From the NCBI GenBank assembly GCA_009692205.1, contig SHZR01000008.1, forward strand, positions 1-64,000: DNA of 64,000 bases, read 5' to 3'. Shown here piece after piece: positions 1 to 64,000 of this stretch (positions are counted from its first letter, which is position 1; each line of letters begins with the position of its first letter). The notes beneath the pieces were generated by a model. It saw only the letters and a list, made by a program, of their open reading frames with translations. It made no database searches and had not been told where the DNA came from. The position numbers were made by a program, and so were the translations under genes. This stretch comes from Gemmatimonadota bacterium. GTDB lineage: Bacteria; Gemmatimonadota; Gemmatimonadetes; Longimicrobiales; Gaopeijiaceae.

Positions 1-74
1 TGCGCCCGACAGGATTCGAACCTGTGACCTCATGCTCCGGAGGCATGCGCTCTATCCATCTGAGCTACGGGCGC
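1..74 (-). tRNA. tRNA-Arg (anticodon CCG)
   Basis: Read on the minus strand this folds into a full cloverleaf. The 7-bp acceptor stem GCGCCCG pairs with CGGGCGC. The anticodon stem CATGC/GCATG encloses the loop CTCCGGA, giving anticodon CCG for the arginine codon CGG. The T-arm carries GGTTCGAATCC. The 3' discriminator base lies at the window edge, so it cannot be seen whether CCA is encoded. Confidence 0.95.
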
Positions 75-125
75 CAAACGACGCGTAAGCTAGTCCGAGG
101 GTCCGGAGGCTGGTAGGCGTGGGCG

Positions 126-1526
126 CTATTCTCGTTGGATGGGGGTTCTCGGCCCCAAGAGCGCCATGACGCCGAACGCGGCCAACGCCACTGCCAGGCC
201 CACCACCGCCTCGCTCAGCCAGGGCGACCGGGCCGGCAGCTCGAGGAGCCTCGCTGCCGTGAGCCCGACCATCCCGCCGATCATCGCGGCAGCCGCATGT
301 CGTGGACCGGCCCAGTCGGTGTAGAGGCCCGCAATCAAGGGCACGGCGAGCCCGGCGGTCAGGAGCGAGTAGAAGATGGTGAGGAGACCGACCATGCTCG
401 GCGCGGCCACCGCGAGCGCGACCGCGAGCCCGCCCGAGACCACCGCGGCCCCACGGGCGAGACGCAAGAAGGGCGCTTCCTCGGCACGCGCCTTCAGCAT
501 GGGTCGCAGGATGTCCTGGGACACCGAGGTCGTGACCATGAAGAGGATCGCGTCGCAGGTGCTGAGCTCCGCCGAGAAGACCGCGGCGACGCCGATGGCG
601 CCGACCCAGGCCGGCACGCCTTCCTGTAGCAGCGTCGGCAGGGCGAGTTGGGGATCCGCGAGGTCGGGGAACTGCGACCTGGCGATGATGCCGAGCAGCG
701 GCGGTACGGCGGCGAAGAGCAGGAGCGCCACCGCATTCAGGCCCACGCCCAGGCGCACGGCCCGGTCGTCCGCCGCGCCGTAAACCTTCTGGAGCAGTCC
801 CGGCGACACGATGAACGCGGGCCCCAGCATCGCCAGGTACCAGACGCCGGCCGGTCCGCTCGACGTGAGATTCCAGTAGTCGCCGGTCGGCACGCGGCTC
901 ACGAGCGAGCCCCACCCTCCTGCCGCGACGATCGCGAACGGGATGAGCAGGAAGAAGCCTCCGTATTCGGCCACGAGCTGCAGTGCGTTGACACGGGCGG
1001 CTCCGGCGAGGCCGCCCGCGGCGAAGTACGCAGTCGCCACACTGCCCCCGATAACCACGCCCACCCAGTGGGGCGTGCCGGCCACGACCTGGAGCAGCAA
1101 GCCCATCGCGGTGAGCTGCACGGCCAGCAGGAACAGGCTGCCGGGCACGAGCAGGGCAGCTCCGAGCGTCCTCACCCCCGGGCTGTAGCGCCACTCCAGA
1201 TAGTCACCCAGGGTCCGCAGTCCGGCCTCCGCCGAGCGGCGCCTGATCTTCGGGCCGATCCACCAGGCCAGCACGAGCGAGCCGAGGCCCGCCGATCCGA
1301 CCCACCACCACGCGCTCGCCCCGTAGCTGTAGCCGAGCGCGGTGGCGTTCACGGTCGTGCCGGCACCGATGTTCGCGGCGAGCAGCGTCGAGAAGATCAG
1401 CCCGGGGCCCAGCTTGCGATCTCCCACGAAGAACGCTTCTGCGGTCTTCGCGCGGCGACTTACCCGCAGTCCCACGAAGAGATACAGCAGCGCGACGCCG
1501 ATCAGAACGCCGAGCAGGGAGTTCAC
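126..1526 (-). CDS. Sodium:solute symporter family protein
   Basis: This 466-residue hydrophobic protein has about 12-13 membrane segments. The first helix starts almost at the N-terminus and is followed by the segment DRKLGPGLIFSTLLAANIGA, which resembles the conserved TM1-TM2 region of the sodium:solute symporter (SSS) family. It probably couples Na+ entry to uptake of a small organic solute such as a sugar, amino acid or carboxylate. The substrate cannot be read from sequence. The start is GTG with a GGGAG ribosome site upstream. It lies 31 bases downstream of the DedA gene and may be co-transcribed with it. Confidence 0.85.
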   Translation of the reverse strand: MNSLLGVLIGVALLYLFVGLRVSRRAKTAEAFFVGDRKLGPGLIFSTLLAANIGAGTTVNATALGYSYGASAWWWVGSAGLGSLVLAWWIGPKIRRRSAEAGLRTLGDYLEWRYSPGVRTLGAALLVPGSLFLLAVQLTAMGLLLQVVAGTPHWVGVVIGGSVATAYFAAGGLAGAARVNALQLVAEYGGFFLLIPFAIVAAGGWGSLVSRVPTGDYWNLTSSGPAGVWYLAMLGPAFIVSPGLLQKVYGAADDRAVRLGVGLNAVALLLFAAVPPLLGIIARSQFPDLADPQLALPTLLQEGVPAWVGAIGVAAVFSAELSTCDAILFMVTTSVSQDILRPMLKARAEEAPFLRLARGAAVVSGGLAVALAVAAPSMVGLLTIFYSLLTAGLAVPLIAGLYTDWAGPRHAAAAMIGGMVGLTAARLLELPARSPWLSEAVVGLAVALAAFGVMALLGPRTPIQRE

Positions 1527-1557
1527 GCCGGCTCCCGCCGCGTCGCGCGCACGACTC

Positions 1558-2223
1558 TCACGGGCCGCTCGAGGCCTCGCGCGCCTGGCGACGAGCTTTG
1601 ATGATCTCGAAGACCATCGGCAGGAGCGACACCGCGACGATCCCGAGTGCGACCAGAGTGAAGTTGTCCTTCACGATCGGCACGTTGCCGAATGCGTATC
1701 CCGCGCCCAAGCAGACGCCGACCCAGGCGAGCGCACCGAGGACGTTATAGAGCGCGAACTGCGCGTAGGTCATCGAGCCCGCGCCCGCCACGAACGGCAC
1801 GAAGGTACGGACGATCGGCACGAAGCGTCCCAATACGACAGCCTTGCCGCCGTACTTCTCGAAGAACGCGTGCGCGCGCGCGAGGTGCTGGCGGTTGAGT
1901 GCGCGGTCCAAGAGACCCTCGCCGGCGGTGGCTCGGAACACGCGCGGTCCGACGAACCGGCCGACCGCGTAGTTCACCGCGTCCCCGAGAACGGCCGCGA
2001 CGACGAGCAGCGTCGCCGCGATGCGCGCGTCCAGGGCGCCGACGGCCCCCATCGCTCCCACCGCGAAGAGAAGCGAGTCCCCCGGCAGGAATGGCGTGAC
2101 GACCAGCCCGGTCTCGGCGAAGACGATCAGGAACAGAATGCCGTAGATCCAGGGACCGTACGTGCCGACCAGCTCGGCGAGGTGCGTGTCGAGGTGGAGG
2201 AACAGATCGATGAAGGTGGACAT
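1558..2223 (-). CDS. DedA family membrane protein
   Basis: About 221 residues with 5-6 membrane segments. The DedA/SNARE-associated signature is clear: E-T-G-L-V-V-T-P-F-L-P-G-D-S near residue 40, then RFVPIVRTFVPFVAGAGSM near residue 130. Family members act in membrane homeostasis and some scramble or flip polyprenyl phosphate or phospholipids. The role here is inferred from the family only. The frame is open further upstream to 2274, but the ATG at 2223 gives the normal DedA N-terminus. The symporter follows on the same strand. Confidence 0.9.
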   Translation of the reverse strand: MSTFIDLFLHLDTHLAELVGTYGPWIYGILFLIVFAETGLVVTPFLPGDSLLFAVGAMGAVGALDARIAATLLVVAAVLGDAVNYAVGRFVGPRVFRATAGEGLLDRALNRQHLARAHAFFEKYGGKAVVLGRFVPIVRTFVPFVAGAGSMTYAQFALYNVLGALAWVGVCLGAGYAFGNVPIVKDNFTLVALGIVAVSLLPMVFEIIKARRQAREASSGP

Positions 2224-2275
2224 TCGACAATATGGACGAGGGCGCCCGGGGATGGGAGGACGCCGTGACCGCAAA

Positions 2276-2310
2276 AGGTCGGCGCCCGCCGCTGGATTGC
2301 GACGGGCGCC
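2276..2310 (-). terminator. Probable intrinsic terminator of rnpB
   Basis: Just past the 3' end of RNase P RNA the minus strand has GGCGCCCG and its perfect complement CGGGCGCC around a 14-base loop (2281-2310), followed by CCTTTTGC. This is a GC hairpin with a short T tract. Confidence 0.6.
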
Positions 2311-2318
2311 GTCGGAGT

Positions 2319-2679
2319 GAGCACACGGAATAAGCCGAGTTCTGTCCCCTCGCGGGGGAGGATCATTCCTCTAGGACCGCCGTTACCGGCGGCCTCGTGC
2401 AGCCTACCCAGGACTCAGATGGAGCGGGCAGCTCCTCGTCCCTTACTTGGCCTTGCTCCGGGTGGGGTTTGCCTTGCGACCCCTGTCACCAGGGGCCCGG
2501 TGCGCTCTTACCGCACCGTTTCACCCTTGCCTGTGCCGCTCGCGCGGCCATCGGCGGTCTGTTCTCTGTTGCACTTTCCGTCGCCTCTCGGCGCCCGGGC
2601 GTTACCCGGCACCCTGCCCTGCGGAGCTCGGACTTTCCTCCGACGGCCGAAGCCGCCGGCGATCCTCACTCGTGCACTC
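2319..2679 (-). ncRNA. rnpB: RNase P RNA (bacterial type A)
   Basis: The minus strand carries the hallmark conserved blocks in order. GAGGAAAGTCCGAGCTCC is followed by the GGGTAACGCCCGGG region, then GGTGAAACGGTGCGGTAAGA, and the terminal ACAGAACTCGGCTTAT. The ends were set by helix P1: GAGTGCAC at 2672-2679 pairs over its full length, allowing G-U pairs, with GTGTGCTC at 2319-2326. This gives about 361 nt, a normal size. The product is the catalytic RNA that removes 5' leaders from pre-tRNA. Confidence 0.95.
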
Positions 2680-2765
2680 GGGTGTAGGTAACCCGTGACG
2701 TGCCGGAGGATCCTCGGGGCCGGCTGGCGGGGGGCCGTCTCTGGCCTAGCTTGTCGGGCACGTCC

Positions 2766-3275
2766 ATGCCGAGACTCTTCCTTCGCCTCTTGCCGCTCGC
2801 GCAGGTCCTCGCCCTCGGCCTCGTCGCGGCCCCGCTCCTCGCCCAGCAAGACGAGCCGATCGTCGTATACCTGGTGCGCCACGCCGAGCGCGCCGAGGAC
2901 GGGACGAACGATCCGCCGATCTCGCCGGCGGGGGAGCAGCGCTCGCGCCTCCTCGCGACCATGCTGCGGGATGCGGCACTCACGCATATTCACACCACCG
3001 ACTACCTCAGGACGCGTGCCACGGCGGCGCCCGTCGCCCTCGACACGGGAATCGAGCCGGTCGTGTACGACAGTGAAGAGCTCGACGTGCTAGCGGCCCG
3101 CCTCCGCGCCGCGCCGGGCCGGCACCTGGTCGTGGGTCACAGCAACACGACTCACGAACTCGTGGCAGCGCTGGGTGGCGATCCGGGGGGGCCGATCGAG
3201 CCGGACGAGTACGACCGGCTCTACATGCTGACGCTGACGGAGGCCGCGGTCACGACCGTCCTGATCCGGTTCTGA
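2766..3275 (+). CDS. Secreted histidine phosphatase superfamily protein
   Basis: 169 residues. A signal peptide (hydrophobic run ending VAAPLLAQQ) precedes a short histidine phosphatase domain. The RH motif VYLVRHAERAED carries the phospho-accepting His, and the second catalytic His is in LVVGHSNTTHELV. The domain is close to phosphoglycerate-mutase-like and SixA-like proteins of about 150 residues. Export implies a periplasmic phosphatase, substrate unknown. The ATG at 2766 is preferred over an upstream in-frame start at 2700 because it places the signal peptide at the N-terminus. Divergent from rnpB. Confidence 0.8.
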   Translation: MPRLFLRLLPLAQVLALGLVAAPLLAQQDEPIVVYLVRHAERAEDGTNDPPISPAGEQRSRLLATMLRDAALTHIHTTDYLRTRATAAPVALDTGIEPVVYDSEELDVLAARLRAAPGRHLVVGHSNTTHELVAALGGDPGGPIEPDEYDRLYMLTLTEAAVTTVLIRF

Positions 3276-3314
3276 CTCGAACTGCTATCTGCTCGCCCCC
3301 TACGGTCGGCGAGC

Positions 3315-3357
3315 TTGAAGGGGATCAGCCACCGGATATATACTGATATATATCACC
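3315..3357 (+). promoter_or_regulatory. Promoter and inverted-repeat operator of the first VapBC pair
   Basis: TTGAAG at 3315-3320 and TATACT at 3339-3344 are separated by 18 bases and resemble sigma-70 boxes. A perfect inverted repeat, GATATATA-CTGA-TATATATC (3335-3354), overlaps the -10 box and ends 3 bases before the antitoxin ATG at 3358. There is no purine-rich ribosome site, so the transcript is predicted to be leaderless or nearly so. The AT-rich repeat fits autoregulation by the VapB/VapC complex. Confidence 0.6.
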
Positions 3358-3633
3358 ATGACCCACGACGCCCCGCCGGCGCGACGCGCCAAGCTCTTCT
3401 GGAACGGACGGTCGCAAGCCGTGCGCCTTCCGCGGGAGTTCCGGTTCGACGGTGACGAGGTGGAGATTCGCCGCGAAGGCGATCTGGTCGTACTCGCTCC
3501 CGTCACGCACGAACGGTTCGAGGACTCGTTCTGGACAGGCATCGACGCGCTCGCGGCCGGCCTCGACCTGGCCGGAATCGAGCCCCTCGGAGCTCGATTG
3601 CTCGACGTCGACCTGGACGCCCCCGAGGAGTGA
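3358..3633 (+). CDS. vapB: VapB-type antitoxin (AbrB/SpoVT fold)
   Basis: 91 residues. The N-terminal half matches the VapB AbrB-like DNA-binding domain: [20 protein letters not shown] is followed by [16 protein letters not shown]. The C-terminal half is acidic, as expected for the arm that wraps and neutralises the toxin. The gene overlaps the downstream PIN-domain toxin by GTGA, the usual coupled arrangement. The encoded protein probably represses its own promoter by binding the inverted repeat directly upstream. Genomic toxin-antitoxin pairs of this kind are common and their physiological trigger is unknown here. Confidence 0.9.
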
Positions 3634-4025
3634 CCTACCTACTCGATACGAACGCGGTCATCCATGCGCTGCGCGGGAAGCCCGCGTCGGTGCGGGGCCG
3701 GCTGGACGACGAGGGCCCGGGCCGAGTCTGCGTGTCGTCGGTGACGGTGGCCGAGCTCTGGTACGGGGCGGAGAAGTCTGATAACCCCGAACGGCGCCAC
3801 CGACTCTTCGAGGCGTTCCTGGCCCCCCTCGAGGTCATGCCCTTCGATGCGGCCGCAGGCAAGCTCCACGGCGTCCTACGGCACCAGCTCCGACACCAGC
3901 CCATAGGGGAGCGCGACCTGCTCATCGCCGCGATCGCACGCACCCTCGGGCTGACGCTCGTGACCGCGAACCGCAAGGAGTTCGACCGGGTCCCCGCCCT
4001 AGCCGTCGAGGACTGGAGCGCCTAG
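3630..4025 (+). CDS. vapC: VapC-type PIN-domain ribonuclease toxin
   Basis: 131 residues, normal for VapC. The acidic active-site residues of PIN nucleases are present: Asp in [13 protein letters not shown] near the N-terminus, Glu in [12 protein letters not shown] near residue 42, Asp in [11 protein letters not shown] near residue 96, and a C-terminal acidic residue in NRKEFDRVP. VapC toxins cleave tRNA or rRNA using Mg2+ when freed from VapB. Translation starts at GTG inside the antitoxin stop (GTGA overlap). Its 3' end overlaps the convergent cdd1-like gene by 27 bases. Confidence 0.92.
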
Positions 4026-4301
4026 GGCGCGCAGTCGCTCGAGAGGCGGGCGCGCCGCATCCTTCCATCTCCACCACTCGAGCAGCCTCCGCTCACGGCC
4101 GCCTTCAGCGAAGTAGACCGCGCACCGGTAGACGTAGAGGTTGCAGCGGTCGGAATGCCCACCTTCGCGCGCGCACAGCCGCGAGTAGATCTCCTCGGGA
4201 TCCTGGCCGATCAGGTCTTCGACGCGATGGATCCCGAGCGCGCGCAGGTCCTCGGCGGTACGGGGTCCGACACCGGGAATCGCCTGGAGCGGATCCTTCA
4301 A
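3999..4301 (-). CDS. Cdd1 / 'pathogenicity locus' family helix-hairpin-helix protein
   Basis: 100 residues. An HhH segment (LQAIPGVGPRTAEDLRALGI) is followed by VEDLIGQDPEEIYSRLCARE and then the conserved C-terminal CNLYVYRCAVYFAE ... LEWWRWKDA. This matches the Cdd1 (pathogenicity locus) family, whose function is unknown although the HhH suggests DNA binding. The start is TTG at 4301, overlapping the TGA of the upstream NosR-like gene (TTGA), so it is probably translationally coupled. A longer upstream reading in this frame lies entirely within the NosR-like gene and is rejected. Confidence 0.82.
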   Translation of the reverse strand: MKDPLQAIPGVGPRTAEDLRALGIHRVEDLIGQDPEEIYSRLCAREGGHSDRCNLYVYRCAVYFAEGGRERRLLEWWRWKDAARPPLERLRALGAPVLDG

Positions 4302-6400
4302 CGCGTGCGAGACCCGGCCACCAAGTCGGAGAGCCCCACGGCGCTGCGCGCCTTGAGTTGGACGAGGCGCGGCCGGATCATCTCCATGTCGTGCCGGCAC
4401 ACGCCGCTCTTCTCGATGAGCTGCACTTCGCAGTCGTTGCAGCGCACGCACTCCTTGAAGTCGATCTGCGGACCCGCGATCGCTCCCGTCGGGCACCTCG
4501 ACTCGCACACCTTGCAGTAGCTGCACTGCTCCACGCGGCGAATGCGCTTGAGCGTGACCATCGACGCGATCGCGAGGGAGGCGCCGAGCGGGCACGCGTA
4601 CCGGCAGTAGAACCGGGGCACCACCGCGGACGCGACCAGGACCGAGCCGGCGATCACCCAGAGCACTACGTCCGTGCTCAGGAAGAACACGGTCCCGAAC
4701 GGCTCGAAGTACTGGTAGATGCTGGCCTCGCTGCCGGCGAGCGCAGGCAGCACGATCAGTGCGAGGATTACGTACTTGGCCTTGAAGGCAGCGCGGTGCA
4801 CGCCCTTCGGCAGGTCACGCTTGAAGCGCGCCGGAACGAGTCGGTCGATGAAGTCCTGGAGCGCGCCGAAGGGGCAGAGGAAGCCGCAGAAGATCCGCCC
4901 GAAGAGGACGACGGTCACGAGCGTGAACGCGACCATCATCATGAGCGGGAGATCGTTCAGGATCGCCGACGGGCCGACCCAGATCACGCCCGTGATGTGG
5001 GAGATCGACAGGAAGCCGCCGTCCGTATAGCCCAGGATCACGAAGGTCGCCGCTAGAGACACCCAGCGGAACGCGGGGATCTTCGTGAAGAACGCCAGCG
5101 ACGCGAGGGCGAGCACGAGCGCGATCCACCCGACGCGCGCCCAGGACGTACTGGCCAGCAGCAGCTCGATCCCGCTCTCCTCCTGCTCGAGCGTGAAGTC
5201 GAGCGCGTCGAGCTGCTCGTCGTCGGCCGCGAACGCGGCGGGCACGACGCTCGCGGCCGTGGGTCCTGAGGCGTCCGCCGTCGAGGGGGCCGACGCCGAC
5301 GCGTCGGCGGTCGCCGTGGTGGGGTTCGCGGCCGCGGCCGCCGCCGCCTCCGCGGCCCGCGCAGCCATGAGCGTCGCCTGCGCCCGCAGGGCGGCCTGGC
5401 TCGTGTACTCGACCTTGAACCGCCCGATCTCCTCCCCGCGGTCGAACACGACCGTCATCGGCTCCTCGACGTCGACGTCGTCGCCGAGGATGAATGCGCC
5501 CACCATCGACGTCTCGCCGCTGAGGAGCCCCTCCCACGGCGAGCCGAGCATGATGACGCTGTCGGTCGCGATCGCGGTGGTCTTCCCGTTCTGGACGATC
5601 GACCAGCCCTGTTGGATGGCCATGCGGGAGCCAGCGCCATCCACGACATAGAGAAGGAGATCGGACCCTGTCGCGGCTCGGCGCTCGACCGCACTCGTGA
5701 CGTACCCGTTGAGAGCCCCGATCAGGTAGAGCGCGAACTCCTCGCTCTCGAGGTGGATGACGGAGACGCCGACCTCGTCCTGACCTTCGCCGTTCACGGT
5801 CATGCGCGCGGCGACGGCGACGCGCCGCATCTCGAACCAAGGCATGCTGGTCACGTTCTCGGCCGGCGCGACGGAACCCTCCCCGGCGACCACTCTCGAG
5901 TAGGTTGCCGCCACCCGGCGCGCCGTATCCCGGACACCGCGTGACAGAGCGCGAACGCTGATCGAGACACGGGCGATGCCGTCGACATCCTCGTAGACGC
6001 GGAAGGCGTCGCCGATGTACTTGCCCGCGTATTGCTCCTGAAAGCCGGGGGTGCGCAGGAAGTCACCCTTCTGATTCATGCGGCTCTCGTGGTAGTCCGT
6101 CACGCGCACGCCCGTGAGGTGGCCGTCCGCCCTCATGCCGACGAGCGCGCGAATCGGTCCGCTGTAGCCGACCTCCTCGGGGGGGAAATCGGAGGTGAGG
6201 AAGACGTATCCCAGAAATTCCTCGCCACGGTACGCACGCTTGATCGGTGGGTCCCCTTCGGCCGGGTCGAAGCGGTCGGCCTCCGGCATCACGTCCCTGA
6301 GGAGCGACGCGCGCACACGCTCGACTCCCTGCGCAAATGCCCCCGCAGGGCCCACGAGGGCCAACAGGAGGAATAGGCCCGCGAGCCGCGGTCGATGCAT
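4298..6400 (-). CDS. NosR/NirI-like FMN-binding, polyferredoxin membrane protein
   Basis: About 700 residues. Order: signal peptide, FMN-binding domain (roughly 85-185), an Ala/Pro/Thr-rich linker (about 345-390), then 5-6 membrane helices (about 420-600). The helices carry two CxxxCP motifs (CGFLCPFGA and CRYACPLGA). Two 4Fe-4S clusters follow (CSYCKVCESRCPTGAI and CVRCNDCE). This is the architecture of NosR, which passes electrons from the quinol pool to periplasmic acceptors. No nosZ or other nos gene is in the window. The usual flavinylation motif S-G-A-T reads A-R-V-S here. The ATG at 6400 with a GGGGA site is chosen over a TTG at 6415. Confidence 0.82.
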   Translation of the reverse strand: MHRPRLAGLFLLLALVGPAGAFAQGVERVRASLLRDVMPEADRFDPAEGDPPIKRAYRGEEFLGYVFLTSDFPPEEVGYSGPIRALVGMRADGHLTGVRVTDYHESRMNQKGDFLRTPGFQEQYAGKYIGDAFRVYEDVDGIARVSISVRALSRGVRDTARRVAATYSRVVAGEGSVAPAENVTSMPWFEMRRVAVAARMTVNGEGQDEVGVSVIHLESEEFALYLIGALNGYVTSAVERRAATGSDLLLYVVDGAGSRMAIQQGWSIVQNGKTTAIATDSVIMLGSPWEGLLSGETSMVGAFILGDDVDVEEPMTVVFDRGEEIGRFKVEYTSQAALRAQATLMAARAAEAAAAAAANPTTATADASASAPSTADASGPTAASVVPAAFAADDEQLDALDFTLEQEESGIELLLASTSWARVGWIALVLALASLAFFTKIPAFRWVSLAATFVILGYTDGGFLSISHITGVIWVGPSAILNDLPLMMMVAFTLVTVVLFGRIFCGFLCPFGALQDFIDRLVPARFKRDLPKGVHRAAFKAKYVILALIVLPALAGSEASIYQYFEPFGTVFFLSTDVVLWVIAGSVLVASAVVPRFYCRYACPLGASLAIASMVTLKRIRRVEQCSYCKVCESRCPTGAIAGPQIDFKECVRCNDCEVQLIEKSGVCRHDMEMIRPRLVQLKARSAVGLSDLVAGSRTR

Positions 6401-6506
6401 GTCAGGAATCCCCAAGTGAGACGCGCCCGAGCTTACGTGGACCCGGTCGGCGCCGCAATCGTGTCGGGGCCCCGTCTACACCTTCGCCATGCCGACGTCG
6501 GCAGGC

Positions 6507-7589
6507 TCAGATCATGCCGATGTCGGCCTGGCGGAGCGCTTCCGTGACCTCGTCCGAGAACCAGACTCCCTTCTTGGCCTCGAGAATCTCGAGGCCTTCT
6601 TCCCTTGACTGGCCGGAGCGGTAGGCGCGCGACTCGAGAATCGCGATCCACGCTTCGGAGATGCCCACGATCTGGCCTCCGAAGGAGATCCCATCGGCCT
6701 TCTTGCCCTCCGGATACCCCGATCCGTCCCAACGCTCGTGATGCTCGTGCACATAGCGGATGGAGCGACCGAGGTGCTTCATCGGCTCCAGGATCTCCAC
6801 GCCGCGGTCGCAGTGCGAACGGATGACGCCGAACTCCTCGGGCGTCAGCGACTGGGGCTTGTGAACCAACGCATCGGGCACGGCCATCATACCGACGTCG
6901 TGGAGAAGTCCGGCGATGCGCACGGCTTCTACCTCGGCTTCGTCCGCTTCGAGCGCATGCGCGATCGCCGCCGCCTGCATCGACACGGCTTTGCTGTGGC
7001 CCTGGAAGTGCGGGCTTCGCATGTCGAGCGCGTTGGCGAGGGACGCGAGCGTGCCCACCGTCACCTCACGGAGCGCCTGCGCCCGCCGCTCCAGTTCCGC
7101 TTTCATCCAGCCGACTAGAGCAGCGCGATGGTGCTCCTCGGCCGCGCGCTTGTGGAACGCACGCTGCACGGAGCGCCTGAGGGACTCCGGCTCCGGTGGC
7201 TTCTTGATGTAGTCGGACACGCCCATGCGGAGAGCAGCCTGCGCGGTCGCCTCGTCCCCGCTCCCCGTCAACAGAATGACCGCGATATCGGGGTCGTGCT
7301 CTTGGGCCGCCTGGGCGAGATCGAGCCCGGACATTCCACCCATGGCGAAGTCGGTCACCAGGATGGTCGGCCTCGACCGGCGCAGCTCATCGAGCGCCTC
7401 CTGCGGGGTGGCGAACTGCCGGACCTTGTAGCCCACGCCCTTGAGGATGCCGGCGTTGAGCGTCCCGGACGTGCGGTCGTTGTCCACCACGAACACGACG
7501 CCTTCGCTGCTGTCCGGTAGCTCGAACTTGAAGTCGCTCGGCTCGACGATGTCGTCGAGGGGCGACGTGGACTGGCTGGACTCGCTCAC
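6507..7589 (-). CDS. Response regulator with REC and HD-GYP domains
   Basis: About 360 residues. The N-terminal receiver domain (about 30-145) has its phospho-acceptor in ILVTDFAMGGMSGLDL and the conserved Lys in SDYIKKPPEPES. A helical linker leads to an HD-GYP domain (about 170-340) with GLLHDVGMMAVPD, a second conserved His in IRSHCDRG, and HHERWDGSGYPEG. HD-GYP enzymes hydrolyse c-di-GMP using a metal centre. No partner kinase is adjacent. GTG at 7589, after a G-rich ribosome site, is chosen over an ATG at 7640 that would add an unrelated cysteine-rich tail. Confidence 0.9.
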   Translation of the reverse strand: MSESSQSTSPLDDIVEPSDFKFELPDSSEGVVFVVDNDRTSGTLNAGILKGVGYKVRQFATPQEALDELRRSRPTILVTDFAMGGMSGLDLAQAAQEHDPDIAVILLTGSGDEATAQAALRMGVSDYIKKPPEPESLRRSVQRAFHKRAAEEHHRAALVGWMKAELERRAQALREVTVGTLASLANALDMRSPHFQGHSKAVSMQAAAIAHALEADEAEVEAVRIAGLLHDVGMMAVPDALVHKPQSLTPEEFGVIRSHCDRGVEILEPMKHLGRSIRYVHEHHERWDGSGYPEGKKADGISFGGQIVGISEAWIAILESRAYRSGQSREEGLEILEAKKGVWFSDEVTEALRQADIGMI

Positions 7590-7704
7590 ACGCACGCCCC
7601 CCCGAGGCCTAGGACAGAAGCACAGAAGACATTTCGACATCATCGCCTGGGGGGCGGCTACGACTGTGCGCCGCCCGACCATCCGATGTCAAGCCTTCCC
7701 GCCC

Positions 7705-8682
7705 CTACACCGTCAGGACGATGGAGCCCACCGTGGCGCGGGCTTCCAGGTCTTCCTGCGCCCGCCTCGCGTCCTTCAGCGGATAGCGTCCGCCAATGTG
7801 CGGTCGGACCTTGCCCGAGGTCACCATCTGGAAGAGCGCCGCCACGCCATCGGCCGACTCCTCGCGCGTGACGTAGTAGTGCCCGAGCGTCGGGCGCGTG
7901 AGGAAGAGCGAACCCTTCTGCGCGAGCAGCAGCGGCGACATCGGCTCCACAGGACCGGACGCGTTCCCGAACGTGACCATCATGCCTCGCGGGCGCAGCG
8001 AGTCCAGGGAGCCCATGAACGTCGACGCGCCCACGGAGTCGTACACCACGTCCACGCCCCGGCCGCCGGTGATCTCCTTCACCCGCTTCGCGACGTCCTC
8101 GGTGCGGTAGAGGATGGTGTGCTCGCAGCCGTTCTTCTTGGCGAGCTCCGCCTTCTCCTGCGAGCCCACCGTGCCGATGAGCCTCGCTCCGAGAGATTTC
8201 AACCACTGACTTGCGAGGAGGCCGACGCCTCCGGCGGCAGCGTGCAGGAGCACCCAATCGCCCGATTTCACGGGATATGTGCGGCGCACCAGATACTCCG
8301 CGGTGCATCCCTTCAGCATGATCGCGGCGGCGGTGGCGTCATCGATCGCGTCGGGGACCTTGAAGAGGCGTGCGGCCGGAAAGACGCGCGACTCGCAGTA
8401 CGAGCCGACGGCTCCCAGGCCGGTGTAGGCGACACGGTCCCCGACCTTCAGCTCGGTGACCCCGCTCCCGACTTCCTCCACCACACCCGCCGCCTCCACT
8501 CCGGGAGAGAACGGAAGCGCCAGCGGATACAGGCCGATGCGGTGGTACACGTCGATGTAGTTCAGCCCCACCGCGGTGTGTCGCAGCAGAACCTCTCCAA
8601 CGCCGGGCTTGCCGGGGTTCCTGCGGGCCCACTCCAGCACCTCGGGCCCGCCGACCCGGCTGATGACGATCGCGCCGTCCAT
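7705..8682 (-). CDS. NADPH:quinone oxidoreductase (zinc-independent MDR family)
   Basis: 325 residues, normal length. It has the quinone oxidoreductase signature: VGLNYIDVYHRIGLYPLALP, GVEAAGVVEEVG, and the nucleotide-binding loop AAAGGVGLLASQWLKSLGA. The structural zinc cysteines of alcohol dehydrogenases are absent. The enzyme reduces quinones or other enones with NADPH in the cytoplasm. It sits as a single gene between the HD-GYP regulator and the divergent M14 peptidase. Confidence 0.9.
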   Translation of the reverse strand: MDGAIVISRVGGPEVLEWARRNPGKPGVGEVLLRHTAVGLNYIDVYHRIGLYPLALPFSPGVEAAGVVEEVGSGVTELKVGDRVAYTGLGAVGSYCESRVFPAARLFKVPDAIDDATAAAIMLKGCTAEYLVRRTYPVKSGDWVLLHAAAGGVGLLASQWLKSLGARLIGTVGSQEKAELAKKNGCEHTILYRTEDVAKRVKEITGGRGVDVVYDSVGASTFMGSLDSLRPRGMMVTFGNASGPVEPMSPLLLAQKGSLFLTRPTLGHYYVTREESADGVAALFQMVTSGKVRPHIGGRYPLKDARRAQEDLEARATVGSIVLTV

Positions 8683-8809
8683 CGTGCCTCTCCTTGCTCA
8701 TATCGAAGATCGGGGAACCGTGGCCGGGCATCCTAGCGAAAAGACCCTTCCGCGTCACCAGTGCGAGGCCTAAGTTCGGCCTTCCTGTCGCACCGAGGAC
8801 CTAGATCCC

Positions 8810-10468
8810 ATGCCGCGCTCCGCTCCGCACTCGAGGCCGGCGCTCGTCGTTCTCGCGCTTGCGGCTCTCGCGTTCTCGAACGTCCCCCTCCGCGCGCAGG
8901 TCGCATGGGCGCCGGTGGCCAGCGGCTTCCCCAGGACCGCCTCGGAGCGCAGCGGCTTCGCGGCCCACACGCGGCACCTGGAGATGTGGGACTACCTCAG
9001 GGCGCTCCGCGGCGCGACCACGGAGATGCGGCTCGGATCGTACGGAATGAGCTGGGAGGGTCGGGAGCTTCCCTATGCCATCTTCAGCCGACCCCTCGTG
9101 AGCGAGCCCTGGGAGGCCTGGGCGCTCGGCCGACCGGTCGTCGTGCTCGCCGCGAACGTGCACGGGGGCGAGCGGACGTTCCGCGAGGGCCTACTCATTC
9201 TGATGCGCGACCTCGCAACTCCGGGTACCGCGGCTAACGCGCTGCTCGATGAGGTGACGATCGTGGTGGCGCCGCAGCTCAACCCAGATGGCTTCGAGGC
9301 CAGCGCCCAGGGACAGCGCGGGAACGCCTGGGGGATCGACCTCAATCGCGACTATGTGAAGCTCGAGGACCCGGCGATCGCCTCGTTGGTGGGCAACATC
9401 GTCGCCGAGTGGCGTCCGCACGTCTTCGTGGACGGCCACAACGGAGGGTCACGTCCCTACAACCTGAACTACCAGTGTCCCAGCCACTACGACACGATGA
9501 GAGAACTCACGCTCATCTGCGACGATGAAATCTTCCCCGCCATCGACGCGAAGCTCGCGGGCGAGGGCTATCGCTCCTGGTACTACACGGGGGGCGACGA
9601 GGAAGAGTGGCGCGTCGGTGGCTTCCAGGCGCGCATCGGCCGCAACTACGTCGGGTTCGCCAACGCCATCGGTATGCTGTTCGAGGCGCCGACACAGGAC
9701 GCCGAGGAAGGTGCGCGCGCGGGTTATCTGGCGTACCTGACGGTCCTGGAGTTCGTGGCCCAGAACGCGGACCGCGTGATGGGTCTCGTCGACCGGGCGC
9801 GTGAGGAGACCGTCGCGATGGGAGCCGAGCCGCGCGGCGAAGTCGCCGTCATGATGGAGTACGGCGCCGAGGACTACCCGGTCGACTATCTGCTCATGCG
9901 CGGGGGCGGCCGCGGTGGCAACGGCGCGGCCGGGGACACCATCCGCGTGACCGGGGCGCGCCTGATGAAGAAGCCCGTGCCGACGCGCTTCCGGCCGCGA
10001 CCGTGGGCGTACATCCTTCCGCGCGACGCGGTAGACGCGGTGGCCATGCTCCGGCGGCACTCGATCACGGTCGAGCGCCTCGAAGCCCCCGCGCGTGTGG
10101 AGGTGGACGCGTACACCATCGCGGACGTGTCGTACGAGCAGGCCTACAATCACGCGGCCGCGATGCGCGTGGAGGTAGGCGAGGTCCTGACTTTGGAGCG
10201 CGACTTTCCGGTCGGGACCTACGTGGTGCCCACCGCGCAGCCCCTGGGGCGGCTCGTCGCGCACATGCTGGAGCCCGAGACGGACGACAACGTCATCTAC
10301 TGGAACACGATGGACGCGTGGGTCCCGCGCCCAGGGGGATCGAGGGCAGGCGGCGGCGGCCTACCGAACGCCGACCGGGAGCCGACGGTTCCCGTCTCCG
10401 GTCCGCCGCTAGTACCGATCTACAAGTTGATGCGCCCGACGGGGCTGACGTCCGCCATCGTCGAGTAG
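8810..10468 (+). CDS. Secreted M14 family zinc carboxypeptidase-like protein
   Basis: 552 residues with a signal peptide ending near VPLRAQ. The M14 domain carries the zinc ligands in NVHGGERTFREG (HxxE, about residues 117-120) and a third His in VFVDGHNGGSRPYN. The substrate-binding segment NPDGF ... WGIDLNRDY is typical, and a candidate catalytic Glu is in LFEAPTQDAEEG. A C-terminal extension of about 200 residues has no clear domain. It probably trims peptides in the periplasm or outside the cell. The exact substrate is unknown. Confidence 0.85.
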   Translation: MPRSAPHSRPALVVLALAALAFSNVPLRAQVAWAPVASGFPRTASERSGFAAHTRHLEMWDYLRALRGATTEMRLGSYGMSWEGRELPYAIFSRPLVSEPWEAWALGRPVVVLAANVHGGERTFREGLLILMRDLATPGTAANALLDEVTIVVAPQLNPDGFEASAQGQRGNAWGIDLNRDYVKLEDPAIASLVGNIVAEWRPHVFVDGHNGGSRPYNLNYQCPSHYDTMRELTLICDDEIFPAIDAKLAGEGYRSWYYTGGDEEEWRVGGFQARIGRNYVGFANAIGMLFEAPTQDAEEGARAGYLAYLTVLEFVAQNADRVMGLVDRAREETVAMGAEPRGEVAVMMEYGAEDYPVDYLLMRGGGRGGNGAAGDTIRVTGARLMKKPVPTRFRPRPWAYILPRDAVDAVAMLRRHSITVERLEAPARVEVDAYTIADVSYEQAYNHAAAMRVEVGEVLTLERDFPVGTYVVPTAQPLGRLVAHMLEPETDDNVIYWNTMDAWVPRPGGSRAGGGGLPNADREPTVPVSGPPLVPIYKLMRPTGLTSAIVE

Positions 10469-10507
10469 GCTCTCAGCCGGTGGCTCGCCGCAGCGCGGCT
10501 CGCGGAC

Positions 10508-10819
10508 TCACGGGACGACTCCAGCCGCCGCGAGACAATCCATCGCGGCCTGGTACGCCAGCTTCACGCGATCGAATAGGCTTCGTGACAGCTCCTCGTC
10601 GCCTCCCTGGACCGCGATCTCCAGCTGCTGCAGGAGGTTGGCCAACTCCTTCGCACGGATGTTGGCGCAGGAGGACTTGGGCGAGTGTGCGGCCCGGCTG
10701 ACTGCGTCCAGGTTCCGCGCTTCCGTCGCCGCCGTGAGGGTGGCGAGCCCCTTTGGAGCCTCCTGCGCGAATAGCGCGAGCATCGGCACGACGATCTCCT
10801 CGATACCTGACGCCCGCAT
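10508..10819 (-). CDS. HPt domain phosphotransfer protein
   Basis: About 103 residues forming one helical histidine-phosphotransfer domain. The phospho-acceptor motif is AAHSPKSSCANIRAKELAN, matching the HPt pattern A-H-x-x-K-x-x-x-x-x-x-G/A. It would relay phosphate between hybrid kinases and response regulators, but no such gene is beside it. The ATG at 10819 is the first ATG. The reading frame continues upstream into the end of the PQQ dehydrogenase gene, so a non-ATG start that overlaps that gene is possible and would complete the first helix. Confidence 0.75.
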   Translation of the reverse strand: MRASGIEEIVVPMLALFAQEAPKGLATLTAATEARNLDAVSRAAHSPKSSCANIRAKELANLLQQLEIAVQGGDEELSRSLFDRVKLAYQAAMDCLAAAGVVP

Positions 10820-10842
10820 GGCGGCGCGGAACTCCTCGAGAT

Positions 10843-12558
10843 CTACCGCTTCAGCGCGAATACCCAGATCACACCTCCCTGCGGTACGAACGTGTTCGTG
10901 CCACGAGCCTGATCGATGCGTCGGGTCATCGAGGCCGCGTCCACGCCCCACCCCGACTGCACCGCGATGTACTGGACACCGTCCACGGCGAAGGTGGAGG
11001 GTACGCCGATCACGCCCGAGTTCGTGCGGAACTCCCAAACTTGCTCGCCTGTGCGCGCATTGAAGGCGCGGAAGTAGCGGTCACTCGTGCCGCCGGCGAA
11101 CACCAAGTTCCCGGCGGTCGTGAGCACGCCACCCCAGTTGTGCGATTCGAACTCACGAGTCCAGGCTCGCTCGCCCGTGTCCATGTTCCAGGCCTGGAGC
11201 TCACCGATGTGGTCCGCTCCGGGCTGCAGCGTCATCTGCGTGCTCGCGCCAGTGAAGGAGCTTCCAGGACGATAGACGACCTCAGCCCCCTCGATGGACC
11301 CGCAGTGTTTGTTGTTCGCCGGGATGTACACGAGGCCGGTCTGCGGATTGTAGGCAGCGGGCGGCCAGTCCTTTCCTCCCCAGAGAGAGGGGCAGAAGGC
11401 GGTGATGGTTCCTGTGGTAGGCTTGCGGGACTCGTCGTAGGTGGGCCGACCCGTCTCCGGGTCGATGCTCGTGAACACGTCCTGGTACACGTACGGCACG
11501 GCGTCCACGAACGAGATGGCATTCGGGTGTCGCTCGAGGAGCCACAGATATCCGTTCCGGCCCGGGTGCACGAGCGCGGGGAAGCTGCGACCGTCCCGCC
11601 GCACCGGCATCAGGATGGGCGTCGAGACCTCGTCCCAGTCCCAGGAATCGTTCCAGTGGTACTGGTGATGCCCGCGAATCCGACCCGTACGGACGTCGAG
11701 CGCGAGCACGGAGTTGGTATAGAGGTTGTCCCCGGGGCGCTGGTCGCCGACCCACGGGCCGGGGTTGCCGGTGCCCCAATAGGTGAGGCCGAGCGCCGGA
11801 TCGTAGTGGCCGGTGATCCACACGGGGGCGCCTCCGGTGCGCCAGCTCTCGCCGGGCCACGTGTCGTTGCCGAACTCGCCCGGGCCGGGAATCGTGTACG
11901 TCCTCCACACCTCCTCGCCCGTCTCCGCGTCCAGCGCGACCACGAACCCGCGGATGCCTAGCTCTCCGCCGGAGACGCCCACCATGATCTTTCCGTCGGC
12001 CGCGAGCGGCGCGAGCGTCATGTAGTAGCCGCTGGCGTTGTCCTGCACGGGCACGTTCCACACCACGTTGCCCGTGCGGGCGTCGAGCGCCACCACGCGC
12101 GCGTCGAGCGTCGCCGTGTAGACCTTGTCCCCCCAGAGCGCGACCCCGCGGTTGGTGTCGTGGAAGGCGACGAGCCCCTCGGGGAGCTCGTGCGCGTAGC
12201 GCCAGAGCATGTCGCCGGTCCGGGCGTCGATCGCGAGCACGAGGTTCCGCGGTGTCGTGACGAACATCACGCCGTCATTCACGATGGGCGGGGCCTCATG
12301 CCCTCCCGTGACGCCCGTCGAGAGCGTCCACACGGGGACCAGATCTCCCACGTTGGTGGCGTTCACCTGATCGAGCGGGCTGTAGCCCCAGCCGTCCTGG
12401 GTACCACGGTAGGAGAGCCAGTTGCCCGGCTCGGGGCTCGCGAGCCGGTCGGCGGTGACCGCCCGATACGTCGTGAGCGGCTGCTGGGCGGCCGAGGCGA
12501 GGGGCGCCAGGACCAGCGCCAGCACGGCGGCAGTCAGGGCGCGAGGGACACGCATCAT
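10843..12558 (-). CDS. PQQ-dependent alcohol dehydrogenase, lanthanide-type active site
   Basis: 571 residues with signal peptide MMRVPRALTAAVLALVLAPL...AAQQ and an eight-bladed propeller of repeated ALDARTGxxxW blades. It oxidises an alcohol or aldehyde in the periplasm using pyrroloquinoline quinone. The catalytic Asp is D307 in DSWDWDEVSTP. Two residues on is D309, the extra acidic residue that marks lanthanide-binding XoxF and PedH-type enzymes and is Ala or Ser in calcium enzymes. The vicinal Cys pair of methanol dehydrogenases is absent (HDTNRGVALW). No cytochrome or pqq synthesis gene is near. The start is the ATG at 12558; a second ATG follows directly. Confidence 0.87.
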   Translation of the reverse strand: MMRVPRALTAAVLALVLAPLASAAQQPLTTYRAVTADRLASPEPGNWLSYRGTQDGWGYSPLDQVNATNVGDLVPVWTLSTGVTGGHEAPPIVNDGVMFVTTPRNLVLAIDARTGDMLWRYAHELPEGLVAFHDTNRGVALWGDKVYTATLDARVVALDARTGNVVWNVPVQDNASGYYMTLAPLAADGKIMVGVSGGELGIRGFVVALDAETGEEVWRTYTIPGPGEFGNDTWPGESWRTGGAPVWITGHYDPALGLTYWGTGNPGPWVGDQRPGDNLYTNSVLALDVRTGRIRGHHQYHWNDSWDWDEVSTPILMPVRRDGRSFPALVHPGRNGYLWLLERHPNAISFVDAVPYVYQDVFTSIDPETGRPTYDESRKPTTGTITAFCPSLWGGKDWPPAAYNPQTGLVYIPANNKHCGSIEGAEVVYRPGSSFTGASTQMTLQPGADHIGELQAWNMDTGERAWTREFESHNWGGVLTTAGNLVFAGGTSDRYFRAFNARTGEQVWEFRTNSGVIGVPSTFAVDGVQYIAVQSGWGVDAASMTRRIDQARGTNTFVPQGGVIWVFALKR

Positions 12559-12678
12559 CGTGGCCTCTTGTTCGAGTTGCGACGCAACATCCAACGCGCG
12601 CCACCCCGGGCGCAAGGCGGATCGCGCCGGTGGGCATCCAACTCCCGCGCCGCAGGCGTGCAGCGTTAGACTTCCTGC

Positions 12679-14070
12679 ATGACCGAGCAGGTGCTCACCC
12701 GCACCGACGCAGCCGGACTCCGACGCTCCTTCGAGGAGCTCCGCGCCCGCGAGTTCGCCCGTCTCGACGAGTGCGGATCCGTCTATCTCGACTACACGGG
12801 TAGCGCGCTCTACGCCGAGTCACACCTTCGCGCGCACGAGGAGTTCCTGAAGCATCACGTGCTCGGGAACCCCCACTCCGAGAACCCCGCCTCGACGGCC
12901 GCGACCCGGATCGTGGACGACGCGCGCCGTGACGTCCTGGACTTCTTCGGCGCCGATCCGGCCGAGTACACGCTCGTATTCGCTGCGAACGCGACCGCCG
13001 CCCTCAAGCTCGTGGCGGAGAGCTACCCGTTCCAAGCGGGCTCGAGGTTCACGTTGCTCGCGGACAACCACAACTCGGTGAACGGCATCCGCGAGTACGC
13101 CGCGCGAGCGGGTGCCGAGACGATCTACCTTCCCATCGATGCCGACCTGCGCCTGCAGAAGGGCGCGCGCATCCCACCCGCAGGCAGCGCACCGAGTCTG
13201 TTCGCGTTCCCGGCGCAGTCGAACTTTTCCGGCGTGCGCCACCCGCTCGCTCTGGTGCAGGATGCGAAGGACCTCGGCTACGACGTACTGCTCGACGCTG
13301 CAGCGTATGTCCCGACCGAACACCTCGATCTCGGGAGCGTGCACCCCGACTTCACGTGCGTATCGTTCTACAAGATGTTCGGCTTCCCCACCGGACTCGG
13401 CGCGCTCATCGCGCGGAGGGAGGCGTTGGCGCGGCTCCGGCGGCCGTGGTTCGCCGGCGGCACCGTCGATTTCGTGTCCGTGGAGGGGCGCGTCCACCGC
13501 CTGCTCCGAGGGGCCGGGGGCTTCGAGGACGGCACACTGAACTTCCTCGGCATCGCCGCGCTGTCGGGTGGCCTGGCCTTCCTGCGCGAGGTCGGCATGA
13601 CGCGAGCCTCGCAGCGCGTGAAGGCCCTCACCGGTCGGCTGCTCGCGATCCTCGGAGGCGCGCGGCACCCGAGTGGCGCGCCCGCGGTGCGCATCTACGG
13701 GCCCACGACCGCCGACGGACGCGGTGGGACCGTCTCGTTCAACCTCCTCGACGCCTCGGGCGTCCCGGTCCCGTACGGCGAGGTCGAGCGGGCCGCGAGC
13801 GTGCACGGGATCGCGCTCCGCGGAGGATGCTTCTGCAACCCGGGAGCCGCCGAACGCGCGCTCGAGTTGCCCACCGACGCGATGCTCGACTGCCTGGAGA
13901 CGATTCCGCAGCAGTCGTTCAATCTCAAGGCTCTCGCGGACTGCCTCGGCGGCTCGGTCGCCGTCGGCGCGATGCGCGCTTCGGTTAGCCTCCCCACCGT
14001 CGAGGCCGACCTGGACCGACTCGACGCGTTCCTGACCGGCTACTGGCAACCACAAACGGAGACACCATGA
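12679..14070 (+). CDS. Aminotransferase class V, molybdenum cofactor sulfurase-like
   Basis: 463 residues. The fold-type I PLP domain resembles cysteine desulfurases and the N-terminal domain of Moco sulfurases. It has SVYLDYTGSALYAESHL, LGNPHSENPAS, FAANATAALKLVAESYPF, the PLP-binding Lys in CVSFYKMFGFPTGLGALI, and a candidate persulfide Cys in LRGGCFCNPGAAE. It could move sulfur from cysteine. Whether it acts on Moco or another acceptor is not shown: no MOSC domain or Moco gene is nearby. The stop overlaps the next start by ATGA. Confidence 0.82.
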   Translation: MTEQVLTRTDAAGLRRSFEELRAREFARLDECGSVYLDYTGSALYAESHLRAHEEFLKHHVLGNPHSENPASTAATRIVDDARRDVLDFFGADPAEYTLVFAANATAALKLVAESYPFQAGSRFTLLADNHNSVNGIREYAARAGAETIYLPIDADLRLQKGARIPPAGSAPSLFAFPAQSNFSGVRHPLALVQDAKDLGYDVLLDAAAYVPTEHLDLGSVHPDFTCVSFYKMFGFPTGLGALIARREALARLRRPWFAGGTVDFVSVEGRVHRLLRGAGGFEDGTLNFLGIAALSGGLAFLREVGMTRASQRVKALTGRLLAILGGARHPSGAPAVRIYGPTTADGRGGTVSFNLLDASGVPVPYGEVERAASVHGIALRGGCFCNPGAAERALELPTDAMLDCLETIPQQSFNLKALADCLGGSVAVGAMRASVSLPTVEADLDRLDAFLTGYWQPQTETP

Positions 14071-15251
14071 CGCGCCGCCACCTCGCCTGCTCGCTCGCCC
14101 TCACCGCGCTCTGCCTCGCGCCTGCGGGGGTCGTGGGCCAGAGCACGTCCGTGCTCATGTTGATCCCGACCGAGGGCCGTCAGCTCGAGGTGGGAAGCGA
14201 CCAAACCGGTGCGCTCTCGACGTCGGACGCTCTGTCCCCGGACGACCGGTACCTAGAGGCATGGGATCTCCGCGGCCGCGCCGGAAGCAGCGCCACCGTC
14301 GACATCGCGTCCGAGCGCTTCGACCCGCGGGTCTACGTCGTGGGCCCCGGCTTCGCCGAGACGATGTTCGCGGATGATGGCGGTGGTGGATGCAACGCAC
14401 GCTTGACGCTCACGTTCCTCGAGACGGGGACGTTCCGCGTCGTGGTGAGCTCGCTCTCCGCTCGTGAGCCCGGCACGTATCAGGTCCGTGTGTCGGACCG
14501 CCCAGGACCCGCTCCCACACACGGGTGTGGCGAGGTCGACTCGGAGTCACTGAACTCGCTGCCCGCGGAGGGCCGCGCGCTCCAAATGGGTTCTTCTCAG
14601 TCGAGCCGACTGGACGCACTCTCGCACTCGGTGCAGGACGGGCGACCCGCCGAGGCGTGGCGGCTCACGGGTCGCGCCGGCGATCGCGTGTCGATCGTGA
14701 TGGCGTCCGAGGATTTCGACACGTACCTCTACCTGACCGGCCCGGGCCTCGATGGCGTGCTGACGGACGACGACGGCGCCGGTGACCTCGATGCGAAGAT
14801 CGACGTGACGCTCCCCACCTCGGGTCCGTTCACGGTCGTGGCCGCCGCGCTCTCGTCCGGTAGCTCGGGTGCATACACCATCCGTGTCGAGGCTCCCTTC
14901 GACATGAACACGCTGCCTACCCACGGCCGAGCCATCGACCTCGGACAGCGTGTGACGGGACGGCTCGAGTCGAGCGATCCCATCGTGGCGGACGGCCGGC
15001 GCGGCCAGGCGTGGGCGTTCGAAGGCATTTCCGGCCAGCGGGTCACCATCGAACTGGAAGCGGAAGACTACGACGCATACCTCTACTTGGTGGGCCCCGG
15101 CATGGTCGAGCCGATGCAGGACGACGATGGCGGCGGCGAGCTGAACTCTCTCCTCAGCACCACGCTCCCGGGGACCGGGACCTATCGCATCATCGCGTCG
15201 TCGCTCTCCGACGGAACCGGCGCGTACAGCCTGAGCGTCAGTCCGCAGTAG
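14067..15251 (+). CDS. Secreted protein with three PPC-like beta domains
   Basis: 394 residues. A signal peptide (LALTALCLAPAGVVGQS) is followed by three repeats of about 120 residues. Each repeat reads LPxxGRxxxLG ... G-x-L-x-x-x-D ... EAWxxxGRAG ... V-x-I-x-x-E-x-F/Y-D ... YLVGPG ... DDDGGG ... GxYxIxVSSLS. This is the pattern of bacterial pre-peptidase C-terminal (PPC) domains, usually attached to secreted enzymes. Here no catalytic domain is attached. The acidic DDDGxG loops may bind Ca2+. The start overlaps the aminotransferase stop, an odd pairing for a cytoplasmic enzyme and an exported protein. Confidence 0.8.
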   Translation: MTRRHLACSLALTALCLAPAGVVGQSTSVLMLIPTEGRQLEVGSDQTGALSTSDALSPDDRYLEAWDLRGRAGSSATVDIASERFDPRVYVVGPGFAETMFADDGGGGCNARLTLTFLETGTFRVVVSSLSAREPGTYQVRVSDRPGPAPTHGCGEVDSESLNSLPAEGRALQMGSSQSSRLDALSHSVQDGRPAEAWRLTGRAGDRVSIVMASEDFDTYLYLTGPGLDGVLTDDDGAGDLDAKIDVTLPTSGPFTVVAAALSSGSSGAYTIRVEAPFDMNTLPTHGRAIDLGQRVTGRLESSDPIVADGRRGQAWAFEGISGQRVTIELEAEDYDAYLYLVGPGMVEPMQDDDGGGELNSLLSTTLPGTGTYRIIASSLSDGTGAYSLSVSPQ

Positions 15252-16368
15252 GCTGCAGGGGTCCCAACGCCGCGGCGCGGGGCACTCGTCGCCCCGCGAC
15301 CCACTCCACGGTCTCGAGCAGCTTCGCGTCGGCCTGGCAGCACCACGCCCGGAACCACTCGTTGTCGACCCACTTCGGTAACAGGGCCAGGGCGTCCAAA
15401 TCGAACAGAGGATGACTGACCGCGACGCCGGCGCGTTCCGCATCGAGCGCGTTCAGGCGTTGCTCGTGGTGATGCTCCAGCGGCACCATCAGCACGGCCT
15501 TTCCGAGAAATGCGGCCTCACAAACGGACTCGAACCCGGCCGTGCACATGACCGCGCGGCAGCCCGCCATCAGACGCACGAACTCCTCGCCGTCGAGGGC
15601 GTGGAAGCTGAGGTTCTGGTCCACCACCTCGACCTTCGGGGCGCCTGGCCGATCATAGAAGCAATGGAACCGGACCTCCGGATGTGCCCGGTGCCACGAC
15701 CGCACGAGCTCGGCGTACCCGTGGGTCGCGACGTACACGAGGATGTAGTCGCCCTCCTGCGGCGCGAGGGATCGGATTCGGCGGCGCAGGAGGGGCGGCG
15801 CGACGATCACGCGGTCAGGAGAGATACTCCTGGCGGCATCGGGCGTGAACGAGAGGGCCATCTTCCATGACCGGAAGCCCACCAAGCGGATGAACGCCCG
15901 CAGCCACCACGGGGCGGTGGGGGTGGCGGCCGGCGCTCCCCAGGCCGGGCCCAGCAGAGCGAACTGGTGAGCCACGCTGAGCACGGGAACGGGCAGCGCC
16001 CGGGTCGCTTGTAGTATGCCCACGAGCGGCTCGAAGAAGTTGATGACCAGGTCCGGTTGCGTGACCTCGACGACGGCGCGCAAGCGATTCAGACTCTCGC
16101 GCCATGTGCCGATGTGTCGCCCCGCGTGCAGCAGTGTCCTCGGAAGGTCGACGCCACGGTCCTTCGCGAAGATGAAGCCCGCGCTCGGAAGCATCGTGAC
16201 GGGGGCCCGAAAGGAGTCCACGAAAAAGGCCGGGAGGTCCCGCCCCGGATGGTTGCCCGCAACGACTCCGACCAACTCGTGCCCCGCGGCCTCCAAGACC
16301 TCGGCAGCGGCGATCGCTTGAGTCATGTGGCCACGACCCTGGCCCTGTACCGTGAGCAGGATGCGCAC
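15238..16368 (-). CDS. Glycosyltransferase (GT-B, MurG/UGT-like)
   Basis: 376 residues. The N-terminal Rossmann half starts MRILLTVQGQGRGHMTQAIA, typical of GT-B enzymes. The C-terminal donor half has the sugar-nucleotide segment CTAGFESVCEAAFLGKAVLMVPLEHHHEQRLNA, comparable to MurG and UDP-glucosyltransferases (GT28/GT1 type). It is the last gene of a probable three-gene operon after phospholipase C-like and PAP2 genes, suggesting a lipid or polyprenyl acceptor. Its 3' end overlaps the convergent PPC gene by 14 bases. Confidence 0.78.
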   Translation of the reverse strand: MRILLTVQGQGRGHMTQAIAAAEVLEAAGHELVGVVAGNHPGRDLPAFFVDSFRAPVTMLPSAGFIFAKDRGVDLPRTLLHAGRHIGTWRESLNRLRAVVEVTQPDLVINFFEPLVGILQATRALPVPVLSVAHQFALLGPAWGAPAATPTAPWWLRAFIRLVGFRSWKMALSFTPDAARSISPDRVIVAPPLLRRRIRSLAPQEGDYILVYVATHGYAELVRSWHRAHPEVRFHCFYDRPGAPKVEVVDQNLSFHALDGEEFVRLMAGCRAVMCTAGFESVCEAAFLGKAVLMVPLEHHHEQRLNALDAERAGVAVSHPLFDLDALALLPKWVDNEWFRAWCCQADAKLLETVEWVAGRRVPRAAALGPLQPTAD

Positions 16369-16411
16369 TAGCCCGACCCGGGGTCGGGCGCCCCGTGCGA
16401 TCGCAGAGCGG

Positions 16412-16945
16412 TCAGAACAACCCTCCGCCGACGAGCGGCGCGATGACGAATGCGAGGATTGCCAGGCACCATCCGGCCAGCACGTCGCCCGGGTAGTGCA
16501 CGCCGAGATAGCAGCGGCTCACACCCACCGACAAGCCGATCGCGAGGACGAGCGGGCCCAGCACTCCGTCCAGCCCGACCGCAATGGGGAGTGCGACGGA
16601 CAACCCTGCCGCCGCGTGACCCGACGGGAACGAGAAGCGGTCCTCCGGCTCGATCAGGAACGTGAGTCCGACGGGAAGCTGGGGCCGACTACGGCACACC
16701 CGCCGCTTCATGAGCTGCACGATCAAGTGCGATGCGGCTACGGTCCACAAAGCGAGTGCGCCCTGTGCCCTGAGAGACGGAACCGCCCCGAGCGCGAGCC
16801 CAAGCGTCAAGGGCCCCACGACCAGGACGTCACCCAACCGGGTCACGAGCCGCATGGTGGTGTCCGCCGCCGGTCGCCGCCGCAGCACCAGAGTTTGCAG
16901 CAGGCGGCTGTCGGCATCCGACAAGAGCGCTCGCAGACTGCTCAT
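16412..16945 (-). CDS. PAP2 superfamily lipid phosphatase
   Basis: 177 residues with about five membrane helices. All three PAP2 catalytic motifs are visible: KRRVCRSRP (KxxxxxxRP), FPSGHAA, and SRCYLGVHYPGDVLAGW. Family members remove phosphate from phosphatidic acid, undecaprenyl pyrophosphate or related lipids at the outer face of the inner membrane. Start and the upstream stop overlap by ATGA, so it is translated together with the phospholipase C-like protein. A glycosyltransferase follows after 43 bases. Confidence 0.92.
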   Translation of the reverse strand: MSSLRALLSDADSRLLQTLVLRRRPAADTTMRLVTRLGDVLVVGPLTLGLALGAVPSLRAQGALALWTVAASHLIVQLMKRRVCRSRPQLPVGLTFLIEPEDRFSFPSGHAAAGLSVALPIAVGLDGVLGPLVLAIGLSVGVSRCYLGVHYPGDVLAGWCLAILAFVIAPLVGGGLF

Positions 16946-17850
16946 GCGGACCCCACCTCCGCCAACCGACCGTGGCGTGCGTCCGAGGGGGTCCGGGTGA
17001 GCGGAGCCCCGGTGTCCAGGTTGTAGTCACCGATGTCCGTGCCGCCTTGACGGTACATCGTCATGAAGAGATCGGTGTGCGAAGGAATCACTGCGTCGAT
17101 CGCGTCCATCAGCCATCGCCCTGGCCTGACCGGGCTGAGGTAGGCCATCGAGATTCCCGAGATCAGCGTGGAGCGGTGCGCGGCCCTCAGCGCCCATTGA
17201 AGCGCGGACCACCGCCGTGGACCAGTCCCTCGGTCCATCAGAGCGGAGAGAAGGCCGATCGAGCCGAGGGACTGCGAGACGCGGCGACCCATGTGCCGGT
17301 GCGAGGCCAGGAGCGAGTCGTGGCGCGGGACGAAGCCGTAGGTCTTCGCGTAGGCGTGGGAGAGGAAGTTGATGCTGAGCGCGTCGAACGCCGGACGCAG
17401 ACGAACGCCTCGCGCAGCCGCATCGCGAGCCGCGAAGCAGCAGTCGACTCCAATCTCCACTCTGAGGTGGCTTCCTGGGTCAGTCGCGCCGGCGACGAAC
17501 GTCCTGGAGCATCCGACCGTCAGCTCGCCGACGCCCCGCCCGATCCACGGGTGAATCAGTCGATCGCCTAGGACGTGAGTGAGCCACCCCCAGGCGAACG
17601 CCCGCTCAACGGAGGTGCGAGCGCTTCGGATCAAACGGCTCGTGAGCTCCCCCGTGCGCACCCCATGCGCCAACTCGGAGAGGGGGCGATGGCCGCCGGG
17701 CATGTATCCGAAGTCGGGGCCTACCGCGCCTTGGAGGAACGCGTTGAGGTCCGCCGACGCGTAAAGGCCGAAGGGGGCGTTCTCGCCGCTCCTTCTCCAC
17801 CGGTCGAGCACCCGGTTCGCAAGTGCGAAGTGCGGTGTCAGGCCTGGCAT
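16942..17850 (-). CDS. Zinc-dependent phospholipase C-like protein
   Basis: 302 residues resembling the zinc-dependent phospholipase C / S1-P1 nuclease fold. An N-terminal His in MPGLTPHFALANRV is followed by GAVGPDFGYMPG, then the metal-binding block WGWLTHVLGDRLIHPWIGRG (H-x3-D-x3-H) and FLSHAYAKTYG. No signal peptide is visible, unlike secreted toxins of this family, so a membrane-associated cytoplasmic role is possible. The start has an ideal GGAGG site 4 bases upstream. It is the first gene of the lipid operon. Confidence 0.7.
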   Translation of the reverse strand: MPGLTPHFALANRVLDRWRRSGENAPFGLYASADLNAFLQGAVGPDFGYMPGGHRPLSELAHGVRTGELTSRLIRSARTSVERAFAWGWLTHVLGDRLIHPWIGRGVGELTVGCSRTFVAGATDPGSHLRVEIGVDCCFAARDAAARGVRLRPAFDALSINFLSHAYAKTYGFVPRHDSLLASHRHMGRRVSQSLGSIGLLSALMDRGTGPRRWSALQWALRAAHRSTLISGISMAYLSPVRPGRWLMDAIDAVIPSHTDLFMTMYRQGGTDIGDYNLDTGAPLTRTPSDARHGRLAEVGSA

Positions 17851-18016
17851 CGAACCTCCAGCGCGTCTGAACTCAACGATCTACGTAGGAAACATTTGGC
17901 GCAGGCACGACGGGCGTGCGACGGCTCGGTCACGGTCGTGTAGCGCGGGTGCATCGATCCGACGAGGTGGGCCCGGCCCCTGGCCCTGCGCCGAGCGATT
18001 CGTAGCCTTCCCGGGC

Positions 18017-18667
18017 ATGGATGACGAGACGACCGACCTCGAAGGGTCGCAGGGCGGTACCGCCGCCACCCTCGATGAGCTCATCGAGCGCACCGCAGGC
18101 CCGCAGCCCTGGCGCAAGGCGTTCCACGCCTTCAACGCCGTGGTCATCGCGGTCGCCCTCGAGTACCTCTCCCCATCACGCGGCGTGTCGGTCTTGGCCC
18201 TCATCGCGATGGCCTCGACGCTCGTCATCGTCGACGCCGCGCGCCTCACCAACCTGAGTGCCAACGAGCTCTTCTTCAGGACCTTCAACAGGCTGGCATC
18301 GCCGCGCGAAGCGCGTCGGATCGCGTCGTCGACGTGGTACGCGCTCGGCATGCTCGTCGCGGTCGCCGCCTTCCCGCTACACGCCGCGGTGTCCGGTGTG
18401 CTCGTGCTGGGTCTCTGCGACCCCGCCGCCGCCTACGTGGGCCGCAGGTTCGGAACACGCCCCCTCCTGGGTGGGACCCTCGAGGGGAGCCTGGCGTTCT
18501 TCGTCGTCGCGGCGCTGATCCTAGGCCTGCGACACTCTTGGCCGGCCGCGCTGGCCGCGGCTGCCGCCGGCGCGATCGCGGAGCGGCGCTCCTGGCCTCT
18601 CGACGACAACCTCACGATTCCGGTCGTCTGTGCCGCGGTGATTCAGGCGACCGAGTGGATCGCCTGA
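18017..18667 (+). CDS. Polyprenol/dolichol kinase-like membrane protein
   Basis: 216 residues with about 6-7 hydrophobic segments. The segment LGLCDPAAAYVGRRFGTRPLLGGTLEGSLAFF matches the CTP-dependent dolichol kinase and phosphatidate cytidylyltransferase-like family (acidic D followed by GR, then K/R-T-xEG). It would phosphorylate a long-chain polyprenol or similar lipid in the membrane. It is divergent from the PLC-PAP2-glycosyltransferase operon, which supports a shared role in lipid recycling or glycolipid synthesis (inference). Confidence 0.72.
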   Translation: MDDETTDLEGSQGGTAATLDELIERTAGPQPWRKAFHAFNAVVIAVALEYLSPSRGVSVLALIAMASTLVIVDAARLTNLSANELFFRTFNRLASPREARRIASSTWYALGMLVAVAAFPLHAAVSGVLVLGLCDPAAAYVGRRFGTRPLLGGTLEGSLAFFVVAALILGLRHSWPAALAAAAAGAIAERRSWPLDDNLTIPVVCAAVIQATEWIA

Positions 18668-18736
18668 CGGCTCAGCTGATGCTGATGCCCCGGCGACGGG
18701 ATGACCACGAACAGCAATGGTACCCCGCGTGTCCGC

Positions 18737-19552
18737 TCATGCGGCCGGGAGCGTGATACGAATCGTCGTGCCGCGCCCGAGTTCGCTCTCCGCGGTCACG
18801 CGGCCGTTCATCGCGTTGAGGAGGTGCTTGACGATCGCGAGGCCGAGGCCCGTGCCGCCGCCGTGTCGGGCCCGTGACGAGTCCGGGCGGTAGAAGCGCT
18901 CGAAGATGCGCGGAAGGGCCTGAGGCGGGATACCCTCGCCGTCATCCTCTACCGAGATGTCGACGAAGCCTTCTTGCGGCGGCTCGATCGCGACACGCAC
19001 GTGGCCTCCCGCGTGGGTGTGCCGCACGGCGTTCTCCAGGAGGTTCCGGAATACTTGGACGAGACCCTGGCGGTCGCCTATGACCGCTTCTTCGCCCTCC
19101 ACTGTGAACTGCACCGGGTGGCCGTCCTTCGGAGACACCAGCTCCCAAGCCTCCTCCACGACTTCGGGTAACCAGACGCTCTCGATGCTCGCCGTCCACC
19201 CACCGGACTCGAGACGAGAGAGGTCGAGCAGGTCGTCCACCAGCCTCTGCAGCCGGAGCGTGTTCTTGAGGATGGACGCCAGGAACTTCTCTCGGATGTC
19301 CTCGGGGGGATCGTCCTCGGTCAGCGCTTCGGCGTAGCCGCGGATCGACGTCAGCGGTGTCTTCAGCTCGTGTGAAGCGTTCGCCACGAAGTCACTGCGC
19401 ACGCGCTCCATGCGGCGGAGCTCTGTGATGTCCAACAGCGTGGTGACGGAGCCACCGAGGTCCAGCGCCCTCGCGACCAAGGGCGGGACGTTCATCACCG
19501 GCACCGCGTACCGCGGCGCGGCGGACCCCGCCGGCGCCGACTGGTGGGCCAC
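18737..19552 (-). CDS. Sensor histidine kinase, PhoR-like, without sensor domain
   Basis: 271 residues. The last strand of a PAS-like module (VTTLLDITELRRMERVRSDF) leads into the H box FVANASHELKTPLTSIRGYA, then the N box FRNLLENAVRHTHAGG, G1 DDGEGIPPQ and G2 GGGTGLGLAIVKHL. The catalytic core is complete. The membrane helices and sensor of PhoR are missing, and there is no adjacent response regulator. The start is GTG at 19552, next to the divergent lipoprotein gene. The preceding 40 residues look poorly conserved, so this may be a 5'-shortened gene. Confidence 0.82.
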   Translation of the reverse strand: MAHQSAPAGSAAPRYAVPVMNVPPLVARALDLGGSVTTLLDITELRRMERVRSDFVANASHELKTPLTSIRGYAEALTEDDPPEDIREKFLASILKNTLRLQRLVDDLLDLSRLESGGWTASIESVWLPEVVEEAWELVSPKDGHPVQFTVEGEEAVIGDRQGLVQVFRNLLENAVRHTHAGGHVRVAIEPPQEGFVDISVEDDGEGIPPQALPRIFERFYRPDSSRARHGGGTGLGLAIVKHLLNAMNGRVTAESELGRGTTIRITLPAA

Positions 19553-19573
19553 TTGGACGAACTACGACATCAA

Positions 19574-20242
19574 TTGACGCGCGACGCGACGGATCGTAGG
19601 GGCGGCCGGCGCCGACAGGCGCCGGCCGCTCTCATCGCCGCGATCCTGGCCTTCGCTGGGTGCGCTCGAGGCAACGCCGGACCACCGGACGCCGCCGCAG
19701 AAGTCGCCGTGCAGCCCTCCCGCGGTGTGCCACCCACACACGTGGACAGCATCCTCCCGATCGAGGAGGAACTCCGTCGCTTCCGCGACGAGCTTGGCCC
19801 GACACCGAACCGGCTCTCGGGAGGAGCGGCATCCCGCGATGCGCTCGTAGGGAGGTTCGTCGAGGCGCTGGCCGCGTCGGACACCGCCGCGTTTGCGGAC
19901 ATGCTGATGACGCGGGACGAGTTCGGATGGCTCTACTATCCACACACGCGCTACACCTCCCGTCCGTACGAGATGGCGCCCGCCCTCCTCTGGTTCCAGA
20001 TCGAAAATGGCACGAGCCGCGGGATCGGCCGGCTGCTCGACCGACTCGGAGGCACCTCGCTCGTCGTCCCCGACTACCGGTGTGCGCCCGAGCCTCTGCT
20101 CGAGGAGCGCAACCGCACCTGGGAGGATTGTGTGCTCCGGATCGACCCGCCCGAGGGTGAACCCTCGGAGATGAGGCTCTTCGGCAGCATCCTCGAGCGC
20201 GACGGCGTCTTCAAGTTCATCTCGTATACCAACGACTTCTGA
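19574..20242 (+). CDS. Hypothetical lipoprotein
   Basis: About 222 residues. A hydrophobic stretch ending in ILAFAGC looks like a lipoprotein signal, with Cys as the modified residue. The mature part has no family I recognise. It includes RDALVGRFVEALAASDTAAF, a helix seen in DUF4440/NTF2-like accessory proteins, and ends FGSILERDGVFKFISYTNDF. TTG at 19574 avoids overlap with the kinase gene; GTG at 19544 is the alternative. Function unknown. Confidence 0.6.
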   Translation: MTRDATDRRGGRRRQAPAALIAAILAFAGCARGNAGPPDAAAEVAVQPSRGVPPTHVDSILPIEEELRRFRDELGPTPNRLSGGAASRDALVGRFVEALAASDTAAFADMLMTRDEFGWLYYPHTRYTSRPYEMAPALLWFQIENGTSRGIGRLLDRLGGTSLVVPDYRCAPEPLLEERNRTWEDCVLRIDPPEGEPSEMRLFGSILERDGVFKFISYTNDF

Positions 20243-20349
20243 GTCGACCGCGGGCGACGTCCCCACGTTCGGCCCCCTTGGCAATCCGCATCGCTCGACC
20301 TCATTTGATCCGGCTGGCACCACACCAGGACAAGGGAGGCCCGAGGGAC

Positions 20350-20859
20350 ATGTCGAACGCCAATCCGCGTCGCACGTTCATCAAGAGAGCGCTTACCGCG
20401 GGCGCCGCGATCGCCGCTCCGGGCGCGCTCGCGAGTCGCGTGGCAGCGAGCCCTCGCCAGGCTTCCGGTGTCGGAGCGCTCGATCACGTCGCCGTCCCGA
20501 TGCAGAACGCCGACGCGATGATCCCGTTCTATCGAGCGCTCGGGTTCGTGGTGCGCGAGGGTGCCAACATCGTGTCCGTCCACTTCGCCGACCAGAAGAT
20601 CAACTTCCACCGCCCCGCGCTCTGGCAGCGCGAGACGTTCACGCTGCGGGCTCCGGCCGCCGCGCCGCCATGCGGAGACTTCTGCTGGGTGTGGGAGGGC
20701 TCGGAGGCTTCACTCCGTGAGGCCATCGCTCGGGTGGCCGTGCCGATCGAGGTCGAGGGCCAGCGCGACGGCGGGCGGGACGGCGGGGACGCGGTCGGTC
20801 AGAGCATCTACATCCGGGACCCTGACAACAACCTGCTCGAGTTCATCCGGTACGCGTAG
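20350..20859 (+). CDS. Tat-exported VOC (glyoxalase-like) family protein
   Basis: 169 residues. The N-terminus NPRRTFIKRALTAGAAIAAPG is a twin-arginine signal. The mature domain is a single VOC module: LDHVAVPMQNADAMIPFYRALGF at the first strand and IYIRDPDNNLLEFIRYA at the end, with the metal-ligand His and Glu in these positions. It could be a dioxygenase or lyase-like metal protein folded before export. ATG at 20350 has GGGAGG upstream and gives the signal at the N-terminus. Confidence 0.82.
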   Translation: MSNANPRRTFIKRALTAGAAIAAPGALASRVAASPRQASGVGALDHVAVPMQNADAMIPFYRALGFVVREGANIVSVHFADQKINFHRPALWQRETFTLRAPAAAPPCGDFCWVWEGSEASLREAIARVAVPIEVEGQRDGGRDGGDAVGQSIYIRDPDNNLLEFIRYA

Positions 20860-20870
20860 CGTCGTCGGCC

Positions 20871-22493
20871 CTATGCCCGCCTGAGCAGCGTCGGTCGCGC
20901 GGGCCGGCTGTCGTCCGGCTCGGGATGATCGAGGTTGTAGTGGAGCCCCCGACTCTCCTTCCGGGCCTGCGCCGACCGGATCATGAGCTCCGCGACGAGC
21001 GCGAGGTTGCGCAGCTCGACCAGATCCGGAGTCAGCTTGAAGTGCCAGTAGTAGTCGGCGATCTCCTCCTGCAGGAGCTCGATCCGGCGGCGCGCGCGCT
21101 CCAGGCGCGTGTCGCTCCGCACGATACCGACGTAGTTCCACATGAAGCGGCGAATCTCGTCCCAGTTCTGGGTGATGATCACGGCCTCTTCGCTCTCGGT
21201 CGCCTCGCCCTCCTCCCAGGGTGGAACGAGCGCCGGGTCGGGTCGTTCGATGCCGGCGAGCCGCACGGTTGCCGCCGTGGCCGCCGCGTCGGCGAACACG
21301 ACCGACTCGAGCAGCGAGTTCGAGGCCAGCCGGTTGGCGCCGTGGAGGCCGGTGCACGTCACCTCCCCCGCGGCGAAGAGGTTGGGCACGTCGCTTTCGC
21401 CGTGTAGATCCGTGCGCACGCCGCCACAGCAGTAGTGCGCCGCGGGCACGACCGGGATCGGTTGCGAAGTCATGTCGATGCCGAACTCGAGGCAGCGTTC
21501 GTAGATCGTGGGAAAGCGCGAGCGGATGAACTCCGCGTCGAGGTGCGTCACGTCGAGCACGACGTGGTCGTCCCCCGAGCGTTTGAGCTCCGTGTCGATG
21601 GCGCGGGCCACGATGTCTCGCGGCGCGAGGTCCGCCGACTCGTGGTATCGATGCATGAACGCATCGCCCGAGCGGGTCCGCAGGATGCCCCCCTCGCCCC
21701 GCACCGCCTCCGTGATCAGGAACGACTTCGCGAGCGGATGGAAGAGGCACGTGGGGTGGAACTGCATGAACTCCATGTTGCCGATCGTCGCGCCGGCTCG
21801 GTACGCCATCGCCATGCCGTCGCCCGACGCGATGTCGGGATTGCTCGTATAGAGATAGACCTTACCTGCCCCGCCCGTGGCGAGCAGAGTGACAGGCGCG
21901 AGCAGTCGATCCACGCGGCTCGTGCGCGCATCCAGCGCGTAGGCACCCAGCGAGCGGTTCGCGCCTGGAAGCCGCGCCTTGCCCGCGGTGAGCAGGTCCA
22001 CGGCGCAGTGATTCTCGAACAGCTCGATCCGGGGATGGGCGTGCACCCGCGCGAGCAGCGCATTCTCGATCTCGCGGCCGGTGGCGTCCGCGCGGTGCAG
22101 GATCCTGCGACGCGAGTGCCCGCCCTCGCGGCCGAGCGCGAAGTGGCTGCCCGCGTTCGGCTCACCGTTCCGATCGAACTCGACCCCGTACTCGAGCAAA
22201 GCCTCGATCGTGGCGGGCCCGCGCTCGACGACGAAGCGCACGACCGCCTCGTCGCAGAGTCCGGCCCCCGCCACCAGCGTGTCGTGAACGTGGCGCTCGA
22301 AGGAGTCGTCGCTACCCTCGACCGCGGCGATGCCCCCCTGGGCCCAATTCGTCGCGGAGTCCGCCGCGCGCTTCTTGGTGATGATGCCGACCCGCCCCAC
22401 CTCGGCGGCGCGCAGCGCGAAAAAGAGTCCCGCGATGCCGCTCCCTATGACCAGGAAATCGAACTCGCGCAGCTCGGTCGGGTCGGATGTCAT
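20871..22493 (-). CDS. nadB: L-aspartate oxidase
   Basis: 540 residues, normal length. FAD-binding motif [15 protein letters not shown] at the N-terminus, then [33 protein letters not shown], the active-site region [10 protein letters not shown], and [18 protein letters not shown]. These are characteristic of NadB in the flavoprotein subunit family of succinate dehydrogenase. It makes iminoaspartate from aspartate for NAD synthesis. nadA and nadC are not in the window. The start is the ATG at 22493. Confidence 0.95.
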
Positions 22494-22618
22494 GGCGCGG
22501 AAGATAGCGGGCCGGGCCTACGAAAATCCCTACGCGGCGGGCGGAAAGCGCTTCATGGGTCCGAGGCGCCCAGAGGCGCGATCATGGTAGTGTAAGCTTT
22601 CTGCGGAAGGAGGGTCCC

Positions 22619-22792
22619 ATGACCGCCGTGACACATCATTCGGTTCACATGCCCGAGGCGATGGTGCCGGCCGTGCAATGGATGGAGAGGTTCCTGGGCG
22701 CGGTCTTTTTCACCATCCTCGCCCCGCTCGCATTCGCAGTGTTCATCGTCTCCGGACTGATCCTGGCGCTGGGCCTGGCCAACATCTTCTAG
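22619..22792 (+). CDS. Small single-span membrane protein, 57 residues
   Basis: A short gene with a strong ribosome site (AAGGAGG, 6 bases before ATG). The protein begins MTAVTHHSVHMPEAMVPAVQ, with a His-rich soluble head. A continuous hydrophobic stretch of about 30 residues (FLGAVFFTILAPLAFAVFIV and onward to LALGLANIF) could form one long or two short membrane helices. No family recognised. It lies between nadB and the DUF3592 gene, divergent from the former and convergent with the latter. Confidence 0.65.
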   Translation: MTAVTHHSVHMPEAMVPAVQWMERFLGAVFFTILAPLAFAVFIVSGLILALGLANIF

Positions 22793-22823
22793 TGGACCGT
22801 GTGAGCGGCACCACCCGCGTCGC

Positions 22824-23705
22824 TCAGCGGTAGAAGTACGAGAAGAGCCCGTGCCCAACGATCGTGACCGCTGGGATCACGAGGTTGAGGAGCGCGAGCA
22901 CGACCTCCCGCGCCCCTCCAGCTTCGAAGTTGCCGCGAGCGTCGATGCGAGGTCGGCCCGGAAGGTCGTCGATCAGCACCGCGTCGCGCGGATGCCTGGG
23001 ATCGTAGACGAGGCGCTCCTGCCCGTCGTCCATGAGTTCGCTCGCATGGTGGGTGTCGGCGAAGACCGAGTACGTCCCGCCGTCCGCCGCGGTGAACTCG
23101 AACCTGAGACGCCGCACAGGCTGATTGTTGACCTGGACGTTGGTCGGTTCGTCGGACTTGAGCGTCCCCAGGGCGAGCTGGCCCTCGGCTAGCAGCCGCC
23201 GCGCCCGCAGACCGGAGATCAGCCCAGAACGAACGAAGGCGAGCCCGATGAGCGGGATCAAGAACACGAACGCGATCATGAGTCCCGCCGTGCTCCCGCG
23301 CATACCCTGGAGGCGCGAGATCGTGCGATCGGAGGCGCGGTACTCGACGGGGAGGCGCTGACCTTCGGACTCGTAGTGCCCCGTCGCGTACGACACACCC
23401 TCGAAGGTCTGCCCACCCACCTCGAACGAGTACGACGTCTCGTAGACCTGTTCGTCGTTGATCGAGAGGTTGAGCTCTCGCCAGCTCGTGGTGGTGCCTT
23501 CGACGGTTGCGAGCTCGCGTGAGAAGCGGATCGCCGACATCACGCCACCGCTGGCATCGAAGGCCCACACGAAGATGAAGCCGAATCCGACGAGGAACCA
23601 TCCGAGCTGGCCGAGCATGCCCCCCAAGACCACGCGGATGGAGAGCGCGAGGGGTACGCGCCGCGGGGGCGGCGCGAGATGACGAACTGGCATCAAGTCC
23701 GACAT
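22824..23705 (-). CDS. DUF3592-like membrane protein
   Basis: 293 residues. A first membrane helix near 25-50 (GQLGWFLVGFGFIFVWAF) is followed by an extracytoplasmic beta domain with SYSFEVGGQTFEGVSYATG and LPVEYRASDRTISRLQG. A second helix, LMIAFVFLIPLIGLAFV, precedes a second domain, and a terminal helix (LALLNLVIPAVTIVGHGLFS) ends the protein. The repeated (Y)xF-x-V-x-G-x-x-Y/F-x-G-x-x-Y pattern is that of DUF3592. Function unknown. A hairpin separates it from the NHL genes upstream. Confidence 0.72.
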   Translation of the reverse strand: MSDLMPVRHLAPPPRRVPLALSIRVVLGGMLGQLGWFLVGFGFIFVWAFDASGGVMSAIRFSRELATVEGTTTSWRELNLSINDEQVYETSYSFEVGGQTFEGVSYATGHYESEGQRLPVEYRASDRTISRLQGMRGSTAGLMIAFVFLIPLIGLAFVRSGLISGLRARRLLAEGQLALGTLKSDEPTNVQVNNQPVRRLRFEFTAADGGTYSVFADTHHASELMDDGQERLVYDPRHPRDAVLIDDLPGRPRIDARGNFEAGGAREVVLALLNLVIPAVTIVGHGLFSYFYR

Positions 23706-23722
23706 TGAGGCCTCCTATCAAT

Positions 23723-23762
23723 GAGAAAGCCGGGAGCCCGAATCCCGGGCCCCCGGCTTCTC
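23723..23762 (-). terminator. Hairpin between NHL genes and the DUF3592 gene
   Basis: GAGAAGCCGGGGGCCCGG on the minus strand pairs with CGGGCTCCCGGCTTTCTC around a 4-base loop, with one mismatch and one bulge. It follows the stop of the NHL gene at 23788 and looks like its transcription terminator, though the following T tract is weak. Confidence 0.5.
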
Positions 23763-23787
23763 AGGTCCTACCTGACCTGAGCGTTAC

Positions 23788-24999
23788 CTACCGGCTCGGC
23801 CACGCCGCGCCCTGATGGCGCGCCACATCGGTGATACCCTGATACACGAACTTGTGCAGGCGGCGACCCTCGTAGGTCTCGGTCGCGTAGATGTTGCCCT
23901 GCGAGTCCGTATCGATGCTGTGCACGGCCTGGAACTCGCCCGCGTACCGACCACCCGTACCGACCGTCGAGACTTCCTGCATGGTCTGCCGGTCCACGAT
24001 GCGGATGCGGGCGTTCTTGCCGTCCGCGATGTAGAAGAAGCTCTGCTCGGGATCCGGCGAGAAGGCGATATCCCACACGGCCCCATCACCGAGCGTGGCC
24101 GGCGCGAAATACGCCTCGCGCACGTACGTCCCGTTCTTCTGGAAGACCTGCACGCGGTTGTTCTGGCGGTCGCAGACGTAGAGCAGCCCGTCGTTCGACG
24201 GGTCGGCGCAGTGCACCGGGTTGCGGAACTGCTGCTCGTTGTACCGCTCCGACGACCAAGGCGGCACCTGGCCTGCCGCCCTGGTGCCGCGGTACGTCGG
24301 GTTGTCGATCGGCCGGTTGCCGTACGCGCCCCAGAACCGCTTGATCTGGAACGTGTTGAGGTCGACCACGGCCACGCGCTTGTTGCCGTACCCGTCGGCG
24401 AAGAACGCCTCGTTGGCGTCGAAGTCGAACGAGATGTCGGCGACCTGTCCGAAGTGGTTCCGCGCGTTGCTGTTCGGAGCGTTGCCCGGCTCGCCGAACG
24501 TTCCGAGGTAAGTCCCGTCCACCGTGAACTTCAGAACGTGCGAGTCGCCACCGCCGTTGCCGCCGATGTAGACGTTGCCCTGCGCGTCGATGCCGAGCCC
24601 GTGATTCGAGGCTGGCCAGACGAAATTTTGGCCGGCGACAGGTCCAGGCGGGTGGCCCCAGGCGCGCACTAGGTTGCCCTCCGGATCGAACTGGAGGATC
24701 GGCGGCGCCGAACGGCAGCACTCGGCGATGGGCGCATCACCCTCGGCGCCCGCCTCGGCACCCGTGATGCCGCGGTGCACGATGTAGACGTTGTCCGCCG
24801 CGTCCACCGTGACTCCGATCACCGTCCCGTACACCCACTGGTTGGGAATCGGCTTGGGCCAGTAGGGATCGATCTCGAACTTCGGCGCACGCACCATCTG
24901 CGTAGCCGCGACAGCCTCGAGCCTCGTTTGGGCGATACCCACGAGGACGATCGCAACAACCAACCCGCCACCGAATAGGATATTACGCCGGTTCATCAC
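23788..24999 (-). CDS. Exported NHL-repeat beta-propeller protein (first of pair)
   Basis: 403 residues. A short basic N-terminus and one hydrophobic segment (LFGGGLVVAIVLVGIA) give an uncleaved or cleaved export signal. The mature part is a six-bladed NHL propeller, similar to the NHL domain of peptidyl-alpha-hydroxyglycine amidating lyase: VIGVTVDAADNVYIVHRG, GIDAQGNVYIGGNGGG, FFADGYGNKRVAVVD, LLYVCDRQNNRVQVFQKNGT, IDTDSQGNIYATETYEGRR. Its start overlaps the stop of a homologous upstream gene by ATGA, so both are made together. Substrate unknown. Confidence 0.82.
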   Translation of the reverse strand: MMNRRNILFGGGLVVAIVLVGIAQTRLEAVAATQMVRAPKFEIDPYWPKPIPNQWVYGTVIGVTVDAADNVYIVHRGITGAEAGAEGDAPIAECCRSAPPILQFDPEGNLVRAWGHPPGPVAGQNFVWPASNHGLGIDAQGNVYIGGNGGGDSHVLKFTVDGTYLGTFGEPGNAPNSNARNHFGQVADISFDFDANEAFFADGYGNKRVAVVDLNTFQIKRFWGAYGNRPIDNPTYRGTRAAGQVPPWSSERYNEQQFRNPVHCADPSNDGLLYVCDRQNNRVQVFQKNGTYVREAYFAPATLGDGAVWDIAFSPDPEQSFFYIADGKNARIRIVDRQTMQEVSTVGTGGRYAGEFQAVHSIDTDSQGNIYATETYEGRRLHKFVYQGITDVARHQGAAWPSR

Positions 25000-26255
25000 A
25001 TGCCTCCTGCGGCTGCGGGATAGAGAGCCCCTTGGTGCTCCGCGGTCACCGGCCCGGTGCCGATGTTCACGAACTTCTGCACTTTCCTACCCTGGCCGTC
25101 TTCGGCCGTGAAGACGTTGCCCTGGGCATCGACCGCGATGCCGCCGAGCTCCCTGAAGTGGCCCGGGTACCGCCCGCCGACGCCGAACGACGTCTTCACC
25201 GCGAGCGTCTCGCGAAAGAGGATGTACACGCGCTCGTTCATGTTGTCGGTGACATACAGGTACCGCTGGTCATCATCGGCCGAGAACGCGACGTCGCGCA
25301 CCGAGCCGAGGCCGCGCGTGGCCGGTGCAATGATGGCTTCGCTCACGAACGTTCCGTCCGTCTCGAACACCTGGATGCGGTTGTTGGTCTGATCGCAGAC
25401 GTACACGAGTCCGTCGTTCGAGAGCTCCGCGCACGTCACCCTGCCGAACTGCTGGGACGGAGCAGCCGCCGGATCGTACGGACCCTGCGGCGCGTCGTCG
25501 GGCGTGTTGCCGTAGGCGCCCCACGAGCGCTTCACCGCGCCGGTGGCGATGTCCAGCACGACCACACGATGATTCGCGAAGCCGTCGGCCACGTACACCT
25601 CGTTCTCGCCCGCGTCGAACGAGAAGTCGGCGGGACCGCCGAAGCTGTTCGTGCTCGCGCTGTTCGGCTGGCCGCCGGGGGTTCCGATGGTCGCCAGGTG
25701 CTCACCCGTGCGCGAGAACTTCAGGATGTGCGTGTCGTACACCGGTCCGGGCGGCGGCGGCGGCGGCTCCGCAGGAGCGCCACCGGGAGCAGCACCCCGG
25801 CCGCCGCGTCCACCGCGACCGGCGGGGTTGGGCGGCTGGTACCAGGCGCCGCCGATCCAGACGTTGCCCTCCGGATCGACACCGATGCCGTGCGGGCGCG
25901 ACGGCCACGGATAACCCTGATCCGGCCCGCCCCACTGGCGCACGAGAGAGCCGTCGGCGGCGAACTCGACGACCCCCAGGACCGGCGTGCAGCAATCGCC
26001 GGTGCCTGTGAGCGTATTGATCTCATTCGCCGCGCTGAAGAGCTCGCGAGCCGACATGGTCACGATGAGCACGTTGCCATCGGGAGCCACCGTGACACCC
26101 GAGACCGGCCCCAGAATGGCAGGGTACTCGAGCGGCATGGGCCACAGGGCGTCCACCTCGAGGAGCGGAACAGTCCCGTCATCTGCGGCCGGACAACCTG
26201 CGCTCGCACCGGCCATCGCAACGACGGCCGCCCCACGGACGATCAGCCTCTTCAT
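24996..26255 (-). CDS. NHL-repeat beta-propeller lipoprotein (second of pair)
   Basis: 419 residues. Lipoprotein signal ending AGASAGC. The propeller repeats the pattern of the downstream gene: VSGVTVAPDGNVLIVT, HGIGVDPEGNVWIGGAWY, VYVADGFANHRVVVLDI, LVYVCDQTNNRIQVFETDGT, GIAVDAQGNVFTAEDGQGRK. It carries a Gly/Pro-rich insert (GRGGRGGRGAAPGGAPAEPP) in one loop. ATG at 26255 has AAGGAGAG upstream. An apparent upstream extension to 27470 runs antisense through other genes and is rejected. It is probably paralogous to, and co-translated with, the gene at 23788. Confidence 0.82.
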   Translation of the reverse strand: MKRLIVRGAAVVAMAGASAGCPAADDGTVPLLEVDALWPMPLEYPAILGPVSGVTVAPDGNVLIVTMSARELFSAANEINTLTGTGDCCTPVLGVVEFAADGSLVRQWGGPDQGYPWPSRPHGIGVDPEGNVWIGGAWYQPPNPAGRGGRGGRGAAPGGAPAEPPPPPPGPVYDTHILKFSRTGEHLATIGTPGGQPNSASTNSFGGPADFSFDAGENEVYVADGFANHRVVVLDIATGAVKRSWGAYGNTPDDAPQGPYDPAAAPSQQFGRVTCAELSNDGLVYVCDQTNNRIQVFETDGTFVSEAIIAPATRGLGSVRDVAFSADDDQRYLYVTDNMNERVYILFRETLAVKTSFGVGGRYPGHFRELGGIAVDAQGNVFTAEDGQGRKVQKFVNIGTGPVTAEHQGALYPAAAGGM

Positions 26256-26401
26256 CGGCTCTCTCCTTTGTGCCAAAAAAATCCCACGGGTTCTGGGGAG
26301 GGATAGAGTAGGTGTCGGGCCCGCGCGCGTCCAGCCTAGTGGCGAATCCGGAACCCGGGCGGTCCGGATGTCGTATCCCCTCCAAGAGCAACCTCGACCG
26401 C

Positions 26402-26415
26402 CCGTCCTAGGACGG
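26402..26415. repeat. 14-bp perfect palindrome
   Basis: CCGTCCTAGGACGG lies 20 bases before the lectin-like gene at 26436 and within the divergent intergenic region shared with the NHL operon. It could be an operator for either direction, or chance. Confidence 0.3.
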
Positions 26416-26435
26416 CATCGCCCCGAAAGGAATCG

Positions 26436-26930
26436 ATGAGAACCGCACGTAACGGAAGGCGCGCCCGCGCGCGCCGACGAGTCGGCACCGGAGTCGCCCT
26501 CTGGGCGGTCGCGTTCGCCCCCGCTCAGCTCGCCGCGCAGAATCCGAGCCCGGACATGAACTTCTTTCTGGTGGCGACCGGGCCCACGTTCGGCGCGAAC
26601 CAGCCGGCGCAGCAGGTCGCCGATGCGCACTGCACGACGCTGGCGTACCCGGCGGGCCTCGCCCACCTCACTTGGAGGGCCTATCTGACCGAGGGCAGCC
26701 AGGTCGCCCGCAACCGGATCGGGACCGGGCCCTGGTACAACTACTACGGTGTACCCATCGCCGAGAACCTGGCCCAGCTGCACAGCGACGACAACAACCT
26801 CTGGACGGAGTCCGCAGTCACCGTGGCAGGCGAGGCCGCGCCGGCGGGATTCACGATTCCGCCCGGCTCGCAGCTCGATGGAGGCGATTTCACCCGCGCT
26901 GGACCGTTCTTCTGCTTCGGCGTCGCCTGA
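26436..26930 (+). CDS. Secreted lectin-like (endostatin/C-type-lectin-fold) protein
   Basis: 164 residues. An Arg-rich N-terminus and hydrophobic core ending AQLAAQ form a signal peptide. The mature domain reads MNFFLVATGPTFGANQPAQQ, then VADAHCTTLA ... TWRAYLTEGSQVARNRIGTG, PWYNYYGVPIAENLAQLH, ending with a terminal Cys in FFCFG. This is the C-type-lectin-like fold domain seen in many exported proteins of environmental bacteria. Likely ligand binding. The next gene, an aldo/keto reductase, starts 28 bases later. Confidence 0.7.
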   Translation: MRTARNGRRARARRRVGTGVALWAVAFAPAQLAAQNPSPDMNFFLVATGPTFGANQPAQQVADAHCTTLAYPAGLAHLTWRAYLTEGSQVARNRIGTGPWYNYYGVPIAENLAQLHSDDNNLWTESAVTVAGEAAPAGFTIPPGSQLDGGDFTRAGPFFCFGVA

Positions 26931-26958
26931 CCACCACAATCCTTTAAGGAGGCCGAAC

Positions 26959-27918
26959 ATGCTGTCTCGACGCGATTGGATTCGCATCAGCGCGGGCGCG
27001 GGCGCGGCGCTCGGCCTCGATCCGCGATTCCTGGCCGCGCTCCAGGCGCAGCCGCTCATCACACGAGCCATCCCATCGACCGGAGAGCAGCTCCCGGTGA
27101 TCGGGCTCGGAGGCGCGAATACGTTCTCCGAGACCGCGAGCCGCGAGGACTTCGAGGCCATCGGGGGAGTGCTGCGCTCTCTCGTGGATGGTGGCGCCAC
27201 CGTGTTCGACACGGCGGCCGGGTACGGCGCGTCCGAGGAGGTGGCGGGCCGCGTCGCACAGGAGGCGGGCATCGCCGATCGGATCTTCTGGGCTACGAAG
27301 ATGAACGTGGCCGGAGGCCGGGGCGGCGGGGGCGGCCCCGCCGATGTGGCCGCCGCGCGCGCGCAGGTCGAGCGCTCGTTCCAACGCCTCCGCATCCCGG
27401 TGATCGACGTGATGCAGGTGCACAACATGGGCGATCCGCCCACCCAGCTCGGCGTCGTGCGGGAGTTCAAGGCCGCCGGCCGCGTCCGCTACATCGGCAT
27501 CACCACCACGAGCGAGAACCAGTACACGCAGCTCGCGGACGTCATGCGGAACGAGCCGATCGACTTCATCGGGATCGACTACGCGGTCGACAACCGGGTC
27601 GCCGAGGACGTGATCTTCCCCCTCGCCCTCGAGCGCAGGATCGGCGTTCTGGTCTATCTGCCGTTCGGGCGGAGTCGCATGTGGGCCCGGATCGGCGACC
27701 GGCCTCTGCCGGAGTGGGCGGCCGAGTTCGACGCGACCACCTGGGCGCAGTTCATGCTCAAGTTCGTGATCGCGCACCCGGCCGTGACCGTGGCGACGCC
27801 GGGCACCAGCGACCCCGAGCACATGGTCGACAACCTGTTGGGGGGCCGGGGACGGCTCCCGACCCCGGAGCACGTCGAGCGCATGGTCCGCCTCGTCGAG
27901 AGCCTCCCGAGCGCCTGA
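26959..27918 (+). CDS. Tat-exported aldo/keto reductase
   Basis: 319 residues. N-terminus MLSRRDWIRISAGAGAALGL is a twin-arginine type signal. The AKR catalytic tetrad is visible: Asp and Tyr in VFDTAAGYGASEE, Lys in FWATKMNVAG, and His in DVMQVHNMGDPP. The C-terminal GTSDPEHMVDNLLGG is typical of the family. It would reduce a carbonyl or sugar with NAD(P)H, or act as a sugar dehydrogenase-like enzyme, outside the cytoplasm. AAGGAGG precedes the ATG at 26959. Probably co-transcribed with the lectin-like gene. Confidence 0.85.
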   Translation: MLSRRDWIRISAGAGAALGLDPRFLAALQAQPLITRAIPSTGEQLPVIGLGGANTFSETASREDFEAIGGVLRSLVDGGATVFDTAAGYGASEEVAGRVAQEAGIADRIFWATKMNVAGGRGGGGGPADVAAARAQVERSFQRLRIPVIDVMQVHNMGDPPTQLGVVREFKAAGRVRYIGITTTSENQYTQLADVMRNEPIDFIGIDYAVDNRVAEDVIFPLALERRIGVLVYLPFGRSRMWARIGDRPLPEWAAEFDATTWAQFMLKFVIAHPAVTVATPGTSDPEHMVDNLLGGRGRLPTPEHVERMVRLVESLPSA

Positions 27919-27989
27919 CCCCAGCACGGCCCAGACCGCGAGGTTTTGCTTGCGTTTTTCGCGGAAGGTGGGACATCTTTGATCACTGT

Positions 27990-28019
27990 AAACAGATGTT
28001 CCTTAAACAGATATTCCTT
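27990..28019 (+). repeat. Tandem 15-bp repeat upstream of an outer-membrane protein gene
   Basis: AAACAGATGTTCCTT is followed directly by AAACAGATATTCCTT (14 of 15 identical). The block is AT-rich against a GC-rich background and ends 13 bases before the presumed start of the next gene. It could be a regulator binding site or a replication-slippage product. Confidence 0.55.
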
Positions 28020-28032
28020 TGGGGGGACTCAC

Positions 28033-28569
28033 ATTTCGGAGAAGACTATCACGCGTCGTCTGCTTCTGACGGCATCGGTGGCGGTCGCTTGCGCCACGCT
28101 GGCCCAACCCGTAGCCGCCCAGTTCCAGTTTGGTGCCCAGGGCGCCGCGTTGACCGGCCTCCAGGTGGCGACGGGCGCGACCACCGTCGCGGACCTCGAT
28201 GCCACGTACGGGCCTGGGCGGCCGTGTCATGTTCTCGCCGCCCATCCCCGTCCTCTCGCTCGCCCTCGTTGGCCAGGGCGTCTACTACTTCCCCGAGAAC
28301 GGCGACTACATGTCGTACGGGATCGGTGCCAGGTTCGGGCTCGCCCTGCCCGTGATCACACCCCGTACGTGATCGGCGGCTGGCAGTGGCGGAAGAACGA
28401 CGTCAGCACCGGGAACGGCATCACGGCGGGCGCGGGCCTACAGCTGGGCGTCGGGCTCCCGATCTTCCTCGAGGCCACGTTCGAGATCGGCGAGGACATC
28501 CCGGCCGGTCTGCCCGACTACGACAACACCGCGCTCGTCATCCAGGCCGGCGTCCTCTTCGGAGGCTGA
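28033..28569 (+). pseudogene. Small outer-membrane beta-barrel protein with two compensating indels
   Basis: The frame at 28033 encodes a signal peptide (TRRLLLTASVAVACATLAQPVAAQ) and a start of mature protein up to 28209. From 28211 to about 28356 the barrel-like sequence continues in the next frame: GGRVMFSPPIPVLSLALVGQ, then GVYYFPENGDYMSYGIGARF. From about 28362 it returns to the first frame with YVIGGWQWRKND and ends FLEATFEIGEDIPAG ... LVIQAGVLFGG. The alternating aromatic and Gly pattern fits a small OmpA/opacity-like barrel of about 178 residues. There is no ATG; an ATT at 28033 follows a GGGGGG run. Either decay or sequence error. Confidence 0.7.
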
Positions 28570-28594
28570 TCGGTAGAAGCATCGGTACCTCCTG

Positions 28595-28630
28595 GCGGGG
28601 GGCCGTCCCAGACGGCCCCCCGCTCTTTTT
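28595..28630 (+). terminator. Strong intrinsic terminator
   Basis: A perfect 13-bp stem, GCGGGGGGCCGTC / GACGGCCCCCCGC with a 3-base loop, is followed by TCTTTTT. It ends the outer-membrane protein transcript. Confidence 0.9.
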
Positions 28631-28707
28631 GTCTCCTGCCTCCTGCAACAAACCCCCTCCAAGGGGTGTCTTTCGCGGTCGTCACCTCCCGTCCCACTGG
28701 AGTCTGC

Positions 28708-31077
28708 GTGTCCCTTCGCCCGTCGTTTTCCTCCTGGTTTTCCGCGCCCCTCGCGCTCCTTTGCCTCTTCGGCGTACCACATCTCTCCGTCGCGCAGGTC
28801 CCGGATATCGATGGACCCTCCGCGCCCGTGGGTGACGCCGTCATCAACCACGACGCCGAGGGGCGCGCCACCATGAGGGCCGTTCGAGTGACCGAGCCCC
28901 TGCGGATCGACGGGGTGATCGACGAGGCGTTCTACACGAGCGCCCGCGCCATCACCGAGTTCATCCAGAGCGTCCCCGAGTCGAACGGAGAGCCCACGCA
29001 GCGCACCGAGGCGTGGATCGGGTTCGACGACGAGTTCGTGTACGTGTCCGCCAAGATCTGGGACACCGAAGGCCCGGACGGGTGGATCGCGAACGAGATG
29101 CGGCGCGACTCACAGCAGCTTCGCACGAACGACAACTTCGGCGTCTGGTTCGACACGTTCTACGACCGCCGCAACTCAGTGGGGTTCTACGGTAACGCGA
29201 TCGGCGGCATGTCCGATCTCCAGGTCACCAACGAGGGAAACCCGAACTTCGACTGGAATCCGATCCGTGACACGCGCACCGCGCTGTTCGACGGCGGGTG
29301 GTCGATGGAGCTGGCGATTCCCTTCAAGTCGCTGCGGTACCGGCCCGGACGCGAGCAGGTCTGGGGCATCCAGATGCGCCGCTCCATCCTGCGCAGGAAC
29401 GAGTGGGAGCACATCACGGCGCTCCCGCTGTCGGTCGCCGGACAGGGCTCGCAGGGGATCTTCCGGGTCTCCATGTACGGGACTCTCGTGGGAATCGAGG
29501 CACCGCCCATGAGCCGCAACCTCGAGGTGAAGCCGTATGCCATCGCGGGCGCCCGCACCGACCGCCTGGCGAACCCGGCCTTCAGCAATGACGGCTACGC
29601 GGACGCGGGGCTCGACGTGAAGTACGGCATCACGGAGAACCTCACGGCGGATCTGACCTTCAATACCGACTTCGCGCAGGTCGAGGTCGATGAGCAGCAG
29701 GTGAACCTGACCCGCTTCAATCTCTCCTTCCCGGAGAAACGTGAGTTCTTCCTCGAGGGCCGCGGCATCTTCAACTTCGGCGCCAGCGGCAACTTCGGCG
29801 GAGGCGGCGGAGGCGGCGGATTCGGTGGCGGTGGGGGTGGGGGCGGCTTCGGCGGTGGAGCGACGCCACAGCTCTTCTACAGCCGACAGATCGGGCTCGA
29901 CAACGGTGTCGTGGTGCCCATCCTCGGCGGAGGCCGGATCACTGGAAAAGTGGGCTCCTTCGACGTGGGGCTGCTGAACATCCAGACCCAGGGACCGGAC
30001 GGGTTCTTCGACATCGACGGCCCCCGGGCCACGAGGTTCTCCATCGTCCGGCTCCGCCGCGATATCTTCGCGCGAAGCAGCGTGGGCGTGCTCTTCGAGG
30101 ACCGCTCGCAGTCGCTCTTGGGCACCGGGTCGAACCAGGCGTGGGGCGTGGACGGCGTGTTCGGGCTCTCGCAGGAGCTCAATCTCTCGGGCTACTACGC
30201 TCAGACCCGCACGGACGCCATGAACGGCCTCGACCTAAGCTACCGGGGCCAGATCGGCTATAGCGGCGACCTGTTCGGCGCGAGCGTGGACCACATGCTC
30301 GTCGGCAACGACTTCAATCCGGAGATCGGCTTCGTACGCCGCAAGGATTTCAGGCAGACCACGGCCAACGCGAGCTTCCGGCCCCGCCCCGACATCTCCT
30401 GGATCCGCCAGCTCACGTTGCAGGCGGACGGCGACTACCTGGAGAACGCGCAGACCGGCTATGTGGAGAGCAAGGGCTGGGGGGGCCGGTTCGGCGTCGA
30501 GTTCGAAAACAGCGACCAGTTCAGCCTCAACTACAGCTACGGCTACGAGGGATTCCTGCAGGCCGAGCGCATCTCCGGCGCTCTCATCCCCGCGGGACGT
30601 TACGAGAACCCCGAGTGGCAGGTGAGCTACAACATGGGGTCGCAGCGCCCCTACCAAGGAAGCTTCTCCCTCAGGCGGGGTGACTACTACGGCGGGACGA
30701 TCACAGGGGTGGGGCTGAACCGCGGCCGCATCGAGGTCACGCCACAGATGTCGGTGGAGCCCAGCGTCTCGTTCAACTTCATCGACCTACCGCAGGGGCA
30801 CTTCAATCAGCAAGTCGCGGTCACGCGGGTGACGTACACCATGACGCCGCGCGCTTACGTGAGCGGGCTCGTCCAGTACAGCTTCACCGGAAGCGACGTC
30901 GGCACCTCGGGCAACGACGCCTTCAGCGCCAACTTCCGGTTTCGGTGGGAATGGGCGCCCGGCAGCGAGCTGTTCCTCGTCTACACGGAGGATCGTAATC
31001 CTGACGTGACGGCCCGGTGGTCCACGCTCAGGAACCGCGGGCTCGTCATCAAGGTGAACCGCCTGCTGAGGATCTGA
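28708..31077 (+). CDS. DUF5916 / CBM9-like outer-membrane protein
   Basis: About 789 residues. Signal peptide; N-terminal CBM9-like domain (about 45-220) with PLRIDGVIDEAFYTSA, TEAWIGFDDEFVYVSAKIWD and WSMELAIPFKSLRYRPG; then a large C-terminal barrel with NLTADLTFNTDFAQVEVDEQ and SFPEKREFFLEGRGIFNFG, the DUF5916 hallmark. A Gly-rich loop of about 25 residues sits near residue 375. It ends in alternating barrel strands. Likely an outer-membrane protein of unknown role. GTG at 28708 with GGAG upstream is preferred over GTG at 28666. Confidence 0.85.
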   Translation: MSLRPSFSSWFSAPLALLCLFGVPHLSVAQVPDIDGPSAPVGDAVINHDAEGRATMRAVRVTEPLRIDGVIDEAFYTSARAITEFIQSVPESNGEPTQRTEAWIGFDDEFVYVSAKIWDTEGPDGWIANEMRRDSQQLRTNDNFGVWFDTFYDRRNSVGFYGNAIGGMSDLQVTNEGNPNFDWNPIRDTRTALFDGGWSMELAIPFKSLRYRPGREQVWGIQMRRSILRRNEWEHITALPLSVAGQGSQGIFRVSMYGTLVGIEAPPMSRNLEVKPYAIAGARTDRLANPAFSNDGYADAGLDVKYGITENLTADLTFNTDFAQVEVDEQQVNLTRFNLSFPEKREFFLEGRGIFNFGASGNFGGGGGGGGFGGGGGGGGFGGGATPQLFYSRQIGLDNGVVVPILGGGRITGKVGSFDVGLLNIQTQGPDGFFDIDGPRATRFSIVRLRRDIFARSSVGVLFEDRSQSLLGTGSNQAWGVDGVFGLSQELNLSGYYAQTRTDAMNGLDLSYRGQIGYSGDLFGASVDHMLVGNDFNPEIGFVRRKDFRQTTANASFRPRPDISWIRQLTLQADGDYLENAQTGYVESKGWGGRFGVEFENSDQFSLNYSYGYEGFLQAERISGALIPAGRYENPEWQVSYNMGSQRPYQGSFSLRRGDYYGGTITGVGLNRGRIEVTPQMSVEPSVSFNFIDLPQGHFNQQVAVTRVTYTMTPRAYVSGLVQYSFTGSDVGTSGNDAFSANFRFRWEWAPGSELFLVYTEDRNPDVTARWSTLRNRGLVIKVNRLLRI

Positions 31078-31118
31078 CCGCCCGGCGCTCCTGAGGAGCC
31101 GGGAAAGGCAAGGAACGG

Positions 31119-31152
31119 GGGGCCGCGCGTCGCTTCGGCGGCGTCCGGCCCC
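31119..31152 (+). terminator. Intrinsic-type hairpin with TTCG loop
   Basis: A 15-bp stem with one mismatch and two wobble pairs closes a TTCG tetraloop, followed by TCTTGCGTT. It follows the DUF5916 gene. Confidence 0.6.
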
Positions 31153-31257
31153 TCTTGCGTTCGCTTGAATCCATTTCGTTGCCGGGGCCAGACATTGCAT
31201 CCTACCTTGCGGCCCCGATCCACCCGCGCAGGGCCCCAACTTCATCGGAGCACCCCC

Positions 31258-32500
31258 GTGGCACAGTCCCCCCAACGCCCGGAAGGTCCCCCAGGGACCG
31301 GCCCCTCGACCGAGCAACTCGCGGAGGACATCTCCCGCATGGGTCCGGGCGAGGCCGCTCGAGGCCCTGGAGGGGCTGGACGACATCCTCGCTCTGAAGG
31401 TCCTCGAGCGCCTGAACCCGGGCGTCGTCGGCGACATCATCCCGCACCTCGCGGAAGAGCGCCGCGCCCGGCTGTTCGCCGCCGGGCCCTCGGCGCTCAC
31501 CCACCAGTGGTCGGTCAACCAGGCGTTCGCGGAGGACAGCATCGGACGGCTCATGGAGCCCCCGACGGCGGTGTTCCACCCGAGCGAGACAGTAGGGGAG
31601 GTGACCGACAAAGTCCGCGACTTGGTCAAGAAGATCTTCGTCACGTACTGCTTCATCACCAACGACGCCGGGAAGCTCGTCGGCATCGTCACGATGCGGG
31701 ACCTGCTGGTCTCGGACCCGTCGTCCCGACTTCAGGACGTGATGCTCACGGACCCGTTCGTGCTCTCACCGACAACCAGCCTCACCGATGCGATGAAGGC
31801 GGTGGTGTATCGGCACTACCCCGTGTATCCGGTGTGCGACGACGCCGGCATCCTCATCGGATTGGTGCGCGGCCAGGCGATGTTCCAGGAGCAGACGTTC
31901 GAGATCAGCGCCCAGCCCGGCCGCATGGTCGGTGTCGGCAAGGAAGAGCGCCTCGTCACGCCCTGGCAGCGAAGCCTCCTGTTCCGTCACCCCTGGCTGC
32001 AGCTCAACCTCCTCACGGCGTTCGTCGCAGCCGGCGTGGTCGGGCTCTTCCAGAATACGCTCGACCAGATGGTGATCCTCGCCCTCTTTCTGCCGGTGCT
32101 CGCGGGCCAGTCAGGAAACACGGGTTGGCAGGCACTCGCGGTGACCCTGCGGGGCATGACGCTGGGCGAGCTCGAGGGAGGCATGGAGAAGACGCTGGTG
32201 GTCAAGGAGGCCCTGCTCGGGCTCTTCAACGGCGCGCTGGTTGGCCTCACCGCGGGCGTGGGGATGTACATCGTCGCCAGCATGCAGTCGAATCCCCAAG
32301 CGCTGGTGCTCGCCCTGATCGTGACGTTGGCCATGATCGGCAGCTGTATCGTGAGCGGCATCTCGGGCGCACTCATCCCGCTCGGCCTCCGTCGCATCGG
32401 AGCGGATCCCGCGACCGCGTCGAGCATCTTCCTCACCACCGCCACCGACGTGGCCAGCATGGGCCTCTTCCTGGGACTCGCGACGCTCCTGCTCCTCTAG
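31258..32500 (+). pseudogene. mgtE: MgtE-type Mg2+ transporter with a frameshift near its N-terminus
   Basis: A GTG at 31258 opens PSTEQLAEDISRMGPGEA, and at about 31357 the coding continues one base later as LEALEGLDDILALKVLERLN. This is the MgtE N-domain. Two CBS domains follow (from MEPPTAVFHPSETVGE to about 31900), then five membrane helices with the pore signature GQSGNTGWQALAV and the Mg-binding Asp in TTATDVASMGLF. The repaired protein would be about 413 residues, near the usual 450. An internal ATG at 31553 would make only CBS plus channel domains. A single-base difference restores the frame, so sequence error is possible. Confidence 0.85.
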
Positions 32501-32592
32501 TCCACGACCGCGCGGCACACCCCTGCAACTTTTCCTGGCCGCTTCTCGTCAGAGTTACCGAGAGAAGTCGTCATCGGGGAGGAGGCAGGGGG

Positions 32593-33078
32593 ATGAAGAG
32601 GGTGAAGATGGTGGGGGTGGTGGTCGTCGCGGTCTTGCTGGCACTGGCGTTCGCGAAGCCTTCGGATGCGCACAGCCAAGTGGCGCCCACGTCGGATATG
32701 GCTGCCGACCTCGAGGCCGCCGCGAGCCTACTTCATGGCCAGCCCGAACGTTGGGCGGATGCGGCTCGGCTCTACGTGGTGGCGGCGGGCCTGAGGCAGC
32801 GGGAGGATCCCGAGGCACGTTGGGACCTGTTCACGGCGGCGAGCCTCTACTATCAGACGGGCGAAGTTGTAGAGGCGATCGCGGCTCTAGAGTGCGCGGG
32901 CGCCCGCGCTCTGGCGGGCGGGGATGTCTCGGAGGCACAGCGCATGTTCGCTCGCGCCGCCTGGGTCGCCCGTGACGCAGGGCTCACCACGCATGAGCGC
33001 AGGCTGACGGACCGAGCCAGCGACATGGCGGACGCGTTGCCGGCCGGCACGCGGGGCGAGCGCGCGACGCGCTCCTGA
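32593..33078 (+). CDS. Secreted TPR-like hypothetical protein
   Basis: 161 residues. Signal peptide MKRVKMVGVVVVAVLLALAF ... SDAHSQ. The rest is alpha-helical and Ala-rich with two to three TPR-like helix pairs: WADAARLYVVAAGLRQREDP, ARWDLFTAASLYYQTGEVVE, DVSEAQRMFARAAWVARDAG. This suggests a small scaffold protein in the periplasm. GAGGAGGCAGGGGG precedes the ATG at 32593. It follows mgtE by 92 bases. Confidence 0.7.
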   Translation: MKRVKMVGVVVVAVLLALAFAKPSDAHSQVAPTSDMAADLEAAASLLHGQPERWADAARLYVVAAGLRQREDPEARWDLFTAASLYYQTGEVVEAIAALECAGARALAGGDVSEAQRMFARAAWVARDAGLTTHERRLTDRASDMADALPAGTRGERATRS

Positions 33079-33119
33079 GCGAACCACCCGACCGCAACCA
33101 AAGCGCGGTCGGCGTCGCG

Positions 33120-34220
33120 TCAGGCGGTGTTGATCACCCCGCGGATGGCGCCGAGCATGATCAGCCCTTCGCGCACCCGATCGGCGAGGCCGGAGGGAGA
33201 TCGGTCGGCGCTGTGACTGAATAGCCCGGTGATGGTGAGCCCGCCGCGCGCCGCGGCCGGAAGCTCCTCCCACAGTCTCAGGCTCTCGGTGAACGGGATC
33301 AGTCGGTCTCCGCGCCCGTGGATGAGTCGGGTCGGCACCCGCACACCCGCCAACGCGGCCCTGGGCTCGAGAAGGGGCTCCAGGCGCCGGCACGTCTCGG
33401 CCAGGCGCAGCGCGATGTCCCGCCGGGCAGCCGGGTCGGGGCGCGCGACCGTGGACGGTGTGGCGAAGAGATCGTACAGGGGTCGGCGGACCTGGGGCAG
33501 GCCGGCGCGGAGCTCTTCGATCATGCCGTTGTGGTACGGCTGCCAGGCCGACACGCGTTGGTCGCTCGCGGCGACCGCGAGCCGATGCAGCGCGCCCGCG
33601 ACGTCCACGGCGTCCTCGTACCCCGGAACGAGGGGCAGGTAGTTGCTCCCCACGATCCACCCGCCGTACGGGTCGGGGTTCAGGCTATAGTCGACCCCCG
33701 CCCAGTCGTGGTCGCCCGTGAGCTGGCAGACAACGGTGCGTTCGAGGCAGCAGTAGGCGCCGAAGAGAACGACTCCGGCCAGCTCGGCGGCCAAGTCCTC
33801 GTGGGTGGCGGCGATGGCTACCTGCGGAGCGCCGAAAGAGAAGCCGATCAACCCGAGCTTGCCGGATCCGACTTCGGGGCGGCGCCTCAGGACGTCGATG
33901 CCGGCGCGGATCGTGGGCACGGCCACACCGGGCGGGACCGTTAGGTCGCGCCACTCCGGAATCTCGGGCAGGAGCACAGCCGCCCCACTCGACGCGAGCG
34001 CGTTCGCGAAGCGCACCAACTGCGGGTGAAACCGGCCCATACGCGACACACCGCCGAGAGCGACCCAACCCGGCAGATCCCCTCGGTGCTTCGCCGGAAG
34101 CACGAGCGTCGCCTCGATCCGGACTCCGTCCCTCACGATCTCCGTCTCGTGAATCACCACGTCGGCGCCCGAACTCCAGCTCCGAGCGTATCGTGCGGTC
34201 CGCAGGGCGCCGCGTAGCAC
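33120..34220 (-). CDS. Alpha/beta hydrolase
   Basis: 366 residues. The nucleophile elbow is LGLIGFSFGAPQVAIAA (GxSxG), and the likely acid and His are in LIHGRGDRLIPF and GLFSHSADRS. The early segment VRIEATLVLPAKHRGDLPGW resembles acyl-peptide hydrolase and dienelactone hydrolase-like enzymes that act on small esters. Two adjacent Cys (GAYCCLERTVVC) are unusual for this fold. No signal peptide, so it is probably cytoplasmic. The start at 34220 is the ATG of the longest frame; later starts near residue 20 are possible. Convergent with the TPR-like gene. Confidence 0.75.
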   Translation of the reverse strand: MLRGALRTARYARSWSSGADVVIHETEIVRDGVRIEATLVLPAKHRGDLPGWVALGGVSRMGRFHPQLVRFANALASSGAAVLLPEIPEWRDLTVPPGVAVPTIRAGIDVLRRRPEVGSGKLGLIGFSFGAPQVAIAATHEDLAAELAGVVLFGAYCCLERTVVCQLTGDHDWAGVDYSLNPDPYGGWIVGSNYLPLVPGYEDAVDVAGALHRLAVAASDQRVSAWQPYHNGMIEELRAGLPQVRRPLYDLFATPSTVARPDPAARRDIALRLAETCRRLEPLLEPRAALAGVRVPTRLIHGRGDRLIPFTESLRLWEELPAAARGGLTITGLFSHSADRSPSGLADRVREGLIMLGAIRGVINTA

Positions 34221-34250
34221 GGTGCCTACCCTCGATCCCCGCTCAGCAGG

Positions 34251-34553
34251 TTAGCCAAGAATCGGCGTCACGCGCACGAGGACGTTGGAGGACGCGGCGA
34301 AGAACGGGGTGCTCGGGCGGTCGGCGAGCCGGAGCTCCATGAGCCTGCTTCCGTCGCTGATGCGGCCACACAGCCGCACCACCTCCGCGGGTCCTGCCAC
34401 GCACCACACGCGCTCACCCAAGGAGGGAATGCGCCCAGATACGGCCTCCCAACCGGGTTCCGCGACCCCGGCGATCCGCACGCTGTCGCGCGGCACACGT
34501 GATGTGTCCTTCTGAGGCACGAGGTCGACCTCTCTGTCCGGGATGCGCTTCAC
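34251..34553 (-). CDS. Small hypothetical protein, 100 residues
   Basis: GTG at 34553 has GGGAGG 7 bases upstream. The protein begins VKRIPDREVDLVPQKDTSRV and looks like a compact soluble beta-rich domain (RIPSLGERVWCVAGPAEVV, RLMELRLADRPSTPFF). No family recognised and no signal peptide. It lies downstream of the cspA terminator on the same strand and 30 bases before the hydrolase gene. Confidence 0.5.
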   Translation of the reverse strand: MKRIPDREVDLVPQKDTSRVPRDSVRIAGVAEPGWEAVSGRIPSLGERVWCVAGPAEVVRLCGRISDGSRLMELRLADRPSTPFFAASSNVLVRVTPILG

Positions 34554-34590
34554 GACAGTACCTCCCCCCGGCACATGGCCGGGGAAACAA

Positions 34591-34621
34591 GGGCCGCCCC
34601 GAGCGAAGCTCGGGGCGGCCC
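34591..34621 (-). terminator. Intrinsic terminator of cspA
   Basis: A perfect 14-bp stem, GGGCCGCCCCGAGC / GCTCGGGGCGGCCC with a 3-base loop, followed on the minus strand by TTGTTTCCCC, sits 55 bases after the cspA stop. Confidence 0.8.
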
Positions 34622-34675
34622 GACCCACATTGCGAGTGGGTGCCCCTCGCATCCCTGCGGACGCGAGAAGTCCAA

Positions 34676-34882
34676 CTAGATGGTCACGACGTTCTCAGCC
34701 GCGGGACCCTTGGTGCCCTGCACCACGTCGAACTCGACGCGTGCACCCTCGGCCAGCGTCTTGAAGCCCTCAGCGCGAATCGCGCTGTGGTGGACGAAGC
34801 AGTCTTTGCTGCCGTCCTCGGGTGTGATGAAACCGAATCCCTTCTCGTCGTTGAACCACTTTACTTTGCCCTTGGTACGCAT
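34676..34882 (-). CDS. csp: Cold-shock protein, CspA family
   Basis: 68 residues, typical size. Both RNA-binding motifs are intact: [20 protein letters not shown] (RNP1) and CFVHHSAI (RNP2), followed by [21 protein letters not shown]. It is an RNA chaperone that melts secondary structure in single-stranded RNA. AAGGAG is 9 bases upstream of the ATG. Not named cspA proper because several paralogues are usual in these genomes. Confidence 0.96.
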
Positions 34883-35085
34883 CGAAGCGCTCCTTGGATG
34901 TGCGAGTCGGAGCTGCGATGACGCGTTACCGACTGCCTTGTTGTGCGCGGACAACTTCCGCGCCAGCGTGGCCACCTGGCCACAAAAGAAGAGCGACGAC
35001 CTCGCAAATGAGACCGTCGCCGTCATTCGAGTCTTGGAACCCCACTTTGGGCCGTGCACGAGGCTCGCGGAATTCCGCCTTGCTG
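34883..35085 (-). promoter_or_regulatory. Long gene-free region upstream of the cold-shock gene
   Basis: About 200 bases without a plausible gene precede the csp start. Cold-shock mRNAs often carry a 100-200 nt structured leader that controls translation by temperature. One imperfect dyad (GTGGCCAGGTGGCCAC, 34969-34984) lies in it. A leader role is inference from position only. Confidence 0.35.
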
Positions 35086-35280
35086 TCAACCGAGGGCTGC
35101 ATCGAAGGACACGACGGCGCCGCCCCTCACGCGCACGCGGACGCCGATTGGATTGCAGCATACCTCGCAGTCCTCCACGTACTCCTGATCGGGCACGCTC
35201 AGGTCGACGAGCATCGTGATCGGCTCGCCGCAGTGAGGGCACTCGAAGCCGTGCTCGGTCAGTTCGTCCACGGCTCGCAT
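35086..35280 (-). CDS. CPXCG-motif cysteine-rich protein
   Basis: 64 residues. The Cys pairs [12 protein letters not shown] and [15 protein letters not shown] form a zinc ribbon of the CPXCG family, whose function is unknown. Start chosen at the ATG at 35280, which gives the usual family length; a longer frame to 35352 overlaps the truncated gene on the other strand. It reads away from that gene. Confidence 0.88.
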
Positions 35281-35330
35281 GCTCCCGATGATCGATCGAA
35301 TCGCCTCTCCCACATAGTAGACCGCACCCC

Positions 35331-36152
35331 TATCTGTACGGAATCTCCCCACACACGGAGGAGCGCTGCATCAAGGCGATCGAGACGAAGCCCTCCGTGG
35401 CCGCGCACGGCTCGACGCACCACGCCAACTCGCAGTTCCTCGTGCAGAACGACAAGGGCGAGTGGGAGACCATCGCCCGTCTCTCCGAGTTCGCGTTCGG
35501 TAAGGTGGGCGAGGTCGTTCCTACCGACGCCTGCCGCGTGGCGCCAGCGAACTCACGCGTGCGCTGGGACATTCACTACTACCCGGACGGCAAGGCGGTT
35601 CAAGACGATCAGGTCGAGGTCGCCATTTGGTACCACGACGAGACGTTCAACCGCGAGGCCTCATATCCGCAGGACCTGCGCTCTTACGCCCTCAAGGGCG
35701 GCGACTTCGACATCCCGCCCCATGGCAAGCTGATGACGCAGGGCTTCCAATCGTTCGATCACCCGGTCCGGATCGACAGCTGGCAGCCGCACCTGCATCT
35801 GCGGGGCGTGGCCATGTCGATCGAGGCGTTCTATCCGGAGACGGGCAAGCGCGAGATGATCAGCATGGCCTCCACCTGGAACGCCGGCTGGAACCTCAGC
35901 CACATCTACGAGGAAGGCCATCAGCCGATGCTGCCTGCCGGCGCGGTCCTCATCCTGACCGGCTGGTACGACAACACCGAGAACAACCCGCGCAATCCGG
36001 ATGCGGATCAGTGGGTGGGCATGGGACAGCGCACGACCGATGAGATGTCCCACGCCTGGATCGCGGTCACACACTTGGACGAAGAGGGCTACGAGCGGCT
36101 GGTTGCGGAGCGCGAGAGTCCGCCCGTGGTCGACAACGGAGGTGCCCGATGA
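35331..36152 (+). pseudogene. 5'-truncated copper type II monooxygenase-like gene
   Basis: Recognisable coding begins abruptly around 35331 ([20 protein letters not shown]) with no start codon before a stop at 35289. The nearest possible start is GTG at 35397. The rest resembles the PHM-like copper domains found in exported redoxin or cytochrome fusions: AAHGSTHHANSQF, a HxH ligand pair in SWQPHLHLRGVAM, and the C-terminal NTENNPRNPDADQWVGMGQR ... DEMSHAWIAV. The signal peptide and upstream domains are missing. The stop overlaps the next gene by ATGA, so the operon partner survives. The protein might still be made from GTG 35397 but would not be exported. Confidence 0.7.
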
Positions 36153-37042
36153 ACGCCCGGCAAGTCGTATCCGGAGCCCTCGCGGCTGCGATGCTTGCCG
36201 CGACGGGTGCCTCGCTCGAGGCACAGCTGCCTCCTAACCTGCGGGACTACCCGCTCGCGACGTTCCACAAGTCGGGTGACCTCGTGGCGCCCTTCTTCGA
36301 CGGGTTCTACGACAATGGCGACGGCACCGTCACCTTCTCGTTCGGGTTCATGAACCGGAATACCGAAGAGATCGTCGACATCCCGCTCGGGCCGAACAAC
36401 TTCATCGAGCCCGCGCAGTTCAACGGCATGCAGCCCTCCCACTTCCCCGTGTACGATCGGGGTGGGCTCATAGGGAAGCGTGAACGCGGATCGTTCGCGG
36501 TGACGGTGCCGGCCAACATGGCGGGCACGGAAGTCGTCTGGACGCTGACGCACGCCGGCCGCACCTACGCGGTGCCAGGTCGAACCGGGACGATCGCGTA
36601 CGATATGAGCACGGGACCCGCGGCCTTCGGGTCGCTCCCGCCGGCAGTGCGCTTCACGGCGGACAGCCCGATCTCCACGAACCGCGAAGGTGTCGTGGCC
36701 GAGCGGGTCACGGCGAGGGTCGGCATGCCGGTGACGCTCTCCGCGTTGGTCCAGGATCGCGGCGAGTGCGCGCCCTACGCCGCAGATCTCGAAGGCAAGA
36801 TGGTCTTCCCCGTCAACGCCACGTGGATCCTGCATCAGGGTCCGGCCGCGGTCGTCTTCTCGATCGAGACCGAAAAGATCGAGAGCGAAGGCTGGGGGGT
36901 CGCGACGACCCAGGCCACGTTCTCGGAGCCGGGTGAGTACGTGATCCGCCTGCGTGCCGACAACTTCGGCGCGCCGGACAGCAAGTTCGACAATCAGTGC
37001 TGCTGGTCGAACGCGTACGTGCCCGTGACCGTGACACCCTGA
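36149..37042 (+). CDS. Secreted protein of unknown function, partner of the monooxygenase-like gene
   Basis: 297 residues. Signal peptide (ALAAAMLAATGASLEAQ). The mature part has two beta domains: VTFSFGFMNRNTEEIVDIPL ... FNGMQPSHFPVYDRG, then VTARVGMPVTLSALVQDRGE and a cadherin/PKD-like end ATFSEPGEYVIRLRADNFG. A vicinal Cys pair (DNQCCWSN) is near the C-terminus. No named family. ATGA overlap with the copper-monooxygenase-like gene suggests the two products act together outside the cytoplasm. Confidence 0.7.
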   Translation: MNARQVVSGALAAAMLAATGASLEAQLPPNLRDYPLATFHKSGDLVAPFFDGFYDNGDGTVTFSFGFMNRNTEEIVDIPLGPNNFIEPAQFNGMQPSHFPVYDRGGLIGKRERGSFAVTVPANMAGTEVVWTLTHAGRTYAVPGRTGTIAYDMSTGPAAFGSLPPAVRFTADSPISTNREGVVAERVTARVGMPVTLSALVQDRGECAPYAADLEGKMVFPVNATWILHQGPAAVVFSIETEKIESEGWGVATTQATFSEPGEYVIRLRADNFGAPDSKFDNQCCWSNAYVPVTVTP

Positions 37043-37058
37043 CGACCTTGTCGAGAGG

Positions 37059-37098
37059 CGAGGGCTCCGAACCGCAAGGCTACGGTCCGGAGCCCTCG
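37059..37098 (+). terminator. Long hairpin after the secreted-protein gene
   Basis: CGAGGGCTCCGAACCG pairs with CGGTCCGGAGCCCTCG (one mismatch) over an 8-base loop. It follows the 36149-37042 gene by 16 bases, but the tail is not T-rich and an ATG follows 6 bases later, so it may instead control translation of the next gene. Confidence 0.5.
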
Positions 37099-37104
37099 AT
37101 TCAC

Positions 37105-37305
37105 ATGCGCAACGTCTCTTTCGCCAAGCCCGCCCCTGTGTCCGCGTGGTGCCAGAAGTGCCAGAAGTGCCAGAAGCTCGTGGCTCTCAGGAATCTCCGT
37201 CCGTGGCCCGAGGGTGTGCTCGCGGTCGGTGAGTGCCCGCAGTGCCACGCCAAGCTCGCCGCGAAGAAGCCGATCGAGTGTGGAAGCACCTTACCCGCCG
37301 CCTAG
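37105..37305 (+). CDS. Small cysteine-rich (zinc-ribbon-like) protein
   Basis: 66 residues from ATG 37105: MRNVSFAKPAPVSAWCQKCQ, then KCQKLVALRNLRPWPEGVLA and GECPQCHAKLAAKKPIECGS. Cys pairs C-x2-C and C-x2-C could hold zinc. The DNA has three exact copies of TGCCAGAAG (37150-37176), giving CQKCQKCQK, so the number of Cys may vary between strains by slippage. Function unknown. No ribosome site is visible because a hairpin occupies the upstream region. Confidence 0.55.
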   Translation: MRNVSFAKPAPVSAWCQKCQKCQKLVALRNLRPWPEGVLAVGECPQCHAKLAAKKPIECGSTLPAA

Positions 37306-37310
37306 GTCGC

Positions 37311-38552
37311 TCATCGCGTGCACTGAGCGCTCATGTCGCGCTGCTCCGGCGGCAGGATCGCCAGTCGGATCGATCGGTTGGCTACCGTGCTCATGATCTC
37401 GTGCACAAAGCGGCCTACGCGCGCGGAGTGGTCGTAGTCGATGTACTGCGGCTCGTCGGTCGGCATGTGATAGTCCATCGAGTAGCCGGTCGAGAAGTAC
37501 GTCACTGGGATCGTGCGCCGAAAGTAGCTCACCTGATCGCTCCGGCAGAAACGGTTGAGCGCGTTGGTGCGGTCCCAGGAGTAGTCGATCGCCATGGTCT
37601 CCTCACGCACCGCGTTGAGTGAGTCGATCGCGTCACCGAACTCTGCGGAGAGACGCCGGGCGCCGAGCATCTGCACCTGTGCCGGGCCGCCGAACCGGAC
37701 GTCGGCGACCCCGCCGTTGCCGAGCATGTCCATGTTGTGCGCCGCCACGATCGAGTCGAGCGGTAGGGTGGGATTGTCGGTGAAGTAGCGCGAGCCCACG
37801 AGGCCGGCCTCCTCGGCCGCGTGCGAGATGAAGATGATCGAGCGCCGCGGGGCCGGGCCCGCCGCGAACCGCTCGGCGATCTCGAGGAGCACTCCGGTGC
37901 CCGACGCGTCGTCGTCGGCTCCGTTCATCACGGTGTCGGGGCGCGGCGGACGAATGGCACGCGCGTAGGCGATGAGCGAGTCGATGCGCGCCTGCTGCTC
38001 CGGGGTGGGCGCGCCCGGACGATCGTTCGCGCCCTGCGGCCGCATGACGCGGTTGAACGCACGCAGTGCGTCGTGGTCGAGGGCAGGACCCTCGACTAGG
38101 CCTTCGTGGTCGTTGTGCGCGCCGACCAGAACATACTGGCCGCGGAGGGCGGGATCTGACCCCGGCAGGACGGCGATCACGTTGCGTGCCGGATACTCCG
38201 GCTGAGCTCCCTCTACGGGCACATCCTGGAAGTACCCGCCGCCCTCTCCCGCGGGCTGGAGCCCGAGTCGCCGAAACACCGACGCCACATACTCGGTGGC
38301 CATCCAGTTTCCGCGCGTGCCCGCTGCTCTGCCCGCCATCGAGTCCGCCGCGAGTTGGTAGATGTGCGTGCGCAGGTCGTCCGCCGCGATGGCCGGTTGG
38401 GTCGCTCTGGGCGCCCACGTGAACGGCCCCTCATCGGGCCACACCCTGGGCGGATCGGCGGCCTGCGCGGCGAGCACATGCGCGCCGAGGGCGCAGCTCA
38501 CGAACGACAACGCGACGGCCCTCGGGATGAGGAGTGGGCGGCGGAACGTCAT
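37311..38552 (-). CDS. Secreted M28 family aminopeptidase-like protein
   Basis: 413 residues with signal peptide (ALSFVSCALGAHVLAAQAA). M28 zinc ligands: LVGAHNDHEGL (H-x-D type), NGADDDASGTGVLLEIAE (bridging Asp), SHAAEEAGLVGSRY (catalytic Glu-Glu), and YHMPTDEPQYID (C-terminal His). Ligand order is normal. It removes N-terminal residues from peptides in the periplasm or outside. An insert of about 45 residues between the first His and the bridging Asp is longer than usual. Confidence 0.87.
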   Translation of the reverse strand: MTFRRPLLIPRAVALSFVSCALGAHVLAAQAADPPRVWPDEGPFTWAPRATQPAIAADDLRTHIYQLAADSMAGRAAGTRGNWMATEYVASVFRRLGLQPAGEGGGYFQDVPVEGAQPEYPARNVIAVLPGSDPALRGQYVLVGAHNDHEGLVEGPALDHDALRAFNRVMRPQGANDRPGAPTPEQQARIDSLIAYARAIRPPRPDTVMNGADDDASGTGVLLEIAERFAAGPAPRRSIIFISHAAEEAGLVGSRYFTDNPTLPLDSIVAAHNMDMLGNGGVADVRFGGPAQVQMLGARRLSAEFGDAIDSLNAVREETMAIDYSWDRTNALNRFCRSDQVSYFRRTIPVTYFSTGYSMDYHMPTDEPQYIDYDHSARVGRFVHEIMSTVANRSIRLAILPPEQRDMSAQCTR

Positions 38553-38645
38553 GAGGATGGGCTCACGGGCTAGGGGCTCGGTCACACGCGGTCGCCCTTT
38601 GGGACACCAAGGCCCGGCAGCTTGTTCGTCCTCTGCCTGGGGCCG

Positions 38646-39155
38646 TTAGCCCTGCTCCCAGATATGCGCGCCGATGATCGCGCCCCGGCCGATCCACTGG
38701 TGCACGATCGCCGCCACGGTCTCCCCGAGGCCTTCGAGGTCGTGGGGCTTCTGGTGGACGGCAAGCGCACCCAGCTCGAGCGCGCGCGCCTCATCCTCGG
38801 GCAGAACCGAGCCGGTCAGCACGACCACCGGGAACGGCCGCGGAGTCAGGTGCTCGCGAATCCAGCGGAGCACCTCGAACCCGTCGAGCTCAGGCATGTA
38901 GAGATCGAGGATGACGAGATCGGGTGTCGCGTGTGCGGGAGGGTCCTGAAGTGGCGCGATGCCCTGGAGATACGCGATTCCGTCCACGCCATTGTCGGCG
39001 ATCTGGACCTCGAGCCCGGGGTGGGCCCGGCGAGCGGCGACTCCGACGAGAAGCGATTGGTCACGCGCATCCTCGATGACCAGCAGCGTGGGACCACGCT
39101 CTCGCAAGGCTCTTTCCCTCCCTGGGATGCCGGGTATGGCCTTTGGGGGGGCCAT
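38646..39155 (-). CDS. Single-domain response regulator (REC only)
   Basis: 169 residues. A short N-terminal tail leads to one receiver domain: acidic pair in TLLVIEDARDQSLLV, phospho-acceptor in PDLVILDLYMPELDGFEVLR, Thr in VVVLTGSVLPEDEA, and Lys in LAVHQKPHDLEGLG. There is no output domain. Such proteins act as phosphate shuttles or stand-alone signal outputs. No kinase adjacent; ATG at 39155 fits the domain. Confidence 0.88.
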   Translation of the reverse strand: MAPPKAIPGIPGRERALRERGPTLLVIEDARDQSLLVGVAARRAHPGLEVQIADNGVDGIAYLQGIAPLQDPPAHATPDLVILDLYMPELDGFEVLRWIREHLTPRPFPVVVLTGSVLPEDEARALELGALAVHQKPHDLEGLGETVAAIVHQWIGRGAIIGAHIWEQG

Positions 39156-39305
39156 ACTAACATGTGTCCGTGCGGGCCGGTCGGGCCAAGGTTTGGACTG
39201 GCGGCCCCTCTTGGGCCGTCTCATGATTCGGCTCCGGACCCTCGGGTCCGCGTTCGCGCCACATCCGGCCAGTGAGGCTCCCCTGCGCATCCGCGTCGCC
39301 GCCGA

Positions 39306-39947
39306 GTGAGCATCCCATGGGTCCCCAGGGCGCTGGCGCTGGCGCTCGCCGCCTCGTCGCTCACGCCGTTCGCGTCGGCCTGCGCCCAGCAGAACATCCG
39401 CCGACTCGACATCTCGGAGCCGGTCACCTACTTCACCGCCGAGGCTGCGGCCGACGCCGGGGGCAACGACGGGGACGCCACCCTGGCGCTCTGGGCGCTC
39501 GGCGCGTGGGCCGGGGTGGTCGATCCTGCGGTCATGCTGCGCCCGGGGCCCGAGGCGACCGCCACTCTGCGCGTCTACTGGGTCCCCGCCGGGGCGGGGC
39601 TGTACGGCGAGATGCGGAGCCGCACGGTGGATGGGCGTCTCGCCGCCGATGTGTTCGTGCACCCCGACACCGATGCGCTCGGCGGAGACATCGCTCGCCT
39701 GGCCCGAGAGGACCCGCTCTTCCGCGACGCGGTCGTCTACCTGACCTGCGTACACGAGCTCGGGCACGCGTTCGGGCTAGGGCATACCGCAGCGTTCGCC
39801 GACATCATGTACTCGTTCCAATACGGCGGCGACATCGTCGCCTACTTCATGCGCTTTCGTGAGCAACTCGATGCGCGCGAGGACATCCGCACGGTGTCAC
39901 CGTTCTCGGTGGACGACGCTCGAACCTTCCGGGCGCTGTACCGCTAG
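39306..39947 (+). CDS. Secreted metzincin-type zinc metalloprotease
   Basis: 213 residues, GTG start. Signal peptide ending ASACAQQ. The zinc site is VHELGHAFGLGHT, the full HExxHxxGxxH metzincin motif, followed by a Met-turn candidate in ADIMYSFQYGG. The size and position fit a minimal matrixin-like or archaemetzincin-like domain. No propeptide or cysteine switch is visible. A Gly-Asn-Asp-Gly-Asp stretch near residue 52 could bind Ca2+. Confidence 0.82.
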   Translation: MSIPWVPRALALALAASSLTPFASACAQQNIRRLDISEPVTYFTAEAAADAGGNDGDATLALWALGAWAGVVDPAVMLRPGPEATATLRVYWVPAGAGLYGEMRSRTVDGRLAADVFVHPDTDALGGDIARLAREDPLFRDAVVYLTCVHELGHAFGLGHTAAFADIMYSFQYGGDIVAYFMRFREQLDAREDIRTVSPFSVDDARTFRALYR

Positions 39948-40047
39948 CCGCAAGTCGTGGACGCGCCGGACATTGCGCGGCACGAACCCGCGGACTAGAT
40001 CCGCCAGTGGGCGGCTGGATGCGCACCTGACCACAGGGAGGAGATCC

Positions 40048-42147
40048 ATGAGCAAGCTGCATGTCCCCTTGGTAGTGACCGCGCGTGCTGCGGCGCTGTC
40101 GCTCGCGCTCGGACTGCTTTCCGCGAGCTCGGTGTCTGCCCAGCAGCCACGCACGCTCCTCGGCACGCCGTGCACCGCGTCCGCCGACACCCCCGTGACC
40201 GAGCCGGAGACGGGGCGGACGTACCTCCTCGACTACCCGTGCGATCTCCGCGCCGGTGAGGATGTCACGTTCATCCTGAGCCTGCACGGGGCGGGATCGA
40301 GCGGCACCTGGCAACGACGTTACTTCCCCGCGTTCGACCAGAAGGAGCGCCATCGTCTGGTGATCGCTGCGCCGTACTCGCCGACGCGCGTTTGGTCCGA
40401 GGGGGACGACGCCTATCTCCGCAACATCGTCACTTCCATCGTGAATGAGGTCGGGAGCGAGAACATCCGCGCGTTCTGGCTGGCGGGGCACTCGCAGGGC
40501 GGCCTGACGTCTCGCCGCCTCGTGTGCACGGACTTCTTCTCCGCCAGGGTCGACGGCTTCCTGAGCCTGTCGGGCGGACGGGTAGGCGGAGGCGCGGAGC
40601 GCGCGACCGGCGCGGGACGGCCGCGTCAGGCCAGCGAGCCGCCCGCCGCCGCGCCCCCGGCGGCACCCGCCGCCGCGCCCGCGCCCGCGAGTGACCCCAG
40701 CTGCGATTTCTCGCACATCTTCGCCATCGGCCAGCACGACATCGCGTCCCTCCCCTCCACCTCCAGTGTCGCCCAGCGCTACCGCTGCGACGCGCGCGAG
40801 CGCCGGCCCGATGTCGTCGATACCCAGCCGGGCCAGGTCCACGACGGAGGCCGGCAGAACCCCGGCTCGCGCGCGTGGGGACTGCTCCCGAGGCCCGGGT
40901 CGGCGGAGGTCTTCGTCTATCCAGGCTGCGACGACGGGCGCGTGGTCGCCGACGTCGTCCGCCTCGACAAGGGCCACACCGAGGGCCTGGAGCCCGCCGT
41001 CACGGAGGCGCTCGTCGGCCTGATGGTATCCGCGGCGGGCGGGAAGATCGCGAACATGGCCGCGACGCAGACGGCGGTGCCCAACGACTACTCGGATCCC
41101 GCGTCGTGGCTCTGCCGTCCGGGGCGGCAGGATGCCTGCGCCGTGGACCTGAGCACCACGGTCGTGCGGTCCGATGGCACGCTGTCGCGGGAGGCATGGA
41201 GCGGGAACGCGTCTGCGCCGATCGACTGCTTCTACGTCTATCCCACGGTATCGACCGACACCGGCATGAACAGCGACATGACGCCCAACGAGGCGGAGCT
41301 GCGCGTCGTGAATCAACAGTTCGCCCGTTTTGGGTCAGTCTGCCGGCTCTACGCTCCGAACTACCGTCAGGTCACGCTCGCGGGCCTCAGGGAGCGGCGC
41401 ACGGGCGGCACCACCAGTCTCGACCAGGGCCTCGCCTACGACGACGTGCGGGATGCCTTCCACCACTACCTCGAGCACGACAACGGCGGCCGGGGCTTCG
41501 TGCTCGTCGGCCACTCGCAGGGCTCCTATGTGCTCACCTCGCTCGTCGCACAGGAGATCGACGGCCAGCCCATCCAGGACCGCATGGTGTCGGCGCTCCT
41601 GCTGGGCGCCACCGTGCCCGTCGCTCGCGGCGGGGACGGCGGCGGAGCCTTCCGCACCGTCCCGCTCTGCCGATCCGCGTCGCAGACCAGCTGCGTGATC
41701 GCGTTCTCCTCGTTCCGCTCGACCGCGCCTCCGCCCGCGAACACGCTGTTCGGCCAAGTCGCGGACCCCGCCCTCGCGGCGGCGTGCACCAACCCCGCGG
41801 CCCTCGCCGGCGGGAGCGGTGAACTGCACGCGTACCTTTCAACCACCGGCGGCACGATCGTCGGAGGCGGTAGAGGGGGCCCGCGTCCCTGGGTCGCGTC
41901 CGGACCCGCCATCGAGACGCCCTTCGTGTCCGCTCCTGGGCTCCTCACCGCAAGGTGCGCCACCAACGAGAACGCGACCTACCTCGAGGTGACGGTTCAC
42001 GGTGATCCCGCGGACCGGCGCGCGGACGACATCACAGGCGATCTCACGGCGCAGTGGGGACTCCACCTCGTCGACGTGAACCTCGCCATGGGCAACCTCG
42101 TCGCGATCGTGCGCGAGCAGACCGCGAGCTGGCAGCGAACGAGGTAG
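40048..42147 (+). CDS. Fusion of two secreted alpha/beta hydrolases (LpqC-like plus DUF3089)
   Basis: 699 residues with signal peptide (LALGLLSASSVSAQ). First hydrolase: oxyanion segment FILSLHGAGSSGTWQRRYF and nucleophile AFWLAGHSQGGLTSRRL (Ser near 149), as in PHB depolymerase/LpqC esterases. An Ala/Pro-rich insert (about 195-215) follows. Second hydrolase (from about 350): PIDCFYVYPTVS, then GFVLVGHSQGSYVLTSLVAQ (Ser near 490), matching DUF3089. Both keep a GHSQG elbow, so both may be active. These families are normally separate proteins. GGAGGAG precedes the ATG. Confidence 0.8.
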   Translation: MSKLHVPLVVTARAAALSLALGLLSASSVSAQQPRTLLGTPCTASADTPVTEPETGRTYLLDYPCDLRAGEDVTFILSLHGAGSSGTWQRRYFPAFDQKERHRLVIAAPYSPTRVWSEGDDAYLRNIVTSIVNEVGSENIRAFWLAGHSQGGLTSRRLVCTDFFSARVDGFLSLSGGRVGGGAERATGAGRPRQASEPPAAAPPAAPAAAPAPASDPSCDFSHIFAIGQHDIASLPSTSSVAQRYRCDARERRPDVVDTQPGQVHDGGRQNPGSRAWGLLPRPGSAEVFVYPGCDDGRVVADVVRLDKGHTEGLEPAVTEALVGLMVSAAGGKIANMAATQTAVPNDYSDPASWLCRPGRQDACAVDLSTTVVRSDGTLSREAWSGNASAPIDCFYVYPTVSTDTGMNSDMTPNEAELRVVNQQFARFGSVCRLYAPNYRQVTLAGLRERRTGGTTSLDQGLAYDDVRDAFHHYLEHDNGGRGFVLVGHSQGSYVLTSLVAQEIDGQPIQDRMVSALLLGATVPVARGGDGGGAFRTVPLCRSASQTSCVIAFSSFRSTAPPPANTLFGQVADPALAAACTNPAALAGGSGELHAYLSTTGGTIVGGGRGGPRPWVASGPAIETPFVSAPGLLTARCATNENATYLEVTVHGDPADRRADDITGDLTAQWGLHLVDVNLAMGNLVAIVREQTASWQRTR

Positions 42148-42153
42148 CGCCGA

Positions 42154-42993
42154 TCAGGAGCCCGCGAGCAGACGCGCGACCGTGAGGTGATAGACCGTCT
42201 GCTGGCGCTCGTAGATGACGAGCGCCATGCCTTCGCTCTGTGTCTCCTGGAGCACCCCACTGAGGATCGCTCCGAGCTCACGCGATTTGCGCGCTGACAC
42301 CGACTCGAACGCCAAGTCGACGAACCGCTCCATGTGAGGGCGGAGTTCCGGCGGGACGTCCGCGAGGATCTCCTCGGGGCGCTCGGCGGGAGGGGCGAAC
42401 GCCGCGTAGGACACGTCGACCGTCACGCCGAACTCGTGGGAGCTGACTCCAGCGGCGGCGTTGGCGTTGTCCTCGCGCAGCTCCTCCTGACGGTCGGACG
42501 TCCGCAGTGCGCTCGTGATCTCCAGCCGGTACGGTGGCAACTCGAGCGCGGCGAGGCGCTCCTGGAAGCGCTCACCGACCACCGCGAGCAGGGTACGCAG
42601 ATCGGGCACCACGTATGCCGGTGACGAGCCTCGTCGCACGATCCAGTGCGCGGTGCTGTCCTCGAGCTCGATGAGGCGGCCGGTCGCGACGAGCGAGTCC
42701 CTGATCGCATCGCTGGTCACGCGCACCGCGATCGCGCGCGCTCGAGCCACGTGCACCCCGTTCTGGAAGAGACGCAGCGCGTCTTCCTCGGCAGGCGTCA
42801 TCACGGGCCGGGGGCCGAGGATGCGGTCGGCCCCATCCGCAAGACGGTCCGCGCGTCGGATCGTCTCGGCCATCACGCGCTCGACCTCTACGAGTGTCGC
42901 GACCTGAGCAGCCTGAACTGCTGCTAGGCGCTCGCGCTCCGCGCGGCCGCACGCCGACAGCGACAGGACCAACAACAACATGGGCGTTCGCAT
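42154..42993 (-). CDS. DUF5715 family lipoprotein
   Basis: 279 residues. Lipoprotein signal MRTPMLLLVLSLSAC. A helical segment is followed by a domain with LEITSALRTSDRQEELREDN and SSHEFGVTVDVSY, the pattern of DUF5715, which resembles the D-Ala-D-Ala carboxypeptidase/M15 fold (S-x-H-x-x-G-x-x-x-D). It may act on peptidoglycan stems, but the metal-binding set is incomplete by eye. The start at ATG 42993 puts the lipobox at residues 12-15. Confidence 0.75.
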   Translation of the reverse strand: MRTPMLLLVLSLSACGRAERERLAAVQAAQVATLVEVERVMAETIRRADRLADGADRILGPRPVMTPAEEDALRLFQNGVHVARARAIAVRVTSDAIRDSLVATGRLIELEDSTAHWIVRRGSSPAYVVPDLRTLLAVVGERFQERLAALELPPYRLEITSALRTSDRQEELREDNANAAAGVSSHEFGVTVDVSYAAFAPPAERPEEILADVPPELRPHMERFVDLAFESVSARKSRELGAILSGVLQETQSEGMALVIYERQQTVYHLTVARLLAGS

Positions 42994-43129
42994 GGGGTCA
43001 TCATGGATGGCGGCCCGCCGGGCGTCCAGCACGGGCCCGCCCGATCCTACAGAGCGGACGGCGGCGGCGCCTTGCCGACGCCACCCCCCGCGCGCGACAA
43101 TCACCGCCCCCACAATCGGGCCAGGCTTC

Positions 43130-43923
43130 GTGAATCAAGATTTCCGCGCAAAATCCACCCTCGGTGTGGCGCTCTCCGGCGCGGTCCTCCTCACGCCGTT
43201 CACCATCAACCACGTTGAGCAGGGCCGGATGCTCCTCGCGGCGGGGACGGGGATCATCGTCGTGGCCCTCGCCGTGCTCGCGTGGCGCGGGAGCCAGAAC
43301 CGCTATAACGCCCTGGTCACGTTCGGCGCACTCACCCCGGCCATGCTCTTCTTCCTGGGTGTCTCCCTCTACGAGCAGGGGGTGATCGGCGCGCTCTGGT
43401 GCTTCCCCGCGATCCTCGCCTTCTACTTCACCCTGCCCGAACGGCTCGCGTGGACGTCCAACGCGGGGCTCTACGCCGTTGCCGTACCCTGCTCGAGACG
43501 ACGCTCGAACAGGCCATGGAGCAGTCGCGGCGCTCAGGGATCCCCATGACACTCCTGGCTCTCGATCTGGATTGGTTCAAGAGCATCAACGACAGTCTTG
43601 GGCATCAGGCCGGAGATGCGGCGCTGCGCGGTGTCGCCGACATCTTGCGTGCACGCATCCGTCGCAGCGATCGCGCGTTTCGCATCGGCGGCGAGGAGTT
43701 CCTGACGTTCCTCTATGGAGCGGACGCAGAGCGCGGACGGCAGATCGCTGAAGATCTCCGCAACGCGGTGGCGTCCAAGCCGCTCGTCCCGGGACGTCCG
43801 ATCACGGTGAGCATCGGGGTCGCCGCCTACTCCGGCGACCAGAACTGGGAGCAGTGGCTCAATCGTTGCGACCAGAACCTCTACGGGGCGAAGGCGGCAG
43901 GGCGAAACGCAGTCGTCGGGTGA
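43130..43923 (+). pseudogene. Broken membrane diguanylate cyclase (GGDEF)
   Basis: GTG 43130 opens a membrane protein with four to five helices (VALSGAVLLTPFTINHVEQG, MLLAAGTGIIVVALAVLAW, ALTPAMLFFLGVSLYEQG, IGALWCFPAILAFYFTL). At about 43487 the frame breaks. A GGDEF domain then runs in another frame from TLLETTLEQAMEQSRRSG through LALDLDWFKSINDSLGHQAG and FRIGGEEFLTF (GGEEF active site) to QNLYGAKAAGRNAV. The segment that normally carries D-x-L-T-G-L-x-N-R-R is missing, so this is a deletion plus frameshift, not a point indel. Intact, it would make c-di-GMP. Confidence 0.78.
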
Positions 43924-43979
43924 GCGCTTCCGGAGGCAACGGCACGTCTACATCCTACCGGCTAGGCCGGTAGCTCCTC

Positions 43980-44987
43980 GTGTCTCGTCCCTCTCACCAC
44001 CTCCCCGACGGGCGCTTCCGGAACCCGTGGCCCGAAGCAGCCGGCGACGACGCCATCCGCCGCAGCGCCGGTAGGATGATGCGGGAGTGGTTCTCGACGT
44101 CGCTTCCCCCGGACCCGACCCCGAAATCCCTCCCCGTCGGCCCAACCGACCTGGCCGTTCCGGCCGCGGTCGACAGCGAGATGAGGATCACGTGGGTCGG
44201 GCACGCCACGCACTTCATCCAGCTCCCCGGGCTGAACCTCCTCACCGACCCGATGTGGTCTCGGCGGGCCTCGCCCTGGACGTCGACCGGACCAAAGCGA
44301 TTCGTGCCAGCGACACCCCGGCTCGAGGACTTGCCCTCCGTCGACGCGGTCCTGCTCTCGCACGACCACTACGACCATCTCGATCGGAGGACGGTCCTCG
44401 CGGTTTGCGACCGCTTCGGCGCGGATATCCCGTGGTATACGCCACTCGGTTACCGCGACTGGTTCGCGAGAGCAAGCGTGCGGAACGTGATCGAGTGCGA
44501 CTGGTGGGACGAGCGGGAGCTGCCCGGGGGACGGTACCGGCTCGTCGCCGCCCCGGCTCGCCACTGGACCCGGCGCACTCCCTGGAGCACGAACCAGCGC
44601 TTATGGTGCTCTTGGGCGGCGCTTCCTGCCGATGACAATGGCTTGCGCGTCTACTGGGGAGGGGACTCGGCCTACGCGTCGCACTTCCAGGAGATCGGCC
44701 GACGTCTGGGACCCTTCGACGCCTCGGTGATCCCGATCGGAGCGTACGACCCCCGCTGGTTCATGAGCGCTTCGCACATGAACCCCGAGGAGGCCGTGCA
44801 GGCTTACGAGGACCTTGGCAGGAGGGGTGCGTTCCTGCCGAGCCACTGGGGGACGTTTCGGCTGACGTTCGAGGATCCGCTCGAGCCGCCGCGTCGGCTG
44901 CGAGCCGCGTGGTCCGAGCGCGAGCTCGCGGAGCGCCTGCTACACGTACCGAGGCATGGAGAGACCGTGACGCTCCGGCCGGAATGA
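43980..44987 (+). CDS. MBL-fold metallohydrolase (NAPE-PLD/RomA-like)
   Basis: 335 residues, GTG start. The metal-binding motif is VLLSHDHYDHLDRRTV, preceded by ITWVGHATHFIQLPGLNLLT, then AAPARHWTRRTPW, YWGGDSAYASHFQEIG, and PIGAYDPRWFMSASHMNPEE ... HWGTFRLTFEDPLEPP. This is the order of the NAPE-hydrolysing phospholipase D-like / RomA/UlaG-like branch. It probably cleaves a phospho- or phosphodiester bond in the cytoplasm. Substrate not known. Confidence 0.88.
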   Translation: MSRPSHHLPDGRFRNPWPEAAGDDAIRRSAGRMMREWFSTSLPPDPTPKSLPVGPTDLAVPAAVDSEMRITWVGHATHFIQLPGLNLLTDPMWSRRASPWTSTGPKRFVPATPRLEDLPSVDAVLLSHDHYDHLDRRTVLAVCDRFGADIPWYTPLGYRDWFARASVRNVIECDWWDERELPGGRYRLVAAPARHWTRRTPWSTNQRLWCSWAALPADDNGLRVYWGGDSAYASHFQEIGRRLGPFDASVIPIGAYDPRWFMSASHMNPEEAVQAYEDLGRRGAFLPSHWGTFRLTFEDPLEPPRRLRAAWSERELAERLLHVPRHGETVTLRPE

Positions 44988-45143
44988 GACCACCCGCCGG
45001 GCCCCGCGGCGCCCAAGTCGCTCGCCCGCTTCTCCTTGGGCGCGACCGGGCTACATTGACTCCCCCGCCCCGGACGCGGCTCGTCCCGGGCCCAACTCGC
45101 CCCGCTCTTCCGCGCAGTCGGCCGCCTCTCGAGTGACGAACTG

Positions 45144-46217
<1,074 letters not shown>

Positions 46218-46233
46218 CGTTTCGGGAGTCGCC

Positions 46234-47991
46234 ATGGCCCAGTCTCCTCACGCGTTCGGACGCCCGACGCCGGACGCTCCCAACCCCGCCGCCACGATCG
46301 ACGCCGCGCCGGGATCACGCGCCCAGGGCTGGCTGGAACAGGGGCGCTCGGAGGTGATCGCTCGTCACGGGATGGTAGCCACGAGCGACCCGCTCGCCGT
46401 GCAGGCTGGACTCGAGATCCTCCGGCAGGGCGGCAATGCGATCGACGCTGCCGTCGCGGCCGGCGCGGTGCTCGACGTGACCTCTCAGAACGACACCGGA
46501 ATCGGCGGCGATCTATTCGCGCTGGTCTGGGTGGCGAGTGAGCAGAAGCTCTATGCGCTGAACTCGGCGGGGTGGGCGCCCGCGGGATGGACGCCCGAGT
46601 TCTTCCGCGATCGCCTCGGCGTCGAGTGCATGCCGGGCTCGGGCGTGAACGCCTCCACGGTCCCGGGCGCGATCTCCGGCTACGCCGCGCTGCTCGATCG
46701 TTTCGGCAACTTCGGATTCCGGGAGACCTTCGAGCGCGCGGCCCGCCTCGCCGAGGAGGGATGGGGGCAGGCGGAGCGAAGGCATTCCGACCTCGTGGGC
46801 GCGGTGCGAGGACTGAGCGGCGATCCCGACTCGAACCGCACGTTCCTGGTCGACGGCGAGGCTCCGCCCCTGTACGGGCTGTTGCGCAACCCAGACTTGG
46901 CGACGGCGCTGCGCCTCATCCAGCGGGACGGTCGCGCGGCTTTCTACGAGGGTGAGATCGCCGACGCGATCGTGGCCAAGGTCCAAGCGAACGGCGGCGT
47001 CATGACGAACGCCGACCTGGCCGAGTTCCAATCCGAGTGGGTCGAGCCGATATCGACGAGCTACCACGGCTACGACGTCTATCAGCTTCCCCCTCCCGGA
47101 CAGGGCTTCGCCGCCCTGGAGATGCTGAACATCCTCGAGGTCTGCGCGCCCGTGCACGGGATCGACCTCGCCGAACTGGGGCCGTCGCATCCCGACACCT
47201 GGCACTTCCTGGTCGAGGCTAAAAAGCTGGCCTACTCGGACCTCCAGGCCTACAACGGGGATCCCAAGTTCGCGCACGTGCCCGTCGATCGCCTGCTGTC
47301 GAAGTCGTATGCGGCGACGCTCTGCGACCGGATCGACATGAGCCACGCATCCGAGCCCTCCGTCACGGGAGGTTTGGACGGCGGCACCATCTACCTGACG
47401 ACAGCCGACCGCTGGGGGAACATGGTGTCCCTCATCCACAGCGTGTTCTCTGTCTACGGCGGCCGCGCGACGGTCGCTCCGTACGGCTTCGTACTGCACA
47501 GCCGCGGCAGCGCATTCTCTCTCGACCCCGCGAGCCCGAACGTCGTTGCGCCGCGGAAGCGTCCCTTCCACTCGATCATCGCGGGGTTCGTCATGCAGGG
47601 CAGCGAGCCGCTCATGACGTTCGGGAACATGGGCGGCAGCGCGCAACCCGAGACCCACGCGCAGCATATCGTGAACCTCATCGACCATGGCATGAACGTG
47701 CAGATGACCACGGACGCGGCGCGCTTTACGCACAACCAGACCAGCAACGTGCTGGGCCTGGAGACGGCCCTGTTCGACCTGGTCGGACCCGCGCTCCAGG
47801 CCAAGGGACATCAGGTGCGCGCCGTGAACGGCGGCTCCGTGGGTGGATACCAAGGGATCCTGTTCACGCGCGACCCGAGCCTGCCGGCGCCGACGTTCGG
47901 GCCGGAGAGCATCGCCGAGGACCGTCCGGTCAACGGGATCTACCGCGCCGGATCGGACCACCGGAAGGACGGGCAGGCCGCCGGCTGGTAG
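46234..47991 (+). CDS. Gamma-glutamyltransferase family protein (YwrD-like)
   Basis: 585 residues. It starts the GGT large-subunit pattern at HGMVATSDPLAVQAGLEILR and QGGNAIDAAVAAGAVLD, with GSGVNASTVPGAISGYAA. The self-cleavage/nucleophile region is GGLDGGTIYLTTADRWGN, where the Thr in GGT is the likely nucleophile as in YwrD-type enzymes. The C-terminal TFGNMGGSAQPETHAQHIVN is typical. No signal peptide, unlike secreted GGT, so a cytoplasmic enzyme acting on glutathione-like or acyl-glutamyl substrates. ATG at 46234. Confidence 0.88.
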   Translation: MAQSPHAFGRPTPDAPNPAATIDAAPGSRAQGWLEQGRSEVIARHGMVATSDPLAVQAGLEILRQGGNAIDAAVAAGAVLDVTSQNDTGIGGDLFALVWVASEQKLYALNSAGWAPAGWTPEFFRDRLGVECMPGSGVNASTVPGAISGYAALLDRFGNFGFRETFERAARLAEEGWGQAERRHSDLVGAVRGLSGDPDSNRTFLVDGEAPPLYGLLRNPDLATALRLIQRDGRAAFYEGEIADAIVAKVQANGGVMTNADLAEFQSEWVEPISTSYHGYDVYQLPPPGQGFAALEMLNILEVCAPVHGIDLAELGPSHPDTWHFLVEAKKLAYSDLQAYNGDPKFAHVPVDRLLSKSYAATLCDRIDMSHASEPSVTGGLDGGTIYLTTADRWGNMVSLIHSVFSVYGGRATVAPYGFVLHSRGSAFSLDPASPNVVAPRKRPFHSIIAGFVMQGSEPLMTFGNMGGSAQPETHAQHIVNLIDHGMNVQMTTDAARFTHNQTSNVLGLETALFDLVGPALQAKGHQVRAVNGGSVGGYQGILFTRDPSLPAPTFGPESIAEDRPVNGIYRAGSDHRKDGQAAGW

Positions 47992-48010
47992 GCGCCCGCA
48001 GAAGCCCGGC

Positions 48011-49267
48011 CTACCTCTCCAGCCGCGCTCCCACCAGCTGAGCGACCCCTGACAGGGTCGTCTGCGCGGCGTTTAGGCCCAGGCGGAAGTCCTTGTCTGA
48101 GAAGGTCGTGAACACGTCGATCGGCTGGTGCCAAGTCGGATTCCAGCCGGCGCCCGTGTGCATACCGCGCTCGTTCTCGCGCAGGCTGATCGCGGGCGTT
48201 AGGTCCATAAAGGGCGTCGAGTCGGTGTTGGTCATGTGGGGGCCGACCGCCGCCGGGTAGTCGGTCGCGTACCGCTCGTTCGCGTCCCGGAAGAAGAACG
48301 CGAGCCGCATCGCCTCGTCGGCCCGGAGAGCCGTGGACTGGAACTCGATGTTCACGTCGGCCTCGGGGCGCTGCTCAGGATTCCAGGTGCCGTCCGCGCG
48401 GGGCATGCCGTGGTCCCACATCATCATGTCGTGCTGGATCATCCCGAGCCACAGGGGCTCGGGGTAGCTGCCCGATCCCGGAGGATCCTCAATCCCCTGG
48501 AGCCCTGCACGCTGCATCACGTAGGCCGTGGCGCCATTGAGCCCGGTCTCCTCGTTGTTCCAGAGCGCGAAACGGATGGAACGCTCGGTGACCACGCCCG
48601 GACTGTTGAAGATCCGCGCGAGCTCCATGACCAGGGCGGTGCCTGAGCCATTGTCGTTGGCGGCTTCGCCCCACCCGTGCCCGTCCATGTGCGCGCTGAC
48701 GATGTACATCTCGTCGGGACGGGTTGCGCCGACCTTCGTGCAGTAGACCTCCGAGCGCGGGCCGTTCGTGTCGGGCTCGCGGTTGAGCTCACGTAGCCGC
48801 TCGTCCGGCTGGCGCATCGGGTCGGTGTTCACGGTCGTCGGACTCGTTGCGCCACGGTAGCGCGAACCACCGGGACCGAGCCGGACTTCGCCGCTCGCGA
48901 TCGTCGGATCCGGGACCGGGCGGGAGGCCCGCGCCCGGAGAGCGGCCGAGTCGGCGGCACTCAGCACCCGCGGCGGTGGCGGATCGAATTCGTAGTAGAG
49001 GCGCTCCGGGACGCAGCCGTAGCTCTGGAGCTGCTGCTCGATCCAGTCGACCGCCCGGCGATTCCGCTCCGTGCCCTGACGCCGATCCCCGAACTGCGTG
49101 AGGCCTCGGATTGTTTCCTTGTAGCGATCGAGGTCGAGGCGCTCCACCAATGGCGCGATCGGATCTCCGGCGGCCTGCGCTGTGCCGGGTGCCTGCACGG
49201 CTGCGGGCAGGGAAGTGACGCAGCCGGCCGCAGCCAGCGCGAGAAGCAAGAGCGCATTCAGACGCAT
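48011..49267 (-). CDS. Secreted M28 family peptidase (lipoprotein)
   Basis: 418 residues. Lipoprotein signal MRLNALLLLALAAAGC. Zinc site: YIVSAHMDGHGWGEAANDNG (H-x-D plus bridging Asp), then ALWNNEETGLNGATAYVMQR (catalytic Glu), GLIP-type MIQHDMMMWD, and a final His in GWNPTWHQPIDVF. An N-terminal region of about 130 residues before the catalytic domain has no recognised family. It is convergent with the GGT gene. Confidence 0.85.
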   Translation of the reverse strand: MRLNALLLLALAAAGCVTSLPAAVQAPGTAQAAGDPIAPLVERLDLDRYKETIRGLTQFGDRRQGTERNRRAVDWIEQQLQSYGCVPERLYYEFDPPPPRVLSAADSAALRARASRPVPDPTIASGEVRLGPGGSRYRGATSPTTVNTDPMRQPDERLRELNREPDTNGPRSEVYCTKVGATRPDEMYIVSAHMDGHGWGEAANDNGSGTALVMELARIFNSPGVVTERSIRFALWNNEETGLNGATAYVMQRAGLQGIEDPPGSGSYPEPLWLGMIQHDMMMWDHGMPRADGTWNPEQRPEADVNIEFQSTALRADEAMRLAFFFRDANERYATDYPAAVGPHMTNTDSTPFMDLTPAISLRENERGMHTGAGWNPTWHQPIDVFTTFSDKDFRLGLNAAQTTLSGVAQLVGARLER

Positions 49268-49417
49268 GTGGAGTCTCCGGAGGGATCTGGACGCCCTGAA
49301 TTAGGCGCTCGCGCGGGCCGGGGCAATGCACGCCAGCTCGGCCGATTCGCGCATGGAGGGGCCCTCACGGAAGCGCCAGCTTGTTGGCACCTCTCACATA
49401 GATGGGGGCGCGCACGC

Positions 49418-49447
49418 TTGACATATATATGTCATTGATATATGTCT
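49418..49447 (+). promoter_or_regulatory. Promoter and operator of the second VapBC pair
   Basis: A perfect TTGACA (49418-49423) overlaps a perfect 16-bp palindrome TGACATATATATGTCA (49419-49434). A half-site TGATATATGTC (49436-49446) follows. With 17-base spacing the -10 box would be TATGTC (49441-49446), putting the transcript start at about 49453, directly at the antitoxin ATG (49454). This suggests a leaderless, autoregulated mRNA like the first pair. Confidence 0.6.
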
Positions 49448-49453
49448 TGATGC

Positions 49454-49696
49454 ATGCGAACCACCGTACGACTTCCGGATGATCTCATGAGAGCCGTCAA
49501 ACGGAGGGCCGTCGACACCGGGCGCACGCTCACCGACGTGATCGCGGACGCTCTGCGCGCGGAGCTGAGCCGAGGCGCCGAGGTGCACCTGTTCTCGTCG
49601 GTCGAGCTCCCCACGTTCGGAGCCGGCGGCGTTCTTCCCGGCGTCGACCTCGACGACAGCGCCGCATTGCTCGAGCTCATGGAACACCGGGGGTGA
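49454..49696 (+). CDS. vapB: Antitoxin, ribbon-helix-helix family
   Basis: 80 residues. A ribbon-helix-helix N-terminus (MRTTVRLPDDLMRAVKRRAV, then TGRTLTDVIADALRAELSRG) is followed by an acidic, Gly-rich toxin-binding tail. It binds DNA as a dimer, probably at the TATATA palindrome upstream. It ends in a GTGA overlap with the PIN toxin. Unlike the antitoxin at 3358 it is RHH and not AbrB-fold, so the two pairs are independent. Confidence 0.9.
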   Translation: MRTTVRLPDDLMRAVKRRAVDTGRTLTDVIADALRAELSRGAEVHLFSSVELPTFGAGGVLPGVDLDDSAALLELMEHRG

Positions 49697-50121
49697 TCCT
49701 CCTCGACGTCAACGTGCTGGTGTACGCGCACCGCAAGGACGCGGCGCGACACGACGAGTACCGCGCTTGGTTGGAGAACGCGCTGACCGGCGCACAGCCG
49801 TACGGGCTCTCGGACCTCGTGTTGAGCGGTTTCCTCAGGGTGGTCACCCATCCACGCGTGTTCCGCGACCCCACGCCTGTGGCCGAGGCCTTGGCCTTCG
49901 TGGACGCGGTCCGAGATCGCTCGAATCGCGTGAGGGTCGAGCCGGGCCCGCGCCACTGGGACATCTTCCGGGAACTCTGCCGGCGCGCCGAGGCACGCGG
50001 CAACCTCGTTCCCGACGCCTACCTGGCCGCGATGGCCATCGAGTCGGGCGCCGAGTGGATCACCACCGACGGCGACTTCAGGCGCTTCGCAGGACTGCGG
50101 ACAAGACACCCGTTGGAATGA
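49693..50121 (+). CDS. vapC: VapC-type PIN-domain ribonuclease toxin
   Basis: 142 residues. PIN acidic residues: Asp in MILLDVNVLVYAHRKD, an acidic residue in GLSDLVLSGFLRVVTHPRVF, Asp in LVPDAYLAAMAIESG and Asp in WITTDGDFRRF. The LVLSGFLRVVTHPRVF segment is shared with the VapC branch paired with RHH antitoxins. It would cleave RNA when free. Translation starts with GTG inside the antitoxin stop. Convergent with hom. Confidence 0.92.
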   Translation: MILLDVNVLVYAHRKDAARHDEYRAWLENALTGAQPYGLSDLVLSGFLRVVTHPRVFRDPTPVAEALAFVDAVRDRSNRVRVEPGPRHWDIFRELCRRAEARGNLVPDAYLAAMAIESGAEWITTDGDFRRFAGLRTRHPLE

Positions 50122-50145
50122 CCCTCAGCGCGCCCTGCCCTGATC

Positions 50146-51462
50146 TCACACGAGGATCGGCAGAACGCGCGGCTCGCTAAGCAGGCTGCCGGGATGATTG
50201 CCCTGGATGTCCTTCACCGCTCGCTCGACCTGCGAGCGCGTGCAGGGCATCGTGGCGATCGCGAACTCGGCGTGGTCGACCTCGTGCCGATTGTGGCTGA
50301 CGGTGTCGATGTTGATGTCCTGTCGCCCGATGGCCGTCGCGACGATGCCCGTCATGCCCGGCATATCCGCGGTCTCGAACACGATGTGGTAGGGCAACCG
50401 GAGCTCGCCGAGCGGCCGCAGGCGGAAGCCGGTCGCGACCGGCCGCGGCAGCGCGTGCTCACCGTGACGCGCGAGGAAGACGATGTCGGAGACGATCGCG
50501 CTCCCCGTCTCGAGGGATCCGGCACCCTGCCCGATCAACACGATCTCCCCGGCGTACCGGCCGATGACGCGGATGGCGTTGGTCGCGCCGTCGATCTTGG
50601 AGAGGAGGTTGGTGCGCTTGACGATCATCGGCGTTACCGCGGCGTGCACGGAATCCCCCACGCGCTGGGCGTGGCAGATCAGCTTGATGACGCCATGCAT
50701 CTCGTGGGCGAACGCCACGTCGCCTGCCGTGACGGTATCGATGCCCCGCCGCGGCAGATCCTCGAACTCCACGTCGAGTCCGAAGGCTAGACGCAGGACG
50801 AGGGTCAGCTTGTGTCCGGCGTCTCCGCCATTGATGTCGAGCGTGGGGTCGGCTTCCGCATACCCCTTGGCCTGCGCGTCGCGGAGCGCGGCGTCGAAGC
50901 TCTGAGCGTCGGACGCCATCTTCGACAGGATGTAGTTGCTGGTGCCGTTCATGATCCCGGAGATCGACTGGATCTCGTCACCGGTCAGGCACTCGTTGAG
51001 AACCTTGATGATCGGGATGGCGGCGCTTACCGCGGCCTCGAAGCCGATGCCCTTGCCGTGCTTCCGAGCCGTGCCGAGCAGCTCCTCGCCGTGCTTCGCG
51101 AGCAGTGCCTTGTTGGCCGTGACCAGGTGCTTACCGTGCTCGAGTGTCCCGCGCGTCGTAGCGAGGATCGCGGCGCCGCTACCCCCGATCGTCTCGACGA
51201 CCAAGTCGATGCTCGGGTCCTCGAGAATGCGCTGAATCTCCGCGTCCGCTTGCTGCTGCGTCAGATCTGCACCGGCTCCAGCGTAGAGCTCACGCGGCAA
51301 GCCGTGGCGCCGGGAGGACTGCTCCGGAAACAGGTCCACGATGCGAGCCAACTGGATGTCCTGCCCCGCGCGTTCTCGGAGCGCGTCCCGCTGCTCGAGG
51401 AGGATGCGTGCGACGCCCCCGCCCACTGTGCCACAACCCAAGATGGCTACCCGAAATTGCAT
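50146..51462 (-). CDS. hom: Homoserine dehydrogenase with C-terminal ACT domain
   Basis: 438 residues. NAD(P)-binding N-terminus RVAILGCGTVGGGVARILLE; catalytic domain with VTANKALLAKHG, the FEAAVSAAIPIIKVLNECLT and SGIMNGTSNYILSKM signature, and GYAEADPTLDINGGDAGHKL. The last 80 residues form an ACT domain (DMPGMTGIVATAIGRQDINI), the usual threonine-feedback site. It reduces aspartate semialdehyde to homoserine for threonine and methionine synthesis. No lysC, thrB or thrC nearby. Confidence 0.95.
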   Translation of the reverse strand: MQFRVAILGCGTVGGGVARILLEQRDALRERAGQDIQLARIVDLFPEQSSRRHGLPRELYAGAGADLTQQQADAEIQRILEDPSIDLVVETIGGSGAAILATTRGTLEHGKHLVTANKALLAKHGEELLGTARKHGKGIGFEAAVSAAIPIIKVLNECLTGDEIQSISGIMNGTSNYILSKMASDAQSFDAALRDAQAKGYAEADPTLDINGGDAGHKLTLVLRLAFGLDVEFEDLPRRGIDTVTAGDVAFAHEMHGVIKLICHAQRVGDSVHAAVTPMIVKRTNLLSKIDGATNAIRVIGRYAGEIVLIGQGAGSLETGSAIVSDIVFLARHGEHALPRPVATGFRLRPLGELRLPYHIVFETADMPGMTGIVATAIGRQDINIDTVSHNRHEVDHAEFAIATMPCTRSQVERAVKDIQGNHPGSLLSEPRVLPILV

Positions 51463-51548
51463 GCTCTGGCCCTGGGTCCTTGCTCGGAAATCCTACGGGC
51501 GCGAACATGGCGCCTCCTGAGCCCACAGCCAAGGACCACCGGACGAAC

Positions 51549-51941
51549 ATGAAGAGAGCCGCCGCAGGATTCGGAGTTGTCGCGCTGCTCGGCCTCGCGA
51601 GCGCGGCCCCAGCAAGCGCTCAGGCACTGCCCTTCGGAGGGTGGACGGGAACCATGACCCCCCCGGGTGGCGAGCCCATTCCCGTCACCTATGAGGTGGG
51701 CGAGCTCGACGGGGCGCTCGCGATCGTCATGCGCGCCCTGATGGTGCAGGAGGTGATTCCATTCCATGACGTGCGGATCGAGGGACCGGAGCTGACGTTC
51801 TGGTGGGAGCCTGGCATTCGCGTCGACTGCCGGCTGCTGCGGACCGAGAGCGGGAGCTTCGAGGGTTCATGCTCCGACGGGAATAGCGACAGCGGAGCGG
51901 GAGCGCTCACTATGGTGCCGCCGGCGGGGGGCGAGCAGTAG
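51549..51941 (+). CDS. Small secreted hypothetical protein
   Basis: 130 residues. Signal peptide MKRAAAGFGVVALLGLASAA ... ASAQ. The mature part is a lipocalin-like short beta protein: GGWTGTMTPPGGEPIPVTYE, DVRIEGPELTFWWEPGIRV, SGSFEGSCSDGNSDSGAGAL. Two Cys could bridge. Resembles exported proteins often found next to secreted hydrolases, but no name can be given. ATG 51549 puts the signal at the N-terminus; an ATG at 51507 is possible. Confidence 0.6.
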   Translation: MKRAAAGFGVVALLGLASAAPASAQALPFGGWTGTMTPPGGEPIPVTYEVGELDGALAIVMRALMVQEVIPFHDVRIEGPELTFWWEPGIRVDCRLLRTESGSFEGSCSDGNSDSGAGALTMVPPAGGEQ

Positions 51942-51967
51942 CAGGAACGGGACTCCCTCGGCTTCGG

Positions 51968-52330
51968 TCAGGGGCAGAGCACGAGATTGCCGCCCGCGTT
52001 CGAGTAGTCCAACACCACACCGTAGCCGAACGTCACGCTGGAGCGCCCGTAGATCCAGTCGCCGAATGCAACGGAGTCCGGCTCACCCATGATCGCGCGC
52101 ACTTCCTCGCGCGTCGTGCCGCCGTGGATGCAGCCGAGACCCTGAGCCGGATCGACCGACGCGGGGGCGGATGGGGGCGCCTGCCCCGCCGGGGCGACGG
52201 TCATGCCTTCGCCGGTGCCGGGCTGCGCAGTGCTCGGCGATCGCCTCGCGAGAGCCAGGCCGGCGACGAGCGCAGTCACGACCAGCACGCCGCCGCCGGC
52301 GGCCCCTAGGACGAGTCTTCGGTCGCGCAT
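51968..52330 (-). CDS. Membrane-anchored protein with BamE/SmpA-like domain
   Basis: 120 residues. One N-terminal membrane segment (GAAGGGVLVVTALVAGLALA), a Pro-rich linker, and a C-terminal domain with the SmpA/OmlA pattern: GTTREEVRAIMGEPDSVAFG then DWIYGRSSVTFGYGVVLDYS. BamE-like domains stabilise outer-membrane assembly complexes, but this one lacks a lipobox and is short. Function is inferred from that pattern only. Convergent with the secreted gene at 51549. Confidence 0.6.
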   Translation of the reverse strand: MRDRRLVLGAAGGGVLVVTALVAGLALARRSPSTAQPGTGEGMTVAPAGQAPPSAPASVDPAQGLGCIHGGTTREEVRAIMGEPDSVAFGDWIYGRSSVTFGYGVVLDYSNAGGNLVLCP

Positions 52331-52394
52331 GAAGGGAATCTAGGACACGGACGACCACAGGGAGTGCCGGCCTTCGACTCTCCGCGAGCCAGAT

Positions 52395-53312
52395 CTACCG
52401 ATTCCGCTCCTCGTAGCGCGCGCCGCCGAGGATTCCGCTCACGCTGCGGTCGTTGCCCTCATGACACGCGAATTCGTACATGAGGCCTGCGCTCCTCCCC
52501 ATGTCGATCCGCACCGTCCACGGGCGCGACCAGACCGTCGCATCCTCGACCGTGAAGCGGTATTCGAGCGTGCCGTCGGACGTTCGCGTGAATCGCTCCG
52601 TGAGATGCAGGCTCCGGCCCGAGCCCCGGAAGGGTAGACGCCCGTCGAAGCCGACCGACTCCACGACCAGCGTATCCGCTTCCCAGTGGCCGCGCGGATC
52701 CCCGTACATGGAGGGTCCCGGGTCGTGGGGGCGGCCGTCCATCGGCACGATACGCGCGTTGTGGATCATCTCGGTGACCAGAACGACGTAGCCGCGCGCC
52801 TGCACGATGAGCACGTTGTTGTTGTACACGGTCGGCATCATCGGCGGGCCCGTGGCGGGCCAGGCGATGCAGCGATCCTGGAGGCTGAGATCCTCGGGAT
52901 TGTCGTAGCGGGGGCCGCCCCGCCCCCCGCCGCGGCCTCGCCCCTGGGGCGGCGTGGCGAGGGGCGGAATGCGCCCGTCCGGCGGATCGACGATGAGCGA
53001 CGTCCGCCGATTCCGGAGGACGTTGTTCTCTAGCTCCCACCAGTCGGGGCCCGCGGTCGAGAGCGCATCGGCGCGCCGCTCGATGGTCTGCTGCTCGTAC
53101 GCGACCGCTTCATCCTCGGACAACACCTCTCTGCCCGCCCACTGCGTCGGCCGCTCGAGCGGCGTCATGGTGCCGTAGTTCCATACGCCCTGGAGGTCAG
53201 GGTCACCCCATGAGGTGCGTGGGGGCGTCTGTGCGTGGGTCGGAGGCGCGATAGCCGACGCTGCAACGGCGGCGGTCACGAACAGGGCGCGGACAAGGCG
53301 AATCGTCGACAT
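52395..53312 (-). CDS. Secreted hypothetical protein
   Basis: 305 residues. Signal peptide (ALFVTAAVAASAIAPPTHAQ). The mature protein begins SWGDPDLQGVWNYGTMTPLE and has a Gly/Arg-rich patch (QGRGRGGGRGGPRYDN), the block LQDRCIAWPATGPPMMPTVY and the end FACHEGNDRSVSGILGGARY. Proteins with this layout are common in Acidobacteria and Gemmatimonadota genomes but have no assigned function I can name. It starts 4 bases after the M61 stop, so the two are likely one operon. Confidence 0.7.
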   Translation of the reverse strand: MSTIRLVRALFVTAAVAASAIAPPTHAQTPPRTSWGDPDLQGVWNYGTMTPLERPTQWAGREVLSEDEAVAYEQQTIERRADALSTAGPDWWELENNVLRNRRTSLIVDPPDGRIPPLATPPQGRGRGGGRGGPRYDNPEDLSLQDRCIAWPATGPPMMPTVYNNNVLIVQARGYVVLVTEMIHNARIVPMDGRPHDPGPSMYGDPRGHWEADTLVVESVGFDGRLPFRGSGRSLHLTERFTRTSDGTLEYRFTVEDATVWSRPWTVRIDMGRSAGLMYEFACHEGNDRSVSGILGGARYEERNR

Positions 53313-53315
53313 CGC

Positions 53316-55160
53316 TCAGTTCTCCGCCTTCGAGCCCAGCCAATCCGCGCGGAGTTCTCGCATAGAGCTCGTGACGTTCAGGCCGGCCTCCTCGTACAGG
53401 ACGACCTCGAGCCGCACGTCTTCGATGAGCGTCACACCGGCACGCAACGTCTGCCCGCGCGACTCGAAGGTCACGGAGATGGCATCGCCTGGATCATGTC
53501 GTGCGGTGATCTCCTCGATCTGATCGACCGACGTGACGGTCGTGCCATCCAACGCGACGATCACGTCTCCGTCGTCGAGGCCCGCGTCGTAGAGCGCCGT
53601 GCCAACGTAGACCGCGCGCACGACGACGCGGCCATCCTCCAGGCGGAGCACCGCCGGGCCGAACGTCGCACGGCCCTCGTTCTCGCGCCGTACGAGCACT
53701 CCCGCGCCCGCCAGCAGCGCCGCGTAGTCCACCACCTCGCGCCCGTGGATGTACCGAGCGAAGAAGTCGTCGGCAAAGCGTGTGTCGCCCGTGTACTCTC
53801 CCAGCGTGGCGCGGAGGTCGTCGAGCGTGTAGGGACGGAATGGCTTCCCGTACTTCACCCACATCGCACGCATGAACCCATCCAGGGAGCGGTCGAAGCG
53901 CGTACGCAGGGTCAGGTCGAGGCCGAGCCCGATCGCGGCACCCCACGTGTAGTAGGAGATGAACGTGTTCTGTTGGTTGGTCGGATCGATCGACGCGGCG
54001 GCGTCCCAGAACGGCGCCATGCGGCTCATCTCGACCACGCTGTTGTAGCGGCGGCCGGGCCCGTTGACCACCGCGTTGATCGTGCCGGCCAGCCCGCTGA
54101 CGTATCGATCCTCCGCCATCAGCCCGGCGCGCGTTACGAACAGATTCGTGTAGTACTGCGTGAAGCCTTCGCCGAACCACAGCTCGTCCGACATGTTGGC
54201 GCGCTCGTAGTCGAACGGCTCGATCCCGGACGAGCGGATCCTCTCCATGTTCCACGAGTGGAAGAACTCGTGCGAAAGCGTGCCCAGCAGTCCACCGGCG
54301 CTACGCTCGAGGGTTCCGCTGCTCGTCAGCGACGTAGAGTTGCGATGCTCCATTCCGTCGCCGCTGGCCCACGGACCGTAGCACGCGACGAACGTATACG
54401 TGCCGAAGTCGTACGCCGGGAACTCCCCGAACACCGCGCTCTGTTCCGCCACGACGCGCATCGCCATCTCGGCGTAGCGGTCGACGTCCGCGTCGGTGCC
54501 GGGATCGTGCACGGCGAGCCGGATCGTCTGCTCCCTCCCGCTCGACGTCACGTTCCACTCGCGCAGCTTGAAGTCCGCGACCTCGGTCGGGCTGTCCATG
54601 AAGTAGTCGAGGTCGGGAGCGGTGAACGTGAACGGGTCGTTCGTCGGTTCGAGTTGGGTCGCGACGCGCCACGCGGATCCCGGGGGCGGGCGGAACGTCA
54701 CGCGAACCGGGCGCGACTGCAGTCCTCGCGCGTACATGAAAGCCGCCGGGATGTTCAGGTGCGCGTGGCTGCGGTCGACGCCGGCGTACGTGCCATCGGC
54801 GAGATCGGCGAACAATGTGTACGTGATCCGCACCGTGCCGTCGTGCCCGCGCACGCCCCAGCCATAGGGATCGGGCCGCGTGGGGGTGAGCGCACGTCCG
54901 CTGCCGTCCGTCACGCGGACCGAATAGACGTTCTTGGCGAACTCGTGCAGCGCGTATCGGCCGGGCGACGACCGGCTCATGCGCACTTCCAGCGGGGCCG
55001 AAGAGAGGCCAGCGAACGTCGCCGTGATCTCGGCCTCGTGGTGCGCCGCGTTGGGAAAACTCACCTCGTAGGTCACCGTATCGCGCGCCTGCGCCAGCAG
55101 GGGCGAGGTGCCGGCCAGCAGCGCGGCGATCGCCAGGCGGGAGGCGGCCCCAGCGCACAT
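53316..55160 (-). CDS. Secreted M61 glycyl aminopeptidase with C-terminal PDZ domain
   Basis: 614 residues. Signal peptide (ASRLAIAALLAGTSPLLAQA). The zinc motif is GLLGTLSHEFFHSWNMERIR (HExxH) with the third ligand Glu in DELWFGEGFTQYYTNL; the GDGMEHRNST segment is the substrate-binding M61 hallmark. A PDZ-like domain lies at about 510-600 (AVYVGTALYDAGLDDGDVIV). It removes N-terminal Gly/Ala-type residues in the periplasm. The ATG at 55160 gives the signal peptide; the frame continues upstream without a good ribosome site. Overlaps nothing; divergent from the VanZ gene. Confidence 0.87.
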   Translation of the reverse strand: MCAGAASRLAIAALLAGTSPLLAQARDTVTYEVSFPNAAHHEAEITATFAGLSSAPLEVRMSRSSPGRYALHEFAKNVYSVRVTDGSGRALTPTRPDPYGWGVRGHDGTVRITYTLFADLADGTYAGVDRSHAHLNIPAAFMYARGLQSRPVRVTFRPPPGSAWRVATQLEPTNDPFTFTAPDLDYFMDSPTEVADFKLREWNVTSSGREQTIRLAVHDPGTDADVDRYAEMAMRVVAEQSAVFGEFPAYDFGTYTFVACYGPWASGDGMEHRNSTSLTSSGTLERSAGGLLGTLSHEFFHSWNMERIRSSGIEPFDYERANMSDELWFGEGFTQYYTNLFVTRAGLMAEDRYVSGLAGTINAVVNGPGRRYNSVVEMSRMAPFWDAAASIDPTNQQNTFISYYTWGAAIGLGLDLTLRTRFDRSLDGFMRAMWVKYGKPFRPYTLDDLRATLGEYTGDTRFADDFFARYIHGREVVDYAALLAGAGVLVRRENEGRATFGPAVLRLEDGRVVVRAVYVGTALYDAGLDDGDVIVALDGTTVTSVDQIEEITARHDPGDAISVTFESRGQTLRAGVTLIEDVRLEVVLYEEAGLNVTSSMRELRADWLGSKAEN

Positions 55161-55262
55161 GGATCTGCTGATGATGGCCGTGCCTCCTTCTCGACGGAGA
55201 GGCGGATCGAACCGTACGGTCCCATAGTATTGGCTGGCCTCACGAAGCCCGCCACCACCGCC

Positions 55263-56459
55263 ATGCATCCTACCTCTACGTCAGACCTGACCGGCCAACG
55301 GCTCGGCCGAGCCATCCTGGGCTACCTGGCGATGGCGGTCGCGGTCGTCACGCTGTCTCCCTTTCGTTTTTCGCTCGAGCCGGTGAACAGGCTGACGGAG
55401 GTCTGGGGGACGTTCGATCTCGTCATGAACGTCGTCATGTTCGTTCCGATCGGCTTCATCCATCAGCTATCGCGCCCCCACGGCAAGCCCGCCTGGAGAA
55501 GCGCGCTCGTCCTGGGTGCTGCGCTCAGCGGGCTGATCGAGGCCGCCCAGTTCTTCACGCCCGGTCGCTATCCGTCCCTCTTCGATCTCGTGACGAACAC
55601 CGCTGGCGCCGGCTTGGGGGCATGGATCGCCGGTCTCGCCCTCGGGCGGGCGGACGCGGCCCGGACGGTGCGGGCCTTCGCGGTGGAGCTTCCCCTCATG
55701 GGCCTGGTCTATCTCCTGGCCCCGCTGCTCTGGTTGGTCGGACTCGGCAGTGAGGGTGACACGCGTGCGTGGATCATCCTCCCCCTGACGGCGGCCGCCG
55801 GATGGATCATCGGGGCCGTGTTCACGGGGTTCGACCGAGCGCCGCGTTCCCGCATCCTGCTCGCGACGGCAGCGTGGCTCGTCGTCGCCCTGGTACCGGG
55901 CGCCTTTCGGTCGCTTGGCCTCACGTCGGCCGCCGCGGCCATGGGACTCGGCGCGGCGTGGATCCGCTCCGTGGCTCCGGCGCGGTTCACGCACGAGACG
56001 CATCGAGACGGAGCACCTCGGCGCTTCGAGTCGTCCACGCTGAGGCTCGTGCTGCCGCTCTTCATCGCTTACCTCGTCGTCTCGTCGCTCACGCCACCGG
56101 CCATTCCGGACGGCCGATGGTCGGGCACGCTGGCGTTGCTTCCCGCGGAACAGTCCGCGAGCAACGGCGCCATCTTCCGTGCCCTCGAGCACATCGCCGC
56201 GTTCACCCTCATCGGGTACGCCATTGCGGAATACCACGGCCGCTCGCGCGACCGATTCCGCACGGTCGCTCCTGCGGTCCTCGCGTGGGCGGCGCTCTCG
56301 ACGGCTGCGTTGGAGCTGGCGCGAGGTTGGCATCCCGAGTACCGGGCGAGCGCGACCATGTTCGCGCTGACGTTGCTCGGAGCCGGGCTCGGCGGCTGGC
56401 TCTACATTTTGCAGCTGGCGCACGTGCGCGCGCTCACGGCACGGCAGTCACCCACGTAG
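55263..56459 (+). CDS. VanZ-like membrane protein, tandem domains
   Basis: 398 residues with about 10 membrane helices. First VanZ domain at about 20-125: VWGTFDLVMNVVMFVPIGFI (D-x-x-x-N) and LSGLIEAAQFFTPGRYPSLF ... VTNTAGAGLGAW. After a middle hydrophobic region, a second domain at about 265-390 has ALEHIAAFTLIGYAIAEYHG and LELARGWHPEYRASATMFAL, with a degenerate motif. VanZ proteins are linked to teicoplanin resistance but mostly have unknown roles. Internal duplication is the likely origin. Confidence 0.8.
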   Translation: MHPTSTSDLTGQRLGRAILGYLAMAVAVVTLSPFRFSLEPVNRLTEVWGTFDLVMNVVMFVPIGFIHQLSRPHGKPAWRSALVLGAALSGLIEAAQFFTPGRYPSLFDLVTNTAGAGLGAWIAGLALGRADAARTVRAFAVELPLMGLVYLLAPLLWLVGLGSEGDTRAWIILPLTAAAGWIIGAVFTGFDRAPRSRILLATAAWLVVALVPGAFRSLGLTSAAAAMGLGAAWIRSVAPARFTHETHRDGAPRRFESSTLRLVLPLFIAYLVVSSLTPPAIPDGRWSGTLALLPAEQSASNGAIFRALEHIAAFTLIGYAIAEYHGRSRDRFRTVAPAVLAWAALSTAALELARGWHPEYRASATMFALTLLGAGLGGWLYILQLAHVRALTARQSPT

Positions 56460-56490
56460 GCTCCACGTAGACATCCCCGAGGAACGTACC

Positions 56491-57234
56491 GTGATCGAAA
56501 GACGCATCGAGATGTCGAGCGAAGAGGGCACGCTCGACGCGGCTCTCTTCCTGCCGACCGGCAGCGGCCCCTGGCCGCTCGTTGTCTTTTACATGGACGC
56601 CTTCGGCCCACGACCGGCGTTGACGGACATGGCCGGTCGTCTGGTCGAGGCCGGGTACGCCGTGCTCCAGCCCAATCTCTACTGGCGCACGGGGCCGTTC
56701 GCGCCTTTCGAGCCGAGCAAGACGTTCAGCGACCCCGGCGAGCGCGAGCGCGTGATGAAGTTGTTGAACTCGGTGCGCGTGGAGCAGGTCGTGGCGGATA
56801 CGCTCGCGCTGGTGGGCGAGGTAGCAGGCGACCCGCGGCTCCGCGCGGAGCGGTTCGGCTGCGTGGGGTACTGCATGGGTGGAAGGATCGCGTTCGGGGT
56901 GACGACCGAGCTGCCCGATCGAGTCGTCGCGTGCGCAGCCATCCACCCTGGGGGCCTGGTGACCGATGCGCCGGACAGCCCACACCGGAAAGCCCGCCGG
57001 ATCCGGGGGGTCGTCTACCTCGGGATCGCCGACGAGGACGGGAGCTGTTCGCTCGAGCACCAAGAGGCGCTGCGCGAAGCGCTCGGCGCAGCTGGAGTGC
57101 GCTACACCCTCGAGATCTACCCGGGCGCGCGTCACGGCTTCGCGGTCCCGGACCACAGCGTGTACGACGCCGAAGCGGCCGAGCGCCACTGGGCGCGCGT
57201 CCTCGCGCTCTTCGGCGCCGAGTTGGGCACGTAG
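56491..57234 (+). CDS. Dienelactone hydrolase family protein
   Basis: 247 residues. DLH signature: PWPLVVFYMDAFGPRPALTD, nucleophile Cys in FGCVGYCMGGRIAFGV, Asp in VYLGIADEDGSCSLEHQEAL and His in YPGARHGFAVPDHSVYD. This is the carboxymethylenebutenolidase-like alpha/beta hydrolase with a Cys nucleophile, cytoplasmic. Substrate is unknown; the family acts on cyclic enol esters in aromatic breakdown, but no other such gene is near. Confidence 0.88.
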   Translation: MIERRIEMSSEEGTLDAALFLPTGSGPWPLVVFYMDAFGPRPALTDMAGRLVEAGYAVLQPNLYWRTGPFAPFEPSKTFSDPGERERVMKLLNSVRVEQVVADTLALVGEVAGDPRLRAERFGCVGYCMGGRIAFGVTTELPDRVVACAAIHPGGLVTDAPDSPHRKARRIRGVVYLGIADEDGSCSLEHQEALREALGAAGVRYTLEIYPGARHGFAVPDHSVYDAEAAERHWARVLALFGAELGT

Positions 57235-57364
57235 CCGGCGCCCAGGCGCACGGCGGGTTGCCGAGCGGGCCGCCTGTCCCCAGAGTGGTCGCTCGAACGA
57301 AGCACCACCGAGCCAGGCCAGCGTGAGCCGGGCTGCCCAGCAATCGACCGGAGCGGGAGGAATC

Positions 57365-58414
57365 GTGGCCAAATATCAGAGCATTCTCGAGACCGTGGGC
57401 AACACGCCGGTGGTGCGCGTCAATCGCTTGGCGCCCCCGGGAATCGACCTCTTCGTGAAGATCGAGGCGTTTAACCCGCTCGGGTCCGTGAAGGACCGGC
57501 TCGCCCTCGGCGTGATCGAGGCGGGCGAGGCATCGGGCGAGCTCAAGCCCGGCCAGACTGTGATCGAGGCGACGAGCGGCAACACGGGCATCGGGCTGGC
57601 CATGGTCTGCGCGGCCAAGGGCTACCCGCTGGTTCTGGTGATGTCGGAGACGTTCAGCGTCGAGCGGCGCAGGCTGATGCGCTTCTTGGGCGCCAAGGTC
57701 GTCATCTCGCCCGCAGCGGAGCGCGCGGTCGGTATGATCAAGAAGACCGTGGAGCTGGCCGAGACCCACGGGTGGTTCATGACCCGCCAGTTCGAGAACG
57801 AGGCCAACGCGGACTATCATTCGCGCACCACCGCGCAGGAGATCCTGCGCGACTTCAAGGGCGAGAAGCTCGACTACTGGGTGACCGGCTACGGCACCGG
57901 TGGCACGCTCAAGGGCGTCGCGCGGGTGCTCAAGAAGGAACGGCCGGAGACACGCGTCGTGGTGTGCGAACCGGAAGACGCGCAACTGGTGGCCAGCGGC
58001 GTCGAGCAGACCCGTAAGCCCGATGGCTCGCCGGCGGCGCCGCATCCCTCGTTCAAGACCCATCCCATGCAGGGCTGGACGCCCGATTTCATTCCCAAGC
58101 TCACGGGGGACGCGGTCGCCCTGAAGCTCGTCGACCGCCTCCTGGCGATCCCCAACGCTGAGGCCATGAAGGGCAGCAAGGATCTGGCGACGAAGGAGGG
58201 CGTCTTCGTCGGGATCACTTCGGGAGGAACTTTCGCGGGTGCGCTCAAGATCGCGAACGAGGCTCCGAAGGGAACGCGCATCCTGGCCATGCTGCCCGAC
58301 ACTGGCGAGCGCTACCTGAGCACACCGCTCTTCGCCGACATCGGCGTCGACATGAACGAGGAAGAGATACGCATCTCGCGCTCGACGCCGTTGGCGCAGT
58401 TCCCCGTAGCCTAG
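57365..58414 (+). CDS. cysK: Cysteine synthase (O-acetylserine sulfhydrylase)
   Basis: 349 residues, GTG start with GGGAGGAATC upstream. PLP Lys in FNPLGSVKDRLALGVI, ATSGNTGIGLAMVCAAKGYP, the phosphate-binding GYGTGGTLKGVARVL, and SGGTFAGALKIANEA. It makes cysteine from O-acetylserine and sulfide. It is about 30-40 residues longer than the common 310, mainly from a loop VEQTRKPDGSPAAPHPSFKT before the MQGWTPDFIPK region and a C-terminal extension. No cysE or sulfate-reduction gene is near. Confidence 0.9.
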   Translation: MAKYQSILETVGNTPVVRVNRLAPPGIDLFVKIEAFNPLGSVKDRLALGVIEAGEASGELKPGQTVIEATSGNTGIGLAMVCAAKGYPLVLVMSETFSVERRRLMRFLGAKVVISPAAERAVGMIKKTVELAETHGWFMTRQFENEANADYHSRTTAQEILRDFKGEKLDYWVTGYGTGGTLKGVARVLKKERPETRVVVCEPEDAQLVASGVEQTRKPDGSPAAPHPSFKTHPMQGWTPDFIPKLTGDAVALKLVDRLLAIPNAEAMKGSKDLATKEGVFVGITSGGTFAGALKIANEAPKGTRILAMLPDTGERYLSTPLFADIGVDMNEEEIRISRSTPLAQFPVA

Positions 58415-58429
58415 CGGACTCCGGGTTCG

Positions 58430-58984
58430 TCAGCGTGCCGAGGTCCGCGAGTCCCCGCTGAGGGCGACGATCGGATCCAGGTGTGCCGCCCGGCGTGCCG
58501 GGATGTACACGGCGGCCAGCGCGACGGCGAAGAGCGCCGCGGCCACCGCGGCGTAGGTGGCCGGATCGGTGGCCCCGACGCCGTAGAGCTGACTGGCCAT
58601 GACGCGACTGAGGAGGCCAGCCCCCAGGAGACCGAGGCCGATGCCGACCGCGGCGAGCATCGCACCCTGCTTGAGGATGAGGCCGAGGACATCCTCCGGC
58701 TCCGCACCCATGGCGGCGCGCACGCCGAACTCCGCGGTGCGCTGCGAGACCCCGTACGAGATCACTCCGTAGACCCCCACCGCCGCAAGCACGAGAGCGA
58801 CGCCGGCGAACAGGACGAGCAGCATCATGCTGAACCGCTCACGCGCCACAGACGTCGACACGATTGCCTCCATGGTCGACACCTGCGAGATGGGCACGGT
58901 CGGATCCGAGGCCTGGATCACATGCCGAGCCGGCGCGACGAGGGATTCGGGGTCGGCATTGGTCCTGAGGAGGAGGGTCAGCAT
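58430..58984 (-). pseudogene. 5'-truncated MacB/ADOP-type ABC permease
   Basis: Only the last ~184 residues of an ADOP (FtsX-like) permease remain. They start MLTLLLRTNADPESLVAPAR, then the end of the periplasmic domain (HVIQASDPTVPISQVSTME), the VGVYGVISYGVSQRTAEFGV region, and three membrane helices ending ARRAAHLDPIVALSGDS. Full-length members have about 800 residues with a MacB periplasmic domain and an earlier FtsX half. Upstream of 58984 the frame is open but unrelated to the family. No ATP-binding subunit is nearby. Either a remnant or an assembly break. Confidence 0.75.
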
Positions 58985-59090
58985 GGATTCCCTTCGATGC
59001 GGCCGGCTACGAACCGGTTGCCGAGCCGGGCCGGAGCCCCGAGAGTGATGCGTCCATATATCGATAGATCGACCCCTCCGGACCATCCCC

Positions 59091-60266
59091 GTGGCGCTCT
59101 CTTCCCGCATCAAGGCAGCCGACGCGGCTTTCGCCCCCGTCAAGGATTTCTACTTCAGCTCGCGCTACGCCGAGGCGCGTTTCGAGCCCGGCGTCTGCGA
59201 CTTCACGTTCGGCAACCCGCACGAGATGCCCCTGGCGGGCCTCGTGTCAGCCATCCGTGAACACGCGATCCCGCACGACAAGAACTGGTTCGCGTACAAG
59301 TCTTCCGAAGAAGACCCGCAGGGCTTCGTCGCCGAGCACGCGGGGCGGGAGCTGGGCCTGGCGTTCGAGCCGGCCGACATCGCGCTCACGACCGGCGCGT
59401 TCGCCGCGATCCTGGTGGCCTTCCGGCTGGTGCTCGACGCCGGTGACGAAGTCGTCTTTTCGGAGCCGGCCTGGTTCTGCTACGAGCCCATGCTGCTCGC
59501 GGCGGATGGTGTGCCGCGAAAGGTCAGACTGACGGGCACCAACTGCGACCTCGACCTCGCGGCGATCGATGCCGCGATCGGACCCCGGACGCGACTCGTC
59601 ATCGTCAACACGCCGCACAACCCCACGGGGCGCATCTACAGCCGCGAGACGCTCCAGGCGCTCGCAGAGCTGCTCGAGCGCGCCTCGAAGCGGATCGGCC
59701 ACCGCATCTATCTGCTCTCGGACGAGCCGTACCGCCGGCTTCGCTTCGACGGCCGGAGCTTCGTCAGTCCGGCGTCGGTCTATCCCTGGACGTTCATCTC
59801 CTACAGCTACGGCAAGGTGCTGCTGGCACCTGGCCAGCGGATCGGCTACCTGGCGATCTCGCCGCTCATGCCGGCGCCGGAGCGCCGCGCGCATCAGGAA
59901 GCGATGTTCGGCGCACAGATGGCGATGGGGTGGTGCTTCCCCAATGCGGTGATGCAGTACGCACTGCCCGATCTCGAGACCCTGACGATCGATCGGGCCG
60001 CGCTCGCGCGGCGCCGCGATAAGCTGCTCAGGGCCCTCGACGATGCTGGGTACTCCACGGTGCGGCCCGAGGGCACCTTCTACCTTTGGAGCCAGTGGCC
60101 GAAGGGGGACCCCGAGCGCTTCTGGAACGCGCTCGCCGATCGCAACGTGTTCGTGATGCCCGGCAGCGTGATGGCCTCACCCGGCCACTTCCGCATCAGC
60201 CTGACCGCGTCCGACGAGATGGTCGAGCGCGCGCTGCCGCACTTCGCGGAGGCGGTGGGCGTCTAG
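59091..60266 (+). CDS. Class I/II aminotransferase
   Basis: 391 residues, GTG start. PLP enzyme of fold type I: VCDFTFGNPHEMPLAGLV, LTTGAFAAILVAFRLVLDAG, VNTPHNPTGRIYSRETLQAL, the Asp in YLLSDEPYRRL, PLP Lys in ISYSYGKVLLAPGQRIGYLA, and the C-terminal Arg in GHFRISLTASDEM. Related to aspartate and aromatic aminotransferases; the substrate is not clear. Upstream lies CATATATCGATAG (59053-59065), possibly a promoter. Its stop overlaps the convergent LON-domain gene by 4 bases. Confidence 0.88.
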   Translation: MALSSRIKAADAAFAPVKDFYFSSRYAEARFEPGVCDFTFGNPHEMPLAGLVSAIREHAIPHDKNWFAYKSSEEDPQGFVAEHAGRELGLAFEPADIALTTGAFAAILVAFRLVLDAGDEVVFSEPAWFCYEPMLLAADGVPRKVRLTGTNCDLDLAAIDAAIGPRTRLVIVNTPHNPTGRIYSRETLQALAELLERASKRIGHRIYLLSDEPYRRLRFDGRSFVSPASVYPWTFISYSYGKVLLAPGQRIGYLAISPLMPAPERRAHQEAMFGAQMAMGWCFPNAVMQYALPDLETLTIDRAALARRRDKLLRALDDAGYSTVRPEGTFYLWSQWPKGDPERFWNALADRNVFVMPGSVMASPGHFRISLTASDEMVERALPHFAEAVGV

Positions 60267-60997
60267 CGGGCGGCCGTCGTCCGACCGGACGGGCCAGCCC
60301 TCGGCAGCGCATCCGCGCGGGACTGCGGGCGAAGGAGCCCGACGAGACTCAACGCGCGCTCCAGCGGACCGTCCGCCTCGAGCAGCTGCTGCCGCTGGGA
60401 GGGCTCGAAGGGAAGAGCGAGCGAGAGACCGTCGATCACCTCTTCGTCGGAGACCTCGGCGGGCGGCAGTTGCGCTTCAGGGAACGCGGCCCGCACGGCG
60501 TCCTCGGCCTGCCGCCTTCTGCGGCTGAGCAGCGCGCGGTCGTCCGACGCGACAAACTCCGGGATCGCCTCCACCTCCGCGAGCCGATAGAGACGGCTCT
60601 GGTCCTCGCCGAGGATCCGGAACTTGGTGATGCCGGTCAGCACGATGTTGTACCGCCCATCGGGCAGCAGCTCCGCCGCAATGATGAGACCCGCGCACCC
60701 GACCCCGTACACTGGAGGTCGGCCCTCATACTCCGCGTCGTGACCCGGCTCCAGCATGATCATGCCGAGAATGCTGTCGCCCGCGAGCGCGTCGGCCACC
60801 ATCGCGCGATAGCGCGGCTCGAAGATGTGGAACGGTTGGGTGCTGTGAGGAAACAGCGTGACGTCCTGGAGCGGAAAGATCGGAATCGCGGCCGGAAGCG
60901 TCGCGGGGACGTCCGGGTCGGCCTGGGCAGCGACCGAGTTCGCCGTGCATAGGATGGCGACGAGCGCGATCAGCCACCCGAACGTCGTCGCTCTCAT
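60263..60997 (-). CDS. Exported LON substrate-binding domain protein
   Basis: 244 residues. Signal peptide (GWLIALVAILCTANSVAAQA) then a LON N-terminal domain: LPAAIPIFPLQDVTLFPHST, FHIFEPRYRAMVADALAGD, GMIMLEPGHDAEYEGRPPVY, GVGCAGLIIAAELLPDGRYN, then a helical bundle. This is the substrate-binding domain of Lon protease without its ATPase and protease. Lon-domain proteins are normally cytoplasmic; an exported form is unusual. Start chosen at ATG 60997 because it gives the signal; the longer frame to 61060 adds a Cys/Trp-rich leader with no support. Confidence 0.8.
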   Translation of the reverse strand: MRATTFGWLIALVAILCTANSVAAQADPDVPATLPAAIPIFPLQDVTLFPHSTQPFHIFEPRYRAMVADALAGDSILGMIMLEPGHDAEYEGRPPVYGVGCAGLIIAAELLPDGRYNIVLTGITKFRILGEDQSRLYRLAEVEAIPEFVASDDRALLSRRRRQAEDAVRAAFPEAQLPPAEVSDEEVIDGLSLALPFEPSQRQQLLEADGPLERALSLVGLLRPQSRADALPRAGPSGRTTAAR

Positions 60998-61162
60998 ACC
61001 TCGCCTCTCGTTCCGTGGCCACGCGCACCCGCACCATCCTACCGCCCTGTCGGGCCACACGGCCAGGCGGCCGACGCGACGCGTCGCGGGGAACGCGGCC
61101 GCGCGCTAGGTTCTCGACTTCTTGCGATTCCGGCTCAGCATCCAAGGTAGAACGAGGCGATC

Positions 61163-62338
61163 ATGAGGCGCTCCGTACGCAGGTCCGTCCGTACTCACGC
61201 GGGCTCTCGTCTCGCGGGCCCGGCGCTCGCAGCCCTGCTCGCGGCGGCTCTCGTGGCGCCGACCCGGGGGCTGCTCGCCCAGGGCACGCCGCTCACGGTC
61301 GACCACTACGTGCCGGTCGTGTCCAAGGCGCCCTCGATGGAGGGTCAACTCGCTCAGATCTACGTGCGGGAGCGCGTGCTGGCGGGAACCGCGCTCCGGT
61401 CTCGCGGCTTGGAAGGCCGCGTCGTGGTCTTCGTGCACGGAGCGGGAACGCCGGCCGAGGTCTCCTTCGACCCGCCTGGCGCGAGCTGGATGCAATTCCT
61501 CGCCGAGGCGGGCTACGACGTGTTCTCCATGGACATGACCGGATACGGTCGCTCGACCCGACCGCCTGCGATGAACGACCCGTGCAACCTGTCCGCGACC
61601 CAGCAGGCCGAGTTCGTGCCGACGCTCATCCCGGCGACGTGCGCTCCGACCTACGGCTTCGCCGCGACCACCATCGAGTCGGACTGGCACGATCTCGACG
61701 CGGTGGTCGAGTACGTGCGCGAGCTCCGCGGTGTCGAGCGCGTGCACCTGGCCGCGTGGTCGCTCGGCGGTCCGCGCGCCGGCGGCTACGCCGCGCGGCA
61801 CCCGGAGAAGATCGCGAGCGCGATCCTGCTCTCGCCGGCGTACGGCCGCACGCGCTCGGCGGCTCCGCCCGCGCGCATCCCCGCGCCGGGATCCGCGATG
61901 ACGAAGCAATCACGCGCGGACTTCGTCGCGCTCTGGGACCGTCAGGCTCCGTGCTCTGGCCAGGTCGAGCCCCGCGTGAGGGAGTCCGTGTGGACCGCCA
62001 TGCTCGAGTCCGACCCCGTCGGAGCAACCTGGGGTACGGGCGTGCGAAGGGCCCCGAACGTGACCACGTGGGGCTGGTCCCGAGACGAGGTCGCCCGCCA
62101 GCAGACGCCCATGCTCCTCATCGCCCCTGCGACCGACGGACAGGTCAACCCCGAGCGCGTGAGAGAGCTCTACCAGGACCTCGGCTCGACCAAGAAGGTG
62201 CTCATCGACCTCGCGTGCTCCTCTCACAACGCCATGTGGGAGTCGAACCGAATGCTCCTCTACGAGGCATCGCTCGAGTGGCTGCGGGACGGCAAAGTGG
62301 AGGGCCTGGAGACGGGCGAGGTGCGGCTAGGGTACTGA
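61163..62338 (+). CDS. Secreted alpha/beta hydrolase
   Basis: 391 residues. Arg-rich N-terminus and hydrophobic core (LAALLAAALVAPTRGLLAQG) form a long signal peptide. Alpha/beta hydrolase: VVVFVHGAGTPAEVSFDP, GYDVFSMDMTGYGRSTRPPA, nucleophile VHLAAWSLGGPRAGGYA (xSxGG with Trp before Ser, a non-standard AWSLGG), acid in LIAPATDGQVNPE and His in LACSSHNAMWES. Three extra Cys in NDPCNLSATQ ... PATCAPTY and APCSGQ may form disulfides. Substrate unknown. Confidence 0.8.
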   Translation: MRRSVRRSVRTHAGSRLAGPALAALLAAALVAPTRGLLAQGTPLTVDHYVPVVSKAPSMEGQLAQIYVRERVLAGTALRSRGLEGRVVVFVHGAGTPAEVSFDPPGASWMQFLAEAGYDVFSMDMTGYGRSTRPPAMNDPCNLSATQQAEFVPTLIPATCAPTYGFAATTIESDWHDLDAVVEYVRELRGVERVHLAAWSLGGPRAGGYAARHPEKIASAILLSPAYGRTRSAAPPARIPAPGSAMTKQSRADFVALWDRQAPCSGQVEPRVRESVWTAMLESDPVGATWGTGVRRAPNVTTWGWSRDEVARQQTPMLLIAPATDGQVNPERVRELYQDLGSTKKVLIDLACSSHNAMWESNRMLLYEASLEWLRDGKVEGLETGEVRLGY

Positions 62339-62374
62339 GGCGCACGAGGGCTCGCTCCCTTCCTAGTGCATCCC

Positions 62375-62824
62375 ATGAATCACGTTCCCCGCGTTCTGTT
62401 GGTCAGCTTGTTCGCCGCGGCTTGCGGCGGATCGACCGAGGATGCCGCGCCGGAGAGCGCGCCCCAAAGCACATCGGCACCTCCCGTGGCGACAGTCACC
62501 ATCGTCAGCCCCATCGAAGGATCCTTCCAAGAGGAGACGAACGTCGTCGTGGTGCTGCGCTCGACCGTGCTGATCGTGCCAGCGGGCGACATGACGCCGG
62601 GCACCGGGCACCACCACCTCTACCTGGACGCGGACCTGGGCGACCCGACCGTGCCCGTTCCGGCGGATCCGGGCCGGATCGTCCATCTCGGGGACGGCTC
62701 GAACACCTATACCTTCGAGAACGTCAGGTCGGGCGGGCATCGCCTGATCGCCATCGTGGCGGACGGGGCGCACATCCCCCTGCAACCGCTCGTCGCAGAC
62801 ACCGTGGAATTCGTGGTCGAGTAG
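62375..62824 (+). CDS. DUF4399 family lipoprotein
   Basis: 149 residues. Lipoprotein signal ending in FAAACGGS. The DUF4399 domain follows: VATVTIVSPIEGSFQEETNV, the conserved PGTGHHHLYLDADL, GDGSNTYTFENVRSGGH, IAIVADGAHIPLQP. Three consecutive His in GTGHHHLYLD may bind a metal. The function of DUF4399 is unknown. ATG 62375 is chosen; GTG 62366 would add three residues. Confidence 0.85.
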   Translation: MNHVPRVLLVSLFAAACGGSTEDAAPESAPQSTSAPPVATVTIVSPIEGSFQEETNVVVVLRSTVLIVPAGDMTPGTGHHHLYLDADLGDPTVPVPADPGRIVHLGDGSNTYTFENVRSGGHRLIAIVADGAHIPLQPLVADTVEFVVE

Positions 62825-62905
62825 CTCCGAGGTGTGTTCTCGGGGCTCGCGCCCCTACCTTGGCGGAGGCCGCAGTCTCAATCTCGGCGCGCGGGAGTTA
62901 CTCCC

Positions 62906-63364
62906 ATGGATCGCACGCTGTTCGCGGAGTCGGGCATCTTCATGGACCTCGACGATGACGAGATCGAGGGCGTGGGAGAGATCTGCGAAGTCGTCGAGTT
63001 GAAAGCCGGTGAGCACGTCTTCCGAGAGGGAGACGAGGGCGATCGGCTCTACATCATCGAGAAGGGGGAGATTCGCCTCTCGCGCAACATCCCCGGCGTG
63101 GGGGAGGAAGCGATTACCGTGCTCAGGCGCGGCGCGTGTTTCGGCGAGATGTCCGTGCTCGACTACTCGACCCGCTCCACGGACGCGATCGTGCACTCGC
63201 GTTGCACCATGGTGACCATTTCGCGCGAAGATTTTCTGGAGCTCGTCAATTCCGACCGCGAGCTGGGGCACAAAGTGCTCTGGTCCATCGTGCGCCTGCT
63301 CTGCGCGCGACTTCGGATGACGAACGAATCGCTGCGCTCCCTCATGGTAATGGCGATGTTTTGA
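62906..63364 (+). CDS. Cyclic nucleotide-binding domain protein
   Basis: 152 residues holding one CRP-type cNMP-binding beta-roll: AGEHVFREGDEGDRLYIIEK, GEIRLSRNIPGVGEEAITVL, FGEMSVLDYSTRSTDAIVHS (phosphate-binding cassette), then a helix MVTISREDFLELVNSDRELG. There is no DNA-binding helix-turn-helix, so it is a stand-alone sensor or protein-binding module, not a transcription factor. The PBC has FGEMSVLDYSTRSTDA, where the usual Arg is kept (R-S-T), so cAMP or cGMP may bind. Confidence 0.85.
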   Translation: MDRTLFAESGIFMDLDDDEIEGVGEICEVVELKAGEHVFREGDEGDRLYIIEKGEIRLSRNIPGVGEEAITVLRRGACFGEMSVLDYSTRSTDAIVHSRCTMVTISREDFLELVNSDRELGHKVLWSIVRLLCARLRMTNESLRSLMVMAMF

Positions 63365-63423
63365 CGGCCCCCAGCAGGGTCCCTAAGCTTGATCAGGATA
63401 GGAAGTCAACAACGGAGCGAACA

Positions 63424-64000
63424 ATGAACGACTCGCGCAGGGTACTCTTGGTCCTGGCGGCCATGGCTGCCGCCCCGTCAGCGCTCGCCGCCCAAGACGA
63501 CCACGTCCACGGCGCGCCTGTAGCGGGGGCGGTCGTGACGCCAGAAGTGCCGCTCCTGACTGCCGTCCTCGGCGACTTCTCCCGACCTGTCGACACCGAC
63601 GTGCGCCTGGCGCAGTCGTACTTCGATCAGGGCATGCAGATGGTGTACGCCTTCACCTATCCAGTGGCCATTCGCTCGTTCGAGGAGGCGCAGCGCCAGG
63701 ATCCGAACTGCGCCATGTGCGCCTGGGGCGAGGCGCAGGCCCGCGGGCCCTTCCTCAACAGCCGGATGACGAACGCGAACGCCGGCCCCGCGTACGAGGC
63801 CGCGCAGAAGGCCCTGTCGTTGATCGACCGGACCGACAGCCCCGTCGAGAAGGCGCTCATCCGCGCGATGTCCATCCGGTACGCGGAGGAGCACGATCAG
63901 GAGTTCCGAGCGGAGCTCGACAGCGCCTACAGCCAGGCGATGTCGGAGGTCTACCGTGCGTATCCGAATGATCTGGACGTCGGGGCGCTCTACGCAGAGT
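63424..64000 (+). CDS. Secreted TPR-type protein (partial, runs past window)
   Basis: 192 residues visible, no stop before the end. ATG at 63424 is followed by a signal peptide (VLLVLAAMAAAPSALAAQ). The mature part begins with a His-containing DDHVHG and has a TPR-like helical pattern: RLAQSYFDQGMQMVYAFTYP, AIRSFEEAQRQDPNCAMCAW, GEAQARGPFLNS. The motif FDQGMxxxYAFxxxxAxRSF ... DPxCAMCxWGEA is the classic start of a widespread exported TPR family of unknown function. Truncated by the window end, not by mutation. Confidence 0.8.
   Translation, partial: MNDSRRVLLVLAAMAAAPSALAAQDDHVHGAPVAGAVVTPEVPLLTAVLGDFSRPVDTDVRLAQSYFDQGMQMVYAFTYPVAIRSFEEAQRQDPNCAMCAWGEAQARGPFLNSRMTNANAGPAYEAAQKALSLIDRTDSPVEKALIRAMSIRYAEEHDQEFRAELDSAYSQAMSEVYRAYPNDLDVGALYAE

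Follow-up and report, generated by a model that had tools for sequence, protein, structure and literature searches.

A Probable Leaderless Promoter and Predicted Family-Specific Operator in a TIGR00028-Type VapBC Pair, Compared with an AbrB-Type Pair in the Same Stretch of DNA

Two VapBC toxin-antitoxin (TA) pairs lie in the window, the 64,000-nucleotide stretch of DNA analysed here. Both of their operators contain TATATA, and their antitoxins have different folds. The question raised by nucleotides 49418-49453 is whether the two pairs share one type of operator, and possibly their regulation, or whether each antitoxin reads its own. The comparisons below argue for the latter. With a probability of about 0.88, we read 49418-49453 as the regulatory region of a TIGR00028-type VapBC (pair 2): a leaderless promoter under an autoregulatory operator that is private to its own antitoxin family.

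Both genes of pair 2 are intact, and the small gene for a DNA-binding antitoxin is directly 5' of the toxin gene, as expected of a VapBC operon.

49454-49696, + strand: vapB antitoxin, 80 aa, with an N-terminal ribbon-helix-helix (RHH; MRTTVRL strand) and a C-terminal toxin-binding motif
49693-50121, + strand: vapC toxin, 142 aa, a predicted PIN-domain ribonuclease whose start overlaps the vapB stop

The antitoxin (VapB2) matches RHH_1, PF01402 (3.9e-5, 23.9 bits, cut-off 20.5), and its profile matches are to the VapB26 N-terminal and VapB43 C-terminal chains. Residues R2, T3, T4, and R6 of its strand are invariant in 18 homologues. The toxin matches PIN, PF01850 (1.2e-17, 65.1 bits, cut-off 23.6), and exceeds the family cut-off of TIGR00028, Mtu_PIN_fam (3.8e-47, 160.1 bits, cut-off 73.6). 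Acidic residues D5, D41, D108, and D126 can be read off its sequence.

The promoter of pair 2 reads TTGACATATATATGTCATTGATATATGTCTTGATGC, directly followed by the vapB ATG at 49454. It contains the following elements.

49418-49423, + strand: -35 box TTGACA, 36 nucleotides 5' of the start codon, overlapping operator half-site 1
49419-49434, no strand assigned: perfect 16-bp palindrome TGACATATATATGTCA, made of half-sites 1 (forward) and 2 (reverse), with conserved arms and a variable centre
49436-49446, - strand: operator half-site 3, TGATATATGTC, a reverse TATGTC arm overlapping the presumed -10 hexamer
49441-49446: presumed -10 hexamer TATGTC, 17 nucleotides 3' of the -35 box
49447-49453, + strand: degenerate half-site 4, TTGATGC, immediately 5' of the vapB start codon

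The palindrome and additional half-site over a perfect TTGACA, as described in the first-pass annotation, are present at 49418-49446. The palindrome is unique in the whole 2.7-Mb genome at up to two mismatches. A sigma-70 consensus scan of this promoter returned no full match because its -10 is weak (TATGTC is a poor hexamer), and promoter geometry across homologues was used in place of that scan.

Homologues of VapB2 were found by protein search in 91 of the 394 genomes of the class, and the 30 best were used for the promoter footprint. In 28 of the 30, TTGACA is located 35-38 nucleotides 5' of the ATG with no Shine-Dalgarno sequence (shuffle mean 0.03 for the box). One further homologue has CTGACA at the equivalent place. 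A -35 box lies just this far from the transcription start, and a leaderless start for pair 2 is therefore well supported by the comparison.

The conserved parts of the operator are the arms TGACAT and ATGTCA. The left arm owes part of its conservation to promoter constraint, since TTGACA is also the promoter consensus, but the distal arm ATGTCA is kept though the promoter does not require it. The centre may be TATATA, TTTAAA, TTTAAG, AAATA, or ATTGAC. Across the homologues, the arms recur near -35, -26, -13, and -6 in varied combinations and orientations, and these positions suffice to span the -35 and -10 boxes as well as the start codon. Three homologues (L074, L082, and L084) have TTGACAT 7 nucleotides 5' of the ATG, the equivalent of half-site 4. 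Because the centre varies while the arms persist, the recognised element would be the arm, and TATATA was rejected in that role. The operator at the pair's own promoter is conserved in sequence along with the antitoxin, and autoregulation of pair 2 is well supported at that level.

From the genes, the palindrome, its conservation, the fixed distance to the ATG, and the family specificity, all read from sequence, we infer the start site, half-site occupancy, binding, and repression as follows. RNA polymerase would use TTGACA and the weak -10 TATGTC, and the transcript would begin at or beside the A of the ATG. The RHH antitoxin would bind as dimers, probably within VapBC complexes, at the TGACAT/ATGTCA half-sites at about -35, -26, and -13 and the degenerate one at about -7. 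Dimers so bound would mask the two promoter boxes along with the start, and transcription would therefore stay blocked until the antitoxin runs out. This operator would be private to the RHH VapB family.

The operator was also sought without reference to the protein. A DNA scan for TTGACATATATATGTCA followed by 17-22 nucleotides and an ATG was run over 84,980 genomes and gave 11 matches. Seven of these are 5' of an RHH VapB that has an R-T-T-x-R strand and a PIN VapC after it; Actinomycetota and candidate division WWE3 are among the sources. One match is 5' of a different RHH antitoxin, and three are 5' of no convincing gene. None of the 11 is 5' of an AbrB antitoxin.

At locus L167 (JAJZED010000021.1), an exact copy of the palindrome stands, with the spacing of a leaderless start, 5' of an RHH antitoxin whose strand, MVKKMIYL, is an exception to the R-T-T-x-R rule. 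The gene after this antitoxin resembles a MazF-type toxin, as judged from sequence alone.

Pair 1 is the second VapBC of the window and is composed of the following features.

3335-3354, no strand assigned: operator GATATATACTGATATATATC, over the -10 box TATACT (3339-3344)
3358-3633, + strand: vapB antitoxin (VapB1), 91 aa, SpoVT/AbrB fold (PF04014, 6.1e-10)
3630-4025, + strand: vapC toxin, PIN, of a tRNA(fMet)-endonuclease-like subfamily (VapCLeptosp, 128.9 bits, just below the cut-off of 140)

The different folds assigned to the two antitoxins, AbrB-like and RHH, are confirmed by these profile matches. The best promoter of pair 1 is TTGAAG (3315-3320), 18 nucleotides, and TATACT, with a predicted start about 7 nucleotides 5' of the ATG. 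Orthologues of VapB1 retain GRTATATACTGRTATATAYC over the -10 box TATACT. Several of them interpose a Shine-Dalgarno leader between operator and start, so the AbrB operator is tied to the -10 box and not to the start codon. Leaderless starts had been predicted for both pairs; the prediction is well supported for pair 2 and fails for pair 1. At up to one mismatch, the AbrB consensus occurs in 4 of the 394 class genomes, always 5' of a VapB1 orthologue.

PIN-domain hits number 37 across the 2.7-Mb genome, roughly one in every 73 kb, and their antitoxins represent at least three folds. A set of 39 antitoxin promoters was gathered locus by locus, with start codons picked by eye, a few of which may be wrong. 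Most of the promoters other than those of the window have a different inverted repeat just 5' of the start codon, and the mean inverted-repeat score of the set is 5.99 (3.84 in shuffles). TTGACA, with up to one mismatch, is 34-36 nucleotides 5' of the start in 14 of the 39, in antitoxins of any fold (1.2 in shuffles). On this pattern, the common design is a leaderless promoter under a palindrome whose sequence is specific to the antitoxin. Operator similarity is slightly but significantly greater within a fold than across folds, with 1 of 2000 permutations as high.

Two other RHH antitoxins of this genome, L017/L050 (G000:C58:17435-17542, - strand) and L043 (G000:C51:7567-7680, + strand), have T at strand position 6 (strands MRTTLTL and MTRTTITL, respectively). 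Their operators share CATCATGATGC just 5' of the start codon, which makes them, by sequence, a better candidate for cross-regulation than the window pairs. A Phd/YefM antitoxin (L010, in G000:C17) 5' of a PIN gene at 35565-35930, - strand, has the promoter TTGACACATATATGACTGGTCATATAGACTGGTCAT directly before its ATG. It is a third fold with an ATATAT-containing leaderless promoter.

The first-pass annotation had assigned the two pairs the same TATATA-type operator and offered cross-regulation or convergent design as its cause. Under cross-regulation, each antitoxin would bind both operators and the window pairs would be co-regulated. Both operators do contain TATATA and TGAYATAT, and their single half-sites differ mainly at one base (TGACATAT and TGATATAT). 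Their likeness is reached by a fraction of 0.004 of composition-matched shuffles, a figure that describes one pair picked for looking alike, against letter shuffles that do not keep TA repeats. Among 741 promoter pairs it takes rank 12, and a likeness at least as high is seen in 3 of 311 cross-fold pairs. An RHH half-site scoring 10.6 is present in operator 1 (19.9 in operator 2; true members 13-20). The AbrB matrix, however, scores operator 1 at 36.6 bits and operator 2 at 11.1 (true members 28-37), and the RHH half-site test on operator 1 is the weaker of these two tests. Consensus and promoter box also differ: the RHH operator is a pair of TGACAT/ATGTCA arms about a variable centre, and the AbrB operator is its own conserved sequence over the -10 box. 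The RHH promoter is nearer to the Phd promoter of L010 than to that of pair 1. Nor do orthologues of pair 1 and pair 2 tend to co-occur. The five genomes whose VapB1 orthologues are closest (G250, G341, G311, G220, and G138) all lack a VapB2 with R6; only G250 among them has any VapB2 match, a K2/V6 relative. The scan of 84,980 genomes placed no AbrB gene behind the RHH operator. Direct cross-regulation of TA systems is documented elsewhere and involves highly similar motifs (PMC10305079). For the window pairs it is very unlikely, and the likeness of their operators appears superficial: in other bacteria the recognition sequence stays particular to each antitoxin family, and the two are AT-rich because both are built on promoter boxes. 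Weak cross-binding is possible, as the operators exceed shuffles in likeness and their half-sites differ mainly at one base.

Convergent design, in which selection led unrelated folds to TATATA for its flexible TA steps, useful as an operator core or for melting, is somewhat less improbable but still unlikely. It draws on the palindromes found just 5' of the start codon in TA operons of varied folds and on ATATAT, which occurs in 5 of the 39 promoters. TATATA itself is in only two, solely those of the window, and in RHH homologues the centre becomes TTTAAA, TTTAAG, or ATTGAC with the arms retained. What converges is the promoter geometry and not a TATATA core. A shared TATATA class would have one consensus in both antitoxin families and TATATA at other TA promoters of the genome; neither was found, although further TATATA palindromes were sought among the 39. 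The annotation had also held that an absence of cross-binding, together with different consensus operators elsewhere in the genome, would speak against it; of these, the second was found, the other antitoxins carrying other palindromes. The least probable reading, a very remote one, is that of a strong promoter with accidental symmetry. TTGACA with an AT-rich spacer is ordinary for a promoter, but a perfect 16-bp palindrome with a third arm is not, there being 0 occurrences of TGACATATATATGTCA expected in the window at up to three mismatches, and the distal arm is conserved among homologues. The reading of 49418-49453 as a leaderless promoter under a family-specific operator is preferred to all three.

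Within the RHH family, the type of arm tracks residue 6 of the VapB strand. Among the 70 class homologues examined, TGACATA arms go with R6 in 30 of 31 non-redundant homologues, and CCATA/TATGG arms with N6 in 21 of 22. On a tree of 74 such VapB proteins, the arm labels switch only about 3-6 times, so the association reflects few, non-independent events, and residue 6 is not claimed as a fully independent code. R-T-T-x-R is present in all seven VapBs (7/7) from the operator-first search, two of which are on a very long separate branch. The best independent support is the WWE3-type pair: its branch is long and separate, yet it shares both the arms and R-T-T-x-R. We tentatively propose, at a little under even odds, a recognition code in which an R-T-T-x-R strand reads TGACATA arms and a K-T-T-x-N strand reads CCATA/TATGG. 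If the code is true, a VapB operator would be predictable from two residues, and insulation among the dozens of TA pairs in a genome would follow from it. The pairs of strand residue and operator arm are directly testable by a simple binding assay.

The K-T-T-x-N homologues (L131-L166) form a second operator class of the RHH family, with CCATA/TATGG arms that often end in CCAT directly before the ATG. Some members have their arms well 5' of a leader. Elsewhere among the homologues, L083 (G298:C92) and L177 (CALQGY020000092.1) have the same VapB; the public record is titled Candidatus Kuenenia stuttgartiensis, while the genome is assigned to the window's own class. This discordance suggests that either the bin or the record carries a wrong label.

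In type II TA systems, operators placed on promoter boxes are standard. Leaderless TA mRNAs are known from Mycobacterium tuberculosis, where they account for 32 of 37 pairs with a primary transcription start site (PMC3898074). Pair 2 is a new, well-delimited example of what is already known in both respects; a literature search for TATATA operators in VapBC turned up only Phd-Doc work. Its analysis yields a clear leaderless geometry and an operator specific to the family, in a VapBC type that is widespread. It also settles a plausible claim of shared regulation by comparative evidence, as two AT-rich operators can look alike when both sit on promoter boxes. With its 37 PIN hits and mostly distinct operators, this genome is well suited to studying how numerous TA repressors remain insulated from one another.

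Several known systems resemble pair 2 in part. FitAB of Neisseria likewise joins an RHH antitoxin to a PIN toxin and binds an inverted repeat at its promoter (general knowledge and review PMC4803016), but the pair 2 VapB scores only 14.3 bits against FitA-like PF22513 (cut-off 27). The SpoVT/AbrB-type VapBC systems (pair 1, Shigella, Leptospira) share the PIN toxin and an autoregulatory palindrome near the start codon; they differ in antitoxin fold, in an operator over the -10 box, and in the Shine-Dalgarno leader of several orthologues. MazE6 of M. tuberculosis, which binds CCGGTTATACTATCTGTA, is also an RHH protein on a promoter-box operator, and its strand residues give specificity: it recognises the operator at its own -10 box, whereas its binding to that of the paralogous mazEF9 is very weak (PMC9477884). 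It differs from pair 2 in having a MazF toxin and an operator that covers the -10 box, not the -35 box, and is not clearly palindromic. The M. tuberculosis-type VapBC belongs to another organism, and the pair 2 operator TGACATATATATGTCA is defined by comparison only. Both have an RHH antitoxin with a C-terminal toxin-binding motif and a PIN toxin over the TIGR00028 cut-off, and VapBC26 and VapBC43 (TIGR00028 VapC with RHH VapB) are like pair 2 in gene order and overlapping start.
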